From the IMG/VR virus record IMGVR_UViG_3300042330_000270, positions 1 through 51,910 of that record: a stretch of 51,910 bases of DNA; one strand, written 5' to 3'. Source of the DNA: a virus. The notes below the pieces were generated by a model. That model was not told the DNA's origin and did not search any database. It saw only the letters and a program-made list of their open reading frames with translations. A program made the translations under genes and the position numbers. Below, piece by piece: positions 1 through 51,910 of this stretch; positions within the stretch are counted from its first letter, which is position 1; every line of letters starts with the position of its first letter.

Positions 1-3000
1 GACCTTCAGCGCCGGGAACATTCCAATCAGCGCATTCCCATAACCAACCGGATCAGCCTTTACTTCTTCGGCTTGCTTGGCGCTTTCTTGCTCGGCACCC
101 CGCCCTCTTTGATCCACTTCCGGCAGTCCCACTTCGGGTCTTTCTTGGCGAAGCACGCCCTCATCTGGCTTTGGTTTTTGAACGGCATCGGGTTTTGTGG
201 GTTTTGGTTGCTTTGCTTTTACTGGCTTTTCAACGAGAGCTTCTGCGGCTGGCGCTTCCTCTCCTTTGAACACGTACAGTTCGCCTTCTTTGACGTAGCC
301 TTTTGGGATGCCTCCTCCTATGGCGTTGATGTAATCCTGACCAACTGGTTGTTTATCTCGAACGGCTAAGTCGCCAAGCTGTCTGATTAGCTGAGGATTT
401 GCGGCGACCATTCGCGCTGTTTGTTCTGCTTTTCTCTGCTTCCGCTTACGGTAGTCGGATTTTGGATCAACTACAACTTCGTCCAGTGGTATTGGATCTT
501 GAAGCCCCTGTAGCAAAACCATCTGCTTTCCTTCTGCGGTAAAGATGTTGTCAATGCGGCGAGTAATTCTGTCGTCTCCTCCTTTTACAAAGACTTCATC
601 TCCTTTTTCCGGAGTCATCTGTTCCGGCTTCGTCGTATCGCGGGCGGTTGGCGTTTCCTCAGTAGTCTTCATTTCTTCAGTCGGCTGTTCTGCCGTTGGT
701 TTGACAGCGGCAGGCTCAGATTCGGAAGTTGTTGGCCGAATTTGTTGGCTTACAAAATAAAATATTCCTTGGGCTCCTCTTTTTGCCCTCCCGTCCGCCG
801 CTAGTTTCAGCCAAACATTGCGCCCATTTCCATACTGAGATTTAGAACTTTGAAGCGTGATTCCCCTCTTTGCCAATTCTTCACCTAAAGAAATATACGC
901 ATCTTTTCCTACGCCGCTGCCGCGCTCGGACGGATCGAGTTCGACAAATGTGATTTCCGCACTATTTCCATCAATAGCAAAGCTGAATTGCTTGAACTTT
1001 ACTTCGCGTCCGTTCTTAGAAACTTGAATTACTCCGCCGCCATTATTAACAAGATCATCTATATTGACTATTCTAACTCCTGATTGTTGAGGTTCCGTGA
1101 CGGTTACTCCGTCTGCATTAGCTGCGTCCGTCAATGTGGTTGGCGCAACAGGCGCAACGGTGGCATCAGGAGTAGGAGCTGCTTTCGGTTGAGTTGGAGA
1201 TTGCGCAGGCTGTTGAAACGGTTGCTGTTGACCAGGAACGACTGGCAGATTTGATGGAGGAGGAATAATCGGAGCCGCTGCTGCGTTCGCTAAGCCTGCA
1301 AGTGCTGCCGCCGTCTGGCTGGTGTCCGGAACATCCGCAATCGCCTTCGCTGTTTCTGCGACCTGTTGAACAACCGGGTCGTCGGATTGGACGACAGGTG
1401 CTGGCGAGGGGATTGGTTCCGGCGCAGGTGTGACACTCGGCGCGACATTCTCTGGCGGTGCGACACTCGGTGCGACAGTCGCATCGGCACCAAGGATCTC
1501 AGCCTGCATCTGCTGAGCGGTGATTCCTGGTGCAGTGACTCTTGCTTGTCCGACGACGTTCGATCCGCCGCCAGCGATTCCTCCAAGGAGCGTGGCGTAC
1601 AGAGACTCGTTGATAACATCCGAAACCTTGCGATTCTGCGCTTCCGGTGACGGGTTGGTTGCGTACTGCGAGATCAGGTTAAGTGCTTGATCCAATCCTT
1701 CTTCGACGCCTTCGTGGAGCGCATCCTTGGCGATCCCTGTGGCAATGCTTCGAGCGAGCTGTCGTCCTTCTTGCGTTGTCAGCACATCACGAACACCAGA
1801 TTTCACAATATCCCGGATCGTGAACTCGCCAGCCTTCCGGCCCATGGATGCGAAGTCTTCCACGCCACCACGACCGAGTACGCCGAACGTGTGAGTCAGT
1901 GCCCCGGTGATTGCGCCTGCCGTGATGCCTGCCGTCCTGGCAATGCCGATGGATTCCTCCGGGGATTTACCCATGGCGCGAACCTCGGTATAAACCTGTC
2001 CGAAAGTTGATCCAGCGGAAGTAAGCCCAGCGTAAGCGGAACCGATTGCCCGTTGCGTGCCGATACCTCCTTTGAGCGGATTGTTCGACATCGTCCGAGC
2101 GGCTACCTCCAACGCTCCGGTCGCAACATCGTCAGCGGCTTGCGCCGACAGATTCGGGATCAGCTTCGCCAGTTCCGTCTTTAGCGCCGCTTTCTCTCCA
2201 GTGATTGCTGCCTGCCGGATTGCGGTACGGGCTGCGGCTTTGGAAAGTCCAGTCCTCGCAGACAGTGCTGCTGCTTGAGAGAATGACAATGCGCCTCCGC
2301 TCATGATGCCGATTGCCATCTGAACAGCAAGATCCGGTAGAATCCGAGCAACATCACCAGTCAGCTTGATTGCGCCTGCGCCGCCAGTCCGATTGGCAAC
2401 AGCTTCCTCTGCTTGCATCTGCCCGCTCTGAACCATAGTGGCATAGCGAACATCCTCGGCATCCTTCACGCTCCCGAACATCCCGAGAATTGCGCTCGGC
2501 GTCATAATGACGTTCATTCCGCCTTGCTCCAAAGCGGTCCTGGTTTGTCCAATGAACTCGCCAACGTCGTCGTACCACGCCTGATCCCTCTTGTCCTTGT
2601 AGTACCGAGTGATGGCTTTCGCCATATCCTTCCGCTCAACGACATCCTTGGCGTAGTCCTCCCGGAAGTCATCCCGGTTGGCGAGCAGGTTGTTGTAGAT
2701 GTCACCAGCAACAGCATCGGCAAACTGAGTCCGCGCTTCTTTGGCAAGGTTCTTTGCTTCGTCCGGCGCATTCGCTTTATCGACGGCGGCGTTGTACCCC
2801 TCTTCGTCAAAGAATAGATTCGGATCTTGCACGCGGACTTCCGGCGCAACATCCTTGTTCTTCACGCGGACGGTGGAGTCCAGTTGCTTGACGTAGTCCT
2901 CAACGCTTGTCGCCTTGCTTACCCAGCGGTTGACGGCGGTTGGCGCATTCTCAATCAACGCCTCCATGTAATCCTGCTGGACTTGCTCATCGCTCAATCC

Positions 3001-3822
3001 GTACTTCTTCTGGTACTCGTTGATCGCGGCGAGCGGCTTGTATTGAGCATCAGCCAGCGGGTTGTACCGAGCGTTCGCAGCCTCAAGCATGGACGACTCC
3101 ATGTCCACATACTCGGGATCAACGACACTCCACACGCCTTCCTTGTTCTTCTTGAGCGCCGGGGACTGTGGAGTTCCGATGTCGGCACCAAAGACTTCCG
3201 TTCCTTCTTGGATCGCATTGACCACCTTGTCGGCAACATCCCGCGTGATGACAGAGTTCGCCAGTTCGCGGCGGCGGGTAACGGTCGCGGACTTCTCCAT
3301 CTCGGGGCGCAACCCGGCGTAGAGCATCTTGATGTCTGGCGGCGCATCGGATTCAAGAATCGCTTCCCTGTACTTCTGTGGATCGTTGACGATTGTCGGA
3401 TTGAACACCATCTGCCCGCGAACGAATGCCGCGTTCCGCTTTCCTTGCAGCACCTCGCCCTGGATAGCGTTGTCCTCTGGCGTTGGCTTTTGCGAAGCAA
3501 ATGCCTTCTGCGTATCCTGGAATGCCGTGGAGAACGAGTTGTAGTCCGCCAAGATATCCTCATCGGATGGTCCGACAATGTCATCGGACGCAAGGTTCTT
3601 CCGGGTGCGGATGTCCAGTAGCTTGAATTGGCTGAACGTATCCGGTTCGTCGAAGTCTCCATCTCGGATTCCCTTGGCGATTGCCTGCTGCGACCACTTG
3701 TCATATTCAGCAACCCTCTGTTCAGCCGGAAGCGAGAAGATGTTACTTTCCTCGGCTACCTGTTTCCAAGGCTTGATGGGTTCTGGCTGAGGTGCGGTGC
3801 CAGTCGAAGTCGGAGCGTCCAT
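1..3822 (-). CDS. Giant polyvalent-type virion/ejection protein with GNAT-like domain (C-terminus off window)
   Basis: One reading frame stays open for 1,274 codons from an ATG at 3822 to the left edge, so the protein is incomplete. The first ~480 residues are charged and probably helical. Residues ~480-530 and ~590-640 are hydrophobic and rich in Gly/Ala. Residues ~770-900 are a Pro/Ala/Gln-rich linker with repeated VAPSVAP-like units. At ~925-1025 lies a segment resembling the acetyl-CoA-binding part of GNAT acetyltransferases (RGSGVGKDAY near residue 962). A Lys/Pro/Glu-rich tail follows. It is the last gene of the leftward structural block, where short-tailed phages often carry internal or ejected proteins. 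That role is inferred from size, position and domain mix. The start has an AGGA six bases upstream. Confidence 0.8.
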   Translation of the reverse strand, partial: MDAPTSTGTAPQPEPIKPWKQVAEESNIFSLPAEQRVAEYDKWSQQAIAKGIRDGDFDEPDTFSQFKLLDIRTRKNLASDDIVGPSDEDILADYNSFSTAFQDTQKAFASQKPTPEDNAIQGEVLQGKRNAAFVRGQMVFNPTIVNDPQKYREAILESDAPPDIKMLYAGLRPEMEKSATVTRRRELANSVITRDVADKVVNAIQEGTEVFGADIGTPQSPALKKNKEGVWSVVDPEYVDMESSMLEAANARYNPLADAQYKPLAAINEYQKKYGLSDEQVQQDYMEALIENAPTAVNRWVSKATSVEDYVKQLDSTVRVKNKDVAPEVRVQDPNLFFDEEGYNAAVDKANAPDEAKNLAKEARTQFADAVAGDIYNNLLANRDDFREDYAKDVVERKDMAKAITRYYKDKRDQAWYDDVGEFIGQTRTALEQGGMNVIMTPSAILGMFGSVKDAEDVRYATMVQSGQMQAEEAVANRTGGAGAIKLTGDVARILPDLAVQMAIGIMSGGALSFSQAAALSARTGLSKAAARTAIRQAAITGEKAALKTELAKLIPNLSAQAADDVATGALEVAARTMSNNPLKGGIGTQRAIGSAYAGLTSAGSTFGQVYTEVRAMGKSPEESIGIARTAGITAGAITGALTHTFGVLGRGGVEDFASMGRKAGEFTIRDIVKSGVRDVLTTQEGRQLARSIATGIAKDALHEGVEEGLDQALNLISQYATNPSPEAQNRKVSDVINESLYATLLGGIAGGGSNVVGQARVTAPGITAQQMQAEILGADATVAPSVAPPENVAPSVTPAPEPIPSPAPVVQSDDPVVQQVAETAKAIADVPDTSQTAAALAGLANAAAAPIIPPPSNLPVVPGQQQPFQQPAQSPTQPKAAPTPDATVAPVAPTTLTDAANADGVTVTEPQQSGVRIVNIDDLVNNGGGVIQVSKNGREVKFKQFSFAIDGNSAEITFVELDPSERGSGVGKDAYISLGEELAKRGITLQSSKSQYGNGRNVWLKLAADGRAKRGAQGIFYFVSQQIRPTTSESEPAAVKPTAEQPTEEMKTTEETPTARDTTKPEQMTPEKGDEVFVKGGDDRITRRIDNIFTAEGKQMVLLQGLQDPIPLDEVVVDPKSDYRKRKQRKAEQTARMVAANPQLIRQLGDLAVRDKQPVGQDYINAIGGGIPKGYVKEGELYVFKGEEAPAAEALVEKPVKAKQPKPTKPDAVQKPKPDEGVLRQERPEVGLPEVDQRGRGAEQESAKQAEEVKADPVGYGNALIGMFPALKV

Positions 3823-3869
3823 GCGTCCTGTAATTACGGGCGCAGGCAGCAAAAATCAAGCAGTCAGTT

Positions 3870-4907
3870 TCAGAAGAGATCCAACACGGTCTTCTTCTCT
3901 GGCGCTTTCTGTTCGCCTTGGAATCCTGCCGCCTCCTTTTGCATGTCCAAGATGCGAGCCTTTTCATCTTCCGGAAGATCATCAAATTTCTCACCCCTGA
4001 TGTATCTTTCCATGGCCGACTGCATCATCCGCTGGCGAGACAGATCAAGCCGTTGCTCCGATTCACTCGCCCTTCGCTGCTCGCGCTCAATCTCCATCTG
4101 CCTCCGCTGGTTCTTCGCCTTGGCGATGTACTCCGAAACCTTCATCCGATCTGCGTCATCCTTGATCTTCTCCCCGATGTAGGACTTCGTCACCGGATCA
4201 AAGACTGGCTCGACGTACTTCCCGCGCATTGCGGCGTTGGCATTCGGGTCCGTTTGCAGGATGGTGTCGATGGCATCCACGGCTTCTTGATCCTGCTCAA
4301 GCTGAAGGGCGCGGACATACGCTGCCTTTCTGCGGGCTGGCGCTGGCATCTTCGCCAAGGACGGATCTTCTGCGAATGACTCGTATGCAGTGAACGTCCG
4401 AGGGTTGTTCGTGATCCGCTGAAGCTGACGGACGTACATATCATCCGAAGCCATACGATCCGTTTCGTAAGCACGGCGCTGTTTCTCAAACGCGGCTTGC
4501 TCGGGCATGTCCTGCATTTCCTGCCGAGCTTGCGCCGTGCGGTATTCATTCGTCACCCGCTGAGCTTCCTGCACTTGCGGCAAGTTCTCCATATCGCCGA
4601 GAGCCTGTTTCTGTCCAAGCTGAGCGGACGCAATCGCCAGCTGCTCAGAGAACGGAAGGATTCTGCCCTGCGAAGCAAAAGATTGCCGCTGATATGCGCC
4701 GCCAGCGAGTTCGGTCGCCAGCTTATTCCTGCGGGAAAGGATGTCCTCGCGCTCAGTCATCTGCTCACCAAGCAATGCGGGCGAGTCGTACTGCCCAAAC
4801 GGAGACATCGTCTTCAGCGCCGGGGAGGGCGGAAAGAACTGAGCGGGCTCCGGTTCCCCGAAGAACTCGGATCTGGCTCTGGCGATTGGTTTCGGAGGAG
4901 GTGCCAT
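3870..4907 (-). CDS. Predicted virion protein, long helical (345 aa)
   Basis: Not recognised as a named family. The N-terminal ~45 residues are Pro-rich; most of the rest is rich in Glu, Gln, Arg and Ala with heptad-like patterning, suggesting extended helices or coiled coil. It starts two bases after the stop of the upstream gene and ends 47 bases before the giant virion gene. Together with the neighbour at 4909-6129 it resembles the set of internal helical proteins often encoded near the ejection-protein gene of short-tailed phages. That assignment is positional inference only. Confidence 0.7.
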   Translation of the reverse strand: MAPPPKPIARARSEFFGEPEPAQFFPPSPALKTMSPFGQYDSPALLGEQMTEREDILSRRNKLATELAGGAYQRQSFASQGRILPFSEQLAIASAQLGQKQALGDMENLPQVQEAQRVTNEYRTAQARQEMQDMPEQAAFEKQRRAYETDRMASDDMYVRQLQRITNNPRTFTAYESFAEDPSLAKMPAPARRKAAYVRALQLEQDQEAVDAIDTILQTDPNANAAMRGKYVEPVFDPVTKSYIGEKIKDDADRMKVSEYIAKAKNQRRQMEIEREQRRASESEQRLDLSRQRMMQSAMERYIRGEKFDDLPEDEKARILDMQKEAAGFQGEQKAPEKKTVLDLF

Positions 4908-4908
4908 C

Positions 4909-6129
4909 TTATCGGAGAGGTGGGGCGTATGGCGTTGAGTCTCGCCAGTTTACTGTCGGTCTAGGCTTAGGTCGCCATTCATTTCTGGTTTTGATTGTGG
5001 CTGCATTTCTCTTCCTCATTGCATCAGCGAATCCTTGGGTTCTTTGTGGCATCCGTCCAAGCATAAGGCTTTCATTCCTACCAGCCAGTGTGGAATAGTA
5101 CGCTTCGTCCTCAGCCTTTTCCACATTGGCAGCTTTCTGCATAGCGGCAGCAGACTCAAATTGACCAGACTCCAGATTCGCGACCTCCGCATCATACTTC
5201 CGCATCTGCGCGTCCGTCTCTTTGTCGTAGTTTTCCGAGAACGCTTTCTGCTCCTTCCCGAATTGCACCCGGCTCGCCCAGCGGTCTTCTGCTTTTCGCT
5301 TCGCAGACAGATCGCGGTCAAGCAACTGAAGTCTCCTCTGCTGTTCTTCTTTCTGGCGCATCACCACGGTTTCCGGCTTTGCCTCGTACTGCTGCTTGGC
5401 GTTTTCGTAATACTGCCTGCCAGCATCCGTCATAACTGGTTGACCTGCCGTATTCGTGAACGTGAGTTTGTTGGACTGCTGCTCTGGTGGTTGCTCTGGC
5501 AGAAAATTACTGGTAGCGCGAAGCAGTTCCTTGCTTCCAAAGTCATTAAGCGGAACCCCTGCCTTGTATGCAGCAAGCAGGACACTGTCTTTTTGTTCCT
5601 GCGTTTTCGCTTTACCCCAGATGTCCGTAAATTGACTTGCGAGTTCAGGACGCGGAGCGGGGCTGCCCTGCTGTTGAGCTGGCGTAGCTGGAGCGCCACC
5701 AGGGACTGTCGTCGAAAGCGCAGCTGGCGGAACCCTCTGGCTGGACGGAGCTTGCGGTGCCATGTCTTGCGCTGGCTGCATTGGTTGACGCTGAGCCGCT
5801 TGCCGGAAGTCATATCCACCAACGCCGACAGCTCCGCGCTGGGATGCCTGACGAAAATCAAACCCGGCGAGCCCAGTCTTCTCTGGCTGTTGCCCTGCGG
5901 CGAACATGCTTTGCTCGTACCTGCGCTGCCCGGTTTGCGCCAACTGATCGAAGGAACCAGAGACTCCGACTGGCATTCCCATCTTGTCTGCCTGCTGGGC
6001 TACTGTCATCGCACGACCAAAGTCACCGGAAGCTCGCGCCTGCCGATACTGCTTATTGAGCAAGGACTTGTCCCGGAAGGCCGTTTCTCGCGCCTGCCGC
6101 ATTGCTGGTGTTTCTGAAAGTGAAGCCAT
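4909..6129 (-). CDS. Predicted virion protein, Gln/Ala-rich (406 aa)
   Basis: Not recognised. The N-terminal ~90 residues are charged and helical. Residues ~90-190 are Pro/Gln/Ala-rich with a short repeat (GFDFRQASQRGAVGVGGYDFRQAAQR: FDFRQA then YDFRQA). The C-terminal half is Lys/Glu/Arg-rich and looks coiled-coil. A TTG start would extend it to 6171, into the upstream gene; the ATG at 6129, two bases past that gene's stop, is preferred. It is part of the leftward structural block and is probably an internal or tail-associated protein. Confidence 0.72.
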   Translation of the reverse strand: MASLSETPAMRQARETAFRDKSLLNKQYRQARASGDFGRAMTVAQQADKMGMPVGVSGSFDQLAQTGQRRYEQSMFAAGQQPEKTGLAGFDFRQASQRGAVGVGGYDFRQAAQRQPMQPAQDMAPQAPSSQRVPPAALSTTVPGGAPATPAQQQGSPAPRPELASQFTDIWGKAKTQEQKDSVLLAAYKAGVPLNDFGSKELLRATSNFLPEQPPEQQSNKLTFTNTAGQPVMTDAGRQYYENAKQQYEAKPETVVMRQKEEQQRRLQLLDRDLSAKRKAEDRWASRVQFGKEQKAFSENYDKETDAQMRKYDAEVANLESGQFESAAAMQKAANVEKAEDEAYYSTLAGRNESLMLGRMPQRTQGFADAMRKRNAATIKTRNEWRPKPRPTVNWRDSTPYAPPLR

Positions 6130-6131
6130 GA

Positions 6132-7073
6132 TTAGTATCTGGATGGAAGTCCTGGGATTCCTGCCCCCCAAATCTCAAACTGCGGACGACCCTTCGCTCC
6201 TCCGCGAGACTGGCTGAGTTCAAGTTCAAGCTGCTTGTTGACCTGTGACCAGTGGAAAGTTGCGCGATCCAAGTCGGCATTGTCCTCTGCCGTGACTGCA
6301 AGGAATGCATGCTTTAGAACGGTGATGTTGTCGATGTGAACGACATCTGTGTTCGATGTGATCTCTTGGAACTTCTTCTTTACCAGCGCCGAGACTCGCC
6401 ACTCATCCGTTGTTTCCGGTGGAGCCTGCGGAACTTTGTACCTGCGATATTCACTGACGTTACTGCCGGGGATCAGCACTGCGTAGATGATGTCATCGGC
6501 ATCAGTGACAAGAACCCGATCTGGCATGGATGTGTACTGGATGCTCTTGATCGCAACGAGCGGGGATGCTGGTGTCAGCGTGATGGTTGACAACCCGTTG
6601 AGTGAACCAGTCCAGACGACCTTCCCGGTATCAGTGATGTAGTCAACGCGGATGGTATCTGATGTATCCCACGTTCCGGAAACGAGAGTGAATGTCAGCG
6701 CGTCCAGCCCTTCAATCGGCAGATCGGACAAGGTTGGAACGAAGCCTTCGTCAATCAGACCGTAGATGTACGACGCCGGAGACTCAACGTAGCCAGGGCC
6801 TTTCCGCTGGTACTCATAATGGATACTCTGAATCTCAATCGGGCAGTCATTCAGCCGCGCCATGATGATCGACTCGTAATCTTCCGGCAGGCAGAAGTAT
6901 CCGGCGCTGGCGTCGATGTCGATCTCGTCCTGCAATGCCCGCCAGTTCCCCATGTCGTACAGCCTTGGCATCACCTGATTCAGCATCGGGATGATGCTTG
7001 TTGCAGAGGAATGCCCGTCGTTCAGCGGCAGGTAAGCCGAGAGGAGGCTGTTGATTTGGGCGACGGTTTTCAC
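6132..7073 (-). CDS. Putative head-tail connector/adaptor-like protein (313 aa)
   Basis: The N-terminal ~75 residues are helical (lengths of Leu/Asn/Arg with LYDMGNWRALQDE), followed by YFCLPEDYESI and a beta-rich middle. This layout resembles podovirus head-tail adaptor or tail-tubular proteins, but the similarity is by eye only. The start is GTG (7073). The 41-base gap upstream contains a copy of the TACG-N6-CGGAT element 15 bases before the start, so this gene may begin its own transcript covering the last four leftward genes. Confidence 0.72.
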   Translation of the reverse strand: MKTVAQINSLLSAYLPLNDGHSSATSIIPMLNQVMPRLYDMGNWRALQDEIDIDASAGYFCLPEDYESIIMARLNDCPIEIQSIHYEYQRKGPGYVESPASYIYGLIDEGFVPTLSDLPIEGLDALTFTLVSGTWDTSDTIRVDYITDTGKVVWTGSLNGLSTITLTPASPLVAIKSIQYTSMPDRVLVTDADDIIYAVLIPGSNVSEYRRYKVPQAPPETTDEWRVSALVKKKFQEITSNTDVVHIDNITVLKHAFLAVTAEDNADLDRATFHWSQVNKQLELELSQSRGGAKGRPQFEIWGAGIPGLPSRY

Positions 7074-7088
7074 TTGCTGCTTATGGTA

Positions 7089-7102
7089 TCCGGGATTGCG
7101 TA
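7089..7102 (-). promoter_or_regulatory. TACG-N6-CGTATT element copy (upstream of 7073 gene)
   Basis: On the minus strand this reads TACG caatcc CGGATA. It matches the recurring element with one change in the right half, the same change (CGGAT) as in the copy before the portal gene. It fills the short gap between two leftward genes, 15 bases from the GTG start. Confidence 0.5.
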
Positions 7103-7114
7103 GGAGTCAATAGA

Positions 7115-7708
7115 TCAGACGATGCCGAAGGCGATTGCGAAGTCGTTGTGCTGGGTTGGGCGCTGGATGGTTATTGATCCGAAATGGGTTTGTATCAGCG
7201 AGATTGAGCCTTCAGTATCGACTGAATACTCAGCAAGCCTGACTCGCGTGTATGCCGCATCGTTTGGCGGTATGACTCCTTTTGCGACGGAGAATGCGAC
7301 AGTGGCTTTGGATTTATTCGCCATGCCAGCCGAGTAGTTGTACTCGCTTACAAACGTCACTGTCCCGAAAAACTGGAGCGTTGCCGCAATCGGATCTTCA
7401 GCGAGAGACAGTTCGATGTAAATGTCGCCAGATTCTTCCGGGACAAACCCGGTCAATGTCGTCTGCGGAATCGTGTCTGTGACGTACGATGCGCCTGGTG
7501 CTGCCGCTGGGGTTCTGACCCTCCCTCTGTTTACGATCACCTCGCCATCAACAACCTCGCACTGGAAGTCAAATCCTTGAACAAAGTTGACCTCATCCTG
7601 CGGGATCGCTCGCACCACATCCGTCTCCACTCTGTCGCGGTCTACGGCAATCAGCGTTCCAAGATCGCTTGGAATGACTTGAATTGCGTAGCCCGGGATG
7701 ATTGCCAT
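7115..7708 (-). CDS. Predicted structural protein, paralogue of next upstream gene (197 aa)
   Basis: Beta-rich protein of unknown name. It shares a pattern with the adjacent 237-aa protein: VDGEVIVNRGRV here against SDGVISINRGYI there, and YTRVRLAEYSVDTEG against KIRIRLADIDEDG near the C-terminus, each ending in a short FGSITI or LGLITL strand. The two genes are three bases apart. The pair looks like an old tandem duplication in the tail or fibre part of the structural block. The start ATG at 7708 follows directly on the upstream stop. Confidence 0.72.
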   Translation of the reverse strand: MAIIPGYAIQVIPSDLGTLIAVDRDRVETDVVRAIPQDEVNFVQGFDFQCEVVDGEVIVNRGRVRTPAAAPGASYVTDTIPQTTLTGFVPEESGDIYIELSLAEDPIAATLQFFGTVTFVSEYNYSAGMANKSKATVAFSVAKGVIPPNDAAYTRVRLAEYSVDTEGSISLIQTHFGSITIQRPTQHNDFAIAFGIV

Positions 7709-7711
7709 TAC

Positions 7712-8425
7712 TCAGCGGAAGTTCCAGTTCTCGACTTTGGTTTCGTATGTCTGCGGAAGCGTGATGAGCCCAAGATGGGATTGGTTTACAACGCCATCTT
7801 CGTCAATGTCGGCAAGGCGGATGCGGATCTTGTTGTCTGTCGGGAACGACGGGAACTCCTCGGAGTACACTTCAAACAGACTTGCCTCGCCTGGAGACAT
7901 GAGCTGAACGAGATCCAACCCGGACCATTCCGTTCTCAGGATGATTGTTGACTGGTAGTTGTTCGCCTCAATGTACGCAACACTGTCGTAAGTGTTCCAC
8001 GGCGAGTTGTCTTCACCTTTAAACACGGTTACTGCAATTGCGATGAAAACCGAACACTTTGGCGAATCCGGATTGACGCTGAGTTGACCAGCAATCACCA
8101 GCGTCTCTTCGCTTTTCCACTCGTTGCTTACATAGTACGAGTTGAGAATGTATCCGCGATTGATACTGATTACTCCATCTGAGTACGAAACGCGGAATCC
8201 CATCCCAGTGAGCGGATCTTCCTGCGGCGCTTGGACTACGGCTTGGACTGCCTCTTGGACGACCGAGTCGCTGACTGACACAATGTAGTCGCCGTTGACC
8301 TCTTGAATACCGATGCCTTCGCCGGGGATGATTGTCTCTTTCTTTGAAATTAGCGCAGCAATCCTAGGAAGCCCGTCTGGGATTTCGTCTGGATCTAAGA
8401 GATGGTTTACGTTCAGCGGGATCAT
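7712..8425 (-). CDS. Predicted structural protein, paralogue of next downstream gene (237 aa)
   Basis: Acidic, beta-rich protein with a ~75-residue N-terminal extension (MIPLNVNHLLDPDEIPDG) that its shorter paralogue lacks. The shared core begins around residue 75 (MGFRVSYSDGVISINRG). It overlaps the upstream 590-aa gene by ATGA, implying coupled translation. Tail or fibre-associated by position; function unknown. Confidence 0.72.
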   Translation of the reverse strand: MIPLNVNHLLDPDEIPDGLPRIAALISKKETIIPGEGIGIQEVNGDYIVSVSDSVVQEAVQAVVQAPQEDPLTGMGFRVSYSDGVISINRGYILNSYYVSNEWKSEETLVIAGQLSVNPDSPKCSVFIAIAVTVFKGEDNSPWNTYDSVAYIEANNYQSTIILRTEWSGLDLVQLMSPGEASLFEVYSEEFPSFPTDNKIRIRLADIDEDGVVNQSHLGLITLPQTYETKVENWNFR

Positions 8426-10194
8426 GTCGGGATGTACTCAGGTGGGCTGTAGACGATGACCTCCGTACAACGGAACCCGCCTTTGTACGGCTCATTCTCT
8501 GAAGAGATGAGCAGCGACTCAGGCCAGTCTACGTAGTTGGTTGCGTCAACAACCATGCGGAAGTTTGCAGGACCGTAATCTGGGTTGTTGTCCCCGGTTG
8601 TTCCATTGAAGTCGTATCTTCCGTGGAGGCATGGCGGCACAACAATTGTCCCGATTGGCCAAGAGACTCTGATCTCTGTCGGTTGCATTGCTTCGATTGG
8701 AGTGACAATCGGCGCACTCTTCTGCCACCAGACACGGATCTTCGCCCTGCAACTACCACTCCAAGCACGGCGTAGAGTGAACTGGTAGAACAGCTCTTTG
8801 ATGAACGTATCGCTCCCGCGTGGCATCCTTCGGTTCAGCCCATCCCACCTAAGCGCCCCAGGACCACCTGACGGAAGAACGGCGGGCCATACGAATGGTC
8901 TTGATGTTTCGTACTCCTTGACCAGTTCTGGTAATGCCGTTTCCCGAGGAGTCTCGCGGGTGACGATTGACCAGTACCGATTGATTGGCTGGACTTCGAT
9001 CTGCTCGCCGGGTGTTTCGACGTAGTTGATTCCGTCATCTGCACTGACAACGGAAACCGTGTAGGGAACGTAGTCACGCAGATTGTCATCCCATCGTTTG
9101 CCGCTGACGCTCCCTGCTTCGTACTTTGTTGCTGTAATGCTGCGGTTTCCAGAGTTGGTTCCTTCTGGATCAACCTTGGAGTTGAGGAGTAGCATCCCGG
9201 ATGGCGCAGACACAGAATCCAGCGCAATGTCTTCCGGCGACAGGATGCGGTTCATGTCGGTCCTAGTTTCAACATAGGACAGGAACTTCTCTGGCGGCAT
9301 CTTGCCGGGAAACTCTCTGGACTTTCCGATTACGCTTGCTGTCGAAATACCTAGATTGTCTGATACATCGCCTTCATAAACACGAACGATCTTGGATGTC
9401 TGGTTCTGATCGTCCGCAGATTTGATTGACTCGCTGACCAGATACAGATTGTAGTACCCGGAGATTGGACACTGATCGAAGTTGTCTTTCCTGTATGTGT
9501 CGGCAACTGTTCTTGGCAGCTCCAGCGTCCACGTAAGCCGCACCCAGTTCTTGTCTTGGATGGGTCGCTCGACAGTGTACCCGTTGTCAACCTGCCCGAA
9601 TCCGTCACTGGTTGTTGGATCTTCCGATCCAGGAATGACATCGTACACGCGAGTCACCTCAACGTACAGTCCGTTCAGTTCATCCCCAAGTGGGCGCTCT
9701 GATTGAGCAACAAGGGTTGCTTGAGTGATTGCTTGAAACTCGTAGGTGAATACCCCGCCAGGTTGCTTATATCCGAACTGTCCGCCCGGTTGCTTGTACT
9801 CGTACAATCCGGTCAGCGTTGTTCCGGGATCAGCGGAGCCAAGAGCAAGGGCGTTGTCTCCGCGAGGCAGGACGTACTTCCGAGTGATGCGTGGATACTT
9901 GATCTCGCCGCCGTATGGGTACGTGATCTCGTAGTTGTAGTCCTCCTGATCGCTTCTGTCTGCCGCGTACAGGAACTCAAAGTACAACCCCTGCTCATCA
10001 GCGACACGAACGTAAACCAGCTTGTGATTCGGATACTGGGTCGTGTCCGGATGCGCCGTTCCGTATGCCGGGATCGCAGTCCTTGTCGTCTCAAAGCTCT
10101 GCCGGATGATGACATCCGCAATCTTCGGCGTCGGGTAGACCCTCGTCCTTTGCCGCTGCGGAGCTTGAGATGTCTGCCGTGGAGCTGCTGGCAT
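8422..10194 (-). CDS. Large predicted tail/virion structural protein (590 aa)
   Basis: Beta-rich protein of unknown family. The first ~20 residues are basic and Gln/Arg-rich. Around residues 135-155 there is a direct repeat of YKQPGG (YEYKQPGGQFGYKQPGG). Aromatic residues and Thr/Asp/Pro are abundant throughout, as in tail surface proteins. It sits between a fibre-like gene (10194-11384, overlapping by one base) and the paralogous pair at 7115-8425 (ATGA overlap). A role as a tail or baseplate-like component is inferred from position and composition. Confidence 0.75.
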   Translation of the reverse strand: MPAAPRQTSQAPQRQRTRVYPTPKIADVIIRQSFETTRTAIPAYGTAHPDTTQYPNHKLVYVRVADEQGLYFEFLYAADRSDQEDYNYEITYPYGGEIKYPRITRKYVLPRGDNALALGSADPGTTLTGLYEYKQPGGQFGYKQPGGVFTYEFQAITQATLVAQSERPLGDELNGLYVEVTRVYDVIPGSEDPTTSDGFGQVDNGYTVERPIQDKNWVRLTWTLELPRTVADTYRKDNFDQCPISGYYNLYLVSESIKSADDQNQTSKIVRVYEGDVSDNLGISTASVIGKSREFPGKMPPEKFLSYVETRTDMNRILSPEDIALDSVSAPSGMLLLNSKVDPEGTNSGNRSITATKYEAGSVSGKRWDDNLRDYVPYTVSVVSADDGINYVETPGEQIEVQPINRYWSIVTRETPRETALPELVKEYETSRPFVWPAVLPSGGPGALRWDGLNRRMPRGSDTFIKELFYQFTLRRAWSGSCRAKIRVWWQKSAPIVTPIEAMQPTEIRVSWPIGTIVVPPCLHGRYDFNGTTGDNNPDYGPANFRMVVDATNYVDWPESLLISSENEPYKGGFRCTEVIVYSPPEYIPT

Positions 10195-11384
10195 TACGAT
10201 GTAACGGCTTTGATGACTGCGAAGTTGATTTGGATTGCGGAACCGCTTTCAGCCGATCCGCTGCCATTGTTGTTGGACACGGCAATCTTAAAGTACCCAG
10301 AGCCAACCTCAACAATAGAAGCCTGCGTATTTCCGCCGTTTGTCCCGCCGCGAATAGACGCGATAACTACATCCGACTGAGCGACCCGGCTGTTGTTCAC
10401 TTGAAACACAGCGGCTGTTTCGTGCGCGATTGATGTCCCACTGAACATCTGCACCATGCCAGAAAGCGTATTCAGCGTGACAGCCGTAGTCTGGCTTGTG
10501 ATTTGGGTGATAGTTCCGCCAGCGCCAGTGACGTATCCGATTGCGCCGCCGCTGGAAGAGATTGCGCCCGTGACAGCAAGGCTTGTTCCGGTTGCTGCTC
10601 CGATAACTGGAGTGACGAGCGTTGGCGATGTCGCAAAGACAAGCGAGCCAGATCCGGTTTCACCAGTGACTGCGGCGGCGAGGTTCGTGCTGGATGGAGT
10701 GGCAAGCCAAGTAGCAACCCCTGATCCGAGTCCGGCGATTGCTCCGACTGGGTAATCCGTGCAGTTTTCAAGGACGCCTGAAATCGGGGTTCCAATGTCG
10801 GCATCAGCAAGCGTCTTGTTTGACAGGGTTTCAGCGCCAGCCAACGTCGCCACCGTTCCGGTTGTTGGCAGCGTGAGCGATGTCGCGCCTGACGTTGCGA
10901 ACGTGATGTTGTTCGCACCGAGAGTCAACACGCACGATCCGCTGGACGAAACAGTTACATTGCCAGACACGGTGAGCGCCGCTCCATTGGAGATCGTGAG
11001 CGTAGCACTGGTTGCCGGAGCCGTGATCGTTACCTTGTTGATGCTGGTCGCGGTCGCCACTCCAAGAACCGGAGCCACCAATGTCGGCGTATTCGCAAAA
11101 ACCAAAGCGCCAGTTCCGGTTTCATCACTGATCTTCCCAGCAAGCTCAGACGAAGTACATGCAGCGAAGTCCGAAATCTTTGCAGCCGTAGATGCCAATG
11201 TTCCGGATGTCGGCAGAGTAACGCTCGTTGCGCCAGTCGCAGTGATTGTAACGCCGTAAGCGCCGGACAACGTGGCGGATGTCCACGCCTGAGAGATTGG
11301 TAGATCAACCGCAGCACGCATCGCCGTTTTATCGGCAGCTTGCATAAACGTGTGAACCGAGGATGAAACAGTGATGTCTGGCAT
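10194..11384 (-). CDS. Tail-fibre-like repeat protein (396 aa)
   Basis: Low-complexity, Ala/Thr/Ser/Gly-rich and nearly free of Lys and Trp. It has internal repeats of a type known from phage fibres: ETGTGALVFANTPTLVAP and ETGSGSLVFATSPTLVTP, plus ATGATSVTLPTSGTLAS and ATSGATSLTLPTTGTVAT. The last ~100 residues are less repetitive (TQASIVEVGSGYFKIAVSNN) and may form the globular tip. The start ATG lies three bases after the holin-like gene's stop. Probably an adhesion or fibre shaft protein. Confidence 0.8.
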   Translation of the reverse strand: MPDITVSSSVHTFMQAADKTAMRAAVDLPISQAWTSATLSGAYGVTITATGATSVTLPTSGTLASTAAKISDFAACTSSELAGKISDETGTGALVFANTPTLVAPVLGVATATSINKVTITAPATSATLTISNGAALTVSGNVTVSSSGSCVLTLGANNITFATSGATSLTLPTTGTVATLAGAETLSNKTLADADIGTPISGVLENCTDYPVGAIAGLGSGVATWLATPSSTNLAAAVTGETGSGSLVFATSPTLVTPVIGAATGTSLAVTGAISSSGGAIGYVTGAGGTITQITSQTTAVTLNTLSGMVQMFSGTSIAHETAAVFQVNNSRVAQSDVVIASIRGGTNGGNTQASIVEVGSGYFKIAVSNNNGSGSAESGSAIQINFAVIKAVTS

Positions 11385-11387
11385 GGT

Positions 11388-11861
11388 TTATCGCTTCCCT
11401 TTAGGGAACATGGATTTTATAATTGCTGTAACCTTGTGAATCAACCACCAACCGTTCATTCCAAGCATGAATCCAGCAGCGGCCCAGGCTTCCCATGCGC
11501 GAACAATGTGAGCTTCGGCGGTAATCCACCCCCACTGCAAAAGCAGCAGATAGACTAATTTTGGAGCTAAACTCCCAGCCATCGCACACGCCAGAAAATT
11601 TGACATCGCTGGTCCGAAATCCCTTCCTTTGTACCTTGCTTCGATCAGCGCAATCAGGCTCGCCAAAATTGCCCCGAGAGCAGCATACATATCAACTGCG
11701 CGTGGTTGTTCAATAATCAACGCCGTAGCTGGCAGTGCAAACGCAGTGGCGATTACAGGGATAGTGAGTGCGGCTGTGAGAAGGGGCATTGGTTTCCTGC
11801 GTGTGGTGCGATGTTTTACAGGTATCGCCCCGATGGTTGCGGGGAACGACTGATGGTTCAT
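11388..11861 (-). CDS. Holin-like membrane protein with two candidate starts
   Basis: From the longer start (157 aa) the first 24 residues are basic (HRTTRRKP) and soluble. Four hydrophobic segments follow at about residues 27-50, 57-72, 88-112 and 122-142, and the tail is basic (KSMFPKGKR). Two starts are plausible. The ATG at 11861 overlaps the upstream stop as ATGA but has no Shine-Dalgarno. The ATG at 11789 (133 aa) has AGGAAA about 10 bases upstream. Two products differing by a basic N-terminal extension would resemble holin/antiholin dual-start genes. Holin identity rests on size, topology and phage context; the endolysin lies elsewhere (27117-27755). Confidence 0.55.
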   Translation of the reverse strand: MNHQSFPATIGAIPVKHRTTRRKPMPLLTAALTIPVIATAFALPATALIIEQPRAVDMYAALGAILASLIALIEARYKGRDFGPAMSNFLACAMAGSLAPKLVYLLLLQWGWITAEAHIVRAWEAWAAAGFMLGMNGWWLIHKVTAIIKSMFPKGKR

Positions 11862-12103
11862 GGTGGCGGAATTGTTGGACCGATTGGCGGAATGATGATT
11901 GGCTTAATCTTGCTCAATACCCATTTACAGTAGTCGCCATAAAGTGGCCCGAGAGCCTTAACTACTTCTTCAACAGCTTCAACCGCTTTGACTATTTTCT
12001 CCACCTGGGAGGGAGATAGCGGCGGCGGCGTGATGATGACTGGCGGGCGGACTGGTCCGGTTTCCGTGACTGGTGGTCCTGATTCTTCTTGGGTGTCGCC
12101 CAT
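11858..12103 (-). CDS. Small Pro-rich hypothetical protein (81 aa)
   Basis: Proline-rich at both ends (VRPPVIITPPPLSPS and IIIPPIGPTIPPP) around a short amphipathic helix rich in Val, Glu and Lys (residues ~32-60). It ends in an ATGA overlap with the holin-like gene, suggesting coupled translation. Function unknown; an accessory to lysis or to the fibre is possible from position only. Confidence 0.62.
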   Translation of the reverse strand: MGDTQEESGPPVTETGPVRPPVIITPPPLSPSQVEKIVKAVEAVEEVVKALGPLYGDYCKWVLSKIKPIIIPPIGPTIPPP

Positions 12104-12109
12104 GGTTTG

Positions 12110-12460
12110 TTATGGGTTGAGGGTGATGGTTCCGTCAGGATTGGCGGTGTACGCGGCGGGCGGCATGTACTCCGATGGGTCGAGGAAGTCGTTCAGCGTC
12201 TTCCCGTCGATGGCGGCGAGTGCTGCGATGTGTTCGACGTTCTCCCCTGCGATCTGCATGAACTTAACGCCCTGCGTCCCTGCCTCCGCGAAAAACTCCG
12301 CTGGCGCGTAGTCGTTGGATGACCACACTAGCGGAAAAATCCGTTGGTGCATCGCAATCCGGCGCTGAAGCTCCTCGGCAGTCTCACTGAAAATCCGCCG
12401 GACTGCTGCGCGAGCGGGTGGGTCGTCTGGTGCTGGTGGCGGGATAAGCATAAAATTCAC
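12110..12460 (-). CDS. Small virion-block protein (116 aa)
   Basis: The N-terminus is Pro-rich (LIPPPAPDDPP), then come helices rich in Ala and Arg, and a C-terminal PDGTITLNP. It resembles small proteins seen next to fibre genes in other phages, but no named family is claimed. The start is GTG at 12460, overlapping the upstream stop as GTGA; an ATG at 12451 is the alternative. Confidence 0.65.
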   Translation of the reverse strand: MNFMLIPPPAPDDPPARAAVRRIFSETAEELQRRIAMHQRIFPLVWSSNDYAPAEFFAEAGTQGVKFMQIAGENVEHIAALAAIDGKTLNDFLDPSEYMPPAAYTANPDGTITLNP

Positions 12461-13098
12461 GGGTAGATGATGCGCGGGTGGGTTGAGACTGTTGCGCCGT
12501 TAGTGTTAGTCATTGCAAGAGCCCGCGAAAGGTCTTGAAGGTCGCGGATCATGCGGAGGTCAAAACACAGGGATTGAGGGCGGATCATCCGGCACCGAAA
12601 GCCTTTTGCCAGTCCGGCGATTTCGTTGGCAGCAAGAGCGGCATTCCACACCCCCACCTCGGCAATATCGCCGTTGAAAAAACTGTCTCTCGCTCCAACA
12701 AATCTTGATCCGATGGAAATCCGGTTGTATGCGGCAATCGAGTTTGTGATTGCCGAAGTGTTCGTCGCAGACGCCACCCCATTGAGGTATGCCGTTCTTG
12801 ATGATGCAGACGCAAAAACCGCGGCGATGTGGTTCCATGTCCCTGTTGTCGCTGCTGTCGTTGCTGTCGTCGCTGTAAACTGCTGCGCTTGAGAGTCGTC
12901 TCTGGCAAATGCTGTGGCTTGACCCGATGCGTTAATACTCACCTGAACAAGCCCCGCTCCATTACTAATACAGACTGCCTGCCCGCCAAAAGACGTGCAT
13001 TTCACCCACGCCGCAATCGTCAGCGGAAACGCAGTCACCGGAGCGGATGAAGCATTATGTATTGCTTGGCTGCTGGCTGATGTAAAAAGGTAGGCCAT
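12457..13098 (-). CDS. LamG/concanavalin-like lectin-domain protein (213 aa)
   Basis: The pattern is that of a LamG-like jelly roll: FPLTIAAWVKCT near residue 25, TGTWNHIAAVFASASSRTAYLNG around 85-107, and GDIAEVGVWNAALAANEIAGLAKG around 140-163. Such domains bind carbohydrate and are common in fibre or adhesin proteins. The ATG at 13098 sits two bases past the upstream fibre gene's stop; a longer frame to 13218 is open but overlaps that gene. Probably a receptor-binding accessory, inferred from domain and neighbours. Confidence 0.78.
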   Translation of the reverse strand: MAYLFTSASSQAIHNASSAPVTAFPLTIAAWVKCTSFGGQAVCISNGAGLVQVSINASGQATAFARDDSQAQQFTATTATTAATTGTWNHIAAVFASASSRTAYLNGVASATNTSAITNSIAAYNRISIGSRFVGARDSFFNGDIAEVGVWNAALAANEIAGLAKGFRCRMIRPQSLCFDLRMIRDLQDLSRALAMTNTNGATVSTHPRIIYP

Positions 13099-13099
13099 G

Positions 13100-14590
13100 T
13101 TATGCGCCAGACGGTGTGATTTCGAGGTACGCGCCGACAAACTCCGCGTCACCAGTGTGATTTGATGCGACGCCGTTGTTGCGTTGGATTCGGATGCGGA
13201 ACATGTCCCCGGCGGCAAGACTAGCCGGAAGTTGAGCCTGAGTAAAGATGACCGTCGTTCGACACATCACGCCGCTTGTGCTACTGATGGTTTGACTGCC
13301 ACTTTGTGCGGTGCCGAAATTGTCAGCAGAGTCCAGATCCTGCCCGCCCGCCACTAGTCGATCCAAAGAGACGCTCCAGCCAACAACGCCGGATGTTGCG
13401 GATGTCGCTGCTGCGTCGATGTAGACTGTCAGCGCGGTCCCAGATCCGGCGAACGTGGCACCTTGGGGGACGTAGGTGCGGAAGATGGCGGTTGGTGATC
13501 CCGTCGATGGGAAGTCTAGGACCGGGTGGCTGTTCCGTGTGTCGATGGTCGCAAAATTCGTCGTCGGAAACTCCGCATCACGGGGGAAGAATTGGAGAAT
13601 CGTGTTGGTTCCGCCGCCTCCCGTCGATGTCAGTGTTTGCCCTGAGATCGAAAGCCCAGGCCCGACCTCAAGGTACTCCCAGGTTTCTTCCGATTGATCG
13701 AAGAAAACGATCCTGTCCGCTGGCGGGGTTGTAACTGCGTACAGATTTTGCCCCGAAAAATCCATCACAGATTGAAGCGTTACTCCTACGCTTGCGGCGC
13801 TATGGAACCTCGCATCATCCCCGGCAGCAACTGTCCCGGTCGTCGTGCCTACAGCAAGAAGCGCTGCTCCACCGAGCCCGAGATCAGTCCGCGTTTCTGA
13901 TGCAGTGCGGGCAGTCACCGTGTTGTCCGCATTCATCCGCAGGAACGTCACAGCTCCGGGGTTTGCCAGCTTGATGATATTCCTACCGACTGTCGTGCCG
14001 TCCGAAATTGTTGCTGCGGAAACCGTTCCGCTGGATGCCGCCGTAACGCGCCCCTTTGCGTCAACCGTTACACTTGCCAGCGTGTAACTCCCAGCCGTGA
14101 CTCCGCTTGTGTCGAGAGCCCAGACTGTGCCGGAACTAGAGACGATCACATCACCCTTGTCGCCATCGGAAACTCCAGCGCCACCCGGAGGAGCCTGCCA
14201 TGAACCATCAGCACGAAGAAAATTAGTGGTGCCGCCGCCTGATGCTGGAACCACCCCGGCTGCGCTTGTTCCAAACGTCGCAATCGTAATTGACGGAGTA
14301 GTCGTTCCGTTTGCAACAGAGATTGGAGCCGTTCCTGAGACGCTTGTAACCGTGCCACCACTTGAGTTTGCAACAAACTCCAGTCCATCTTCACTGCTTT
14401 TGACTGAGAGGATCTTCCCGGACTGACCAGTGTATGTGGTTGGAACATCATCCAGATCAACAAAACTTAGTGCGTCAATCTGCGCCTGCAACTCACGGAT
14501 CTGAGTCCCAAGCGAATCACGGGTTGTCTGAGGGATAGATGAGCCATCCCAGACAAACTGACCTGTGTTCGGATCTAAGCGGTACGGCAT
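13100..14590 (-). CDS. Tail fibre/adhesin-like protein (496 aa)
   Basis: It begins MPYRLDPNTGQFVWDG, then a short coiled coil (TQIRELQAQIDAL). A long Gly/Ser/Thr/Val-rich beta shaft follows, with fibre-like phrases such as GGTVTSVSGTAPISVANGTT and TNFLRADGSWQAP. The C-terminal ~130 residues, from about 365 on, form a distinct beta domain. The ATG at 14590 lies one base past the upstream stop; the frame is open to 14704 but that would overlap the neighbour. It groups with the LamG gene and the fibre at 10194-11384 as the host-recognition set. Confidence 0.8.
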   Translation of the reverse strand: MPYRLDPNTGQFVWDGSSIPQTTRDSLGTQIRELQAQIDALSFVDLDDVPTTYTGQSGKILSVKSSEDGLEFVANSSGGTVTSVSGTAPISVANGTTTPSITIATFGTSAAGVVPASGGGTTNFLRADGSWQAPPGGAGVSDGDKGDVIVSSSGTVWALDTSGVTAGSYTLASVTVDAKGRVTAASSGTVSAATISDGTTVGRNIIKLANPGAVTFLRMNADNTVTARTASETRTDLGLGGAALLAVGTTTGTVAAGDDARFHSAASVGVTLQSVMDFSGQNLYAVTTPPADRIVFFDQSEETWEYLEVGPGLSISGQTLTSTGGGGTNTILQFFPRDAEFPTTNFATIDTRNSHPVLDFPSTGSPTAIFRTYVPQGATFAGSGTALTVYIDAAATSATSGVVGWSVSLDRLVAGGQDLDSADNFGTAQSGSQTISSTSGVMCRTTVIFTQAQLPASLAAGDMFRIRIQRNNGVASNHTGDAEFVGAYLEITPSGA

Positions 14591-14591
14591 A

Positions 14592-14915
14592 TCAGGATTT
14601 GTAGAGAAGTAGCGTTCCGGAAGCGATGACCAGATCGTTGATATTGCCGAATAACCAGGAATTTGCCTTGAAGGTAATCCCGGCGAGCGAGCCTCCGACA
14701 ACATTGTTTACAGATGCTGAAACTACAGCGCCAGCTTCGTAGAAAGACAATGATGTGAGAACTGTATCTGCAATGAAGAAAATTCCGCAGTACGATCCGG
14801 CTGGCGGAGATGCGGCAGCTCCATTATAAATAACTGGCGCTCCGGTTTTTCCCATGAACTGCGCAACAGCATTGGAGATAATCTGCGGATGGGGTGCTGA
14901 GTATGGTACTGCCAT
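14592..14915 (-). CDS. Small structural protein, tandem paralogue B (107 aa)
   Basis: The motif IISNAVAQFMGKTGAPVIYN (residues ~12-31) is shared almost exactly with the next upstream gene, as is the ending SWLFGNINDLVIASGTLLLY. Hydrophobic, beta-rich and without charged clusters. The position just after the capsid gene suggests a head or head-fibre component. Unknown family. Confidence 0.72.
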   Translation of the reverse strand: MAVPYSAPHPQIISNAVAQFMGKTGAPVIYNGAAASPPAGSYCGIFFIADTVLTSLSFYEAGAVVSASVNNVVGGSLAGITFKANSWLFGNINDLVIASGTLLLYKS

Positions 14916-14919
14916 GGCA

Positions 14920-15270
14920 TTATGCTGGGTATGCGATTAGTAAACCAGAGTCTAAAAGAAATGAGTAAATATTACCTCGGATGATTGCTCCTGCCGGGAC
15001 GACTGTGATGTCTGATATATTCCCGCTTTCTCCTGATGTATCTACCGCGAGTTGCTGATTTTCTTGAGCGCTATATGTAGTGCTATTCTCATTTACGTAT
15101 ATTCTAAAATCAAAAAACACACAATCCTGCATGCAATAAATTGCTGCGATTGGAATCTGAGGATCTGGCGAGCCGTAGTTGTAGATCCTCGGGGCCCCCG
15201 TCTTTCCCATCGCTTGAGCGAGCGCATTCGCAATGACGTGTTCGTCGTTTGCTGCGTAGGAAGCGGACAT
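14920..15270 (-). CDS. Small structural protein, tandem paralogue A (116 aa)
   Basis: Paralogue of the following gene. VIANALAQAMGKTGAPRIYN (residues ~12-31) and NIYSFLLDSGLLIAY at the end correspond to segments of that protein. Three-base gap between the two. The first gene after the major capsid gene, separated from it by a 76-base gap with a hairpin. A decoration or head-completion role is a positional guess. Confidence 0.72.
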   Translation of the reverse strand: MSASYAANDEHVIANALAQAMGKTGAPRIYNYGSPDPQIPIAAIYCMQDCVFFDFRIYVNENSTTYSAQENQQLAVDTSGESGNISDITVVPAGAIIRGNIYSFLLDSGLLIAYPA

Positions 15271-15293
15271 TGTAAAAGTTTCGGTTTGAAGTA

Positions 15294-15322
15294 GGGGTGC
15301 CAGCCAACTTGACTGACACCCC
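15294..15322 (-). other. Intergenic hairpin after the capsid gene
   Basis: Ten-base stem, GGGGTGCCAG with CTGACACCCC, one mismatch, nine-base loop. It lies between the capsid stop and the next gene. No clear T-run follows on the minus strand, so it is better read as an attenuator, processing site or mRNA-stabilising hairpin than as a strong terminator. Confidence 0.45.
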
Positions 15323-15346
15323 CGTTATTGGTGAACCACCACCAAA

Positions 15347-16963
15347 TCAGGCAGTCAACCCGAGGCCGCTCGTCACGCTGATGGATGGAGCAGCGAGGAC
15401 GGTTGGGTCCGGACGACGGTGGATGATAGCCCAGCCGAACTGAGTTTTCATCGGCTTGCTGGCGAACTCCAGGATACCACGGAAGTAACCGAACGTACCA
15501 TCCGGGTTGGTCGTCTCGTTCCGGATATTCTGCCAGTTGAAGTCACCGATACGGGTCGTCGGATCATAACTGGTTCCAGCGCCAAGGCTCGTCGTGGAGT
15601 TCCGCGTGAGAGCTTCCATCACCTCCGGATGGAGAATGAAAGACATCTCGTATGGGGCCGTGTGGTATGCAGGGTTTTCAACCCAGCCACCTTGGCCGTT
15701 CGTCAACGTAGTCAACCGCCCAGTCATGTCGGAACTGAACGGAGTCTTGTCAATCAGAACGGTCGTCGAGGACGGGATTGCAAGCACCCGGAATGTCCCG
15801 CTGTAATCACTGTCGGAAGCAGAGGTTGGCGCAATGCTTACGACCGATCCGACCACGAGTCCGTTTGTTCCCAATTCCGTAGAGCCGTTGTTCGTAACGG
15901 TAAGTAGCGTTCCACCAGTTGCGGTTGCCGCAGCCGTAATCGCAACGTCAATACTTCCGGCTTGGTACGTCCATGGCGGAACCTCAGTGAAGTCGTACAC
16001 GGAGCTGTTCAGAGCCAGCGTGAAGCGAGGAACTTCGTGATCCAGCGTGTGCGAAAACCCACAGAGCGAACGAGTCACCCCGAGTGGCTTTAGCAGTTCG
16101 CCAGCGTTACCCCAGCGCAAGTCGTTCCGAGTACCAGCCTCACGAATGAGGTAGTCGCTCGTTTCTGGCGAGGTGAGCAGCGGGAACACCGGAGCGCCAT
16201 CGGACATGCCGCCGCTGTTCTTGCCTGCGCCGTTCCGGCAGAGGCGAGCATAGATGTCACGGAGAACACCGCCAGTCAGGACCGAGTGCTTCGTGCTGAA
16301 ACCGCCGGACGGAGCCGCGCCAGTCATGTTGAGCTGAGCGAGCGTGAACCCGCGTAGTGTCGCAAAGTCGGTCGCGCCAGTGACGGAGGCATCAGCAAGA
16401 GAGTTGAGCGACCCGGATTCAGGCGTGCCAATACATACTTTGTTGGCGCACATGCGGAAGTATTCCTCGCGAGTGCGGTAGCTCCAGACGCGCATGCCTG
16501 CATCAAGCAAGCAATCGTACAGCATCTTCATTTGTTCTTTAAATTGGAACGAGAAGGCTGCGTCACGAACGTCGATCCGCATGGACTCAACAGCGGTCCA
16601 AGCGAGATTATACTCACGCAGGCGTTGCGTCACTTGGACAACAGCGGCTGGAGGAAGACCCCGAGAGGTGCTGATGTCTGGGGGCGTATTGCCTGTGGCG
16701 GCGGACGAGAACCCATGAGCCCGGTGATTGGCCCAAGTCCCCTTCCCGGTAGTCCCAACAAGCGCTCGTTCGTAGTTCAGGACGCGGATCGAATCGCCCA
16801 TCCCGTCAGGCCAAAGACCACGTTTCACAACGCGAGCCCAAGGAGAGACATCGTAGGCGTAACGGAAAAGACCTTCACCGATCCGACCGGATTCATTGAT
16901 GAAGTTTTGTTGGATGATTTGCGATCCAGTAGTGGAATTCGCTGGTACGGTAGTAGAGGGCAT
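15347..16963 (-). CDS. Major capsid protein (538 aa)
   Basis: Identified mainly from context: it directly follows the scaffold gene and is the main large alpha/beta protein of the head block. The N-terminal ~200 residues carry helices (IGEGLFRYAYDVSPWARVVKRG, then MKMLYDCLLDAGMRVWSYR) resembling the N-arm and spine helix region of HK97-fold capsids. Residues ~345-420 form a separate beta-rich segment (GSIDVAITAAATATGGT) that could be an inserted domain on the capsid surface. The ATG at 16963 is preceded by a ~200-base leader with its own promoter-like sequence and a terminator from the previous unit, which suits high, separate expression. Confidence 0.8.
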   Translation of the reverse strand: MPSTTVPANSTTGSQIIQQNFINESGRIGEGLFRYAYDVSPWARVVKRGLWPDGMGDSIRVLNYERALVGTTGKGTWANHRAHGFSSAATGNTPPDISTSRGLPPAAVVQVTQRLREYNLAWTAVESMRIDVRDAAFSFQFKEQMKMLYDCLLDAGMRVWSYRTREEYFRMCANKVCIGTPESGSLNSLADASVTGATDFATLRGFTLAQLNMTGAAPSGGFSTKHSVLTGGVLRDIYARLCRNGAGKNSGGMSDGAPVFPLLTSPETSDYLIREAGTRNDLRWGNAGELLKPLGVTRSLCGFSHTLDHEVPRFTLALNSSVYDFTEVPPWTYQAGSIDVAITAAATATGGTLLTVTNNGSTELGTNGLVVGSVVSIAPTSASDSDYSGTFRVLAIPSSTTVLIDKTPFSSDMTGRLTTLTNGQGGWVENPAYHTAPYEMSFILHPEVMEALTRNSTTSLGAGTSYDPTTRIGDFNWQNIRNETTNPDGTFGYFRGILEFASKPMKTQFGWAIIHRRPDPTVLAAPSISVTSGLGLTA

Positions 16964-17128
16964 GGTGCTTGGTATCTAGGTTGGTTTTGGGAACGAGGTT
17001 TCTTCCTAGTGTCAGGAATTGTTTGTTTTCCTCTCCTTGAGCCGGGGAAAGCACGCATCCGAAACGGACGGTTGTTTATGCTCAGGTTGGTTCCCAGTAG
17101 ATTCTCGCCTTCTGGAATGGCGCACCGA

Positions 17129-17161
17129 TACGTGTATGCGTATTTGGAAAATGTCAACGAA
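17129..17161 (-). promoter_or_regulatory. Capsid promoter candidate: TTGACA plus TACG-N6-CGTATC element
   Basis: On the minus strand TTGACA is followed about nine bases later by TACG cataca CGTATC, an exact copy of both half-sites of the recurring element (17129-17142). It lies 165 bases before the capsid start and just after the scaffold terminator, so the capsid gene can be transcribed separately. Confidence 0.55.
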
Positions 17162-17173
17162 ATCTTTGAGGGC

Positions 17174-17212
17174 ATAAGAAAACCCGCCAGCGTTTTGAGC
17201 GCATGACGGGTT
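17174..17212 (-). terminator. Rho-independent terminator after the scaffold gene
   Basis: Leftward, the RNA would pair AACCCGTCA with TGGCGGGTT around GCG/CGC, then run TTTTCTTAT. The hairpin spans 17181-17212, 19 bases after the scaffold stop. It closes the terL-portal-scaffold unit ahead of the capsid promoter. Confidence 0.75.
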
Positions 17213-17230
17213 GCTGGTCGAGGTAATTGA

Positions 17231-18391
17231 TTAGAGAATCCCAACAGCCTCAAGGAACGGCCTGCCGTCCGGTTGTCCTTTCGCTGGGTTTGACCCGGAC
17301 GAAGTTCCGCCTGGGCGAGTCCCACTAATCTTGCCGACCTCCTTCTTGTACGACTCAATCTGCTTTCGTAGAGCGACGACGGTTTTGTTCATGCGCGGCA
17401 GGGCGGATGCAGCGATGATGGCGAACGCCTTCTCCTCGGTCGTCATATCCTCAAACGAGGTAGCGCCGACTTCCTGTTCGATCTCGCGGATCACGTTCTC
17501 TGGCGGCGTGTCGTCATGCACAAAGTTTGCAGCAACCTTGCGGATCTTCGCCATGTCCGCCTCGACTGCCCGCATCTGCGCGGCTTTGATCTCAGTCTTC
17601 TGCTTCTCCGTCATCTCAGACTCCCGCTGTGTCAGCTCCTTATACGCCTGCTCGGCATTGGCTTCCAGTTCAGCTTTGCGGCGGGAGACATCTGTTGCGG
17701 CAGCGTCAAGGCGGGCAAGTTCATTCTGCACAATGCGCGGCAGATGCTCAAACACATCGTCGAACTTCTTGGCGCGGGACTTCATATCGCCGTCAGAGAA
17801 GGCGTCGAAGAGAAGATCCTCGGAGATTTCGTACTCCTTGGCGATGTTCTGGATGCTCTCGCGGATGTGATTGATTGGCTTCTCCACCTCATTCTTCCAC
17901 GCGGAAGTCTTCTCAATCTTCCAAACGTATGCCTCCTTCTCCAGCTCCTCGTACTTCTTGCGGAGTTCGTCTGCCTCTTGCTTGAGTGGATCTGCATCCC
18001 GTAGCTTCTCGCGCTCAGCCAGTTGCTGCCGCAGTTGCTCAACTTCCTTGGCGAGAACCTTTGCCTGCTTGGCTTCCGCCCGAAGCTCGCCCCATTTGTA
18101 CGAAGCCTTCTTGTCGGACTTGATCTCTTCCGGCGTATCGTCCGCCTCTTCCGGTTCAGCCGCATCCGCTTCCGGCGCTTCTTCGTCATCTCCGAGCAGG
18201 GCATCCGCACCCTTCTTTGTCTCTGCTGTTGATTTTGGCGTGGACGGTTTCAGATCCAGCGTTGGCACTGGTTCCTCGACTGGCGTTTCGACTGGCGGCG
18301 CGGCTACTTCCTGCGGGTGGTCGATGACGTTGTTGATGACGGAGAGGAAGTCTCCGGGGTCCGAAGACGCGATTGCTGATGGTGATTCCAT
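17231..18391 (-). CDS. Capsid assembly scaffolding protein (386 aa)
   Basis: The N-terminal ~90 residues are acidic and Pro/Glu-rich (VETPVEEPVPT; EEADDTPEEI). Residues ~100-300 are a long coiled coil (QLRQQLAEREKLRD, RKKYEELEKEAYV). The C-terminus is basic with a Gly/Ser/Pro stretch (KVGKISGTRPGGTSSG), as in scaffolds whose basic tail binds the coat protein. The location between portal and major capsid supports the call. No protease domain is visible. Confidence 0.82.
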   Translation of the reverse strand: MESPSAIASSDPGDFLSVINNVIDHPQEVAAPPVETPVEEPVPTLDLKPSTPKSTAETKKGADALLGDDEEAPEADAAEPEEADDTPEEIKSDKKASYKWGELRAEAKQAKVLAKEVEQLRQQLAEREKLRDADPLKQEADELRKKYEELEKEAYVWKIEKTSAWKNEVEKPINHIRESIQNIAKEYEISEDLLFDAFSDGDMKSRAKKFDDVFEHLPRIVQNELARLDAAATDVSRRKAELEANAEQAYKELTQRESEMTEKQKTEIKAAQMRAVEADMAKIRKVAANFVHDDTPPENVIREIEQEVGATSFEDMTTEEKAFAIIAASALPRMNKTVVALRKQIESYKKEVGKISGTRPGGTSSGSNPAKGQPDGRPFLEAVGIL

Positions 18392-18421
18392 TCTGGTTTT
18401 GGTGGTGGTTCTGACTAAAGT

Positions 18422-18733
18422 TTACTGAGCCTCGTCTACATTGATATGCTCCCATGCGGGCGGAATCGGCACGGGCTCAGGTTCTGGGATATGCACTTGG
18501 TTCAGTGCTTGGAAGACTTCTTGGACGGACTGGTGTTTGAACAGCCTGCGTGCTGCCACGATGTCATGCTCTGCTGCCCCGACTTTCGACAATGATGCTG
18601 CACTCTCAAGGAATACCAGTTCCGATATTTTGCGATACGCTTCGGAGTTCCGGATGGTGTCCCACTCGTATCTGAGGTTCGCATTGGATTTGAATTCCTG
18701 TTTTAGTTCTGCGATTCGTTTATTGATGTCCAT
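18422..18733 (-). CDS. Small hypothetical protein between portal and scaffold (103 aa)
   Basis: Helical and charged over residues 1-80 (INKRIAELKQEFKSN), with a Pro/Glu tail (HIPEPEPVPIPP). It begins six bases after the portal stop and ends 30 bases before the scaffold start. Function unknown; co-expressed with the head-assembly genes. Confidence 0.7.
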   Translation of the reverse strand: MDINKRIAELKQEFKSNANLRYEWDTIRNSEAYRKISELVFLESAASLSKVGAAEHDIVAARRLFKHQSVQEVFQALNQVHIPEPEPVPIPPAWEHINVDEAQ

Positions 18734-18739
18734 TCGATA

Positions 18740-21091
18740 TTACTGCATTGTTCGTGATTTAGAGAGAAGTTCTGCGGCGGTCGTCGCGTCCTTCAGTGCG
18801 GCTCCTTGGCGTGCTTTTTCCAGTTCGATCCGGCGCTTGATGGCGGCATCGGCAAGCATGTTCTGGCGTTTTGCATCGCTGATCGCGTTCATGCCTTGGA
18901 TCTTCACTTGGAACTCAATGATCTTCCGCTGCATCTCGCTGTTGATTTCCTCGGCTTTCTGCGCGGCTTCCGGTGATTGGCCTTCCTGCTGCTGGGCTGG
19001 CTGTTCCTGTGCGGCCTTGCGCTGAGCGGCTTCGATCTTCTTCGTTCCGTTCCAGATGATTTCTCCAGCCTGTTGCAATGCCTGATTGTACTCGGCAACC
19101 TTTGTCTCCACGGTCGGATCGTTCGACAGGATCGCCAAGTGACCGATACAGTGTTCGTGGATGATAATCATCGGCTGCACCGCTTCCTCCAAGCTGAGCG
19201 CCCCGGTTTCCACATCGTTGAGAATCTGTGCGATGAACGGAATGTGGGTATCCAAGTGGACAACATGCATGTCATTCGGCTCAACCGGAATCGGAGAGCC
19301 AGAGCGCATGACGAAGTTCTGCAACTCTGCGATCTTCTTGTCCACTGGCGGACGCTGATCTCCCGGCATCCGTTGGATGTACCGTCCAGCAACCTCGTAG
19401 GATTTGAGAGCGCCAGCGGTTCTGTCCCGCAGGTAGTTGTGCCGCCCTGCTTCGTCAAAGCTGCCGACATACGGAGCGATCTCATCCAGCATCGCATTCC
19501 GCTGAACCATAGAGCCGCTGCCGATTGCTCGCTCGCAGGTGACTGCATCAAAGTCAATGACCTCCAGTGCTTCCAGTGGGAACCCGCGACGAACGAGACG
19601 TTTGCGGAAGTCCGCTGCTTCTTTCCCGCCAGGCGTTGCATCCGAGTATCCGACACGACAGAGGCGGCGAACCGCTTCCTGCATCATCCGTGCCCATGAT
19701 GGGTAGAAGAGATTGAGTTGAGTAGCGCCAACGCGGGACAGTGTTTCGAGTTCCGCTTGGACTTGGAACCGGGTCTTCTCCTGGCTCCCGCCGAAAGCGG
19801 AACCTCCTTGGAATTGTCCGGCCCGCTGATTCATCGTCCGCTCCATGTCCGCGAGAACCGGAGTGACGTTGCTTCCTAGATTCGGAGATGCGCGTTCGAC
19901 GTACTCGGCAATATCCTTTGCCGGGAGCATTGTGTACGGCCCGAGAGTTGTATAGACGATCTTGTCGTATGATGTCTCGCTCAGTGGCTGAAGCATCACG
20001 CCGGACGACATGGCGGCGGCATCAACCAGCTTGGAGCGCAGACGATTGGAGACTTGAACCTGCGGGTAAATCTTGCGCAGGATGCCTGAGATGGAGTGGT
20101 ACGTTCCGTTCGTCCCGATGCCGTAACAGAAGAACGTGAACGCATTCCGCACGTTGTCGTACTCATGGCGGCGAACGTACATCCATGGATCGCGCTTCCC
20201 GTCATCCTGAATCGGTGTATCGGAAACGAGGTACATCGAAACAGACCCATCAAATTCTTGAACCCAGAGATGGATTACCTCTACGGTTTGCGTCCTGCCT
20301 GCCGCCGTTGCTCCGAGATCGTTATTTTTGAATTGCGCCTGCAACCGCTCCCACTCGGTTTCAGACCATGCCGTCGTTGATCCTGCCGGATGATCTGCGC
20401 GAAGCATCGCCTGCTTTACTGCTTGGGCATTCCACCCCATCTTCTCTGCCCGCTCTGGATCACGGATCTTTTCGTAAAGCTCATGCAGTTCGTACCTGCG
20501 GCGACATCCAGCAATCGTAATGCGCTCCTCCGACGCTAGTGTTTGGCGAGGAATGCAGAAGTCAGACAGTCCGGTCGTCTTCCAGCGCCAGTCGATTGAG
20601 TCTTCCCAGTAGCCAATACCGACGCCAAAGCAGAGCCAGTGATGAATTAGGTTCTGGTAATTAAAATCGAAGCCTTCCCAGCGCCGGAACGTCTTCGTCA
20701 CCTCCTCGGCAAGCGTCTGCTCGTACTCGCGCCGTTGCTCCTCATCCTCGAAATACTGATTCAGTAGTGGGGTGCGAACAAGGTTCTCGACGGAGTTGAC
20801 GAGATCAATCATCCCGGACTTTGTGAACTCAACGATGTTTTCGGCATCGCCCCAGTTCAGGTTTGTCATGCTTCCCTGTCCTGTTGCCGTCAGGACTGCC
20901 TGATCGTGAGGAGGCTCACCGTCCAGCATTGCCTGCTGCCTGACTCGTTGTGCCGCAGATTGCCTGTCCGCTTGAAGCATCGCTCGGTAGAGTTCTCTGC
21001 CAGTTGATGCGTCTTTGATCCGCTCCTCTGGTGCCGGGGATTCATCATCCGGTATGTTTTCAAGGAGTAAGTCGGCGCGAGAAGAAGTCAT
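18740..21091 (-). CDS. Portal protein (783 aa)
   Basis: A large helical protein directly after terL. The size is close to large podovirus-type portals. Features include the HHWLCFGVGIGYWEDSIDWR region near residue 150, a wing/stem-like stretch ending in MNQRAGQFQGGSAFGGSQEKT (~425-445), and a long Gln/Ala/Lys-rich C-terminal helix (residues ~690-780; AAQRKAAQEQPAQQQEGQ) like the barrel or coiled tail of portals. The frame opens with TTG at 21130, but the ATG at 21091 is preferred because it leaves the 35-base gap holding a regulatory element. Forms the dodecameric DNA channel at the capsid vertex in known families. Confidence 0.85.
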   Translation of the reverse strand: MTSSRADLLLENIPDDESPAPEERIKDASTGRELYRAMLQADRQSAAQRVRQQAMLDGEPPHDQAVLTATGQGSMTNLNWGDAENIVEFTKSGMIDLVNSVENLVRTPLLNQYFEDEEQRREYEQTLAEEVTKTFRRWEGFDFNYQNLIHHWLCFGVGIGYWEDSIDWRWKTTGLSDFCIPRQTLASEERITIAGCRRRYELHELYEKIRDPERAEKMGWNAQAVKQAMLRADHPAGSTTAWSETEWERLQAQFKNNDLGATAAGRTQTVEVIHLWVQEFDGSVSMYLVSDTPIQDDGKRDPWMYVRRHEYDNVRNAFTFFCYGIGTNGTYHSISGILRKIYPQVQVSNRLRSKLVDAAAMSSGVMLQPLSETSYDKIVYTTLGPYTMLPAKDIAEYVERASPNLGSNVTPVLADMERTMNQRAGQFQGGSAFGGSQEKTRFQVQAELETLSRVGATQLNLFYPSWARMMQEAVRRLCRVGYSDATPGGKEAADFRKRLVRRGFPLEALEVIDFDAVTCERAIGSGSMVQRNAMLDEIAPYVGSFDEAGRHNYLRDRTAGALKSYEVAGRYIQRMPGDQRPPVDKKIAELQNFVMRSGSPIPVEPNDMHVVHLDTHIPFIAQILNDVETGALSLEEAVQPMIIIHEHCIGHLAILSNDPTVETKVAEYNQALQQAGEIIWNGTKKIEAAQRKAAQEQPAQQQEGQSPEAAQKAEEINSEMQRKIIEFQVKIQGMNAISDAKRQNMLADAAIKRRIELEKARQGAALKDATTAAELLSKSRTMQ

Positions 21092-21109
21092 TTCTATCGG
21101 TAGGTTTAA

Positions 21110-21123
21110 TCCGCATCTACGTA
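21110..21123 (-). promoter_or_regulatory. TACG-N6-CGTATT element copy (upstream of portal)
   Basis: On the minus strand: TACG tagatg CGGATT, in the 35-base gap between terL and portal, 18 bases from the portal ATG. One mismatch in the right half. Confidence 0.5.
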
Positions 21124-21126
21124 AAG

Positions 21127-22974
21127 TCAAGCAATAGCCATCCAGTCGCCGCCGCCGTTTGACCTGCTCACAACATCCAGTCTGCGCATTACTTCAAAGA
21201 AATCCTTCTTCGGCAATACAGACAAGCCGCGCTCCTTGGATTGCCAGTGGAATCTCTCACGGCAAGTTTCAATACAAAGCATAAGCGAGTCAGCTTTGTC
21301 GGGCGAGCGACCTATCCGTAGCTTCATCTTCAGCTTCGGCTCAACCATCATCCGTTCGCCGTCTGCGCCTTTCACCATGGAAAATCGACGGGCTTTCATC
21401 TCATGGCACAGCTCAGGATCTTTGCGGAAACCACTCAACTGCCCGCCGCGCATAAACTCAATCCCGACGCCCCATAGTTCCGAAACGCGATTAGTGTACT
21501 TCTTGGACGATGGAGTCCGATCATTTGACGACACTGGACGCTCCGTTGCCCTGCCGCCAAAGTTGATGCGCAGGATTTCCTTTGACATAAACTGCGTCAA
21601 TCTGTCCACCGTGCCAGTGGCGCTGGTGCTGTCCACCGCCAGATTTCTGTACGACACACCCTCTTTATCTAGGATCTTCTTCACTTCAGCGCAGATTTGA
21701 TCCGTCCTAGGATTCATCTTGTCCGCCGCATTCTCATGAATAGCGTAGAACTTCTCAAGCTGGAGGCACATCACGCCGTCGATTGTCTCACCAAATAGAC
21801 AAATGCACAGGCTGGTTTTGTCACCGCCGCTAGAGAAGGACAAGTCCAGCCCCGCAATCTTTGTTGGTTCTTTCTTCCATTTGACGGATTCCTGCATGTA
21901 CGCATTGAAATCCGTGTCTGTGTAAATCGTATCCTCGGTGCCCTGAACCGGGAAGAATCCTCGATAGAAGCGGTAGAAGCGGGCAGAGTTTTCGCCATGC
22001 TGCTGCCGGAACTTTTCGATCTTCTCGTAGGTGAGCATGTACTTGTAGATCACCTCTTGCTCCAAGTAGTTCGGAGACTGAAGAACATCGAACCGGATGG
22101 CTTTTCCGTACTTGGTATCCCACTCCATCATGGACTCATCCAGTGTTGCCCAGCCCTCGACAGGCTCGCACATCAGACCGAACGGATCTTCCCTATCCTT
22201 CGGATTGCTCATCGCAATCATCTGGAACCATGGATTTGAAATCAGGTTGTCGGACGCATGGAGGACAGCAGGGGAGAGTTCGCAGAGTTCGTCCGCAATC
22301 AGGATCACCCTTTCATTCTTCAGCCCGACGAGCTTCTGCACGGCGGACGCTTCCTGCTTCTGCTCAGCGGCAACGAGACAGATTGATGCTGCGTCATGCG
22401 CCACCGATCCGTCCTGCGGCTGATAGTGGATCATATTCAGCGACGGCTTGATCTTGCCGAGCCGCTTGTACTTGTCCGGCAGCTTGTTCCACAACTGCAT
22501 GACGGACTTCCAGATCCGCCGTTTGGCCGCACCGATGGACGTTGAGGTGACGAGGACGAGCGTGTTCTCTGGGTCCGCAATGAAATTGACGATGGCGATG
22601 ATCGCGCCGCCAAAGGACTTGGACGACGAGGAGCATCCAGCGACTGCGAGGAAATTGTGTTCGCACGACTCCTCCAACATCTTCTCCAGCCAAGGGTTCC
22701 ACTCGACGACGTTCTTCCCTCCCGTGTTCCAGAGCAGATCAATACACTCCCGCAGATGCTCGTACTTTCCCATCCCTCCTTCCCCTGGAGTCAACCCCCG
22801 GATGAAAGCCGACAGCTCAATGTCCAGCCGCGAGTACCCAATTTTGCCGTCCCACCATTCCCCGTAGAGTTCGTGGTAGATCCCTCCGTTTTCGTCCAGC
22901 CCCCATGAGTCGTAGTCGAACAGCGGTGGCTTTGGAGAAAGCCCGCCTTGTCTTTGGATGACTGGTGCGACCAT
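21127..22974 (-). CDS. terL: Terminase large subunit (615 aa)
   Basis: ATPase and nuclease that packages DNA into the prohead. The Walker A-like loop is AGCSSSSKSFGG (residues ~112-123), an unusual Ser-rich form. Walker B is VILIADEL (~223-230), with the acidic pair D228/E229. The C-terminal RNase H-like nuclease shows AGLDLSFSSGGDKTSL (D377), LAVDSTSATGT (D448) and GRSPDKADSLML (D559/D562). Length is typical. No separate small subunit gene is evident nearby. The ATG at 22974 is only 15 bases from a strong hairpin terminator, so expression probably depends on read-through. Confidence 0.92.
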   Translation of the reverse strand: MVAPVIQRQGGLSPKPPLFDYDSWGLDENGGIYHELYGEWWDGKIGYSRLDIELSAFIRGLTPGEGGMGKYEHLRECIDLLWNTGGKNVVEWNPWLEKMLEESCEHNFLAVAGCSSSSKSFGGAIIAIVNFIADPENTLVLVTSTSIGAAKRRIWKSVMQLWNKLPDKYKRLGKIKPSLNMIHYQPQDGSVAHDAASICLVAAEQKQEASAVQKLVGLKNERVILIADELCELSPAVLHASDNLISNPWFQMIAMSNPKDREDPFGLMCEPVEGWATLDESMMEWDTKYGKAIRFDVLQSPNYLEQEVIYKYMLTYEKIEKFRQQHGENSARFYRFYRGFFPVQGTEDTIYTDTDFNAYMQESVKWKKEPTKIAGLDLSFSSGGDKTSLCICLFGETIDGVMCLQLEKFYAIHENAADKMNPRTDQICAEVKKILDKEGVSYRNLAVDSTSATGTVDRLTQFMSKEILRINFGGRATERPVSSNDRTPSSKKYTNRVSELWGVGIEFMRGGQLSGFRKDPELCHEMKARRFSMVKGADGERMMVEPKLKMKLRIGRSPDKADSLMLCIETCRERFHWQSKERGLSVLPKKDFFEVMRRLDVVSRSNGGGDWMAIA

Positions 22975-22984
22975 GAGTTACAGG

Positions 22985-23020
22985 AAAAAGCGCCAGTCCA
23001 AGGGTGTCTTGAACTGACGC
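22985..23020 (-). terminator. Strong terminator/attenuator just before terL
   Basis: Leftward, GCGTCAGTTCAAG pairs with CTTGGACTGGCGC (13 base pairs with two G-U pairs) around a five-base loop, followed at once by TTTTT. It ends 10-15 bases before the terL ATG, so there is no room for a promoter between them. Confidence 0.85.
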
Positions 23021-23041
23021 TCCGTGATGTCGGCCACGAAA

Positions 23042-23530
23042 TTAGGTGGTCGTGATCGTGATGGCGTCGAAGACCGAGCAGAAACCGTAAGCGAACCAGT
23101 TGGTTCCGTCGCACCGAAGCTCAACTCGGTCGCCAGCAACAGCCTTTGCCGTGACGAGTGTGATGGTGTCGCCGCCAGAAGTCTCAAGGTCGCCATCGGA
23201 TGCTGCATTCAAGTCGGAGCTATACACCTGACCCTTGATGATGTTGGCGGACCCGCTGGTGACGATGGTGTAGGAACCTGCGGACGGGGCCGTGCCGACG
23301 ATGAACTCAAAGCTCAACCCAGCGGCAGGGAGCGGAAGCGTGGTGACAAACCCGGCGGCGAGTTTCAGGAAGATCGTCTTGCCTGCGTCATCAGTAGTGA
23401 GCGTGGCGGCAGCGATGTTGTTCTGCCCAACACCTCCAACCGCGCCAACCGCAGGAAGCGTGATCTTGGTGGGGGCGGATGTGACAAACTCAACGGGGTT
23501 GCCCCCTACGACTAAAAGAGCGGAATTCAT
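23042..23530 (-). CDS. Decoration-like structural protein (162 aa)
   Basis: A Gly/Ala/Thr/Val-rich beta protein, with LSFEFIVGTAPSAGSYTIVT near the middle and GDRVELRCDGTNWFAYG near the end. It resembles small surface or decoration proteins seen in many phages, by eye only. It is the first gene of the leftward late block, has an upstream copy of the recurring element, and ends at a strong terminator. This arrangement suits a protein made in large amounts. Confidence 0.72.
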   Translation of the reverse strand: MNSALLVVGGNPVEFVTSAPTKITLPAVGAVGGVGQNNIAAATLTTDDAGKTIFLKLAAGFVTTLPLPAAGLSFEFIVGTAPSAGSYTIVTSGSANIIKGQVYSSDLNAASDGDLETSGGDTITLVTAKAVAGDRVELRCDGTNWFAYGFCSVFDAITITTT

Positions 23531-23596
23531 TGGCGGTGATCGGATGGGTTGTTTCCCGGACAGTGCATCTCGGCAGGCTGGATGTCAACGCTGAAA

Positions 23597-23610
23597 TACG
23601 TGAATGCGGA
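23597..23610 (-). promoter_or_regulatory. TACG-N6-CGTATT element copy (late-block leader)
   Basis: On the minus strand: TCCG cattca CGTATTTC, 66 bases before the decoration-like gene. Its flanks resemble the capsid copy (AAATACGCATACACGTAT against AAATCCGCATTCACGTAT). Candidate main promoter or operator of the leftward late genes. Confidence 0.6.
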
Positions 23611-23719
23611 TTTGCGCCAAGAATCTGCTTGACGATTGTAGCGGCACGCCGTAAACAGCCCGCAAGTCAAAAGGGACGTTGACGGAAGCATTTCAAGATT
23701 GGTCACGAACCAATTAAGA

Positions 23720-23749
23720 ACCTCACCGTAGCGTCCCTTGCGGTGAGGT
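23720..23749. terminator. Hairpin in the divergent region, possible terminator
   Basis: ACCTCACCG pairs perfectly with CGGTGAGGT over a 12-base loop. On the plus strand it is followed by TTGCTTTT. No annotated gene reads into it, so it could be an operator, an RNA element or a leftover terminator. Confidence 0.5.
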
Positions 23750-24177
23750 TTGCTTTTGCATTGATTCGGGTTAAGCCAGAGGTGCAGCAGGATTCCCAAG
23801 TCATTCAGCAGACATACTACCCGCGCTGAACGGGGGACACGATGGCGATGCTACTGCCGCACTACTCATCGAACTCACTCCTGCAAGCAATCGCCAGTTG
23901 CAGTGGTGGGAAAGGCAAATCCCAAAACGCTGCTCCGTTGTGAGCAGAGGGCGAACGCGACATTGGAGTTTGGATGCAGGACCGAGACTGCTGAGAGTTC
24001 CTCCAAGCCTTTGAGTTGACCACTCCCAATTCAGCGTCTGAAATGCGACGGTGATTCCCTATGCGGATCTCTCTCTTCTTCAGTCAATCCTCTTTACCTA
24101 AACCGTAGAGGGCGATTGCTGTCATTGCTCCGGATCAACACCTGTCGGATCATACTCTTCTCCGAACAAGCCATTAG

Positions 24178-24191
24178 TACGTTCTCTTGTA
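24178..24191 (+). promoter_or_regulatory. TACG-N6-CGTATT element copy (first HNH gene)
   Basis: TACG ttctct TGTATA, one mismatch in the right half, 37 bases before the chosen ATG. The leader from here to the start aligns with that of the second HNH gene. Confidence 0.6.
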
Positions 24192-24228
24192 TATGAAATA
24201 TACCGAACAAGTTACAACATCACCAGAA

Positions 24229-24822
24229 ATGAGTCAGTCAAAAGTATTCAAAAAACACCTGCCGAAAACCGCGATTCCACTGCAAATGGATCTGATCCGC
24301 GAGTCTTTTGACGTAGATCCGACCAGTAAGACATGGCTCCGCTGGAAGATCAGGCCGAGGCATCACTTCCGGAATCAACGTGGATGGAATATCTTCAATG
24401 CAATGTATGGAGGAAATGAAGCTGGATCTACAGTGAATGGCGGATACGGAAAAACATACTACCGGGTGCGCGTAGGTGCGCATGAATACACATGCCACCG
24501 AATTATCTTTGCGCTGAAAACCGGGTCAGACCCAGGAGGTTCGCAAATAGACCATGTGGACGGCGATAGCTTAAACAACAACCCAGCGAATCTTAGGCTG
24601 GCAACCCCGACTGAGAACGGGAGAAATCGCGGGAAAAACAAGAACAACACCAGCGGCTGCAAGGGTGTTACGCGAATCAAGAATCGCGGGAAATGGGAAG
24701 CAAAGATCCAGATCGGCGGGCGAACACTGCACCTCGGGTACTTTGAAGAGATCACGGATGCTGCTGCTGCCTACGATAGAGCGGCCCGCGAGCATCACGG
24801 AGAGTTCTACCGTCCTTCCTGA
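24229..24822 (+). CDS. HNH-AP2 endonuclease 1 (197 aa)
   Basis: An HNH nuclease core at residues ~88-132 (CHRIIFALK; IDHVDGDSLNNNPANLRLAT) and an AP2-type DNA-binding domain at ~142-195 (SGCKGVTRIKNRGKWEAKI ... LGYFEEITDAAAAYDRAA). These are typical free-standing phage homing endonucleases. The start at 24229 was chosen because its leader (AACAAG then 17 bases to ATG) matches the leader of the next gene; upstream TTG and ATG codons at 24187 and 24193 are also open. First gene of the rightward block. Confidence 0.9.
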   Translation: MSQSKVFKKHLPKTAIPLQMDLIRESFDVDPTSKTWLRWKIRPRHHFRNQRGWNIFNAMYGGNEAGSTVNGGYGKTYYRVRVGAHEYTCHRIIFALKTGSDPGGSQIDHVDGDSLNNNPANLRLATPTENGRNRGKNKNNTSGCKGVTRIKNRGKWEAKIQIGGRTLHLGYFEEITDAAAAYDRAAREHHGEFYRPS

Positions 24823-24836
24823 TACGTACTTCCGTA
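24823..24836 (+). promoter_or_regulatory. TACG-N6-CGTATT element copy (second HNH gene)
   Basis: TACG tacttc CGTATTTG, an exact match to the consensus. It begins right after the stop of the first HNH gene and lies 37 bases before the next ATG. Confidence 0.65.
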
Positions 24837-24873
24837 TTTGAAATAAACAGAACAAGCATAAACTGCACGATAT

Positions 24874-25446
24874 ATGAACTCGGTAAAATGCAAAGAAACA
24901 AAGGAACTTCCAGTAAACGCAATCCGCGAATCACTGGAGCTGGATCTATCCAGCAAAAGTGGGCTGCGGTGGAAATTCAGGCCGTGGCACCACTTCAAGA
25001 CGGAGTCGTCGTGGAAAATGTGGAACACCCGGTTTTCAGGCAAACCCGCAGGACGGGTAGTTGTCTGCAACGGCAAGCGTTACTTTTCCCTGTGCTTAAA
25101 TTACAGGGAGTATCTGGCGCACCGGATTGTTTTTGCTGCCGCTAATGGGCTTGATCTTTTGAGTTCAAATGTAGATCACATCGACGGGAACGGACTAAAC
25201 AACGATCCAGCGAACCTGCGGCTTGCGACGGTAGCAGAAAACGGGCGGAATCGCGGCGCTCAGCGCAACAACACCAGCGGGAAGAAGGGCGTGAGTTTTG
25301 AAAAAAGAGTCGGAAGATGGCGGGCAAGTGTGCAGGTTTCCGGAAAACATGTTCACATCGGTCACTACGACAACCTCGACGAAGCCTCTGCCGCATACGA
25401 AGCCTCTGCCCGCAAACACTTTGGCGAGTTCTACCGTCCTTCGTGA
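24874..25446 (+). CDS. HNH-AP2 endonuclease 2 (190 aa)
   Basis: Paralogue of the preceding gene with the same layout. HNH core at ~82-124 (AHRIVFAAANG; VDHIDGNGLNNDPANLRLAT), AP2 domain at ~134-188 (SGKKGVSFEKRVGRWRASV), and the same final GEFYRPS. The N-terminal third (LRWKFRPWHHFK) also corresponds. The upstream leader, including the regulatory element, is duplicated too, which points to copying of the whole unit. Confidence 0.9.
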   Translation: MNSVKCKETKELPVNAIRESLELDLSSKSGLRWKFRPWHHFKTESSWKMWNTRFSGKPAGRVVVCNGKRYFSLCLNYREYLAHRIVFAAANGLDLLSSNVDHIDGNGLNNDPANLRLATVAENGRNRGAQRNNTSGKKGVSFEKRVGRWRASVQVSGKHVHIGHYDNLDEASAAYEASARKHFGEFYRPS

Positions 25447-25479
25447 CAGCCAAAAAACTGCAACCCTTACTTAAAACCA

Positions 25480-25794
25480 ATGGACACAAAATCAATTTCA
25501 GATGAGGCTTTGGTGAATCTGCCGCCTTGTTCGTTTTCATCCGAAGAGATGCAGCAAATCAGGGATGCTTTATGGAAGGCTCGCTGCGACATCTGGCAAA
25601 CCGCCCGTGTTGCCGAATACAATCTGACAGGCAAAGATCCGAGCTTTCCGAGCGATTCTGCGGATGTAGCCCCAAATCCACCAAGACTGATTCACCGTGC
25701 AGGATTGGATGCGTCGTATGCTGTTTTTGAAGAAGTCTGCGCGGCCCTTAAGATGCTGCATCATAAAATACAAACTCCGTCATTGCGTATTTGA
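25480..25794 (+). CDS. Small hypothetical protein (104 aa)
   Basis: Not recognised. Mostly helical, with FSSEEMQQIRDALWKARCDIW near the start and LDASYAVFEEVCAALKMLHHKI near the end. ATG at 25480, with no clear Shine-Dalgarno. Its 3' end overlaps the regulatory element of the next gene. Confidence 0.68.
   Translation: MDTKSISDEALVNLPPCSFSSEEMQQIRDALWKARCDIWQTARVAEYNLTGKDPSFPSDSADVAPNPPRLIHRAGLDASYAVFEEVCAALKMLHHKIQTPSLRI
25776..25789 (+). promoter_or_regulatory. TACG-N6-CGTATT element copy (25825 unit)
   Basis: TCCG tcattg CGTATTTGAA, one mismatch in the left half, 35 bases before the ATG at 25825. It lies in the last codons of the preceding gene. Confidence 0.6.
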
Positions 25795-25824
25795 ACTCAA
25801 CTAAACAAGGATGTACTGCTGAAC

Positions 25825-26055
25825 ATGAGCAAAACAAACACACTACCGAAAATTGAAAAAGGCATTCCGATGCCGGAACCGATCAAAAAGAACAACAACG
25901 TAAAAGCAATCTTGGACGCAATGGGAGCAGGCGATTCTGTCCTTGTTTCAAAAAAGCAATGCAATTCACTCCGCGCTATTGCCTGGATCAACAAAATCAA
26001 GGTCGCCACCCGCAAGGTGTCCGAAACCGAAATGCGAGTCTGGAGGATTGCGTGA
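25825..26055 (+). CDS. Small phage protein, KGIPMPE...RVWR type (76 aa)
   Basis: The layout is an IEKGIPMPEP opening, a short NVKAILDAMGAGDSVLV segment, a basic middle, and a final EMRVWRIA. This is familiar from small unannotated proteins of many phages, where the fold suggests nucleic-acid binding. No activity is claimed. It ends in a GTGA overlap with the next gene. Confidence 0.75.
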   Translation: MSKTNTLPKIEKGIPMPEPIKKNNNVKAILDAMGAGDSVLVSKKQCNSLRAIAWINKIKVATRKVSETEMRVWRIA

Positions 26056-26378
26056 AACACACGTACAGCATCGAAACCCTGTTTGGCGACAAGTGGATGC
26101 CGCTCATCAAAGGGGAGTATCTGCAATACTGCCTCGGCTGGCTGGATCACGCGCACGATGAAGCGCCGCGCCCTGCGTATCGGCTCGTCCGATCTGATGG
26201 GAAGATTCTGAAGCTGCTGGCGGAACGCGAGGATGTCTGCATTGGCATGGTCGCTGGATTCCCAACGGCTGAGCAATACGAGGCGGCGGCGCAGAGGGCG
26301 CTGGACAAGGCGGCTGCGATCCGGGAGAACGAGAAGCAGCAACTGGAGCGAAGCGCAGCGAGGAGGGCTCAGCAATGA
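26052..26378 (+). CDS. Hypothetical protein (108 aa)
   Basis: The GTG start at 26052 overlaps the previous stop (GTGA). The first ~65 residues are mixed alpha/beta (GDKWMPLIKGEYLQYCLGWL). The C-terminal third is an Ala/Arg/Glu/Gln helix (AAQRALDKAAAIRENEKQQLERSAARR) that may be a coiled coil. Function unknown. Confidence 0.7.
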   Translation: MKHTYSIETLFGDKWMPLIKGEYLQYCLGWLDHAHDEAPRPAYRLVRSDGKILKLLAEREDVCIGMVAGFPTAEQYEAAAQRALDKAAAIRENEKQQLERSAARRAQQ

Positions 26379-26644
26379 ACGCTCCTTGGAAAACCATGGA
26401 CTCCGCACCAAAGGACGGCACGCCGTTCGTCTGGATGCACTGGGTTACAGTTCTGTCTACGCCCGTAACGTACAAAGCCTATGCTGAAGTTGTTCGCCGA
26501 GTCTGGTGGGGGGAAGAAAAGAAAGGGGATGGATTCTGGATGGGGCAGTCCATCAGTCGCTCAGAAGATGAGCTGAAATACGGATGGTGGATGCCCGCCG
26601 CTCCGTTGCCGGATGATGAGAATCAAGAGATTGAAGAAGCATGA
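26375..26644 (+). CDS. Small APKDG-type protein (89 aa)
   Basis: Begins with WKTMDSAPKDGTPFVWM and ends with WWMPAAPLP. This is the pattern of the small phage/prophage proteins grouped as DUF551-like (W-P-I-x-x-APKDG ... WMPLP). A second, closer member lies at 46606-46818. ATGA overlaps on both sides. Biochemical role unknown. Confidence 0.75.
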   Translation: MNAPWKTMDSAPKDGTPFVWMHWVTVLSTPVTYKAYAEVVRRVWWGEEKKGDGFWMGQSISRSEDELKYGWWMPAAPLPDDENQEIEEA

Positions 26645-27027
26645 AACGAAAAAGCAGACGCAAAGACCTGACGCAGATTGACCCAGCCAGCGTAGTCGGA
26701 GACATCCGCCAGATGCTGAAGTTCTTCCGGCTGAGCCGGAACACGCAGGGGAAAACCAAGCTGCCGCTGACTCAGTGGGAAATCGCAAAGCTGATGGGCT
26801 GCACGGACGGAGTCATCAGCAAGATCGAACACGGAGATCCGATGGACGCGAAGTACCTGCGCCAATACTGGGTAGCGCTTGGCTTCCGATTTGACCAGTT
26901 GATTGAACGGTCGGACGGGTGGACTATATCGGATGAGTTGTTCTGGAAAGTCGTCAACAAGCGAGGGCTCGTCGCAGAGCCCGTCATCCGAAACGTCGGC
27001 AAAAGGCTCCTATCGGCCCATGCGTGA
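26641..27027 (+). CDS. HTH (XRE-type) transcriptional regulator candidate (128 aa)
   Basis: Residues ~43-68 (LTQWEIAKLMGCTDGVISKIEHG) form a lambda-repressor/Cro-type helix-turn-helix, preceded by helices and a very basic N-terminus (MKRKSRRK). Small regulators of this type control phage early or lysogenic genes. It is one candidate for the protein that reads the recurring palindromic element, but nothing in the sequence proves this. ATGA overlap with the upstream gene. Confidence 0.78.
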   Translation: MKRKSRRKDLTQIDPASVVGDIRQMLKFFRLSRNTQGKTKLPLTQWEIAKLMGCTDGVISKIEHGDPMDAKYLRQYWVALGFRFDQLIERSDGWTISDELFWKVVNKRGLVAEPVIRNVGKRLLSAHA

Positions 27028-27130
27028 ATATGACAAGCTGTACACGCCGGAAGGCCAATGCCCGACGTGCTGGCATCGCAGAGGCAGGGCGCTGGCGAAG
27101 GGGAAGTGCAGGTGTGTCACGGGTCCATGA
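27020..27130 (+). CDS. Tiny zinc-ribbon-like protein (36 aa)
   Basis: The ATG at 27020 overlaps the HTH gene's end. The 36 residues contain CPTC, then 13 residues, then CRC, in a basic context (HRRGRALAKGKC), as in small zinc-binding peptides. The stop lies 14 bases inside the 3' end of the convergent endolysin gene. Coding status is supported by the overlap and cysteine spacing only. Confidence 0.55.
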   Translation: MREYDKLYTPEGQCPTCWHRRGRALAKGKCRCVTGP

Positions 27131-27755
27131 GGCGGACGAAAGACCGCGCCTCCTTACGATCCCGCTGTTTGAGCCAGACGCCGTCACCCTCCCGGCTCCC
27201 GGACGCCGAGGTATTACCTTCCACCGTACTGACAATGTTTGCCGAGTCGCTTATTACGAATCCGATATGACTGGTGTCAAAAATCATCAGATCACCCAAA
27301 CGAAGTCGTTGACGGGGTCTTCCAGCCAAGCGATCCTGCTTTTCGTTGATGATGAAAATCTGCTGGTTCGCTGCAAGGGTTTGTGCTTGGACGCTGGATG
27401 GTGATGGTTTGTAGCTCGGATTCTCCCGTAGCTTCAGTTCTTTTTCGGCAGCAACCTGACGACCCCGAGCCCAAGTCGCCCAAGCGAAAGCGCCAGCAGT
27501 CTTTCCCCGCCAGCGTTCCGCCATGTCCGGCGTGAGCTTGAGTTGAGCCAGCACTTCTTTGTCTTTTAGCCATTCCTTTATGCAGTACGCCACAAATGCG
27601 GCGCAGTACGGAAATTTTAGTTGATGCCCATTCGGAATATCCGTAGCTGGCCAATACTTCGCAATGAACGGCGCTCTATTGTGGCTGATCTCGACTTTCC
27701 CGACATCACGTTTGGCGATGTCAACGAGTCTCTGGCGTAGGTGTAGGGTGCTCAT
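27117..27755 (-). CDS. Endolysin-like CHAP/NlpC-type peptidase (212 aa)
   Basis: The catalytic Cys region is FPYCAAFVAYCIKEW (residues ~47-61), and the His region is FDTSHIGFVIS (~165-175), followed by VEGNTSASG. This arrangement is typical of CHAP or related cysteine amidase/endopeptidases that cut peptidoglycan. No signal peptide, so a holin would be needed; the candidate is at 11388-11861. It is leftward within the rightward early block, three bases after a 121-aa gene. Confidence 0.82.
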   Translation of the reverse strand: MSTLHLRQRLVDIAKRDVGKVEISHNRAPFIAKYWPATDIPNGHQLKFPYCAAFVAYCIKEWLKDKEVLAQLKLTPDMAERWRGKTAGAFAWATWARGRQVAAEKELKLRENPSYKPSPSSVQAQTLAANQQIFIINEKQDRLAGRPRQRLRLGDLMIFDTSHIGFVISDSANIVSTVEGNTSASGSREGDGVWLKQRDRKEARSFVRLMDP

Positions 27756-27758
27756 AAT

Positions 27759-28124
27759 TCAATTATCCGCATTTCCCGGCGCAAGCATCTCCCGTGGCGG
27801 CAGCATCTCATCGACGATCTCTTGTACGCTCGCGATCACACCTTGGTTGTCCGTCATCTGCTCCACGACCTCGACTCCGGTCCTGCGGAACAGGTCGTAT
27901 GCCAGCACGGAGGCTTGCCCGATGCGCTTCAGAGTAAAATTCAGGTAGTCCTCACCGGGCATCTTGCCAGCAGAAGCAGGTATTCCGCAGAGCGAGATCC
28001 CCTCGTCGTCCTGCTCGCCCTCCACATCCGGCAGTCCGGCGATTGCGATGACGAACGCGGCGTGCCCGATTTCTCTCATCTGGTTGACGTATGATTTAGT
28101 GAGGTCTTCTGCCGATGGAATCAT
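27759..28124 (-). CDS. Hypothetical protein upstream of the endolysin (121 aa)
   Basis: Soluble, with no membrane segment. A helical start (SAEDLTKSYVNQMREIGHAAFV), an acidic middle (EGEQDDEG), and a helical end (VASVQEIVDEML). The frame is open further upstream, to 28508, but that part is antisense to another gene; the ATG at 28124 is preferred and has a copy of the recurring element nine bases upstream. It forms a two-gene leftward unit with the endolysin. Function unknown. Confidence 0.68.
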   Translation of the reverse strand: MIPSAEDLTKSYVNQMREIGHAAFVIAIAGLPDVEGEQDDEGISLCGIPASAGKMPGEDYLNFTLKRIGQASVLAYDLFRRTGVEVVEQMTDNQGVIASVQEIVDEMLPPREMLAPGNADN

Positions 28125-28133
28125 CCGAATGAA

Positions 28134-28147
28134 TACGCGACCACGTA
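28134..28147 (-). promoter_or_regulatory. TACG-N6-CGTATT element copy (endolysin unit)
   Basis: On the minus strand: TACG tggtcg CGTATTC, exact consensus, nine bases before the ATG at 28124. It faces the divergent copy at 28159-28172, 11 bases away. Confidence 0.6.
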
Positions 28148-28158
28148 GATTTTGCAAA

Positions 28159-28172
28159 CACGCGATTGCGTA
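28159..28172 (+). promoter_or_regulatory. TACG-N6-CGTATT element copy (28209 unit)
   Basis: CACG cgattg CGTATTTG, one mismatch, 36 bases before the chosen ATG at 28209. With the opposite-facing copy it makes a compact divergent control region. Confidence 0.6.
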
Positions 28173-28208
28173 TTTGTCCAGCCAGCCGTGTGCGATAAAA
28201 TGAAGAAT

Positions 28209-28562
28209 ATGGATTATGACCCGACATGCGAAACCCCGTGGATTGTGGATTGCGATTGCGACACCTGCCGAGGGTATGTCTGGCGCTGTCCGGACTGCGG
28301 CGAGAGTCACTTCCAAGACCTCCCCGAATGCAACGATTGCGACTGGGTTGCGCCGGAACGCGCTGACGAGTTGATGCGTGACTACCTGATCGGCGGCAAG
28401 TTTGAAGCGGCAGCAAACTGCTGGCTCCACACAAAATACGCGAACACGGCGCTTGAAACAAAGTTGACCGAGATTAACAAGACGGGCGGCGATGTGCTGA
28501 TGTGCCATCTCCGGGAGATCGCCAAGCTCGCATTCGTCGCAGCACTTGAAGAATCTAAATGA
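28209..28562 (+). CDS. Cysteine-rich zinc-ribbon-like protein (117 aa)
   Basis: The first ~45 residues hold three cysteine pairs (CDCDTC, CPDC, CNDC). The rest is helical (ERADELMRDYLIGGKFEAAAN; LREIAKLAFVAALEE). ATGs at 28200 and 28209 are both open; 28209 keeps the usual distance from the upstream element. It ends by ATGA overlap with the first PEP-CTERM gene, so it may be co-regulated with the surface proteins. Confidence 0.72.
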   Translation: MDYDPTCETPWIVDCDCDTCRGYVWRCPDCGESHFQDLPECNDCDWVAPERADELMRDYLIGGKFEAAANCWLHTKYANTALETKLTEINKTGGDVLMCHLREIAKLAFVAALEESK

Positions 28563-28837
28563 AAACCGTCATCCTCTCAATCGTCGCAGCGGGAGCTGCT
28601 GCCGTCGCCGTCGTTGCCCCTGACTTTGAACGCCAGAAAGGCAAGGGTAATAGCAAGGACAAGTCCAAAGAGTCATACATGGACTCATCCAAGGAGTCCA
28701 GCAAGGAAACCCGGAAGACAACTGCCGGGACGTACTGGAGCGAAGACACCCGGCCAATGCCTGTTCCTGAGCCAAGTTCGCCAGTCGTCATCCTCGCCTT
28801 GGCTGGAGCCGCAGTCCTGATGCGCCGTAGCGCTTAA
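28559..28837 (+). CDS. PEP-CTERM surface protein 1 (92 aa)
   Basis: An N-terminal hydrophobic signal or anchor (VILSIVAAGAAAVAVVA, residues 4-20), then a Ser/Lys-rich charged linker (GKGNSKDKSKES; SSKESSKETRK). At residues 69-75 is VPEPSSP, followed by the hydrophobic stretch VVILALAGAAVLM and the basic end RRSA. That tripartite tail is the PEP-CTERM sorting signal read by bacterial exosortases, which cleave and place proteins at the cell surface. The gene overlaps its upstream neighbour by ATGA. A phage-encoded substrate implies the host makes the exosortase. Confidence 0.85.
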   Translation: MKTVILSIVAAGAAAVAVVAPDFERQKGKGNSKDKSKESYMDSSKESSKETRKTTAGTYWSEDTRPMPVPEPSSPVVILALAGAAVLMRRSA

Positions 28838-28847
28838 TCAAATCACC

Positions 28848-29060
28848 ATGAAATACATCGTCATCCTAATCGCACTGGCATCTTCCGCGCATGCTCAACT
28901 CTCGTTCTTTGGAGGCAACGGCCCTGACGGAGTCTGCCGACTTGAGAACGGAGTGTGGCAGTGCTACCCGCAGCAACACTCAGTCCCAGAGCCGTCTTCT
29001 CCAATCGTCCTGCTGACTGCGGCAGGCGCGGTCCTTCTGATGAGGCGCAAACGGAACTGA
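28848..29060 (+). CDS. PEP-CTERM surface protein 2 (70 aa)
   Basis: A clear signal peptide (YIVILIALASSAHA, cleavage probably after Ala17). The short mature part has two cysteines (C30, C39) that could form one disulfide. Then VPEPSSP at residues 46-52, IVLLTAAGAVLLM and RRKRN: the PEP-CTERM signal. Once processed, only about 30-35 residues would remain outside. It follows the first PEP-CTERM gene after 10 bases. A role in surface modification or exclusion is speculation. Confidence 0.85.
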   Translation: MKYIVILIALASSAHAQLSFFGGNGPDGVCRLENGVWQCYPQQHSVPEPSSPIVLLTAAGAVLLMRRKRN

Positions 29061-29063
29061 ACC

Positions 29064-29231
29064 ATGGAACCAGACACATCAGACCAATCTCTCGGTGGTG
29101 GCGGAACGGTGGAGGAATCCGGAATGACTCCGCTCTCTGCTGCCGCTGGTGGCTTTGACGACGACCTCGACGATGTCCCGCTCGGGAGTGCGTGCAGCAT
29201 CGACAACCCGGAATGTGACTCTTGCCAATGA
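29064..29231 (+). CDS. Small acidic Gly-rich protein (55 aa)
   Basis: Starts three bases after the second PEP-CTERM gene and ends in an ATGA overlap with the next gene. It has a GGGG run, an acidic patch (FDDDLDDV), and three cysteines in the last dozen residues (C-X6-C-X2-C). No signal peptide. Supported by its tight packing between genes; function unknown. Confidence 0.6.
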   Translation: MEPDTSDQSLGGGGTVEESGMTPLSAAAGGFDDDLDDVPLGSACSIDNPECDSCQ

Positions 29232-29809
29232 CCACACCCGCATACCCAATTGAACTATTCAACATGCAGCGAGGCAAGGACTGGCTGCGGATTCATTTCG
29301 CGGACGACGAGCTGGTTCTGTACAAGCTGCGCGGCGTATGCGGGGACAAATACGAAAGGCTTTATCATCTCAACGAGGTTTCCAGCGAGACATGGCGCAG
29401 GCTGAAGGGTTGGTTTTCTGATGGCTTCTCGGCAATCAGTAAGCCAGCCGTCCTTGGTGGGCTACCGGATACGAAGTGGTCCCTCCGCGTGGAGTATCTT
29501 GGCTTGGATGAAGAACGCCGCCATGAGTGCATCGTCACTCAACTCGGGCAGGAAGGTCATCTCAAGAGGCGCATTCTGTCTGCAAGGCAAAAACAGGATG
29601 CCAGCGATGCCGACAAGGATGCAGCCAATGCGGTAGCCGTAGATTGCGTGATCCATCTTGCAATTGGCATGCTGTTCCCGTGGGATGTTTACCTATACAA
29701 GCCGGACGGACAGGGGCGCTGGGTATGCGACGACGAGTCAAAGTGCTATGACACTCCGCTGCCAGATCCTCCGCTTGAAACGCCAGTTCATCTGCTGAAC
29801 TCAATCTGA
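29228..29809 (+). CDS. Hypothetical protein (193 aa)
   Basis: Mixed alpha/beta protein. The N-terminal third is beta-rich (GKDWLRIHFADDELVLYKL). A basic helical middle follows (GHLKRRILSARQKQDASDADKDAAN), then a short hydrophobic helix (VIHLAIGMLFPWDVYLY). A TTG at 29222 is in frame, but the ATG at 29228 matches the ATGA-overlap rule of this block. Not recognised. Confidence 0.7.
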   Translation: MTTPAYPIELFNMQRGKDWLRIHFADDELVLYKLRGVCGDKYERLYHLNEVSSETWRRLKGWFSDGFSAISKPAVLGGLPDTKWSLRVEYLGLDEERRHECIVTQLGQEGHLKRRILSARQKQDASDADKDAANAVAVDCVIHLAIGMLFPWDVYLYKPDGQGRWVCDDESKCYDTPLPDPPLETPVHLLNSI

Positions 29810-30033
29810 TGCACCCAAAGCAATCATTCCGCGCCAGGCTTCTCCTCAAGTGGGACTGGATGATCTACCGCTTGGCATGCGGATCGCTACGGAGAATGAC
29901 TACCGCGAATCCCGGCCTCGCCTATCTTATGGAGCTGAATCTCCGGGACTGGAACAAGCATCTCGACATCTCGCCGTCCCTCAAAGTCGCCACCGAAGCG
30001 TTCCATGAGTCGATGAAGAACCATCGGAAGTAA
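29809..30033 (+). CDS. Small basic hypothetical protein (74 aa)
   Basis: Overlaps the previous stop by one base (TGATG). Basic and aromatic (RARLLLKWDWMIYRLACGSLRR), with a helical C-terminus. Unknown. It is followed by a 101-base gap that holds no motif seen elsewhere. Confidence 0.62.
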   Translation: MHPKQSFRARLLLKWDWMIYRLACGSLRRMTTANPGLAYLMELNLRDWNKHLDISPSLKVATEAFHESMKNHRK

Positions 30034-30134
30034 TTTCGTTGCACCCATAAGCCGTTAGAGTGGAGAGCAGGAGTCATAGTTGAGTCTACGCCGCAGGACT
30101 TGCTCAATCAACGGAGCGGCACCAATTTTGAAAC

Positions 30135-30383
30135 ATGAAGCGAAATCAACAACCAGAAGTGTTCCGGCCTAAGTCCGGGATTGAACTTATGCACGCAATC
30201 TCAGAGAACCGCCCCTGCGAATTTGAAGGACAGGGCGCAAACAGGGCAGTCGCATACCTGAAAGCTCGCGTGGAAGGAGACTGCAACGTGCTGGACTCGG
30301 GCCGGGAAGGCTGGCAACTCGTCATTCCTACGCAGGCAATCGCATCAAACTGCCGTCGCTGGCTAAGAAATCAGAAAGCATGA
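30135..30383 (+). CDS. Small hypothetical protein (82 aa)
   Basis: Mixed alpha/beta with FRPKSGIELMHAISENRPCEF and a basic C-terminal helix (NCRRWLRNQKA). It ends in an ATGA overlap with the next gene. The sequence before its ATG lacks both the recurring element and a Shine-Dalgarno, so its expression signal is unclear. Confidence 0.66.
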   Translation: MKRNQQPEVFRPKSGIELMHAISENRPCEFEGQGANRAVAYLKARVEGDCNVLDSGREGWQLVIPTQAIASNCRRWLRNQKA

Positions 30384-30853
30384 CCATCCTTGAACGAGAA
30401 ACCGAGGCATGGTTTGCCTGTGCCGGACACAATAAAACTATGGAATACATCAAATTCAAATACCTAAAAGTAGAAGCCGGGGTCCGCTACTGGGAGGACG
30501 CGACAGTCAACGGAGTCGAAGACGAAGGCGGGACACTGATTCCGTTCCGATCTGGCGATCTCTGGTGCCCGATGGTGGACATTCAAACCGGGACCATCAT
30601 CGGATGGCCGAAAGGAACCGTCGCAAACATCCACTACAAGGTGTGTGACGCTGGCGAGTATCAGGTGCTGGACAGCAATCACGTTGTCGTCTCCAAGCGT
30701 GAAGGCTACGTTCCGCAGGCAATTGACTGCTCCGAGGATCACAGTAGTTACGGCGACTACATCATCTGGGATGTTGATGGCGATGGAGTGATTGCTCGGT
30801 GGAAACCGTTCGGCCCAACCAACCATGGATGGAAGACTTCTGAAAAAGAATAA
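30380..30853 (+). CDS. Conserved-looking hypothetical phage protein (157 aa)
   Basis: Beta-rich. VRYWEDATVNGVEDEGG and WPKGTVANIHYKVCDAGEY are strings also seen in unannotated proteins of other phages and bacteria. The first ~20 residues (to the internal ATG at 30440) may be an extension, since the related proteins seem to begin nearer MEYIKFKYLKV. The C-terminus is acidic (DYIIWDVDGDGVI), then basic. Function unknown. Confidence 0.72.
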   Translation: MTILERETEAWFACAGHNKTMEYIKFKYLKVEAGVRYWEDATVNGVEDEGGTLIPFRSGDLWCPMVDIQTGTIIGWPKGTVANIHYKVCDAGEYQVLDSNHVVVSKREGYVPQAIDCSEDHSSYGDYIIWDVDGDGVIARWKPFGPTNHGWKTSEKE

Positions 30854-30857
30854 ATAA

Positions 30858-30871
30858 CCCGCACTTGCGTA
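30858..30871 (+). promoter_or_regulatory. TACG-N6-CGTATT element copy (30909 operon)
   Basis: CCCG cacttg CGTATTGG, one to two mismatches in the left half, 37 bases before the ATG at 30909. It would drive the long overlapping run to about 39.9 kb. Confidence 0.6.
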
Positions 30872-30908
30872 TTGGACGAGCCAGTCCAGTGGGCGGAATT
30901 TCAGCAAC

Positions 30909-31127
30909 ATGACAACGATCCACCTCGCCCAAATGAAGTGGTCCGGAGGCGAAGAACCGATCTGCGCCGGGACCAATAAGAAGGAAGTCGCCAGAGAGGC
31001 GCTGCGAATTCTCAAGCTCGTCCATGGAACGGGACCAGTCAGCAGGGGCATGGCAATGTGTTCCGTCCCGATCACCGCAGACGACATCGAAGTCGTCCAA
31101 GTTCCGTTTATTCAGACAAGGAAATGA
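30909..31127 (+). CDS. Small hypothetical protein (72 aa)
   Basis: First gene of the longest overlapping run. Residues 1-15 are a beta strand region, followed by a helix (KKEVAREALRILKLVHG) and an acidic strand (ADDIEVVQVPF). ATGA overlap with the next gene. Not recognised. Confidence 0.7.
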   Translation: MTTIHLAQMKWSGGEEPICAGTNKKEVAREALRILKLVHGTGPVSRGMAMCSVPITADDIEVVQVPFIQTRK

Positions 31128-31315
31128 ACACCTTACCCAACGACATAGCCAGGTGCAAAGGAGTCGGTAACGACGAGGAGGGATGGCGCGAAGGATGCGA
31201 GAACTGCTTGCGAAGGACTGCGCCAAGGAATGGCATCGGTCCATGGATTGCACCCCCGCCGATTATTGCATTCTGGTGCGAGTATCACATTGAGCCAGAT
31301 CAAGAAGATGATTGA
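31124..31315 (+). CDS. Small cysteine protein, WIAPPPI type (63 aa)
   Basis: Has RCKG, CENCLRR and FWCEYHIEPDQ, with the four cysteines spaced as in a small zinc site. GPWIAPPPIIAF is typical of a small phage family seen elsewhere without a function. ATGA overlap upstream. Confidence 0.72.
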   Translation: MNTLPNDIARCKGVGNDEEGWREGCENCLRRTAPRNGIGPWIAPPPIIAFWCEYHIEPDQEDD

Positions 31316-31559
31316 TAAACTATCACACGATGAAGAGTCCGTCTGGATCTTCGCTTTCCGGTATGCGCTGGGACGCAACACGACCGCTCCATGGCTTGTC
31401 AGCACGTTCCTGCGGAGAAACATTGAGCGGATAATGCCCGTCTTTCTGGAGCAAATGGCGAACGAAATTGAATGCACGTATTTCAATCACCCAATCCCCG
31501 AAGACTGGCAGATGCTTCTCGACGCCATCCAGACCGAACTCAGCAAGCAACACAAATGA
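31308..31559 (+). CDS. Small hypothetical protein (83 aa)
   Basis: Helical with many aromatics (ESVWIFAFRYALGR; IERIMPVFLEQMANEIE). The start at 31308 overlaps the previous gene by eight bases, and it ends in an ATGA overlap. Function unknown. Confidence 0.68.
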   Translation: MIDKLSHDEESVWIFAFRYALGRNTTAPWLVSTFLRRNIERIMPVFLEQMANEIECTYFNHPIPEDWQMLLDAIQTELSKQHK

Positions 31560-31732
31560 ACCACCACGAATACCGCCCGCTCGTATCGCTGCCAACCGAT
31601 GTACTACAAGACGCATACAGGCGAGCTAAGGAAGGCGACTCAGAGGAGGATGTCCGCGTTGCTCGGGAGATAAGCAGGGAGCTGATCCATCGGGGCATGC
31701 AGGCAGTAAAGAACAAACCAAATGAAGATTGA
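31556..31732 (+). CDS. Small helical protein (58 aa)
   Basis: Helical and charged (LPTDVLQDAYRRAKEGDSEED; ISRELIHRGMQAV). ATGA overlap upstream, 11-base overlap downstream. Unknown. Confidence 0.65.
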   Translation: MNHHEYRPLVSLPTDVLQDAYRRAKEGDSEEDVRVAREISRELIHRGMQAVKNKPNED

Positions 31733-31868
31733 AGAGATCCCGGCAATTCTTCTTCCGCATGTCACCGAGCAAGACGGCAGGCTTTACTTCCAGCGGGACT
31801 TCTGGTCATGCGGGCCGCAGTTTGAGCATGATTGTCTGACTGGATATATTGAAGAACTAAAACAATGA
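31722..31868 (+). CDS. Very small hypothetical protein (48 aa)
   Basis: Starts inside the previous gene and ends in an ATGA overlap with the RNA ligase gene. Sequence features: LPHVTEQDGRLYFQRDFWSCG, then an acidic C-terminal helix. Its place in the overlapping chain supports translation. Confidence 0.6.
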   Translation: MKIEEIPAILLPHVTEQDGRLYFQRDFWSCGPQFEHDCLTGYIEELKQ

Positions 31869-32584
31869 ACACACGCGAAAAACCACACAAGCCGCTCGGC
31901 AAAAAAGCATACGGCAGCATTCCGCATCTACCTGGTTCCCGCAGGGGTCCGGCAGACAAAGGGCTGTCCGACCAGCAAGCCAGCCTCCTCACCGTGAAGA
32001 CACGGGACAGGCATGACGTAGTGATCGTCCAAGAGAAGCTGGACGGCAGCAATGTCTCGGTCGCCAACATCGATGGAGAGATCATTGCCATTACCCGTGC
32101 AGGCTACCGCGCCGAGGAAAGCATCTACGAGATGCACCATCACTTCAAGCGTTGGGTGGACCGAGAGCGTCATCGCTTTGCCGCCCTGCTCAACCCAGGA
32201 GAACGAGCATGCGGGGAATGGCTGATGCAGGCGCACGGGACTCGGTACAATCTGCCTCACGAACCGTTTGTGATCTTCGACATCATGCGCGGGAACGAAA
32301 GGTTGTGCGAAATGAAGGTTGCCATATCGTGCAAATTGACTGGATTCACCACTCCAAAGCTGCTTCATTGCGGCGGCGCAATCAGCGTCGAAGCCATCCT
32401 TGAAAAGCTGGAGCCGTCCGGTCACGGCGCGATTGATCCAGTCGAAGGCGCAGTCTGGCGCATGGAGCGCAGAGGAATCGTCGAGTTCCTTGGAAAGTAC
32501 GTCCGCTCAGACAAGATCGACGGAAAGTACCTGCCCGGTCACGGCAGCGATGAGCCCGTCTACAACTGGATCTCGGACGTATGA
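31865..32584 (+). CDS. RNA ligase, Rnl2-type nucleotidyltransferase (239 aa)
   Basis: Joins RNA ends through a lysyl-AMP intermediate in known families. Motif I is EKLDGSN (residues 57-63) with K58 as the predicted adenylated lysine. A motif III-like strand is PFVIFDIMRG (~133-142), motif IV is VEGAVWRME (~201-209), and a motif V-like basic segment is FLGKYVRSDKIDGKYLPG (~215-232). Short for the family and without an obvious extra C-terminal domain. No polynucleotide kinase-phosphatase gene is visible nearby, so its substrate ends must come from elsewhere. ATGA overlaps on both sides. Confidence 0.85.
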   Translation: MNTREKPHKPLGKKAYGSIPHLPGSRRGPADKGLSDQQASLLTVKTRDRHDVVIVQEKLDGSNVSVANIDGEIIAITRAGYRAEESIYEMHHHFKRWVDRERHRFAALLNPGERACGEWLMQAHGTRYNLPHEPFVIFDIMRGNERLCEMKVAISCKLTGFTTPKLLHCGGAISVEAILEKLEPSGHGAIDPVEGAVWRMERRGIVEFLGKYVRSDKIDGKYLPGHGSDEPVYNWISDV

Positions 32585-32796
32585 ACACCGAACCGCTCAC
32601 CGAAAAGCTCGCCATTCCAATCGTCCTTTGGGCCGAAATCGCAGGCACAAGATATGAAGTCCCGTGCGAGATCACCATCCAAGTCGGACAAGGATACTGC
32701 CCAAAGCTCGCCAAGCAGATGCTCGCCAGACCAACCGCGCAGGCACTTGCCAACGCATCCATCAAAACAGGGTGGGATTTCAAGGAGGCGGTATGA
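32581..32796 (+). CDS. Small hypothetical protein (71 aa)
   Basis: Beta-rich with a helical end (CPKLAKQMLARPTAQALANAS). Follows the RNA ligase by ATGA overlap and precedes a cysteine-rich gene the same way. Possible ligase partner by position only. Confidence 0.65.
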   Translation: MNTEPLTEKLAIPIVLWAEIAGTRYEVPCEITIQVGQGYCPKLAKQMLARPTAQALANASIKTGWDFKEAV

Positions 32797-33005
32797 ACCT
32801 CGCTGAGTTACAACACGGCATTGTTGATCTACGGTGTCCGTTCTGCAATCAGAAGACCCTGTACGCGGCTGAGGTTTACGCGGGGCGACATCGCACCTTC
32901 CAACTGTCCTGTGAATCCAGAGTCTGCGAGTGCTGCTGGAAACTATGCGACACAGCCCAGCGAGTATTCGACAAAATCAACCGTGCGTCAATCAATCGAA
33001 AATGA
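32793..33005 (+). CDS. Small zinc-finger-like protein (70 aa)
   Basis: CPFC near residue 15 and a CESRVCECCWKLC cluster near 40-52 suggest a zinc site. The start at 32793 has an unusually good Shine-Dalgarno (AAGGAGG) just upstream, unlike most genes here. ATGA overlaps on both sides. Confidence 0.7.
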   Translation: MNLAELQHGIVDLRCPFCNQKTLYAAEVYAGRHRTFQLSCESRVCECCWKLCDTAQRVFDKINRASINRK

Positions 33006-33292
33006 AATTCCGAAAGAAACCAGAAGTCGTAGAGGCAAGGCAGCTCAGCGCAAACACAAGGGATAGTATCTCTCGGTGGCTCAATGGAGGCGCAAGCGGA
33101 GGTGGCGACACCAAGATGGGGCTGATGGCTTGGTACTACGAGTCGAACGACGAAGCCGACCTGTATGTGGACACTTGGGAAAACGGAACCCGTGCCGCTG
33201 GAGACGGCGACTGGATCGCAAAGGATGCACGCGGAAGACTCCACATCTACCCGGCATCCGTGTTTGCGGAACTCTTTGAGGCTGCGGAATGA
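33002..33292 (+). CDS. Phage protein, FRKKPEVVEA/GDWI type (96 aa)
   Basis: The N-terminal MKFRKKPEVVEARQL, the middle GDGDWIAKDARGRLHIYP and the final FAELFEA match a widespread small phage protein pattern. It is usually annotated as hypothetical; its biochemical role is not known. ATGA overlaps on both sides. Confidence 0.78.
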   Translation: MKFRKKPEVVEARQLSANTRDSISRWLNGGASGGGDTKMGLMAWYYESNDEADLYVDTWENGTRAAGDGDWIAKDARGRLHIYPASVFAELFEAAE

Positions 33293-33678
33293 ATACATCC
33301 ATCGGCATAGACCTCGGGCATCCAGACGAAGACAGGACGATCATCGCATATCTAGTTCCCATGAACAATATCGAACGATTTACTGAAGAACTCACCGCAC
33401 TTTCTCGGAAACACGGGTTGATCCTTGAAGGCGACATTTATGGCCGAGTCTGCGTTTCTCCGATTGCGCATCATCCTGATTTCCGTTACGTCGCGGAGGG
33501 AGACAGCCTGGAGTGGTTGATTCCAGGGGATGACGAGAAACCGATGAGAGCCCCGCAACCGCTGGAGCCTTCGTCGCTTAGAGAAGAGCAGGACGGAAAA
33601 CTGCGAGAAGAGGAGGCAAGAATCAGGGAGGTGCTGAAGATTCCTGCCGAGATGAGGATTTGGTACGAACCGAAATGA
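33289..33678 (+). CDS. Hypothetical protein (129 aa)
   Basis: The first ~75 residues are mixed alpha/beta (SIGIDLGHPDEDRTIIAYLVP). The rest is an acidic helical tail (SSLREEQDGKLREEEARIREVLK). Ends in an ATGA overlap. The GIDLG opening recalls actin-fold or RuvC-like starts, but no other motif supports that. Confidence 0.66.
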   Translation: MNTSIGIDLGHPDEDRTIIAYLVPMNNIERFTEELTALSRKHGLILEGDIYGRVCVSPIAHHPDFRYVAEGDSLEWLIPGDDEKPMRAPQPLEPSSLREEQDGKLREEEARIREVLKIPAEMRIWYEPK

Positions 33679-33908
33679 CCACCATGAAACCATCCCGTAA
33701 GCAGCAAGACATCATCCGCTCCGCAAGGATGAACGGATTCATCACACTTAAAGAGGCAACTCGCATCATCGGCGGTGACGTTTACGCGAATGCGGGCAAG
33801 CATACAGGCGCGATCCTCTCTAATATGGTGAAGCGCGGGATGCTGATCCGGGTAAAGCCGGGGGCGTTCAAGCCGCCGGAACAAGAACAAACGCTGAAAC
33901 TGAAATGA
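33675..33908 (+). CDS. Winged-helix-like small protein (77 aa)
   Basis: Residues ~8-70 read as helices followed by a basic wing (FITLKEATRIIGGDVYANAGKHT; ILSNMVKRGMLIRVKPGAF), typical of a winged helix DNA-binding fold. Starts at 33675 by ATGA overlap, with 33684 as alternative. Possible small regulator. Confidence 0.65.
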   Translation: MTTMKPSRKQQDIIRSARMNGFITLKEATRIIGGDVYANAGKHTGAILSNMVKRGMLIRVKPGAFKPPEQEQTLKLK

Positions 33909-34060
33909 AGAACGCAATCGAACACCTAAAGCGAGCTTGGGAATCGCACAGGCAATTCGCCGCAGTTGCCAAGTCCCTTGGTGATAAAGACTCAGAGAAG
34001 CAGTGGCGCGACCTCGCTATTGAGTTCAAAGCCGCAATCAAGAAGCTGAAGATCAAATGA
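33905..34060 (+). CDS. Very small basic helical protein (51 aa)
   Basis: Almost all helix and Lys/Arg/Glu-rich (AIEHLKRAWESHRQFAAVAK; EFKAAIKKLKIK). ATGA overlaps on both sides. Unknown. Confidence 0.62.
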   Translation: MKNAIEHLKRAWESHRQFAAVAKSLGDKDSEKQWRDLAIEFKAAIKKLKIK

Positions 34061-34272
34061 ACACGGGCGACGAGAAGCTCATCATCCAGCGCAAGCTGAG
34101 GAAACGGCATGCGGACGGCACCTTTCCGAAATGGCACGACCATCCGGATTGCGCTTCCGGCCCGCTGAAGGTGAGCGAAGCGATGATGCGAGGGCTGATG
34201 GGTTCAAATAGCGAGTACGCCTACCGGGCCGTCCGTCGCTACGATGAAGTTGTTTGGGAGGTAAATGAGTGA
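34057..34272 (+). CDS. Small hypothetical protein (71 aa)
   Basis: Basic start (IIQRKLRKRHADG), a His/Asp-rich segment (WHDHPDC) and a helical end (SEYAYRAVRRYDEVVW). Ends in a GTGA overlap. Unknown. Confidence 0.65.
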   Translation: MNTGDEKLIIQRKLRKRHADGTFPKWHDHPDCASGPLKVSEAMMRGLMGSNSEYAYRAVRRYDEVVWEVNE

Positions 34273-34598
34273 AACCACCCGTCTACCAGCGGATGCGGAA
34301 TCCGATTACGCCACCGAAAGCCAAGCCGTTCAATCGCCCTCGGATTAGAGTCAAGGAGTGGAGGAAGAAATTGCGTGATCTTGAAGGACGAGTCGAGGGA
34401 TTCGGCATCCGCGAATACACCGACGCACAACCGTACATCGCGTATTTGAAAGACTGGATTGCTTATGCGGAAGCCGTCCTTAACGGAGGGGAAGATTCGA
34501 CGCCTCCATTTCACAGCTATCACAAACATCGGTACAGCCGCACATCGCACGATCCGCACCATGTCCATCCTGTAATCAAACCAGAAGACTTTGTATGA
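34269..34598 (+). CDS. Hypothetical His-rich protein (109 aa)
   Basis: GTG start overlapping the previous stop. The first 35 residues are Pro/Arg/Lys-rich, then a helical middle (KDWIAYAEAVLNGG), then a His-rich C-terminus (HSYHKHRYSRTSHDPHHVH) that might bind metal. ATGA overlap downstream. Unknown. Confidence 0.66.
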   Translation: MKPPVYQRMRNPITPPKAKPFNRPRIRVKEWRKKLRDLEGRVEGFGIREYTDAQPYIAYLKDWIAYAEAVLNGGEDSTPPFHSYHKHRYSRTSHDPHHVHPVIKPEDFV

Positions 34599-34750
34599 AC
34601 CCCGCCGCCTTCTGGGATTCCGGCTGGTTTCGGGCGCATGTAAAGTACATTGGGCCGAACAGGAAGATCAGTCATAAGAAATTTATGAAGATCGTCATCC
34701 GGGAAACCAAGGCAGCAGAACGAGTAATGAAACAGGAAGGCATGAGATGA
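34595..34750 (+). CDS. Very small basic protein (51 aa)
   Basis: Basic and aromatic, WDSGWFRAHVKYIGPNRKISH then a helix (KIVIRETKAAERVM). ATGA overlaps on both sides. Unknown. Confidence 0.6.
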   Translation: MNPAAFWDSGWFRAHVKYIGPNRKISHKKFMKIVIRETKAAERVMKQEGMR

Positions 34751-34965
34751 ACGACGAACCAACACCTCCAATCCCGCACGCGGACCTGATCCGGCTGATC
34801 GGAGAAATCGACGGGATCTCGCTGGAGGGCGACAACGGACAGATGAAAGTCACAGTACGCATACACGGGAGGGAAATCTGTATCATCTCTGACTATGCTG
34901 AATCGCCAAGCCACCACATCACCCGAGAAGGGATCCGCGATACGCTTGCCAGAAACCTGATATGA
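34747..34965 (+). CDS. Small hypothetical protein (72 aa)
   Basis: An N-terminal helix (ADLIRLIGEIDGI), two beta strands (QMKVTVRIHGREICIISDY) and a C-terminal helix. ATGA overlaps on both sides. Unknown. Confidence 0.65.
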   Translation: MNDEPTPPIPHADLIRLIGEIDGISLEGDNGQMKVTVRIHGREICIISDYAESPSHHITREGIRDTLARNLI

Positions 34966-35066
34966 ACAAACCGCCACCCGACAAAGTCTCGTTCCGCAAA
35001 GTCGGAGGAATCTGGTTCCTCAGAATCTTCCGGCTGCGGATCTCGTTTTCGATTTCAAAGAAGTAA
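34962..35066 (+). CDS. Tiny basic protein (34 aa)
   Basis: The string KVSFRKVGGIWFLRIFRLRISFSISKK is the kind of short Arg/Phe/Ile peptide found in many phages without a known role. Begins by ATGA overlap and ends with TAA three bases before the next ATG. It could be membrane-active, but that is a guess. Confidence 0.65.
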   Translation: MNKPPPDKVSFRKVGGIWFLRIFRLRISFSISKK

Positions 35067-35069
35067 CCA

Positions 35070-35354
35070 ATGACCATTGAATACGAACAAGGGCCTGGCG
35101 GGCAATGCCCCGTGCAGGCGGAAGGCAAGATCAACGGATTGCCGTTCTACTTCCGGAGCAGGGGAGCGAGTTGGTCACTGTCTATCGCAGCTACGCCAGA
35201 CGGAGATCCGCTGGAGGACGAAGAGGTGTACTTCCACGCGGAGCTGTACGACGGCGAGAGGAACGCCGACTTCCCGTTTGGTGCCGGATACGCAAATGCG
35301 GGTGAATGTTTAGCTTTTGTTGAACGAGCGGCTAAGTTACTGCTTGGAGAATGA
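35070..35354 (+). CDS. Hypothetical protein (94 aa)
   Basis: Beta-rich (INGLPFYFRSRGASWSLSIA; DEEVYFHAELYDG) with a C-terminal helix (ECLAFVERAAKLLL). Strings such as GLPFYFRSRG are seen in unannotated phage proteins. ATGA overlap downstream. Confidence 0.7.
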   Translation: MTIEYEQGPGGQCPVQAEGKINGLPFYFRSRGASWSLSIAATPDGDPLEDEEVYFHAELYDGERNADFPFGAGYANAGECLAFVERAAKLLLGE

Positions 35355-35983
35355 GAAACGTCAACTGCCCAAAAGCCAAAGTCTTCATTCGCTGCGATGC
35401 CTTCGGAGGGAATCCTCTCCAGTACGAGTCCGCATGGCTGATCTCCGTCCGCGCACTGAGAAATCGTCCATTGTGTTTCCAAGTCTGGGTGGAGAAGTAC
35501 GCCGCCTGCTACGACAAGGTTCCGCCGCACTGCATCTACTGGTACGAGCCGGAAGCAGATCATCAGCCGCTGCCGCTCCACAAGATCCAGATGTGGGAAT
35601 GCCTCTCTGGCTCCATCGAAGTCTGGCGCAAGGATCAGCTTTCGGATGTTCCGGTCCTCGTCAATCTTGGGAAGGGGTGCCCGCCGATTGGTGGACACTA
35701 CTGGTTCACCATCGACTACATCCCAGAAGGACAACCACAAGGGCACCTCGACATCGGAGACGCAGAACTCCTTGAAGAACACAAGGAAGCCAACGTCATC
35801 CGACTCTCCAACGGGCAGATCGCCATCTACCCGAACAACCGGATCAAATACCTGCCTGTCTCCCTCACCCCGGAAGGCGCAGTATCCAGAATCCCAACAT
35901 GGGACGCAGCCAGCAATGCCAAGTGGGATGAAGAATGGCAGGATTCAGACGAAGTCCTCGGAGACGCGAAGTGGGCGTATTGA
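35351..35983 (+). CDS. Hypothetical protein (210 aa)
   Basis: Rich in aromatics and cysteine. FQVWVEKYAACYDKVPPHCIYWYEPEAD lies near residues 45-75, and a beta-rich C-terminal half follows (YWFTIDYIPEGQPQGHLDIGD). No named family recognised. Four bases separate it from the next gene. Confidence 0.7.
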   Translation: MRNVNCPKAKVFIRCDAFGGNPLQYESAWLISVRALRNRPLCFQVWVEKYAACYDKVPPHCIYWYEPEADHQPLPLHKIQMWECLSGSIEVWRKDQLSDVPVLVNLGKGCPPIGGHYWFTIDYIPEGQPQGHLDIGDAELLEEHKEANVIRLSNGQIAIYPNNRIKYLPVSLTPEGAVSRIPTWDAASNAKWDEEWQDSDEVLGDAKWAY

Positions 35984-35987
35984 TTCT

Positions 35988-36266
35988 ATGAGTAACTGGA
36001 AACGACCCGAAAACCGCCCTGAACGCGGACGAGTGGTATGGATCATCGAATACCACCCGAAGCAAATCTACCCGCAGTCTTACGAGATTCATGCGGGAGA
36101 AGTAGAGTGTTCGTACACAGACCCCTCATTCTGGCGAGTCGCGCAAAACGATGAATCCGGGAGTGGATGGTGTTCATGGGAACCAGACGACATACTGGCA
36201 TGGTGCTACGCGGAAGACTTTACGGAAGTGGCAGATGTTCTGGCGAGCTTCCAAGCGACGGCATGA
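35988..36266 (+). CDS. Small hypothetical protein (92 aa)
   Basis: Begins SNWKRPENRPERGRVVWIIEY and continues with a Trp-rich middle (DPSFWRVA; SGWCSWEPDDILAW). The opening weakly recalls the W-P-E-x-x-P...V.W pattern of DUF551-like proteins. ATGA overlap downstream. Confidence 0.66.
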   Translation: MSNWKRPENRPERGRVVWIIEYHPKQIYPQSYEIHAGEVECSYTDPSFWRVAQNDESGSGWCSWEPDDILAWCYAEDFTEVADVLASFQATA

Positions 36267-36595
36267 ACGGACTCATTACCATCATCGCTGGCGGCAGGGA
36301 CTACAATCTCACCCTGTCCGACGAGGCATGGCTGGCCACACTGCCGATCCGGGAAGTCGTAAGCGGAGGCGCATCCGGCGCAGATGCCGGAGGAGAAGCA
36401 TGGGCGAAGAAACGAGGAATCCCAATCAAACGGTTCCCCGCAGACTGGAAAACCCATGGCCGTGCAGCAGGACCAATCCGTAATCGCCAGATGGCCGAAT
36501 ACGCAGATGCGGTCGTGCTTTTCCCGGGAGGGCGAGGTACAGACTCCATGCGCACAGAAGCCGAACGCCAAGGACTGCGGATATTTACACTATGA
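36263..36595 (+). CDS. DUF2493/YspA-like SLOG-family protein (110 aa)
   Basis: Rossmann-like fold markers: ITIIAGGRDY at residues 4-13, VSGGASGADAGGEAWAKK at ~33-50, FPADWKTHGRAAGPIRNRQM at ~58-77, and VVLFPGGRGTDSM at ~84-96. The GxxxGAD and GP.RN motifs mark the nucleotide- or nucleotide-sugar-binding pocket of the SLOG superfamily. Phages often carry one; a sensor or ligand-binding role is known only at the superfamily level. ATGA overlaps on both sides. Confidence 0.85.
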   Translation: MNGLITIIAGGRDYNLTLSDEAWLATLPIREVVSGGASGADAGGEAWAKKRGIPIKRFPADWKTHGRAAGPIRNRQMAEYADAVVLFPGGRGTDSMRTEAERQGLRIFTL

Positions 36596-36918
36596 ACACA
36601 TGCGAACACTGCAAATACTGGAGACGGGGAGGACGAATGACGCTGGCAAAACTAGGACACGACGAAGCCGAGTTTATCCGGGTCAGCACGCGCTTTGAAG
36701 GAGATGGGCAAGCCGTCGTCTGCCGACTGGACGACTCAGCGAAACACGGGCTCTGCCTGCACTCGTCCGTCACATCGGACTACATGGACTCATGGATGGA
36801 CAGGGTTACTAAGGAGTGCCCAATAGACGGAGTCCAAGCTACCTGCGACGAAGATCGGGGATACCTTGAAACCGGGGAGAAGTTCGGCTGCATTCATTTT
36901 GAGGGGAGGGGAGGATGA
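36592..36918 (+). CDS. Cysteine-rich zinc-binding-like protein (108 aa)
   Basis: Opens with CEHCKYWRRGG and has further cysteines at VVCRLD, HGLCLHS, KECPID, ATCDED and FGCIHFE. Such MNTCxxCKYW starts occur in small phage proteins. Zinc binding is likely from spacing. ATGA overlap upstream; ends in GGAGGATG, where the next start sits. Confidence 0.7.
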   Translation: MNTCEHCKYWRRGGRMTLAKLGHDEAEFIRVSTRFEGDGQAVVCRLDDSAKHGLCLHSSVTSDYMDSWMDRVTKECPIDGVQATCDEDRGYLETGEKFGCIHFEGRGG

Positions 36919-37130
36919 ACACGCCACCGCTGTACCGTACCGAATACCAGTCCGTAGATGGAAAGCTCGTAGAAGTGAAAACCACCAACCTGTTCGTCTG
37001 GGCTGCGATAGATACAGAAACAGGGAAGGTCTACGTCGATGACATCAAGGAGTTTGATGACGAACTGAATGCGTTGTCTTCCGGCTACGAATGGCGGAAG
37101 TTCAGGCTTGTTCCGGAGGGGGTGGAATGA
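36915..37130 (+). CDS. Small hypothetical protein (71 aa)
   Basis: Mixed beta and helix (NLFVWAAIDTETGKVYVDDIKEF). ATGA overlaps on both sides. Unknown. Confidence 0.65.
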   Translation: MNTPPLYRTEYQSVDGKLVEVKTTNLFVWAAIDTETGKVYVDDIKEFDDELNALSSGYEWRKFRLVPEGVE

Positions 37131-37354
37131 AACAGGAACCGCCACTCAGGATATTGCGAAATAAGCACACGAAGAAAATCCGCACAGTCCTGCGTCAAAA
37201 CCCGAATGGGGACATGATTCTCTGGGATGTCTCAGGCAGATACCGCATAACCCAGGTAGATATAAAGGAACACTGGGAGGTTTTCGATGTCTCCATAGAA
37301 GATACCAAGGATGGAAGAACCGTAACTGTAATTCAGCCAGTAGAAATGTCATGA
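37127..37354 (+). CDS. Small beta-rich protein (75 aa)
   Basis: KKIRTVLRQNPNGDMILWDVSGRYRITQVDI resembles GEVDYIREDGKVMVTWDICGRWPIAADDL in the gene at 39926, so the two may share a small KOW/SH3-like barrel. A good GGAGG lies about eight bases before the ATG. Unknown role. Confidence 0.66.
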   Translation: MKQEPPLRILRNKHTKKIRTVLRQNPNGDMILWDVSGRYRITQVDIKEHWEVFDVSIEDTKDGRTVTVIQPVEMS

Positions 37355-37581
37355 CACCCAGTACATTCCACCTAGACCCGGTAACGTGCATGGCGCTGAA
37401 GCCGATTGTAGATAGCGGCAATCAAGCAATGGCAGAGCGAGACGTTTACCACGGCTGGACGGTAGGTCTTGCGCTGACGCTCGGTATCCCAATTTCAGGC
37501 TTCGCCTCCAACGAAGTCTCGGAGCAGTACGCGGAACTCAGAGAGCGAATCACCAAAGCCGTGAAGGAGATGAAGGGATGA
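37351..37581 (+). CDS. Small helical protein (76 aa)
   Basis: An ALKPIVDSGNQAMAERDVYHG helix, a small hydrophobic middle (WTVGLALTLGI) and a C-terminal helix (YAELRERITKAVKEM). ATGA overlaps. Unknown. Confidence 0.65.
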   Translation: MTPSTFHLDPVTCMALKPIVDSGNQAMAERDVYHGWTVGLALTLGIPISGFASNEVSEQYAELRERITKAVKEMKG

Positions 37582-37835
37582 AACAAGACCCAACCGTAGA
37601 GATCCCAGCAGGCGAACACCGAGGATCACGATGCCCTATATGCTTCTGGGCGCTCTATGACGGAACCTTCTGCCAAGGGCCTGAATGGTGCAGCAACAAA
37701 TGGGAGACTGTAACCGATCCGGTATACCTCACCAACGAGGAGGCTGGACGAGCAGCAGCGCTGAAGGTTATCACGCCAACCAAGGAGATGATGAAGTGGC
37801 TGAGAGATACCGGGGACGGGAGGAAGAAGATATGA
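37578..37835 (+). CDS. Small zinc-ribbon-like protein (85 aa)
   Basis: RCPICFWALYDGTFCQGPEWC carries four cysteines spaced as a zinc knuckle. The C-terminal half is helical (TKEMMKWLRDTG). ATGA overlaps. Unknown. Confidence 0.66.
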   Translation: MKQDPTVEIPAGEHRGSRCPICFWALYDGTFCQGPEWCSNKWETVTDPVYLTNEEAGRAAALKVITPTKEMMKWLRDTGDGRKKI

Positions 37836-38068
37836 ACTCGTTCGACATAGTCAACCACTACATCAAACGCTTTGAGAACGCAGCCAGATCCGCCGCGACC
37901 AAGGAACACACAGCCGATCTGACCAAGGAAGAAGCCTGCGCCATTTGCCTGTTTGCAGGGGTGCCGTACAGGATTGATTCAGAGACAGGAATGATGAAGT
38001 TCCAGGCATGCGGGCTCTATAAGCGCGACGGCAAATGGACGGCACTTCTACATGGAGGGGATTTATGA
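37832..38068 (+). CDS. Small hypothetical protein (78 aa)
   Basis: An N-terminal helix (DIVNHYIKRFENAARSAAT), a CAICLFAG segment and a beta hairpin (FQACGLYKRDGKWTALL). ATGA overlaps. Unknown. Confidence 0.65.
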   Translation: MNSFDIVNHYIKRFENAARSAATKEHTADLTKEEACAICLFAGVPYRIDSETGMMKFQACGLYKRDGKWTALLHGGDL

Positions 38069-38280
38069 ACGACACACTATTCCGATCCGAAGATGAACGA
38101 GCGTTCAAACAGCAGTTCGTCACGCAGTTCCTTGCGAGCTGGACGGCTGTGCATTACACCGAATACTGCCAAAGAGGAGAGCAGGATGTTCTGGAACATC
38201 CGCCCGTCGAAGATGCCGCGTACCTCGCCCAGAAGGCTTGGGAGGAGTGGTGTGTAATGATGAATGGAGAAAAAGCATGA
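38065..38280 (+). CDS. Small helical protein (71 aa)
   Basis: Charged helices (SEDERAFKQQFVTQFLASWTAV; AYLAQKAWEEWCVMM). Preceded by GGAGG and joined to the methyltransferase gene by ATGA overlap. Unknown. Confidence 0.65.
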   Translation: MNDTLFRSEDERAFKQQFVTQFLASWTAVHYTEYCQRGEQDVLEHPPVEDAAYLAQKAWEEWCVMMNGEKA

Positions 38281-39854
38281 ACTACTACAACGAATTTGAC
38301 CCGAAAGCCGCAGCGTGGTTGCAGCAACTTATTAACCAAAACATCATCCCAAATGGACATGTCGATACAAGATCAATCACAGATGTCACCGCCAGCGACC
38401 TCGCCGGATACACCCAATGTCACTTCTTCGCTGGAATCGGAGGCTGGAGCCGAGCCTTATTCCTCGCTGGAGTTCCATCAACCACTCCTCTTTGGACTGG
38501 ATCTTGCCCATGCCAGCCATTCTCCAACGCCGGAAAACGCAGAGGAACGGAAGACGAACGACATCTCTGGCCCACATGGAAACAGCTCATCTCGCAGTGC
38601 AAACCTTCAATCGTTTTTGGAGAGCAAGTTGCGTCTGCTGACGGAAGGAACTGGCTCGCCTCTGTACGCTCTGACTTGGAAACACTGGACTATGCTGTCG
38701 GGGCCGCCGATCTGTGCGCTGCGGGCATCGGTGCGCCGCACATCAGACAACGCCTCTGGTTTGTCGGCCATCCCGACAACGGTCGTGGGGGATGTCTGGA
38801 AGCCATCAACGCCAGAATCAATAGCACACGAAATAGAGAAGCGGAATCTGCGCGGCGTAGTGCATCTTGCAGCATGGCCCACCCCAACCACCAGGGACCA
38901 CAAGGACGGACAGGAATGCCTGAATGTTCCAACCAACTCACTGCTGGGACGGGAAGTCTGGAAAGCGGGATGGGGGACACCGACAACATCAGAGCCGGGA
39001 GGGACAGGGGATCAGTATCTTGCACGCTCATCGGAGAAGACGGGCAATACATTCCCAAGCATGCTGACGCATCAGGCAATGACGGCAACGCCGATGAGGC
39101 TCACGGCTTCTGGCGAGATGCTGATTGGCTCCTCTGCCGGGATGAACGCTGGAGGTCAGTTGAACCCATCCATGTCAAGATGGTTGATGGGGTATCCTCC
39201 GGAATGGGACGAAGCGGCGATTACTTCATCTCCGAAGAAGACCGCCGAACGAGAATGCAGGCACTGCTCGACACCTTTGGAGAGGAAGAGATTCAACGGC
39301 AGGCTGGAGGACAATGGAGCATTCAAGAAGAGAGTCTTCTGCAACAGATCATGCATGGCGGAATGGATGGAGGGGCAGATGAAAGTAGAGTCCGAGAAGA
39401 ACAGTCGCAGGCAGTCAGCAAAAGCAGCGAAAGAATCGTGCGAGATATGCAGCCGCTCGGACACAAGGTTGTCGGTGCATCACAAGGATGCGGACCCGAT
39501 GAACAACAACCCGTCGAACTTGCAGACATTGTGCGGCTCTTGCCATCGTCGCTGTCACTCTCCGAACTTCATGGAAGACGGCGTGACGCAGAGGTGCTGC
39601 GTGTACTGCTCCGAGCCATCCGTGAAATCAGGGGTGTGCAACACGCATCTGAGTCGCTGGAGGAGGCATGGGCATCCCTTGGCAAAGATGAAAAAGAACG
39701 GGTCGCAATGGGATTTGATGCTGGAGCATGGAGGAGAGTGGTTCCCTTTCCGCTCGCTACAGGAACTCTTGCCAGAGTAACGCGCCTCAGAGGTTACGGC
39801 AATGCCATCGTCCCGCAAGTCGCAGCAACCTTCATCCGTGCAGCTCTGATGTAG
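38277..39854 (+). CDS. Cytosine-C5 DNA methyltransferase, Dcm type (525 aa)
   Basis: Adds methyl groups to cytosine in DNA. Motif I FAGIGGW (residues 51-57) binds AdoMet. Motif IV GSCPCQPFS (75-83) holds catalytic Cys79. Motif VI FGEQV (114-118) has Glu116, and motif VIII is IRQRLWFVG (156-164). The final RLRGYGNAIVPQVAA (~506-520) is motif X. Between motif VIII and motif X lie over 330 residues. The part after WRSVEP has no usual methyltransferase features and coincides with the HNH region of the second gene read in the +1 frame. The protein looks complete. ATGA overlap upstream; a terminator follows. Confidence 0.88.
   Translation: MNYYNEFDPKAAAWLQQLINQNIIPNGHVDTRSITDVTASDLAGYTQCHFFAGIGGWSRALFLAGVPSTTPLWTGSCPCQPFSNAGKRRGTEDERHLWPTWKQLISQCKPSIVFGEQVASADGRNWLASVRSDLETLDYAVGAADLCAAGIGAPHIRQRLWFVGHPDNGRGGCLEAINARINSTRNREAESARRSASCSMAHPNHQGPQGRTGMPECSNQLTAGTGSLESGMGDTDNIRAGRDRGSVSCTLIGEDGQYIPKHADASGNDGNADEAHGFWRDADWLLCRDERWRSVEPIHVKMVDGVSSGMGRSGDYFISEEDRRTRMQALLDTFGEEEIQRQAGGQWSIQEESLLQQIMHGGMDGGADESRVREEQSQAVSKSSERIVRDMQPLGHKVVGASQGCGPDEQQPVELADIVRLLPSSLSLSELHGRRRDAEVLRVLLRAIREIRGVQHASESLEEAWASLGKDEKERVAMGFDAGAWRRVVPFPLATGTLARVTRLRGYGNAIVPQVAATFIRAALM
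38353..39780 (+). CDS. Overlapping-frame gene: methylase-companion protein with C-terminal HNH domain (475 aa)
   Basis: Lies wholly inside the methyltransferase gene, read in the +1 frame. The N-terminal part is Ser/Thr/Pro-rich (SPPATSPDTPNVTSS). The middle contains SPLYALTWKHWTM, AAWPTPTTRDHKDG and NPSMSRWLMGYPPEWD, strings seen in methylase-associated phage proteins. Then comes CRHCSTPLERKRF (~301), a CEICSRSD...LSVHHKDADPMNNNPSNLQTLCGSCHRRCHS HNH site (~363-407), and further CVYC and CNTHLSRWRRHG elements. Start uncertain: ATG at 38353, 38359 or 38383. Conserved motifs in both frames make true dual coding likely; which product is made, and how, is unknown. Confidence 0.72.
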   Translation: MDMSIQDQSQMSPPATSPDTPNVTSSLESEAGAEPYSSLEFHQPLLFGLDLAHASHSPTPENAEERKTNDISGPHGNSSSRSANLQSFLESKLRLLTEGTGSPLYALTWKHWTMLSGPPICALRASVRRTSDNASGLSAIPTTVVGDVWKPSTPESIAHEIEKRNLRGVVHLAAWPTPTTRDHKDGQECLNVPTNSLLGREVWKAGWGTPTTSEPGGTGDQYLARSSEKTGNTFPSMLTHQAMTATPMRLTASGEMLIGSSAGMNAGGQLNPSMSRWLMGYPPEWDEAAITSSPKKTAERECRHCSTPLERKRFNGRLEDNGAFKKRVFCNRSCMAEWMEGQMKVESEKNSRRQSAKAAKESCEICSRSDTRLSVHHKDADPMNNNPSNLQTLCGSCHRRCHSPNFMEDGVTQRCCVYCSEPSVKSGVCNTHLSRWRRHGHPLAKMKKNGSQWDLMLEHGGEWFPFRSLQELLPE

Positions 39855-39878
39855 GGTGAAAGAACAAGCGCAACAACA

Positions 39879-39910
39879 CCGAGCCCGGCTACTGGTCATG
39901 CTCGGCTTTT
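39879..39910 (+). terminator. Terminator after the methyltransferase gene
   Basis: CCGAGC pairs with GCTCGG over a 15-base loop, followed by CTTTT. It closes the long rightward operon. Confidence 0.65.
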
Positions 39911-39925
39911 GCGTGGAGATGATCT

Positions 39926-40129
39926 ATGAAAGAAGAGACAACGCAGGAAGCGCACCACTTAGCACTCCGTGAAGGAATGCGTGTACAACGCCTCAGCCAG
40001 CACAGGATCAAAGGAGAAGTGGACTACATTCGCGAGGACGGAAAGGTAATGGTTACTTGGGATATATGCGGAAGATGGCCAATCGCAGCCGATGATCTTC
40101 GCGTGTTGCCGAACGAGGACGAGGGGTAA
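39926..40129 (+). CDS. Small KOW-like hypothetical protein (67 aa)
   Basis: Follows the terminator by 16 bases, with GGAG upstream of the ATG. GEVDYIREDGKVMVTWDICGRW resembles the small protein at 37127-37354. Expression would need read-through or an unseen promoter. Unknown role. Confidence 0.62.
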   Translation: MKEETTQEAHHLALREGMRVQRLSQHRIKGEVDYIREDGKVMVTWDICGRWPIAADDLRVLPNEDEG

Positions 40130-40899
40130 GAGCGAGATGGCGCAAATAGTGAAGAAAGGATGAAGAAACGGAATCCTTGGAAACACAGGACAAATTTTTG
40201 AAAGGGGTGGAAGAACGAGCAAGCCACAACGGAGAGACGGAAAAGCAAACCAGCCAGAAAAAGAGGGAATTTTTTTAAGAGGGTGGGATATATAAAAGAC
40301 GGACTCGCTAGCCCTCCCCGACCCTACCCCCGTGGTGGTGGTGTCAGCCCCGTACAATCGCCGCACCGCTGCCCGCTATGGTCACCCTACCTGCACCCTT
40401 CCGCGCAATCCTAGGGCAACGTAGAGCCTCGCGCCTTGCATGATGGATGAGATGCGCTGGGGGAATATCGGTTTCCTCTTCACCCATACCGACACGCTGG
40501 GGAATGATCGGATGGAGAGACAGGCAAGGGAGACGGCCTGAACCGGAGAGGGAGACAGACTGGAAACCCTTCCCATAACTACATACAATAACCGTCATAT
40601 AAAATGTGAACGATTGTTCATCTAATCGAAGGCAAAAGGGAAGCCGGAGATGCGATTGGATGCAGTTCCGGCGGTGAGGTTCAGACTGAGGGCAAGGCAA
40701 TGACAGAGAGCGGCGGGGATGGATGGATGACCAGCGTTCGGCCCGCCAAACCGGGAAAGCGCATTCCCCCTATTCTCGACCTGTCTAGTAGACTTTCTAC
40801 TAAGTGCGCCATTCTGTCCCTCCTCCTTCCGTTGGTCCTTCTCTCCTTCCCGCTTCTCTATTCCTATTCCCTCCCTTCACAATTCCAGCATGAAGGCAC
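40130..40899. other. Noncoding stretch with strand-biased composition (possible origin or control region)
   Basis: About 770 bases with no convincing gene. The left part (40130-40300) is very purine-rich on the plus strand and includes AATTTTTTTAAG and GATATATAAAAG. The right part (40800-40880) is strongly pyrimidine-rich. It contains a perfect palindrome at 40786-40802. It lies between the end of the rightward operon and a leftward terminator, as expected of an origin or packaging region, but no iterons or cos-like features were identified. Confidence 0.5.
40786..40802. promoter_or_regulatory. Palindrome TAGTAGA-CTT-TCTACTA
   Basis: Perfect seven-base inverted repeat with a three-base centre, in the noncoding stretch. 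Could be an operator or a small hairpin. Confidence 0.45.
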
Positions 40900-40934
40900 A
40901 AAAAACCCTCCCTCACTGCTTAGGTGAAGGAGGG
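40900..40934 (-). terminator. Terminator of the leftward 40.9-41.2 kb unit
   Basis: Leftward, CCCTCCTTCAC pairs with GTGAGGGAGGG (one G-U) over a seven-base loop, followed by TTTTTT. It lies 21 bases after the stop of the 67-aa gene. Confidence 0.8.
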
Positions 40935-40954
40935 CGTAGGTGGGAGCGGTTCGA

Positions 40955-41158
40955 TTACTTACCGGAGATGCAGAATGAGAAGCGGAACCGTCCCGCCCGC
41001 ATAAACCATATCCCTCCCACTTTCCTCCCACCAGCGTTGGCAAGGAGAGCGGAGGTGGAACGGATGAAGGCTGGGGAATGTTTCCAAGCGACTGTTGCGC
41101 CCCATGCGGAGACGGCAAGCCATGCAAGGAGGAGTTGAACTAGGTCTGATGTATTCAT
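40955..41158 (-). CDS. Small membrane protein (67 aa)
   Basis: One strong hydrophobic helix (LVQLLLAWLAVSAWGATVAW, residues ~6-25), then a basic C-terminal part (IWFMRAGRFRFSF). The ATG at 41158 has an upstream copy of the recurring element, and the gene is followed by a clear terminator. Together these support it over the plus-strand frame at 40890-41138. Function unknown; could be a lysis or superinfection-exclusion protein. Confidence 0.6.
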   Translation of the reverse strand: MNTSDLVQLLLAWLAVSAWGATVAWKHSPAFIRSTSALLANAGGRKVGGIWFMRAGRFRFSFCISGK

Positions 41159-41205
41159 GCGCCCCAATCCTTGCATCCATCCCATTCCTGTCTCCGCATT
41201 TCTGA

Positions 41206-41219
41206 TACGCATGCACGTA
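41206..41219 (-). promoter_or_regulatory. TACG-N6-CGTATT element copy (41158 gene)
   Basis: On the minus strand: TACG tgcatg CGTATC, an exact match of both half-sites and a near-perfect palindrome, 47 bases before the ATG. It directly follows the terminator of the upstream unit. Confidence 0.6.
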
Positions 41220-41250
41220 AAAGCCCTTCCCCCGTGAGAGAGAAGGGCTT
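41217..41250 (-). terminator. Terminator of the DUF7227-like/31-aa unit
   Basis: AAGCCCTTC pairs perfectly with GAAGGGCTT over a 12-base loop; leftward it is followed by TTTTAC. Twenty bases after the 31-aa gene's stop. Confidence 0.8.
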
Positions 41251-41269
41251 ACGTGTGGTGCGGATTAGC

Positions 41270-41365
41270 TTAAGGCGCAAACGCGATTGCCGCAAGGATT
41301 GCCAGCGCCACGGCAATTCGTGCCGTCCATTTAAGCACCAACTCCTCCTGTTGCTCCCGACTCAT
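41270..41365 (-). CDS. Tiny single-span membrane protein (31 aa)
   Basis: A charged start (SREQQEELVLKWTA) and then one hydrophobic helix (IAVALAILAAIAFAP). The ATG overlaps the previous stop as ATGA and has a strong GGGGGAGGG before it, so translation is likely. A terminator follows. Similar in size to phage-encoded membrane toxins or host-takeover peptides, but no function is shown. Confidence 0.62.
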   Translation of the reverse strand: MSREQQEELVLKWTARIAVALAILAAIAFAP

Positions 41366-42081
41366 CCCTCCCCCCTTGCGACGTTTGAAGCTTTACGGTG
41401 CGATGTTCCATGGGCGCGGAACCCAACAATCACGGTACGCTTCCCACGCTGGCAGAGCTGGCAGGTCGCGCAGGTGATTCCCTCCCGTGTTTGCGCGGGA
41501 CAGACAATCACTCTCCTCCCCGCTGGTGTTTCTAATTTGTCCGGAGCGTCAGATGGTAACACCACCGTCACGGGCGCAATCTCTAATTCTGCCAGCTGAT
41601 CAGCATGGGCCAGGTTGTTTCCAGAAAGATTGATCGTGAACCCGTTTTTATTGGCGTTGTCGATTGCGATTCTGTTTTTCAGCGTCACCAGGTTGTCAAA
41701 CGCCACCTTGATCACGGGCTTATGGCTGTACGTGAACCCCCGCCGCCCCTTATTAGCCTCCACAATCGCCGCGAGTGCATGGGCGTCGATTGCGTCACCT
41801 TCCCCGGGTAAATCCCCCGCTTGATTGTGTCTCCAAAGTGAACCCTCCGGGATTGCGCGGATTTGAGCGGTGAAGCTCTCCAGGTTCCCTCCCCTCTCCC
41901 CTGCCGTCACTTTGCGCCAGTGAAGAGCGAGTGGACCGGATCCGGCATAACACCCCCCCGCGTTGTCATGGCGGAACGGGCAGGCAACGGGGCAGGTATC
42001 GCCGGATGTGGTGGAAACGTAAATCCTCCCTGTTTTCTGATTGGAGGAGAGTGACAAGTGGAATGTGTGATTCAGTGACAT
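41362..42081 (-). CDS. DUF7227-like conserved phage/plasmid protein (239 aa)
   Basis: Recognisable pattern: FHLSLSSNQKTGRIYVSTTS, CPVACPFRHDNAGGCYAGSGPLALHW, GSLWRHNQAGDLPG, KGRRGFTYSHKP, VPSDAP-like VVLPSDAPD, and CPAQTREGITCATCQLCQR. The conserved cysteines suggest bound metal, possibly Fe-S or zinc. Widely found next to replication genes in phages and plasmids; activity not established. Its leader carries the CTACTGA element instead of a Shine-Dalgarno. Confidence 0.82.
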   Translation of the reverse strand: MSLNHTFHLSLSSNQKTGRIYVSTTSGDTCPVACPFRHDNAGGCYAGSGPLALHWRKVTAGERGGNLESFTAQIRAIPEGSLWRHNQAGDLPGEGDAIDAHALAAIVEANKGRRGFTYSHKPVIKVAFDNLVTLKNRIAIDNANKNGFTINLSGNNLAHADQLAELEIAPVTVVLPSDAPDKLETPAGRRVIVCPAQTREGITCATCQLCQRGKRTVIVGFRAHGTSHRKASNVARGEG

Positions 42082-42097
42082 ATATTCAGTAGGTGAG
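42082..42097 (-). promoter_or_regulatory. CTACTRA translation leader (42081 gene)
   Basis: On the minus strand CACCTACTGAATAT runs straight into ATG. It aligns without gaps with the leaders of the genes starting at 43787, 44208 and 44755. Confidence 0.5.
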
Positions 42098-42101
42098 GGG
42101 T

Positions 42102-42326
42102 TTAGGCGACGAAAGCGGAAGTGTCTCCAGGTGTCTGGACGTTCAAGATTTGCGCGGGAACGTCCAGGGTGTGCTTTTCAGCGTGGGCGATTGCAGCGGC
42201 GGTATGCGGGCAACGTGCAGCATAATTGAAACTATGCCAAGTTACGCCTTTCCATGATTGGCATTTGATGCGGGCCCCTTTAAAGTTGGTGGGTCCGTAG
42301 AATGTGGTGAGGATTAGGGTTTTCAT
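42102..42326 (-). CDS. Small hypothetical protein (74 aa)
   Basis: Beta-rich start (KTLILTTFYGPTNFKGARIK), then a helical, His/Ala-rich middle (AAAIAHAEKHTL). First gene of the leftward cassette; it and the following gene are 20 bases apart. FKGARIKC suggests small nucleic-acid-associated proteins but is not diagnostic. Confidence 0.7.
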   Translation of the reverse strand: MKTLILTTFYGPTNFKGARIKCQSWKGVTWHSFNYAARCPHTAAAIAHAEKHTLDVPAQILNVQTPGDTSAFVA

Positions 42327-42345
42327 TTTTTCAGTAGTTGGTTGG
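42327..42345 (-). promoter_or_regulatory. CTACTRA translation leader (42326 gene)
   Basis: On the minus strand CAACTACTGAAAA leads into ATG, one base shorter than the other four copies. Confidence 0.45.
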
Positions 42346-42407
42346 TGCCGGATGATTCCGACACCCTATTAGACGCCACCCCTCATCTCTCCTCCAATCT
42401 ATTTTAC

Positions 42408-42421
42408 TACGTATTCACGTA
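42408..42421 (-). promoter_or_regulatory. TACG-N6-CGTA element copy (divergent region)
   Basis: Exact half-sites: TACG tattca CGTA on the plus strand, TACG tgaata CGTAGT on the minus. Lies 81 bases before the leftward 42326 gene, in the divergent gap before the rightward block. Confidence 0.55.
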
Positions 42422-42505
42422 AGGCGGCGGAAACCCGTTGACAGTCCGGAACGACCATGGAACGCGGGCGGGGCGAAGGGAGCCAGTCCGGCGATGTTTC
42501 GGGCT

Positions 42506-42519
42506 TACACAATCGCGTA
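42506..42519 (+). promoter_or_regulatory. TACG-N6-CGTATT element copy (42568 gene)
   Basis: TACA caatcg CGTATTGA, one mismatch, 48 bases before the ATG at 42568. First of a group of related ACACAATCGC repeats. Confidence 0.55.
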
Positions 42520-42567
42520 TTGAGAAAAGTCTGGACGACTCAATCGCAGGTGGCAGACTCGCGGCAT

Positions 42568-42795
42568 ATGAATACAACGAAACTATCTAATCTCAAACGC
42601 TACCGCATGCTCGAAAACGGAGAGGTCTTCTGGACTGGAAGGGCCCGCAACCCGGAGCATGCCGAGGAGCGGTGCTTTTCTGATGAAGAGCCGGGGGAGT
42701 TGGTCCGGTATACCCTTCAGGTTTTCGAGGACGTCGAGGGTGGCGAAGAAATATGGACATCTCTTTACACTGACGCTCACCTCCCGACTGACTGA
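42568..42795 (+). CDS. Small hypothetical protein (75 aa)
   Basis: Beta-rich and acidic (LKRYRMLENGEVFWTGRA; VRYTLQVFEDVEGGEEIW). First rightward gene after the divergent region. The next regulatory element starts directly after its stop. Unknown. Confidence 0.68.
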   Translation: MNTTKLSNLKRYRMLENGEVFWTGRARNPEHAEERCFSDEEPGELVRYTLQVFEDVEGGEEIWTSLYTDAHLPTD

Positions 42796-42809
42796 TACGG
42801 CTTTGCGTA
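42796..42809 (+). promoter_or_regulatory. TACG-N6-CGTATT element copy (42877 gene)
   Basis: TACG gctttg CGTATTGA, exact consensus, beginning on the base after the previous stop codon, 67 bases before the next ATG. Confidence 0.6.
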
Positions 42810-42876
42810 TTGAGATTGTTTTTGACGCAATCGCATCTTCGCTCAGAGTGACGACGCAATCGCAACCACTGAACAC

Positions 42877-43086
42877 ATGACTAATCAACAAAAATTCAAC
42901 GCAGCCGTCCGCGAGGAGGTCGCAATCGCAATCCGCAAACTTCGCCGGGTGGGTGTTTCTCCATCTGTCGGAGCGATCATCGCCCGCATGGATACCGGGA
43001 AACTGGCGGGCATGCCGGGTGCCATCGCTGGAACCAATTCCCAGTGGGCTTTTGCCGAACTCGTCCGCGAAATCGCCAATCTGTAA
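42877..43086 (+). CDS. Small helical protein (69 aa)
   Basis: Basic helix (AAVREEVAIAIRKLRRVGVSP), then AIIARMDTGKLAGMPGA and a second helix. Possibly DNA-binding; unknown. Confidence 0.66.
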   Translation: MTNQQKFNAAVREEVAIAIRKLRRVGVSPSVGAIIARMDTGKLAGMPGAIAGTNSQWAFAELVREIANL

Positions 43087-43090
43087 TCTC

Positions 43091-43354
43091 ATGCCTCCAC
43101 TTCAAATCGATACCTGTTTCGGCAGACTCGCCGCCGCCCATGACCTCATGCAACGGGTCTGGGGTAAGGATTGGACCAATAACCCAGCCCTCGGATTTGA
43201 GGAGTACGCCGAATGCAAAAACAGAATCGCGGCATGCCAATCCGAATGCATCCCTATTCTGGACGCAATCGCATCCGGGGAGCAGTTCCCCACCCGCGAA
43301 AAGGAACTCGCCGCCCTTCGCAACTTCATCCTCACTCACCCAAATCACTCCTGA
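43091..43354 (+). CDS. Small hypothetical protein (87 aa)
   Basis: Helical with four cysteines (DTCFGRLAAAHDLMQRVW; CKNRIAACQSECIPIL). Starts four bases after the previous stop. Unknown. Confidence 0.66.
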   Translation: MPPLQIDTCFGRLAAAHDLMQRVWGKDWTNNPALGFEEYAECKNRIAACQSECIPILDAIASGEQFPTREKELAALRNFILTHPNHS

Positions 43355-43358
43355 ACAT

Positions 43359-43712
43359 ATGACTAAAAACGACGAACTCGCGATCATCCGCGCCACTGCG
43401 GAAAAACTCGGCCCTCACTCCTATCTCGGCCCATGGCTACTCCAATTGCTGCCTGAGCTGGAGGCGCATATGCGGGCGGACGTTCGGCCCATGATTACGG
43501 TCGCTGACGCAATCGAATATGCCCAAGGGCGTGCGGAATTGGAGGCGGATCGGATTATCCGGTTTGCGCAGACTGAAGCGGCGAAGGCTAAGGCTGATGC
43601 CGAGAAATACCGGGAGCAGGCGCGTGGGATCGCAGGGAATCTGCGTCATTCTGGGAGGGAGCTGGCGAAAATCCAAGAATCAATCGCTCGGTTGGACAGT
43701 CTGCTCCAGTAA
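43359..43712 (+). CDS. Helical/coiled-coil protein (117 aa)
   Basis: Residues ~60-117 form a long charged helix (EADRIIRFAQTEAAKAKADAEKYREQ) with heptad character. Four-base gap upstream. Its stop overlaps the next regulatory element. Unknown. Confidence 0.68.
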   Translation: MTKNDELAIIRATAEKLGPHSYLGPWLLQLLPELEAHMRADVRPMITVADAIEYAQGRAELEADRIIRFAQTEAAKAKADAEKYREQARGIAGNLRHSGRELAKIQESIARLDSLLQ

Positions 43713-43724
43713 CGCAAACACGTA
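43711..43724 (+). promoter_or_regulatory. TACG-N6-CGTATT element copy (43787 gene)
   Basis: AACG caaaca CGTATCAA, one mismatch in the left half, 62 bases before the next ATG. Confidence 0.55.
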
Positions 43725-43770
43725 TCAAAATAAATCTCGCGCCGATTCGTTTCTCTGATCAAATCAACAT

Positions 43771-43786
43771 CTCACCTACTAAGCAT
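43771..43786 (+). promoter_or_regulatory. CTACTRA translation leader (43787 gene)
   Basis: CACCTACTAAGCAT then ATG; no Shine-Dalgarno. Confidence 0.5.
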
Positions 43787-44128
43787 ATGACCCGCCCATA
43801 CACCGAACCGAACGACATTGTCGAATTCTTCGCCAGCAAACTCGACTGGCTCACCCCGGATCAAAAAGCCGCCATGCTGCGTGCGATCTCGTCCAAAGGG
43901 AAGAAAAAAGGCTATCTCAAGGCCAAATCCCCTTCCGCCTTTGATGATGAGATGGCATGCGCCGCTTGGCAGGGGATGCAGCCGAACGCATACAAGCTCA
44001 GCATTTCCGCCGTCATGATGCTCCGCGACCCAGCCGCGAAGGAGTTCGCCACCAAGTTGGCCGAGTACCGCTTCCCTGCTTGGTTGGATTACGACCGTCA
44101 CGCCCTTCAATCCATGGGTGTCTGGTGA
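43787..44128 (+). CDS. Hypothetical protein (113 aa)
   Basis: Helical: EFFASKLDWLTPDQKAAMLRAI, a basic loop (SSKGKKKGYLKAK), then helices (AYKLSISAVMMLRDPAAKEF). Unknown. A 79-base gap to the next gene holds an imperfect hairpin (44135-44174). Confidence 0.68.
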   Translation: MTRPYTEPNDIVEFFASKLDWLTPDQKAAMLRAISSKGKKKGYLKAKSPSAFDDEMACAAWQGMQPNAYKLSISAVMMLRDPAAKEFATKLAEYRFPAWLDYDRHALQSMGVW

Positions 44129-44134
44129 CCTGAC

Positions 44135-44174
44135 CTCCCGTCTGCTCGTCTCTCCGGGGGCGGGCAGCAGGGAG
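44135..44174 (+). other. Imperfect intergenic hairpin
   Basis: CTCCCGTCTGCTCG can pair with CGGGCAGCAGGGAG with about three mismatches over a 12-base loop. No T-run follows, so it is not a clear terminator. Confidence 0.35.
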
Positions 44175-44190
44175 TGCAGCTCCACACAAT

Positions 44191-44207
44191 CTCAACCTAC
44201 TAAGAAA
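44191..44207 (+). promoter_or_regulatory. CTACTRA translation leader (44208 gene)
   Basis: CAACCTACTAAGAAA then ATG. Clearest copy of the leader. Confidence 0.5.
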
Positions 44208-44717
44208 ATGAAAAGCGATTCTAAAATCCAGCGCACGTTCGTCGTAAGGTGCCGCACCAACCGGGGCGGAAAACACATGATCCCAGTCATCGTCAAGGAA
44301 ACTGTCCCCAGTGCTGACGGCATCAGTGATTACGATGTCATTTGTGAGTCTCCGTATTTCGGCGAAATCGAAGCGGCGTTGGTCGCTCGCGGGGATCTCA
44401 TCAAGACTAAATCAGGCAACCGCATCTCTCGGTCGCATCACATTGGTAAGGAGATTCGGAAGGCGCGGAACGGGAACACGTTCGTCCACTTCGTTTGCAA
44501 CGTGCATGAGTACAAACAGCTCACCAAGCGCACCGCTAATCCGAAACTTGGTTGGCTGATGCGGAAATGCAAGGATGCCGGATTGCGCGTGTTCATCGAA
44601 GGGAAGCGCATGATGGGCGACCCGATCTCCTGGGTCCACCGTGACGACTTCGACAAGGCGTGGGCAATTCTTGATCCGGGCGATGATGTGCCGGACGGCG
44701 ACAAGCGGTTTCGTTGA
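44208..44717 (+). CDS. Hypothetical basic protein (169 aa)
   Basis: Basic, mixed alpha/beta. RTFVVRCRTNRGGKHMIPVIVKET at the start, a Lys/Arg-rich middle (RISRSHHIGKEIRKARNG) and WLMRKCKDAGLRVFIEGKRMMGDP later. Nucleic-acid binding is plausible from charge; no family recognised. Confidence 0.7.
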   Translation: MKSDSKIQRTFVVRCRTNRGGKHMIPVIVKETVPSADGISDYDVICESPYFGEIEAALVARGDLIKTKSGNRISRSHHIGKEIRKARNGNTFVHFVCNVHEYKQLTKRTANPKLGWLMRKCKDAGLRVFIEGKRMMGDPISWVHRDDFDKAWAILDPGDDVPDGDKRFR

Positions 44718-44738
44718 TAATCAGGACACAATCGCATT

Positions 44739-44754
44739 TCAACCTACCAAATAT
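44739..44754 (+). promoter_or_regulatory. CTACTRA translation leader (44755 gene)
   Basis: CAACCTACCAAATAT then ATG, one change (CTACC). The upstream GACACAATCGCATT repeat is 16 bases away. Confidence 0.45.
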
Positions 44755-45009
44755 ATGACACTCATCTTCACTCCAGAAACCGCAGTCCAGAAACCCGGGC
44801 ACAGCCAACTCTTCCGTTACTGGGCGAAGCAAGCCCGCGACATCTTCGCTCGGTTCCCCTCTGTCCATTCCGTCGAAGTCATCCGCACTGGGCGTAAAAC
44901 GGATGCGCGGCATCTGACCAAGGACACGCTTGACCCCGGTTGGGCGGTCATCGTCGCATCGACTGGGGGCAAGTGGGGCAAGTCTCGCCGGGACTTCATG
45001 CCTGCTTAA
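44755..45009 (+). CDS. Small hypothetical protein (84 aa)
   Basis: A helical middle (QLFRYWAKQARDIFARFPSVHSV) and a basic C-terminus (GGKWGKSRRDFMPA). Unknown. Confidence 0.67.
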   Translation: MTLIFTPETAVQKPGHSQLFRYWAKQARDIFARFPSVHSVEVIRTGRKTDARHLTKDTLDPGWAVIVASTGGKWGKSRRDFMPA

Positions 45010-45057
45010 TGGACACAATCGCAACTTCGTCTACGAACTCCAGTGACACAATCGCGT

Positions 45058-45237
45058 ATGAAGAATTCTAAACCAATCGCTCAAATCTGCTTTACATGCT
45101 CGTTCTGGATCGGAACCCGTCGCAAGCAATCCGCATACTGCGCTCGCTGGGCGCTGGCTGGAAGGCATGCCCCAACCGGAGACGGCGGATGCGGAGCCTG
45201 GGACAAACGACCAAACGCAAGACTTAAACAGAAATGA
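45058..45237 (+). CDS. Small cysteine protein (59 aa)
   Basis: CFTCSFWIG, SAYCARWA and GGCGAWD provide four spaced cysteines, a likely zinc site. The ATG at 45058 lies at the end of a GACACAATCGCGT repeat; a GTG at 45043 is in frame. ATGA overlap downstream. Confidence 0.68.
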   Translation: MKNSKPIAQICFTCSFWIGTRRKQSAYCARWALAGRHAPTGDGGCGAWDKRPNARLKQK

Positions 45238-45506
45238 AAACCTATCTCGAACGCCAGCACCGGGCCAGGCTCAGCGAACCCGGCTGGGACGCGCAAGTAT
45301 CTGATTTCCACAGCAACGGCTGCGCTTTCCGGTTCTGTGGACGCAACTACTCGCTCGCCAGGTCCGGCAAGGGCTTTGCCGTCCTCTGCAACGGCGAGTC
45401 CATCTGGCATGAGCCAACATACCCGGACGCGGCACTGGGGATCATCTGGCGGCATTCCCGGTCCATCCAGGCCGAAGCAATCATCAACCACATCAGAAAA
45501 TCATGA
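45234..45506 (+). CDS. Small hypothetical protein (90 aa)
   Basis: Beta-rich, with CAFRFCGRNYSLARSGKGFAVLCNGESIW and a C-terminal helix (SIQAEAIINHIRKS). ATGA overlaps. Unknown. Confidence 0.68.
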   Translation: MKTYLERQHRARLSEPGWDAQVSDFHSNGCAFRFCGRNYSLARSGKGFAVLCNGESIWHEPTYPDAALGIIWRHSRSIQAEAIINHIRKS

Positions 45507-45772
45507 AAACACCAATTGAAGAAACCGAATCGCTCCGCGCAGAAGTTGAATCTCTCCGGAAAGAAATCGCAGACATGCACAAGCGGAGGCAGGCGATTGA
45601 GGCGGCTGAAGCGTACCGAGATCACGCCAAAAAGCATGCGCTGGAGATTGCCTATGAAGCATCGAATCTACTGACTCCGGTTGTCGGGCACCATGAATTT
45701 TTCCCGCTCACATCCAAGTTCAAGGATCTCGTCTCCAAACGGGACCGTCTGATGAAAGAAATCGAATCGTAA
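45503..45772 (+). CDS. Coiled-coil protein (89 aa)
   Basis: A leucine-based coiled coil at the N-terminus (ETESLRAEVESLRKEIADMHKRR), then an Ala-rich helix. ATGA overlap upstream. Unknown. Confidence 0.68.
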   Translation: MKTPIEETESLRAEVESLRKEIADMHKRRQAIEAAEAYRDHAKKHALEIAYEASNLLTPVVGHHEFFPLTSKFKDLVSKRDRLMKEIES

Positions 45773-45785
45773 CCAAACCAAGAAA

Positions 45786-46163
45786 ATGGACACACTCAAA
45801 AAAATCGCACTCCCATCCCCTCGCCGTGACAATCGCGGACGTGTCGTCGTCGGCATCTACAAACGGGACGGCTTGTTCCCTAATCCCTGGGTCGCAACCG
45901 TCCTCGGTGACGGCGCGTCTGTTGCAGCAACGGCATGCTCCCCCGTCGAACTTGCAGACTACCTTGACGCCTATTTCGGAGGCACCTGTGCCATCCACCC
46001 GGCATCTGAAGCGAACCCGCTGGCTTGGCCGAAAGCGGACTTCAGTGCCTGCGATGAACCGGAATCTCCTCGCGCCTGTCTGGCGATGTGGGCATGTTTG
46101 GCGGTTATCTGCTGGATCGTGATCTTCGCCTTGGCAATCGGACTCCCAATGATCCTGAAATGA
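45786..46163 (+). CDS. Protein with C-terminal membrane anchor (125 aa)
   Basis: A soluble N-terminal part (RRDNRGRVVVGIYKRDGLFP; SPVELADYLDAYFGG), then one membrane helix (CLAMWACLAVICWIVIFALAIG) at the C-terminus, so probably anchored with the N-terminus inside. Preceded by CCAAACCAAGAAA, loosely like the CTACTRA leader. Unknown. Confidence 0.68.
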   Translation: MDTLKKIALPSPRRDNRGRVVVGIYKRDGLFPNPWVATVLGDGASVAATACSPVELADYLDAYFGGTCAIHPASEANPLAWPKADFSACDEPESPRACLAMWACLAVICWIVIFALAIGLPMILK

Positions 46164-46609
46164 CACGCAAGATCACCATCAGGGACATCAATCTTCATGG
46201 CACCATTGAAGAGGCGGCTCAGGCATTCGGCTGCGGGGTTTCCGGCGAGAAGAAGATCCAGCTTGTCGAACCAACCGTTGAAAGCGCTATTCGGTATCCA
46301 GGCGCATTCTTGGCATGGATGATGGACGCAACCGTATTCGGCATTCCTCAAGAGCGCGTGAACGCAGTCGCGGACGCAGTTCTGGACAGGTACAAGGAAA
46401 TGGCTGCGGTGACGCGGGCGAAGAAGGCGTCGAAGAAGAAGCCGTGCGCGACGAAGGCGATTGACACTGCCATCGCACAGCGAGGACTGGCTCCCGGCCC
46501 GAGGAAGAAGAAGCCGTGGGAAAAGTACAGGGAAAACTACCGCATCGTCCAGCGGAAGATCGGGTCGCGGACTGCATTGTGGAAACTCGGATTGGAGGAA
46601 ATGCCATGA
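46160..46609 (+). CDS. Hypothetical protein with basic C-terminus (149 aa)
   Basis: An N-terminal alpha/beta part (RKITIRDINLHGTIEEAAQAFG), a helical middle, and a highly basic C-terminal third (RAKKASKKKPC; GPRKKKPWEKYRENYR). ATGA overlaps on both sides. Nucleic-acid binding is plausible. Confidence 0.68.
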   Translation: MTRKITIRDINLHGTIEEAAQAFGCGVSGEKKIQLVEPTVESAIRYPGAFLAWMMDATVFGIPQERVNAVADAVLDRYKEMAAVTRAKKASKKKPCATKAIDTAIAQRGLAPGPRKKKPWEKYRENYRIVQRKIGSRTALWKLGLEEMP

Positions 46610-46818
46610 GCGACTGGAAACCGATTGAAACGGCACCTAAAGATCGCGAGATCATGATCGTGCGAAACGGCAAGATCCGAATCGGAAAATGGGACGATGA
46701 CCGCTACAACAAAAAGCCGCGACCGTACTGGCGCGATCACCAAGGTCGCAATATAAGCACGATGCGTTACCTTCCACCTACCCACTGGATGCCGCTTCCA
46801 GAACCGCCGACACCATGA
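46606..46818 (+). CDS. DUF551-like small protein (70 aa)
   Basis: DWKPIETAPKDREIMIV at the start and THWMPLPEPPTP at the end, with WRDH in between: the full pattern of DUF551-like phage proteins. Role unknown. ATGA overlaps on both sides. Confidence 0.82.
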   Translation: MSDWKPIETAPKDREIMIVRNGKIRIGKWDDDRYNKKPRPYWRDHQGRNISTMRYLPPTHWMPLPEPPTP

Positions 46819-47156
46819 ACAATGAACAAAATACCATGTGGACCCAGCAAGAAGCCGTCGAATTAGCAACGGAGATTGAGGCGTTCGCCCCGACGTTCGG
46901 ATGCCATGTCGCCCTGACTGGCGGATTGCTGTACAAAAAGGGCGCACGAAAAGACTGCGACTTGGTGCTGTACCGCATACGACAGATTCCTCAAATCGAC
47001 GGCATCGGGTTGTTTGAAGCCTTGGCAAAAATCGGACTGACCCCATTTGGCGATTACGGGTTCTGCGTAAAATGTAACTACAAAGGGCGCAGGGTTGATC
47101 TCCTTTTCCCGAACAACGACGAAGGAGATTACGAAGGCTGGGAGGACGCGCCATGA
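46815..47156 (+). CDS. Nucleotidyltransferase-fold-like protein (113 aa)
   Basis: VALTGGLLYKKGARKDCDLVLYRIRQ (residues ~33-58) matches the GG/S...R-K-D-x-D-L pattern of minimal nucleotidyltransferases, and the later RRVDLLFP offers the third acidic residue. Similar small proteins occur in phages with unknown substrates. ATGA overlaps on both sides. Confidence 0.75.
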   Translation: MNNEQNTMWTQQEAVELATEIEAFAPTFGCHVALTGGLLYKKGARKDCDLVLYRIRQIPQIDGIGLFEALAKIGLTPFGDYGFCVKCNYKGRRVDLLFPNNDEGDYEGWEDAP

Positions 47157-47335
47157 ACCAGTACCGCGCATTGATCGCACGCGAGGAAGACGGACGCATG
47201 GTCGTCCACCGCCGATTCACGCTGAGAGCAAACACGATTGACGCTGCCGCCGAAATCGCTAAGAAACACATTGATCCTTCCATCGAGGTTCTTGTTCACA
47301 TTAAACTCAAATCGGATGAAGAAAAAAGACATTAG
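47153..47335 (+). CDS. Small hypothetical protein (60 aa)
   Basis: A beta strand then helix (VVHRRFTLRANTIDAAAEIAKKH) and strand (SIEVLVHIKLK): a small ferredoxin-like half fold. Overlaps the next gene by 20 bases. Unknown. Confidence 0.63.
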   Translation: MNQYRALIAREEDGRMVVHRRFTLRANTIDAAAEIAKKHIDPSIEVLVHIKLKSDEEKRH

Positions 47336-47660
47336 CCAAAGACTGCTGGACCGATCCGCCGACCTGATGGAGATGCTGGCGAACGTCCCAATCCCGGACA
47401 TTCAGGAGCAGATCATGTACCTGCTTGGCGCAACCAAATCAGTCAACCTTGGCCGAGAGGGTGGTGTGCAGGTTGAGCCAGACAACAACGTGCGCCTTCG
47501 TATGGTTGAGATCCTGTTGGAGCAGGGAGCTGGCGCTGCCGGACGACGGAAGCCGATTGAGGCACCCGCTGATGAGCCCGAGGTCGCCGCAATTCCAACT
47601 GGATCGCTTCGTCCCGCCGCCAAGGCGATTGTCCCTCCTGAGAAAACCGCGAACACGTAA
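47316..47660 (+). CDS. Hypothetical protein (114 aa)
   Basis: A helical first half (QRLLDRSADLMEMLANVPIPDI; MVEILLEQGAGAAG) and a Pro/Ala-rich tail (KPIEAPADEPEVAA). The stop overlaps the regulatory element before recT. Unknown. Confidence 0.67.
   Translation: MKKKDISQRLLDRSADLMEMLANVPIPDIQEQIMYLLGATKSVNLGREGGVQVEPDNNVRLRMVEILLEQGAGAAGRRKPIEAPADEPEVAAIPTGSLRPAAKAIVPPEKTANT
47646..47659 (+). promoter_or_regulatory. TACG-N6-CGTATT element copy (recT)
   Basis: ACCG cgaaca CGTAATTG, two or three mismatches overall, but at the standard 35 bases from the recT ATG. Confidence 0.45.
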
Positions 47661-47694
47661 TTGTAAAAACGAACCACCAAACTAGATTGCAGAT

Positions 47695-48606
47695 ATGAGC
47701 GAACAAACGCAAGCACTGGCGCAGACCCCGAAAGACCTCCGCGCCCTCATTAACTCAGAGAAGGTCAAGGCTGAGATCATCCGCGCCCTTCCGTCCCACG
47801 TTACGCCGGATCGGTTCATCCGAGTGATGCTGACTGCATTGACGAAGAACCCGAAGCTACTGGAATGCACGCAGGAATCCGTGATGCGGTGCATGATGGA
47901 AGCCGCATCCATCGGGCTTGAACTGGATGGTCGCAGGGCTCACCCGATCCCGTATTTCGACAAAAACCTCAAGATGATGTCCTGCCAGCTCATCGTTGAC
48001 TACAAAGGACTCGTCGAAGTCGTCCGGCGCTCCGGTGATGTCTCCAGTATTCGGGCTGAACTTGTCTGCGAGAATGACGAGTTTGGCTGGGTCAACGGAG
48101 AGATCACGCATGAGATTGACTGGCGGAAACCACGCGGGAATGTCCAAGCGGTCTATGCGATTGCCAAGCTGAAGAGTGGCGAGGTGCAGTCGTCAACGCT
48201 TACGAAGGAGGAGGTGGAGTCCATCCGCGCACGCAGCAAGTCTCCGAACGCCGGACCTTGGGCGAGTGACTGGGGTGAAATGGCAAAAAAGACGGCAGTG
48301 CGCAGGCTCACGAAGATGCTCCCGTTCTCCCCGGAGGTGGCTGATGTCCTGGAGAAAGACGAGGACTTCCCTCCGCTTGAGCGGAACGTCACTCCAAGCA
48401 AAGGGGTGCGGGTTCCAGTTCTGATGCCGTCGCTTCCGCCAGTTGCGATTGAGGATGCAAAAGAATCTCCTGCCGCCGAAGCGTTCTGGGCATCCATGGG
48501 CGAGCTTCCACGGGATCGGATCAATGAATGGCTGAAGGATCACAACAAGACCCCGGAGACGGCGACGAAAGCCGACATGGAGGAAATCGAAGCGTACTGC
48601 TTCTGA
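47695..48606 (+). CDS. recT: RecT-family single-strand annealing protein (303 aa)
   Basis: Anneals complementary single strands in phage recombination. Typical RecT sequence: RFIRVMLTALTKNPKLLECTQESVMRCMMEAASIGLELDG (residues ~42-81), SCQLIVDYKGLVEVVRRSGDV (~99-119), and WASDWGEMAKKTAVRRL (~195-211). The C-terminal ~70 residues are Pro-rich and acidic. It forms a pair with the exonuclease that follows. Confidence 0.92.
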   Translation: MSEQTQALAQTPKDLRALINSEKVKAEIIRALPSHVTPDRFIRVMLTALTKNPKLLECTQESVMRCMMEAASIGLELDGRRAHPIPYFDKNLKMMSCQLIVDYKGLVEVVRRSGDVSSIRAELVCENDEFGWVNGEITHEIDWRKPRGNVQAVYAIAKLKSGEVQSSTLTKEEVESIRARSKSPNAGPWASDWGEMAKKTAVRRLTKMLPFSPEVADVLEKDEDFPPLERNVTPSKGVRVPVLMPSLPPVAIEDAKESPAAEAFWASMGELPRDRINEWLKDHNKTPETATKADMEEIEAYCF

Positions 48607-48715
48607 ACCATTTCGCCTCGCCGTACCGCGCCACATCAGTTTGTGGCAATGCGAAAAACACTGGAGGGTGGGGAGCGCATGAGGGCGGCGGGGCGATACT
48701 TTTTGAATACATATT
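48607..48715 (+). other. Intergenic leader before the exonuclease gene
   Basis: 109 bases with GGAGGGTGGGGAG about 50 bases upstream of the ATG. No copy of the recurring element; an AT-rich end (GAATACATATT) precedes the start. Confidence 0.4.
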
Positions 48716-49507
48716 ATGACCATCGAAGAATACCGGGCTCACCCAGCCCTGAACTTCTCGGCTGCGAAAATCCTCGCAAGCCAGACACCTGCTCATTTCC
48801 GGCAGTACATCGACGGCGGCGGGTTGGAAGAGACTGTCGCAATGCGGATGGGAACCGGGGTCCACGACATGCTCCAAGGCATTCCGTTCCGGGGCGCAAT
48901 CAAGCCTGCGCATCATCCGGACGACCCGCTGGACACTTGGCACGGGGCAAAAAAATGGTGCAAAGCGTGGATCGCGGAGCAGACTGAGCCTGTATTCAGT
49001 GCCGAGGAAGCCGAATTCACCTTGGGAATGCGCCGCTCACTGGTAACTCATGGACTGTTCAGTACGATCATGGAACTGTGTCCAGAAAGGGAGCGCCCGG
49101 TCTTTGCCGAGTACCGAGGGGTCCAGTTGAAAGCTCTGCTCGACATGAGTGGATTCGACTCGCAGGGCAATCGGTTCATCGCTGACTTAAAGACAACGGA
49201 CAATGCCTCGCCTAAGAAGTGGGTGCGGAAGTGCGCCGACATGCACTACAACATGCAGGCATCCTGGTATTCCAACGTCCTCGCATTGGCTGAGAACCTG
49301 TCCGAGCGCCCGAACTTCCTGTTTGGGGTCGTCGAAAGCAAGCCGCCGCACCTTGTCGCCATCTACTCCCTGCCGGAAGAGGCGTGGAGCAACGGGCAAG
49401 CAATGATGGATCTGGCGGTGGATCGTTACCGGGAGTGTATGGAGTCCGGCGTGTGGGAAGGGTATTCACAACAAATCCAGTGCCTTGAGTGGCCAAAATG
49501 GGCATGA
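48716..49507 (+). CDS. RecE-like PD-(D/E)XK exonuclease (263 aa)
   Basis: Degrades one strand at double-strand ends to feed RecT. LNFSAAKILASQTPAHFRQYI near the start matches the DUF3799/RecE-type N-terminus. The active site reads LKALLDMSGFD (D~143) then ADLKTTDNA (D~155, K~157), and QASWYSNVLAL (~180-190) is the usual downstream helix. No helicase domain. Ends in an ATGA overlap. Confidence 0.88.
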   Translation: MTIEEYRAHPALNFSAAKILASQTPAHFRQYIDGGGLEETVAMRMGTGVHDMLQGIPFRGAIKPAHHPDDPLDTWHGAKKWCKAWIAEQTEPVFSAEEAEFTLGMRRSLVTHGLFSTIMELCPERERPVFAEYRGVQLKALLDMSGFDSQGNRFIADLKTTDNASPKKWVRKCADMHYNMQASWYSNVLALAENLSERPNFLFGVVESKPPHLVAIYSLPEEAWSNGQAMMDLAVDRYRECMESGVWEGYSQQIQCLEWPKWA

Positions 49508-49707
49508 GAAAACAAATAGGACATCACATTGAAGTCTGGCTGAGTGGAGATTCTGCGCGAATCCAGATCAACGAAGCCATCCTGACTGCTGGTGGCGCAC
49601 ATGGATTCAAATGCCTGCTAAATGAGGCGATCCGGCTTTGTGAGCAGTACAACACCGAGCAAGCATTAAAGGATCACCCCTCACTTTTCTCTGATGAAAC
49701 CAAGTGA
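49504..49707 (+). CDS. Small hypothetical protein (67 aa)
   Basis: Sits between the exonuclease and the tandem-HNH gene with overlaps on both sides. HHIEVWLSGDSARIQINEAIL, then a helix (FKCLLNEAIRLCEQY). ATGs at 49498 and 49504 are both open; 49504 gives the usual ATGA overlap. May accompany the exonuclease. Confidence 0.66.
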   Translation: MRKQIGHHIEVWLSGDSARIQINEAILTAGGAHGFKCLLNEAIRLCEQYNTEQALKDHPSLFSDETK

Positions 49708-50599
49708 CGACTACATTAAGAACGAGCTGAAGGATCACATCCGCAGGGAGCTGCGCTACGATCCGGAGACGAGGCGAATGTACTGGCTTAAGGGCGGGAT
49801 GAACCGCTTGGCCGGGACAATGGCGGGGACACTGACCGCAAAAGGCGAGCAGATCATTCCGATCTCCGGGATGATGCTGTCGGCGGCGGCGATCAGTTAC
49901 TTCATGAGTACCGGGAAGTTACCTGAGTACAAGATGGGGTATCTGGACAAGGACAAGAAAAACATCCACATCTCAAACATTTTCCCGATTGCCAAGCCTA
50001 TACGGAAAGAGCGGGCTGAGAGAAGGGACGCAGCAAATTATGCCTCATTGACCTTGGTAAACCTGCGGGAGCGAATCAAGGATTGGATGACGTTCGACGA
50101 GAAGAAGATCCAGTTCCGATGGAAAACCTCATACGGAAAGCGAAAAGAAGGCAAGCTCGTCGGATGGCAAGTTAAACCGGATGGTACGCGGATTATAAAT
50201 GTTGAAGAAAAGCGTCTCAGGTACACTCACCTCGCTTGGCTCTGGCACCACGGGGAGTATCCGAAATCGAAGGTGTACCTGTTCGACAAAAAGAAGGGCG
50301 CGGCGAAGGACAACATGACCTTGGATCGGAAGCGGTATCTGTACCACAAACGGCAGAATGAGCCCAAGGACTACGTGTACCTCAAGTCCCCGACGACCCT
50401 CCACTGCCACAAGCAGTTCTGTCTGTACAAGAAGTCGAATGAGGAAACGCGCACGAAGCTGGGCCTGAAGCGCTACGACCCGTGGCGGATGGCTGCAACT
50501 TTCGAGAAATTGATCCGTAAGATCGCTCCTCAATACGCGGATACGGTACTGGCAATTGAGAACCAGCCGTTCCATTATCGCGGGAAAATGATCGAATGA
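49694..50599 (+). CDS. Degenerate tandem HNH-fold protein (301 aa)
   Basis: Two copies of an HNH-endonuclease-like layout. Copy 1: LRYDPETRRMYWLKG (~19-33) to FMSTGKLPEYKMGYLDKDKKNIHISNI (~70-96). Copy 2: MTFDEKKIQFRWKT (~130-143) to THLAWLWHHGEYPKSKVYLFDKKKG (~177-201). In active members the second part reads AHRLAW...DH.D.d..N...NL. Here the key DH is replaced by GYLD and YLFD, so catalysis is probably lost. The C-terminal ~80 residues are basic. A DNA-binding or structural role in recombination is inferred. ATGA overlap downstream. Confidence 0.68.
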   Translation: MKPSDDYIKNELKDHIRRELRYDPETRRMYWLKGGMNRLAGTMAGTLTAKGEQIIPISGMMLSAAAISYFMSTGKLPEYKMGYLDKDKKNIHISNIFPIAKPIRKERAERRDAANYASLTLVNLRERIKDWMTFDEKKIQFRWKTSYGKRKEGKLVGWQVKPDGTRIINVEEKRLRYTHLAWLWHHGEYPKSKVYLFDKKKGAAKDNMTLDRKRYLYHKRQNEPKDYVYLKSPTTLHCHKQFCLYKKSNEETRTKLGLKRYDPWRMAATFEKLIRKIAPQYADTVLAIENQPFHYRGKMIE

Positions 50600-51129
50600 C
50601 ACCAAGGATTTACATCGGAGTTGATGGCGGGCTGGACGGAGGTCTAGTCGCTATCGCTGAAAGCACCGGAGAAATCTTGGAGGCACACACGTTTCCGAAG
50701 CACAAGATCGCTGGTCGTCGCGCAATCAATCCATGCGGGCTGAATAGGCTAATTGCCGAGAGCCACATTCTTTCTACGCATGAAGCCTGGGTAGGGATTG
50801 AGGATGTGCCGGATCACATGAGCAGTCTGAACACGATGCGGTCCTACGCCACTACATTCGGTGTCCTGTACGGCATCCTCTGCCTCAACTTTGGGGATAA
50901 GAATGTGCATCCAATCAAATGCGGGACGCGAAACGATGGCTGGCAGAAGATCCTCTTTGGAAACTTCAAGGAGGGGCAGACAAAACCGTTGGCCGCAAAA
51001 CTGGCGGCTGAGCTATGGCCGGACTACGTGTTCCCGCGTCTGAACTCCAAGTCGGATGAGCCGCATGATGGGCTGATTGATGGAGGAATGATCGCACATT
51101 TTGGTAGAACAAAATACAATAAACAATGA
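50596..51129 (+). CDS. RuvC-like Holliday junction resolvase (177 aa)
   Basis: RNase H-fold nuclease for branched DNA. IYIGVDGGLDGGLVAI (D9, residues ~5-20), VGIEDVPDHMSSL (E~69) and EPHDGLIDGGMIAHFG (D~155-160) give the catalytic acidic residues in the expected order. Small, like phage RuvC-like proteins. Completes the recombination module. ATGA overlaps on both sides. Confidence 0.83.
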   Translation: MTPRIYIGVDGGLDGGLVAIAESTGEILEAHTFPKHKIAGRRAINPCGLNRLIAESHILSTHEAWVGIEDVPDHMSSLNTMRSYATTFGVLYGILCLNFGDKNVHPIKCGTRNDGWQKILFGNFKEGQTKPLAAKLAAELWPDYVFPRLNSKSDEPHDGLIDGGMIAHFGRTKYNKQ

Positions 51130-51350
51130 GTACATCAGAAATACTAGTGAGAATCATTCAGCGAATGCCGTACCCGGAGCAGATTTACGGCTTTGAGATC
51201 AACGACGACTGCGTTCGATTTGCGTGGAGGGGGCATCAATTTCGAGTAAGCGAGCGCTTCCATGTTGAAACGGTTTGTGATGGCTTTCTCCACGGGACTG
51301 ACATCGCCATCATCCTACAACGCCTCCTTCAATTTGAAACAAACCAATGA
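51126..51350 (+). CDS. Small hypothetical protein (74 aa)
   Basis: A beta-rich middle (YGFEINDDCVRFAWRGHQFRVSE) and a C-terminal helix. ATGA overlap with the previous gene. Unknown. Confidence 0.67.
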   Translation: MSTSEILVRIIQRMPYPEQIYGFEINDDCVRFAWRGHQFRVSERFHVETVCDGFLHGTDIAIILQRLLQFETNQ

Positions 51351-51499
51351 AAACAAAGACTGCTGCAAAAATCGCTGATGCTCTCGCCATCATTTCCAAA
51401 TTGACCGAGACTACGGTTGAGGAGATGGTGGAAACCCTCATCGGAACCGCATGGTCGGAAGAAGACGCAAGTGACATCCTCGACGCCGCAAACGAATGA
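51347..51499 (+). CDS. Very small acidic helical protein (50 aa)
   Basis: Two helices (TAAKIADALAIISKLTETT; EEDASDILDAANE). ATGA overlaps on both sides, including with thyX. Unknown. Confidence 0.63.
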   Translation: MKTKTAAKIADALAIISKLTETTVEEMVETLIGTAWSEEDASDILDAANE

Positions 51500-51910
51500 A
51501 CACAGTTGAACTGGTTGGATATTACGGTGGTGACGAGACGCATGCGCTGGCTGCATGGACATCGACGAGCCGCGACATCGACGATACGAAGAGGGCTCGG
51601 GTTGGCGATCTGCTAAAGATGCTTGCGTCTGCTGGTCATCATAGTCCCTACGAGAGAAGCATGCTGCACTTTCTGGTGCGCGTGGACACGGCGACTCACA
51701 TCCATATCCTCAAGCACAGAGCGGGCGTCGGCGCGAATGGGGAATCAGCTAGGTACAAAGAGCTTGGCGCTCCGACTGCGTTGATCCCTTCTGATTGGCC
51801 GGAACTGCTGCAAGAACGCCTGCGTCGCCACCATGAGAACTGCGTCCAAGAGTACAAGGATGCGCTCAAGGAGTTGACTCCGATTTTGGGACGGACGAGA
51901 GCCAAGGAGA
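51496..51910 (+). CDS. thyX: Flavin-dependent thymidylate synthase (C-terminus off window)
   Basis: Makes dTMP from dUMP using FAD. HHSPYERSMLHFLV (residues ~51-64) and the ThyX signature KHRAGVGANGESARY (~75-89), a variant of RHRxxSxNExSxRY with Lys in place of the first Arg. The first 138 residues are present, open to the right edge. Start by ATGA overlap. Indicates that the phage boosts its own thymidylate supply. Confidence 0.9.
   Translation, partial: MNTVELVGYYGGDETHALAAWTSTSRDIDDTKRARVGDLLKMLASAGHHSPYERSMLHFLVRVDTATHIHILKHRAGVGANGESARYKELGAPTALIPSDWPELLQERLRRHHENCVQEYKDALKELTPILGRTRAKE

Follow-up and report, generated by a model that had tools for sequence, protein, structure and literature searches.

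Can a phage encode substrates for the exosortase of its host? The question is raised by two adjacent small genes, PEP1 and PEP2, in a 51,910-bp IMG/VR virus record (the window, i.e. the whole stretch of DNA analysed). The record is that of a phage, because it is an IMG/VR virus entry and encodes a large-terminase-like product of 615 aa (21127–22974, minus strand; tblastn 3e-7, 20% identity to annotated large terminases), an endolysin (27117–27755, minus strand) and RecT (47695–48606). The terminase shares only ~20% identity with any cultured phage terminase. The window also encodes an RNA ligase (31865–32584), a DNA methyltransferase (38238–39854) and an HNH endonuclease (49694–50599), while its virion structural proteins are encoded on the minus strand. 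The structural module includes a 133-aa protein with several hydrophobic segments (11388–11789, minus strand), a holin candidate with no PHROG match. RecT, the methyltransferase and the endolysin have only distant kin in cultured phages, with mixed hosts, and the phage, to judge from its terminase, belongs to a group without cultured members. Neither a terminase-alignment scan nor a PEP-tail scan of a genome collection, made in search of the host, gave a confirmed relative, the idea of a Verrucomicrobiota host drew no support from either scan, and tblastn found no meaningful match to PEP1 or PEP2 among plasmids or to PEP2 among cultured phages.

PEP1 (28559–28837, plus strand) is a 92-aa protein composed of a signal-peptide-like N-terminus (residues 1 to ~17), a Lys/Ser/Glu-rich middle, a conserved AGTxWxEDTRP stretch and a PEP-CTERM tail, VPEPSSPVVILALAGAAVLMRRSA. 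PEP2 (28848–29060, plus strand), of 70 aa, has a probable signal peptide, MKYIVILIALASSAHA, a mature part of ~30 aa and the PEP-CTERM tail VPEPSSPIVLLTAAGAVLLMRRKRN. Both proteins close with PEP, ~14 hydrophobic residues and a basic cluster. The original prediction had described both tails as arginine-rich, which overstates the case for PEP1, whose basic end is RR(SA) only. It had also reserved a clear signal peptide for the second protein; PEP2 probably carries one, and so, plausibly, does PEP1, with the N-terminus MKTVILSIVAAGAAAVA. Judged by eye, both N-termini have a charged residue, a hydrophobic core and an AxA-type site (AHA in PEP2, AVA in PEP1). An AF2 model of PEP2 built from the family alignment is of low confidence (mean pLDDT 65.8) and has helices at residues 3–11 and 52–69.

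By TIGR02595 and tail architecture, PEP1 and PEP2 are confirmed as PEP-CTERM proteins. Specifically, both open reading frames lie where an adjacent pair had been predicted, and they score 19.3 bits (PEP1) and 26.1 bits (PEP2) against TIGR02595, above its curated cut-off of 16 bits. A six-frame search of the window with TIGR02595 returned these two matches and no other, a regular expression that describes the layout of the tail is matched by exactly two window ORFs, again PEP1 and PEP2, and no ORF with such an end appeared in 300 first-order Markov simulations of the window. Furthermore, 36 distantly related phage records (731 kb, ~0.73 Mb) contain no TIGR02595 match above the cut-off. The outcome with the second profile, PF07589, differs: the scores of 13.9 bits (PEP1) and 16.3 bits (PEP2) lie below its gathering score of 20.7 bits, and membership of PF07589 is not claimed. 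We do not count this as a refutation, because PF07589 is reported to detect just 22% of the proteins that TIGR02595 finds, and not a single one of those from Verrucomicrobium spinosum (Haft et al. 2006, PMC1569441).

The pair follows a gene for a Zn-ribbon-like protein with paired cysteines (28200–28562, plus strand; start at 28200 or 28209), the end of which overlaps the PEP1 start (ATGA), so that the two genes are likely translationally coupled. The Zn-ribbon-like protein has no family match in profile searches; it is 56–90% identical in three relatives, and its paired cysteines are invariant across four phages. Directly 3′ of PEP2, in the same transcription direction, lies an ORF for an acidic protein of 55 aa (29064–29231, plus strand), which is kept in relatives (80%, 72%) and partly rearranged in one of them (L002). 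The intergenic region that separates the endolysin-side gene from the divergent plus-strand operon contains an unstranded 26-bp near-palindrome, TTGCAAACACGCGATTGCGTATTTGT (28152–28177). Its sequence is unchanged across the window and the four related phage contigs holding the site, and it is a likely candidate for an operator or early promoter element. The regulatory element that had been placed upstream of the genes is this near-palindrome; the window has a single full copy of it, and partial copies near 25779 and 30857. The near-palindrome is identical although the adjacent proteins diverge by up to about half, and the partial copies (core TTGCGTATT) lie upstream of other plus-strand operons.

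Near relatives of the pair do exist in phages, one of the places where the original prediction had proposed to look for them. A search via the terminase yielded 16 loci, and three of these records (IMGVR 3300017766_001923, 3300042323_000664 and 3300008459_000244) span the PEP locus; PEP1 and PEP2 are both present in all three, i.e. in 4 of 4 spanning phage contigs with the window counted. In two relatives (L001, L002) differing extra genes separate PEP1 from the Zn-ribbon gene, and PEP1 and PEP2 are still adjacent, which supports their reading as exosortase substrates. Whole-gene dN/dS is 0.08–0.24 among three close phages (0.14–0.21 for PEP1 against close relatives) and 0.13–0.47 against the distant relative, where dS is near saturation; as read from these ratios, the pair is under purifying selection.

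The distant relative, 3300008459_000244 (L013; tblastn identity 55% for PEP1 and 44% for PEP2), shows where this conservation lies. Its PEP2 retains PEPSSPIVLLTAAG..LLMRR and matches that of the window at 20 of 24 tail positions and at 5 of 29 positions of the mature part, so that the tail is far better conserved than the remainder, as suits an exosortase substrate. For PEP1 the corresponding values are 15/23 and 23/42, and the L013 tail (PEPDSP...MTRNK) scores 15 bits, below the TIGR02595 cut-off. In an alignment of ten proteins from six contigs (the window, three close relatives, L081 and L143), PEP is invariant, PEPSSP is present in nine of the ten and is followed by the ~14-residue hydrophobic stretch and the basic end, and a Trp in front of the tail shows almost no variation.

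Besides the window group, PEP-CTERM proteins are, by their tails, encoded by two further unrelated phage lineages. Contigs with PhoH, QueD and QueE (L103, L124, L125, L127), called marine here from gene content and not from the records, encode a 215–227-aa protein that ends in VPEPSSALLGLLGLGALARRKR or a close variant and adjoins PhoH. A siphovirus-like contig (L145), with terminase, portal and tape-measure genes, has a pair of PEP-CTERM paralogues in tandem, next to the terminase gene (14791–15363 and 15914–16474). The TIGR02595 cut-off was exceeded in 6/6 of the contigs examined, and an exosortase was found in none of them. This recurrence of the tails in unrelated phages also favours the exosortase-substrate reading. 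The conserved secreted PEP-CTERM protein of the PhoH/QueD/QueE phages (G058) is likewise found beside PhoH at 10902–11549 of L146. Sub-threshold tail matches in two lysin relatives (L073, L074) were discounted, as they are in another frame and overlap a long portal-like gene, and so were pattern matches elsewhere (VPEPCSPVV and VPEPSSALLEAS, for example), their frames having no terminal tail.

No exosortase (PF09721) is encoded in the window, as had been predicted, and none was found in the 15 phage records searched (the window and 14 others, many of them fragments). Because the tails match and the phage records searched contain no exosortase, a host enzyme is the likely processor of PEP1 and PEP2. 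We consider it probable that the phage supplies a host exosortase with PEP1 and PEP2 as substrates, which would be exported, cleaved at PEP and, more speculatively, alter the surface of the infected cell. What the sequences show is the architecture, that purifying selection has conserved it and that it recurs in several phages; the lack of homology outside the tail, as in PEP-CTERM proteins (Haft et al. 2006, PMC1569441), is consistent with it. The reading is weakened by the PF07589 scores, the weakly basic PEP1 tail and the sub-cut-off L013 PEP1, and also by the Lys-rich middle of PEP1, since PEP-CTERM proteins contain fewer basic residues (Haft et al. 2006, PMC1569441).

The same tail could serve a different end. 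PEP1 and PEP2 might be decoys that occupy the host exosortase and strip the cell of a surface protein or exopolysaccharide (EPS) anchor, possibly a phage receptor, short and abundant substrates with near-ideal tails competing with host PEP-CTERM proteins. The tail is indeed the most conserved part of PEP2, beside a short mature part that diverges almost freely (5/29 identical), and having a second such protein in tandem would mean twice the dose of tails. We nevertheless regard this role as unlikely: the mature part of PEP1 is moderately conserved (23/42), including the AGTxWxEDTRP stretch, the nearly invariant Trp before the tail would be needless in a pure decoy, and the marine and siphovirus-like proteins have much longer mature parts than PEP1 and PEP2.

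More distant relatives show the PEP gene in other surroundings. A pattern scan of viral contigs revealed a 104-aa protein with the same type of tail in 3300044732_002719 (L081), which has in common with the window a resolvase-like gene, an HNH gene and the gene found at 45234 of the window (69% identity). Through the 45234 gene, two further records were reached: 3300037493_003062 (L143) encodes a 63-aa PEP-CTERM protein, and 3300033992_000665 (L148/L149) has no PEP-CTERM match. In L143, the PEP gene overlaps a small transmembrane (TM) gene, which is followed by a lipoprotein gene, one further gene and the endolysin. The PEP gene of L081 is flanked by recombination genes, with the TM/lipoprotein pair ~10 kb away, and L148 has the lysis-type cassette without a PEP gene. 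Such variation in position is expected of an accessory gene. It also limits the original prediction of an early-region placement, which does not hold generally: because the L143 gene sits with a lysis-type cassette, superinfection exclusion through early expression is not something that these phages have in common. The pair made up of a small TM gene and, directly after it, a proline-rich lipoprotein gene is probably spanin-like; it is present in L143 (13423–13829), L148 (5242–5651) and L147 (1554–1957), precedes the endolysin in the first two, and has no match in cultured phages.

The L143 arrangement bears on a second alternative, in which PEP1 and PEP2 are simply inner-membrane proteins with two helices, similar to class II holins or otherwise accessory to lysis or the membrane, and the PEP motif is incidental. 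Their hydrophobic segments at both termini, together with the basic end, recall the topology of class II holins. The PEP genes lie within ~1.1 kb of the endolysin in both the window and L143, and in L143 the overlap with the TM gene, ahead of the lipoprotein gene, adds to this resemblance. However, the conserved, obligate position in a lysis cassette expected of a holin or lysis protein is not seen, given the L148 cassette without a PEP gene and the L081 gene beside recombination genes, ~10 kb from the TM/lipoprotein pair. In addition, the window has a separate multi-TM holin candidate (11388–11789), and the N-terminus of PEP2 has a good signal-peptidase site (AHA). A generic anchor gives no reason for the conservation of PEPSSP. 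Taken together, we find this second alternative quite improbable. Captured host genes carried as cargo that benefits the host (biofilm or floc formation, lysogenic conversion) and not the lytic cycle would fit the varying genomic position and the rise in bound EPS caused by the PEP-CTERM protein PepA in a floc-forming bacterium (PMC9850573), but are very improbable given that no integrase was recognised among the scanned window genes, that the phage terminase, when used to scan contigs representing one genome per species, led to no prophage relative, and that the pair is kept in 4 of 4 contigs spanning the locus.

Processing by a host exosortase could then proceed as follows. The plus-strand operon starting at the conserved near-palindrome would express PEP1 and PEP2, and the N-terminal signal peptide would direct them to Sec export, with the C-terminal helix holding each protein in the inner membrane, its basic end in the cytoplasm, as the architecture suggests. 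The host exosortase would recognise and cleave the PEP motif, as the tail match and the lack of a phage exosortase suggest, and the short mature peptide would pass to the outer envelope or the exopolysaccharide layer, by analogy with bacterial PEP-CTERM proteins. Finally, and speculatively, the changed surface of the infected cell would most likely limit further phage adsorption or alter the EPS layer. The latter effect is plausible because overexpression of PepA in a floc-forming bacterium shifts EPS from the soluble to the cell-bound form (PMC9850573).

The sorting tail itself is already known, and its use by phages appears to be undescribed: the open-access literature, mostly its titles and abstracts and with subscription journals outside its scope, yielded no description of a phage-encoded PEP-CTERM protein. 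As far as sequences can tell, phages probably exploit the sorting machinery of their hosts to change the surface of the cells that they infect. A broader suggestion, which we advance tentatively and hold to be possible but somewhat doubtful, is that several unrelated phage lineages came by exosortase substrates independently, through acquisition or evolution, and that these proteins, some of them very small, serve to remodel or block exopolysaccharide-linked surface sorting during infection, by display or by decoy competition, as a general strategy against exosortase-positive bacteria. The functions of PEP-CTERM proteins and exosortases are poorly known, and small phage substrates would offer a compact means of probing the pathway. 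If the reading is true, phages act on the exopolysaccharide-linked surface of the host, and metagenomic phage contigs could be tentatively assigned to exosortase-positive hosts.

Among known systems, the phage proteins of superinfection exclusion and conversion resemble PEP1 and PEP2 in being small, exported, phage-encoded surface proteins in an accessory position, and differ in having no exosortase tail. These lipoproteins and membrane proteins use lipobox, TM or outer-membrane signals. PepA (Aquincola, Zoogloea; PMC9850573) is like the phage proteins in its sorting tail and in a possible link to exopolysaccharide binding; in contrast to them it is chromosomal and RpoN-controlled (PMC9850573), and it has no likeness to PEP2 outside the tail, PEP2 lying far below the NF033554 cut-off. 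The closest comparison is with the TIGR02595 PEP-CTERM proteins of the exosortase EpsH/Xrt system, in the description of which phage is not mentioned (Haft et al. 2006, PMC1569441). Unlike that bacterial set, the proteins reported here are phage-encoded, with no exosortase on the record, short (63–104 aa), and present in one or two copies per genome; the N-terminal signal peptide of the bacterial set has a probable counterpart in the phage proteins, and both share the PEP motif, the ~14-residue hydrophobic stretch and the basic C-terminal end, with no homology beyond the tail (PMC1569441).
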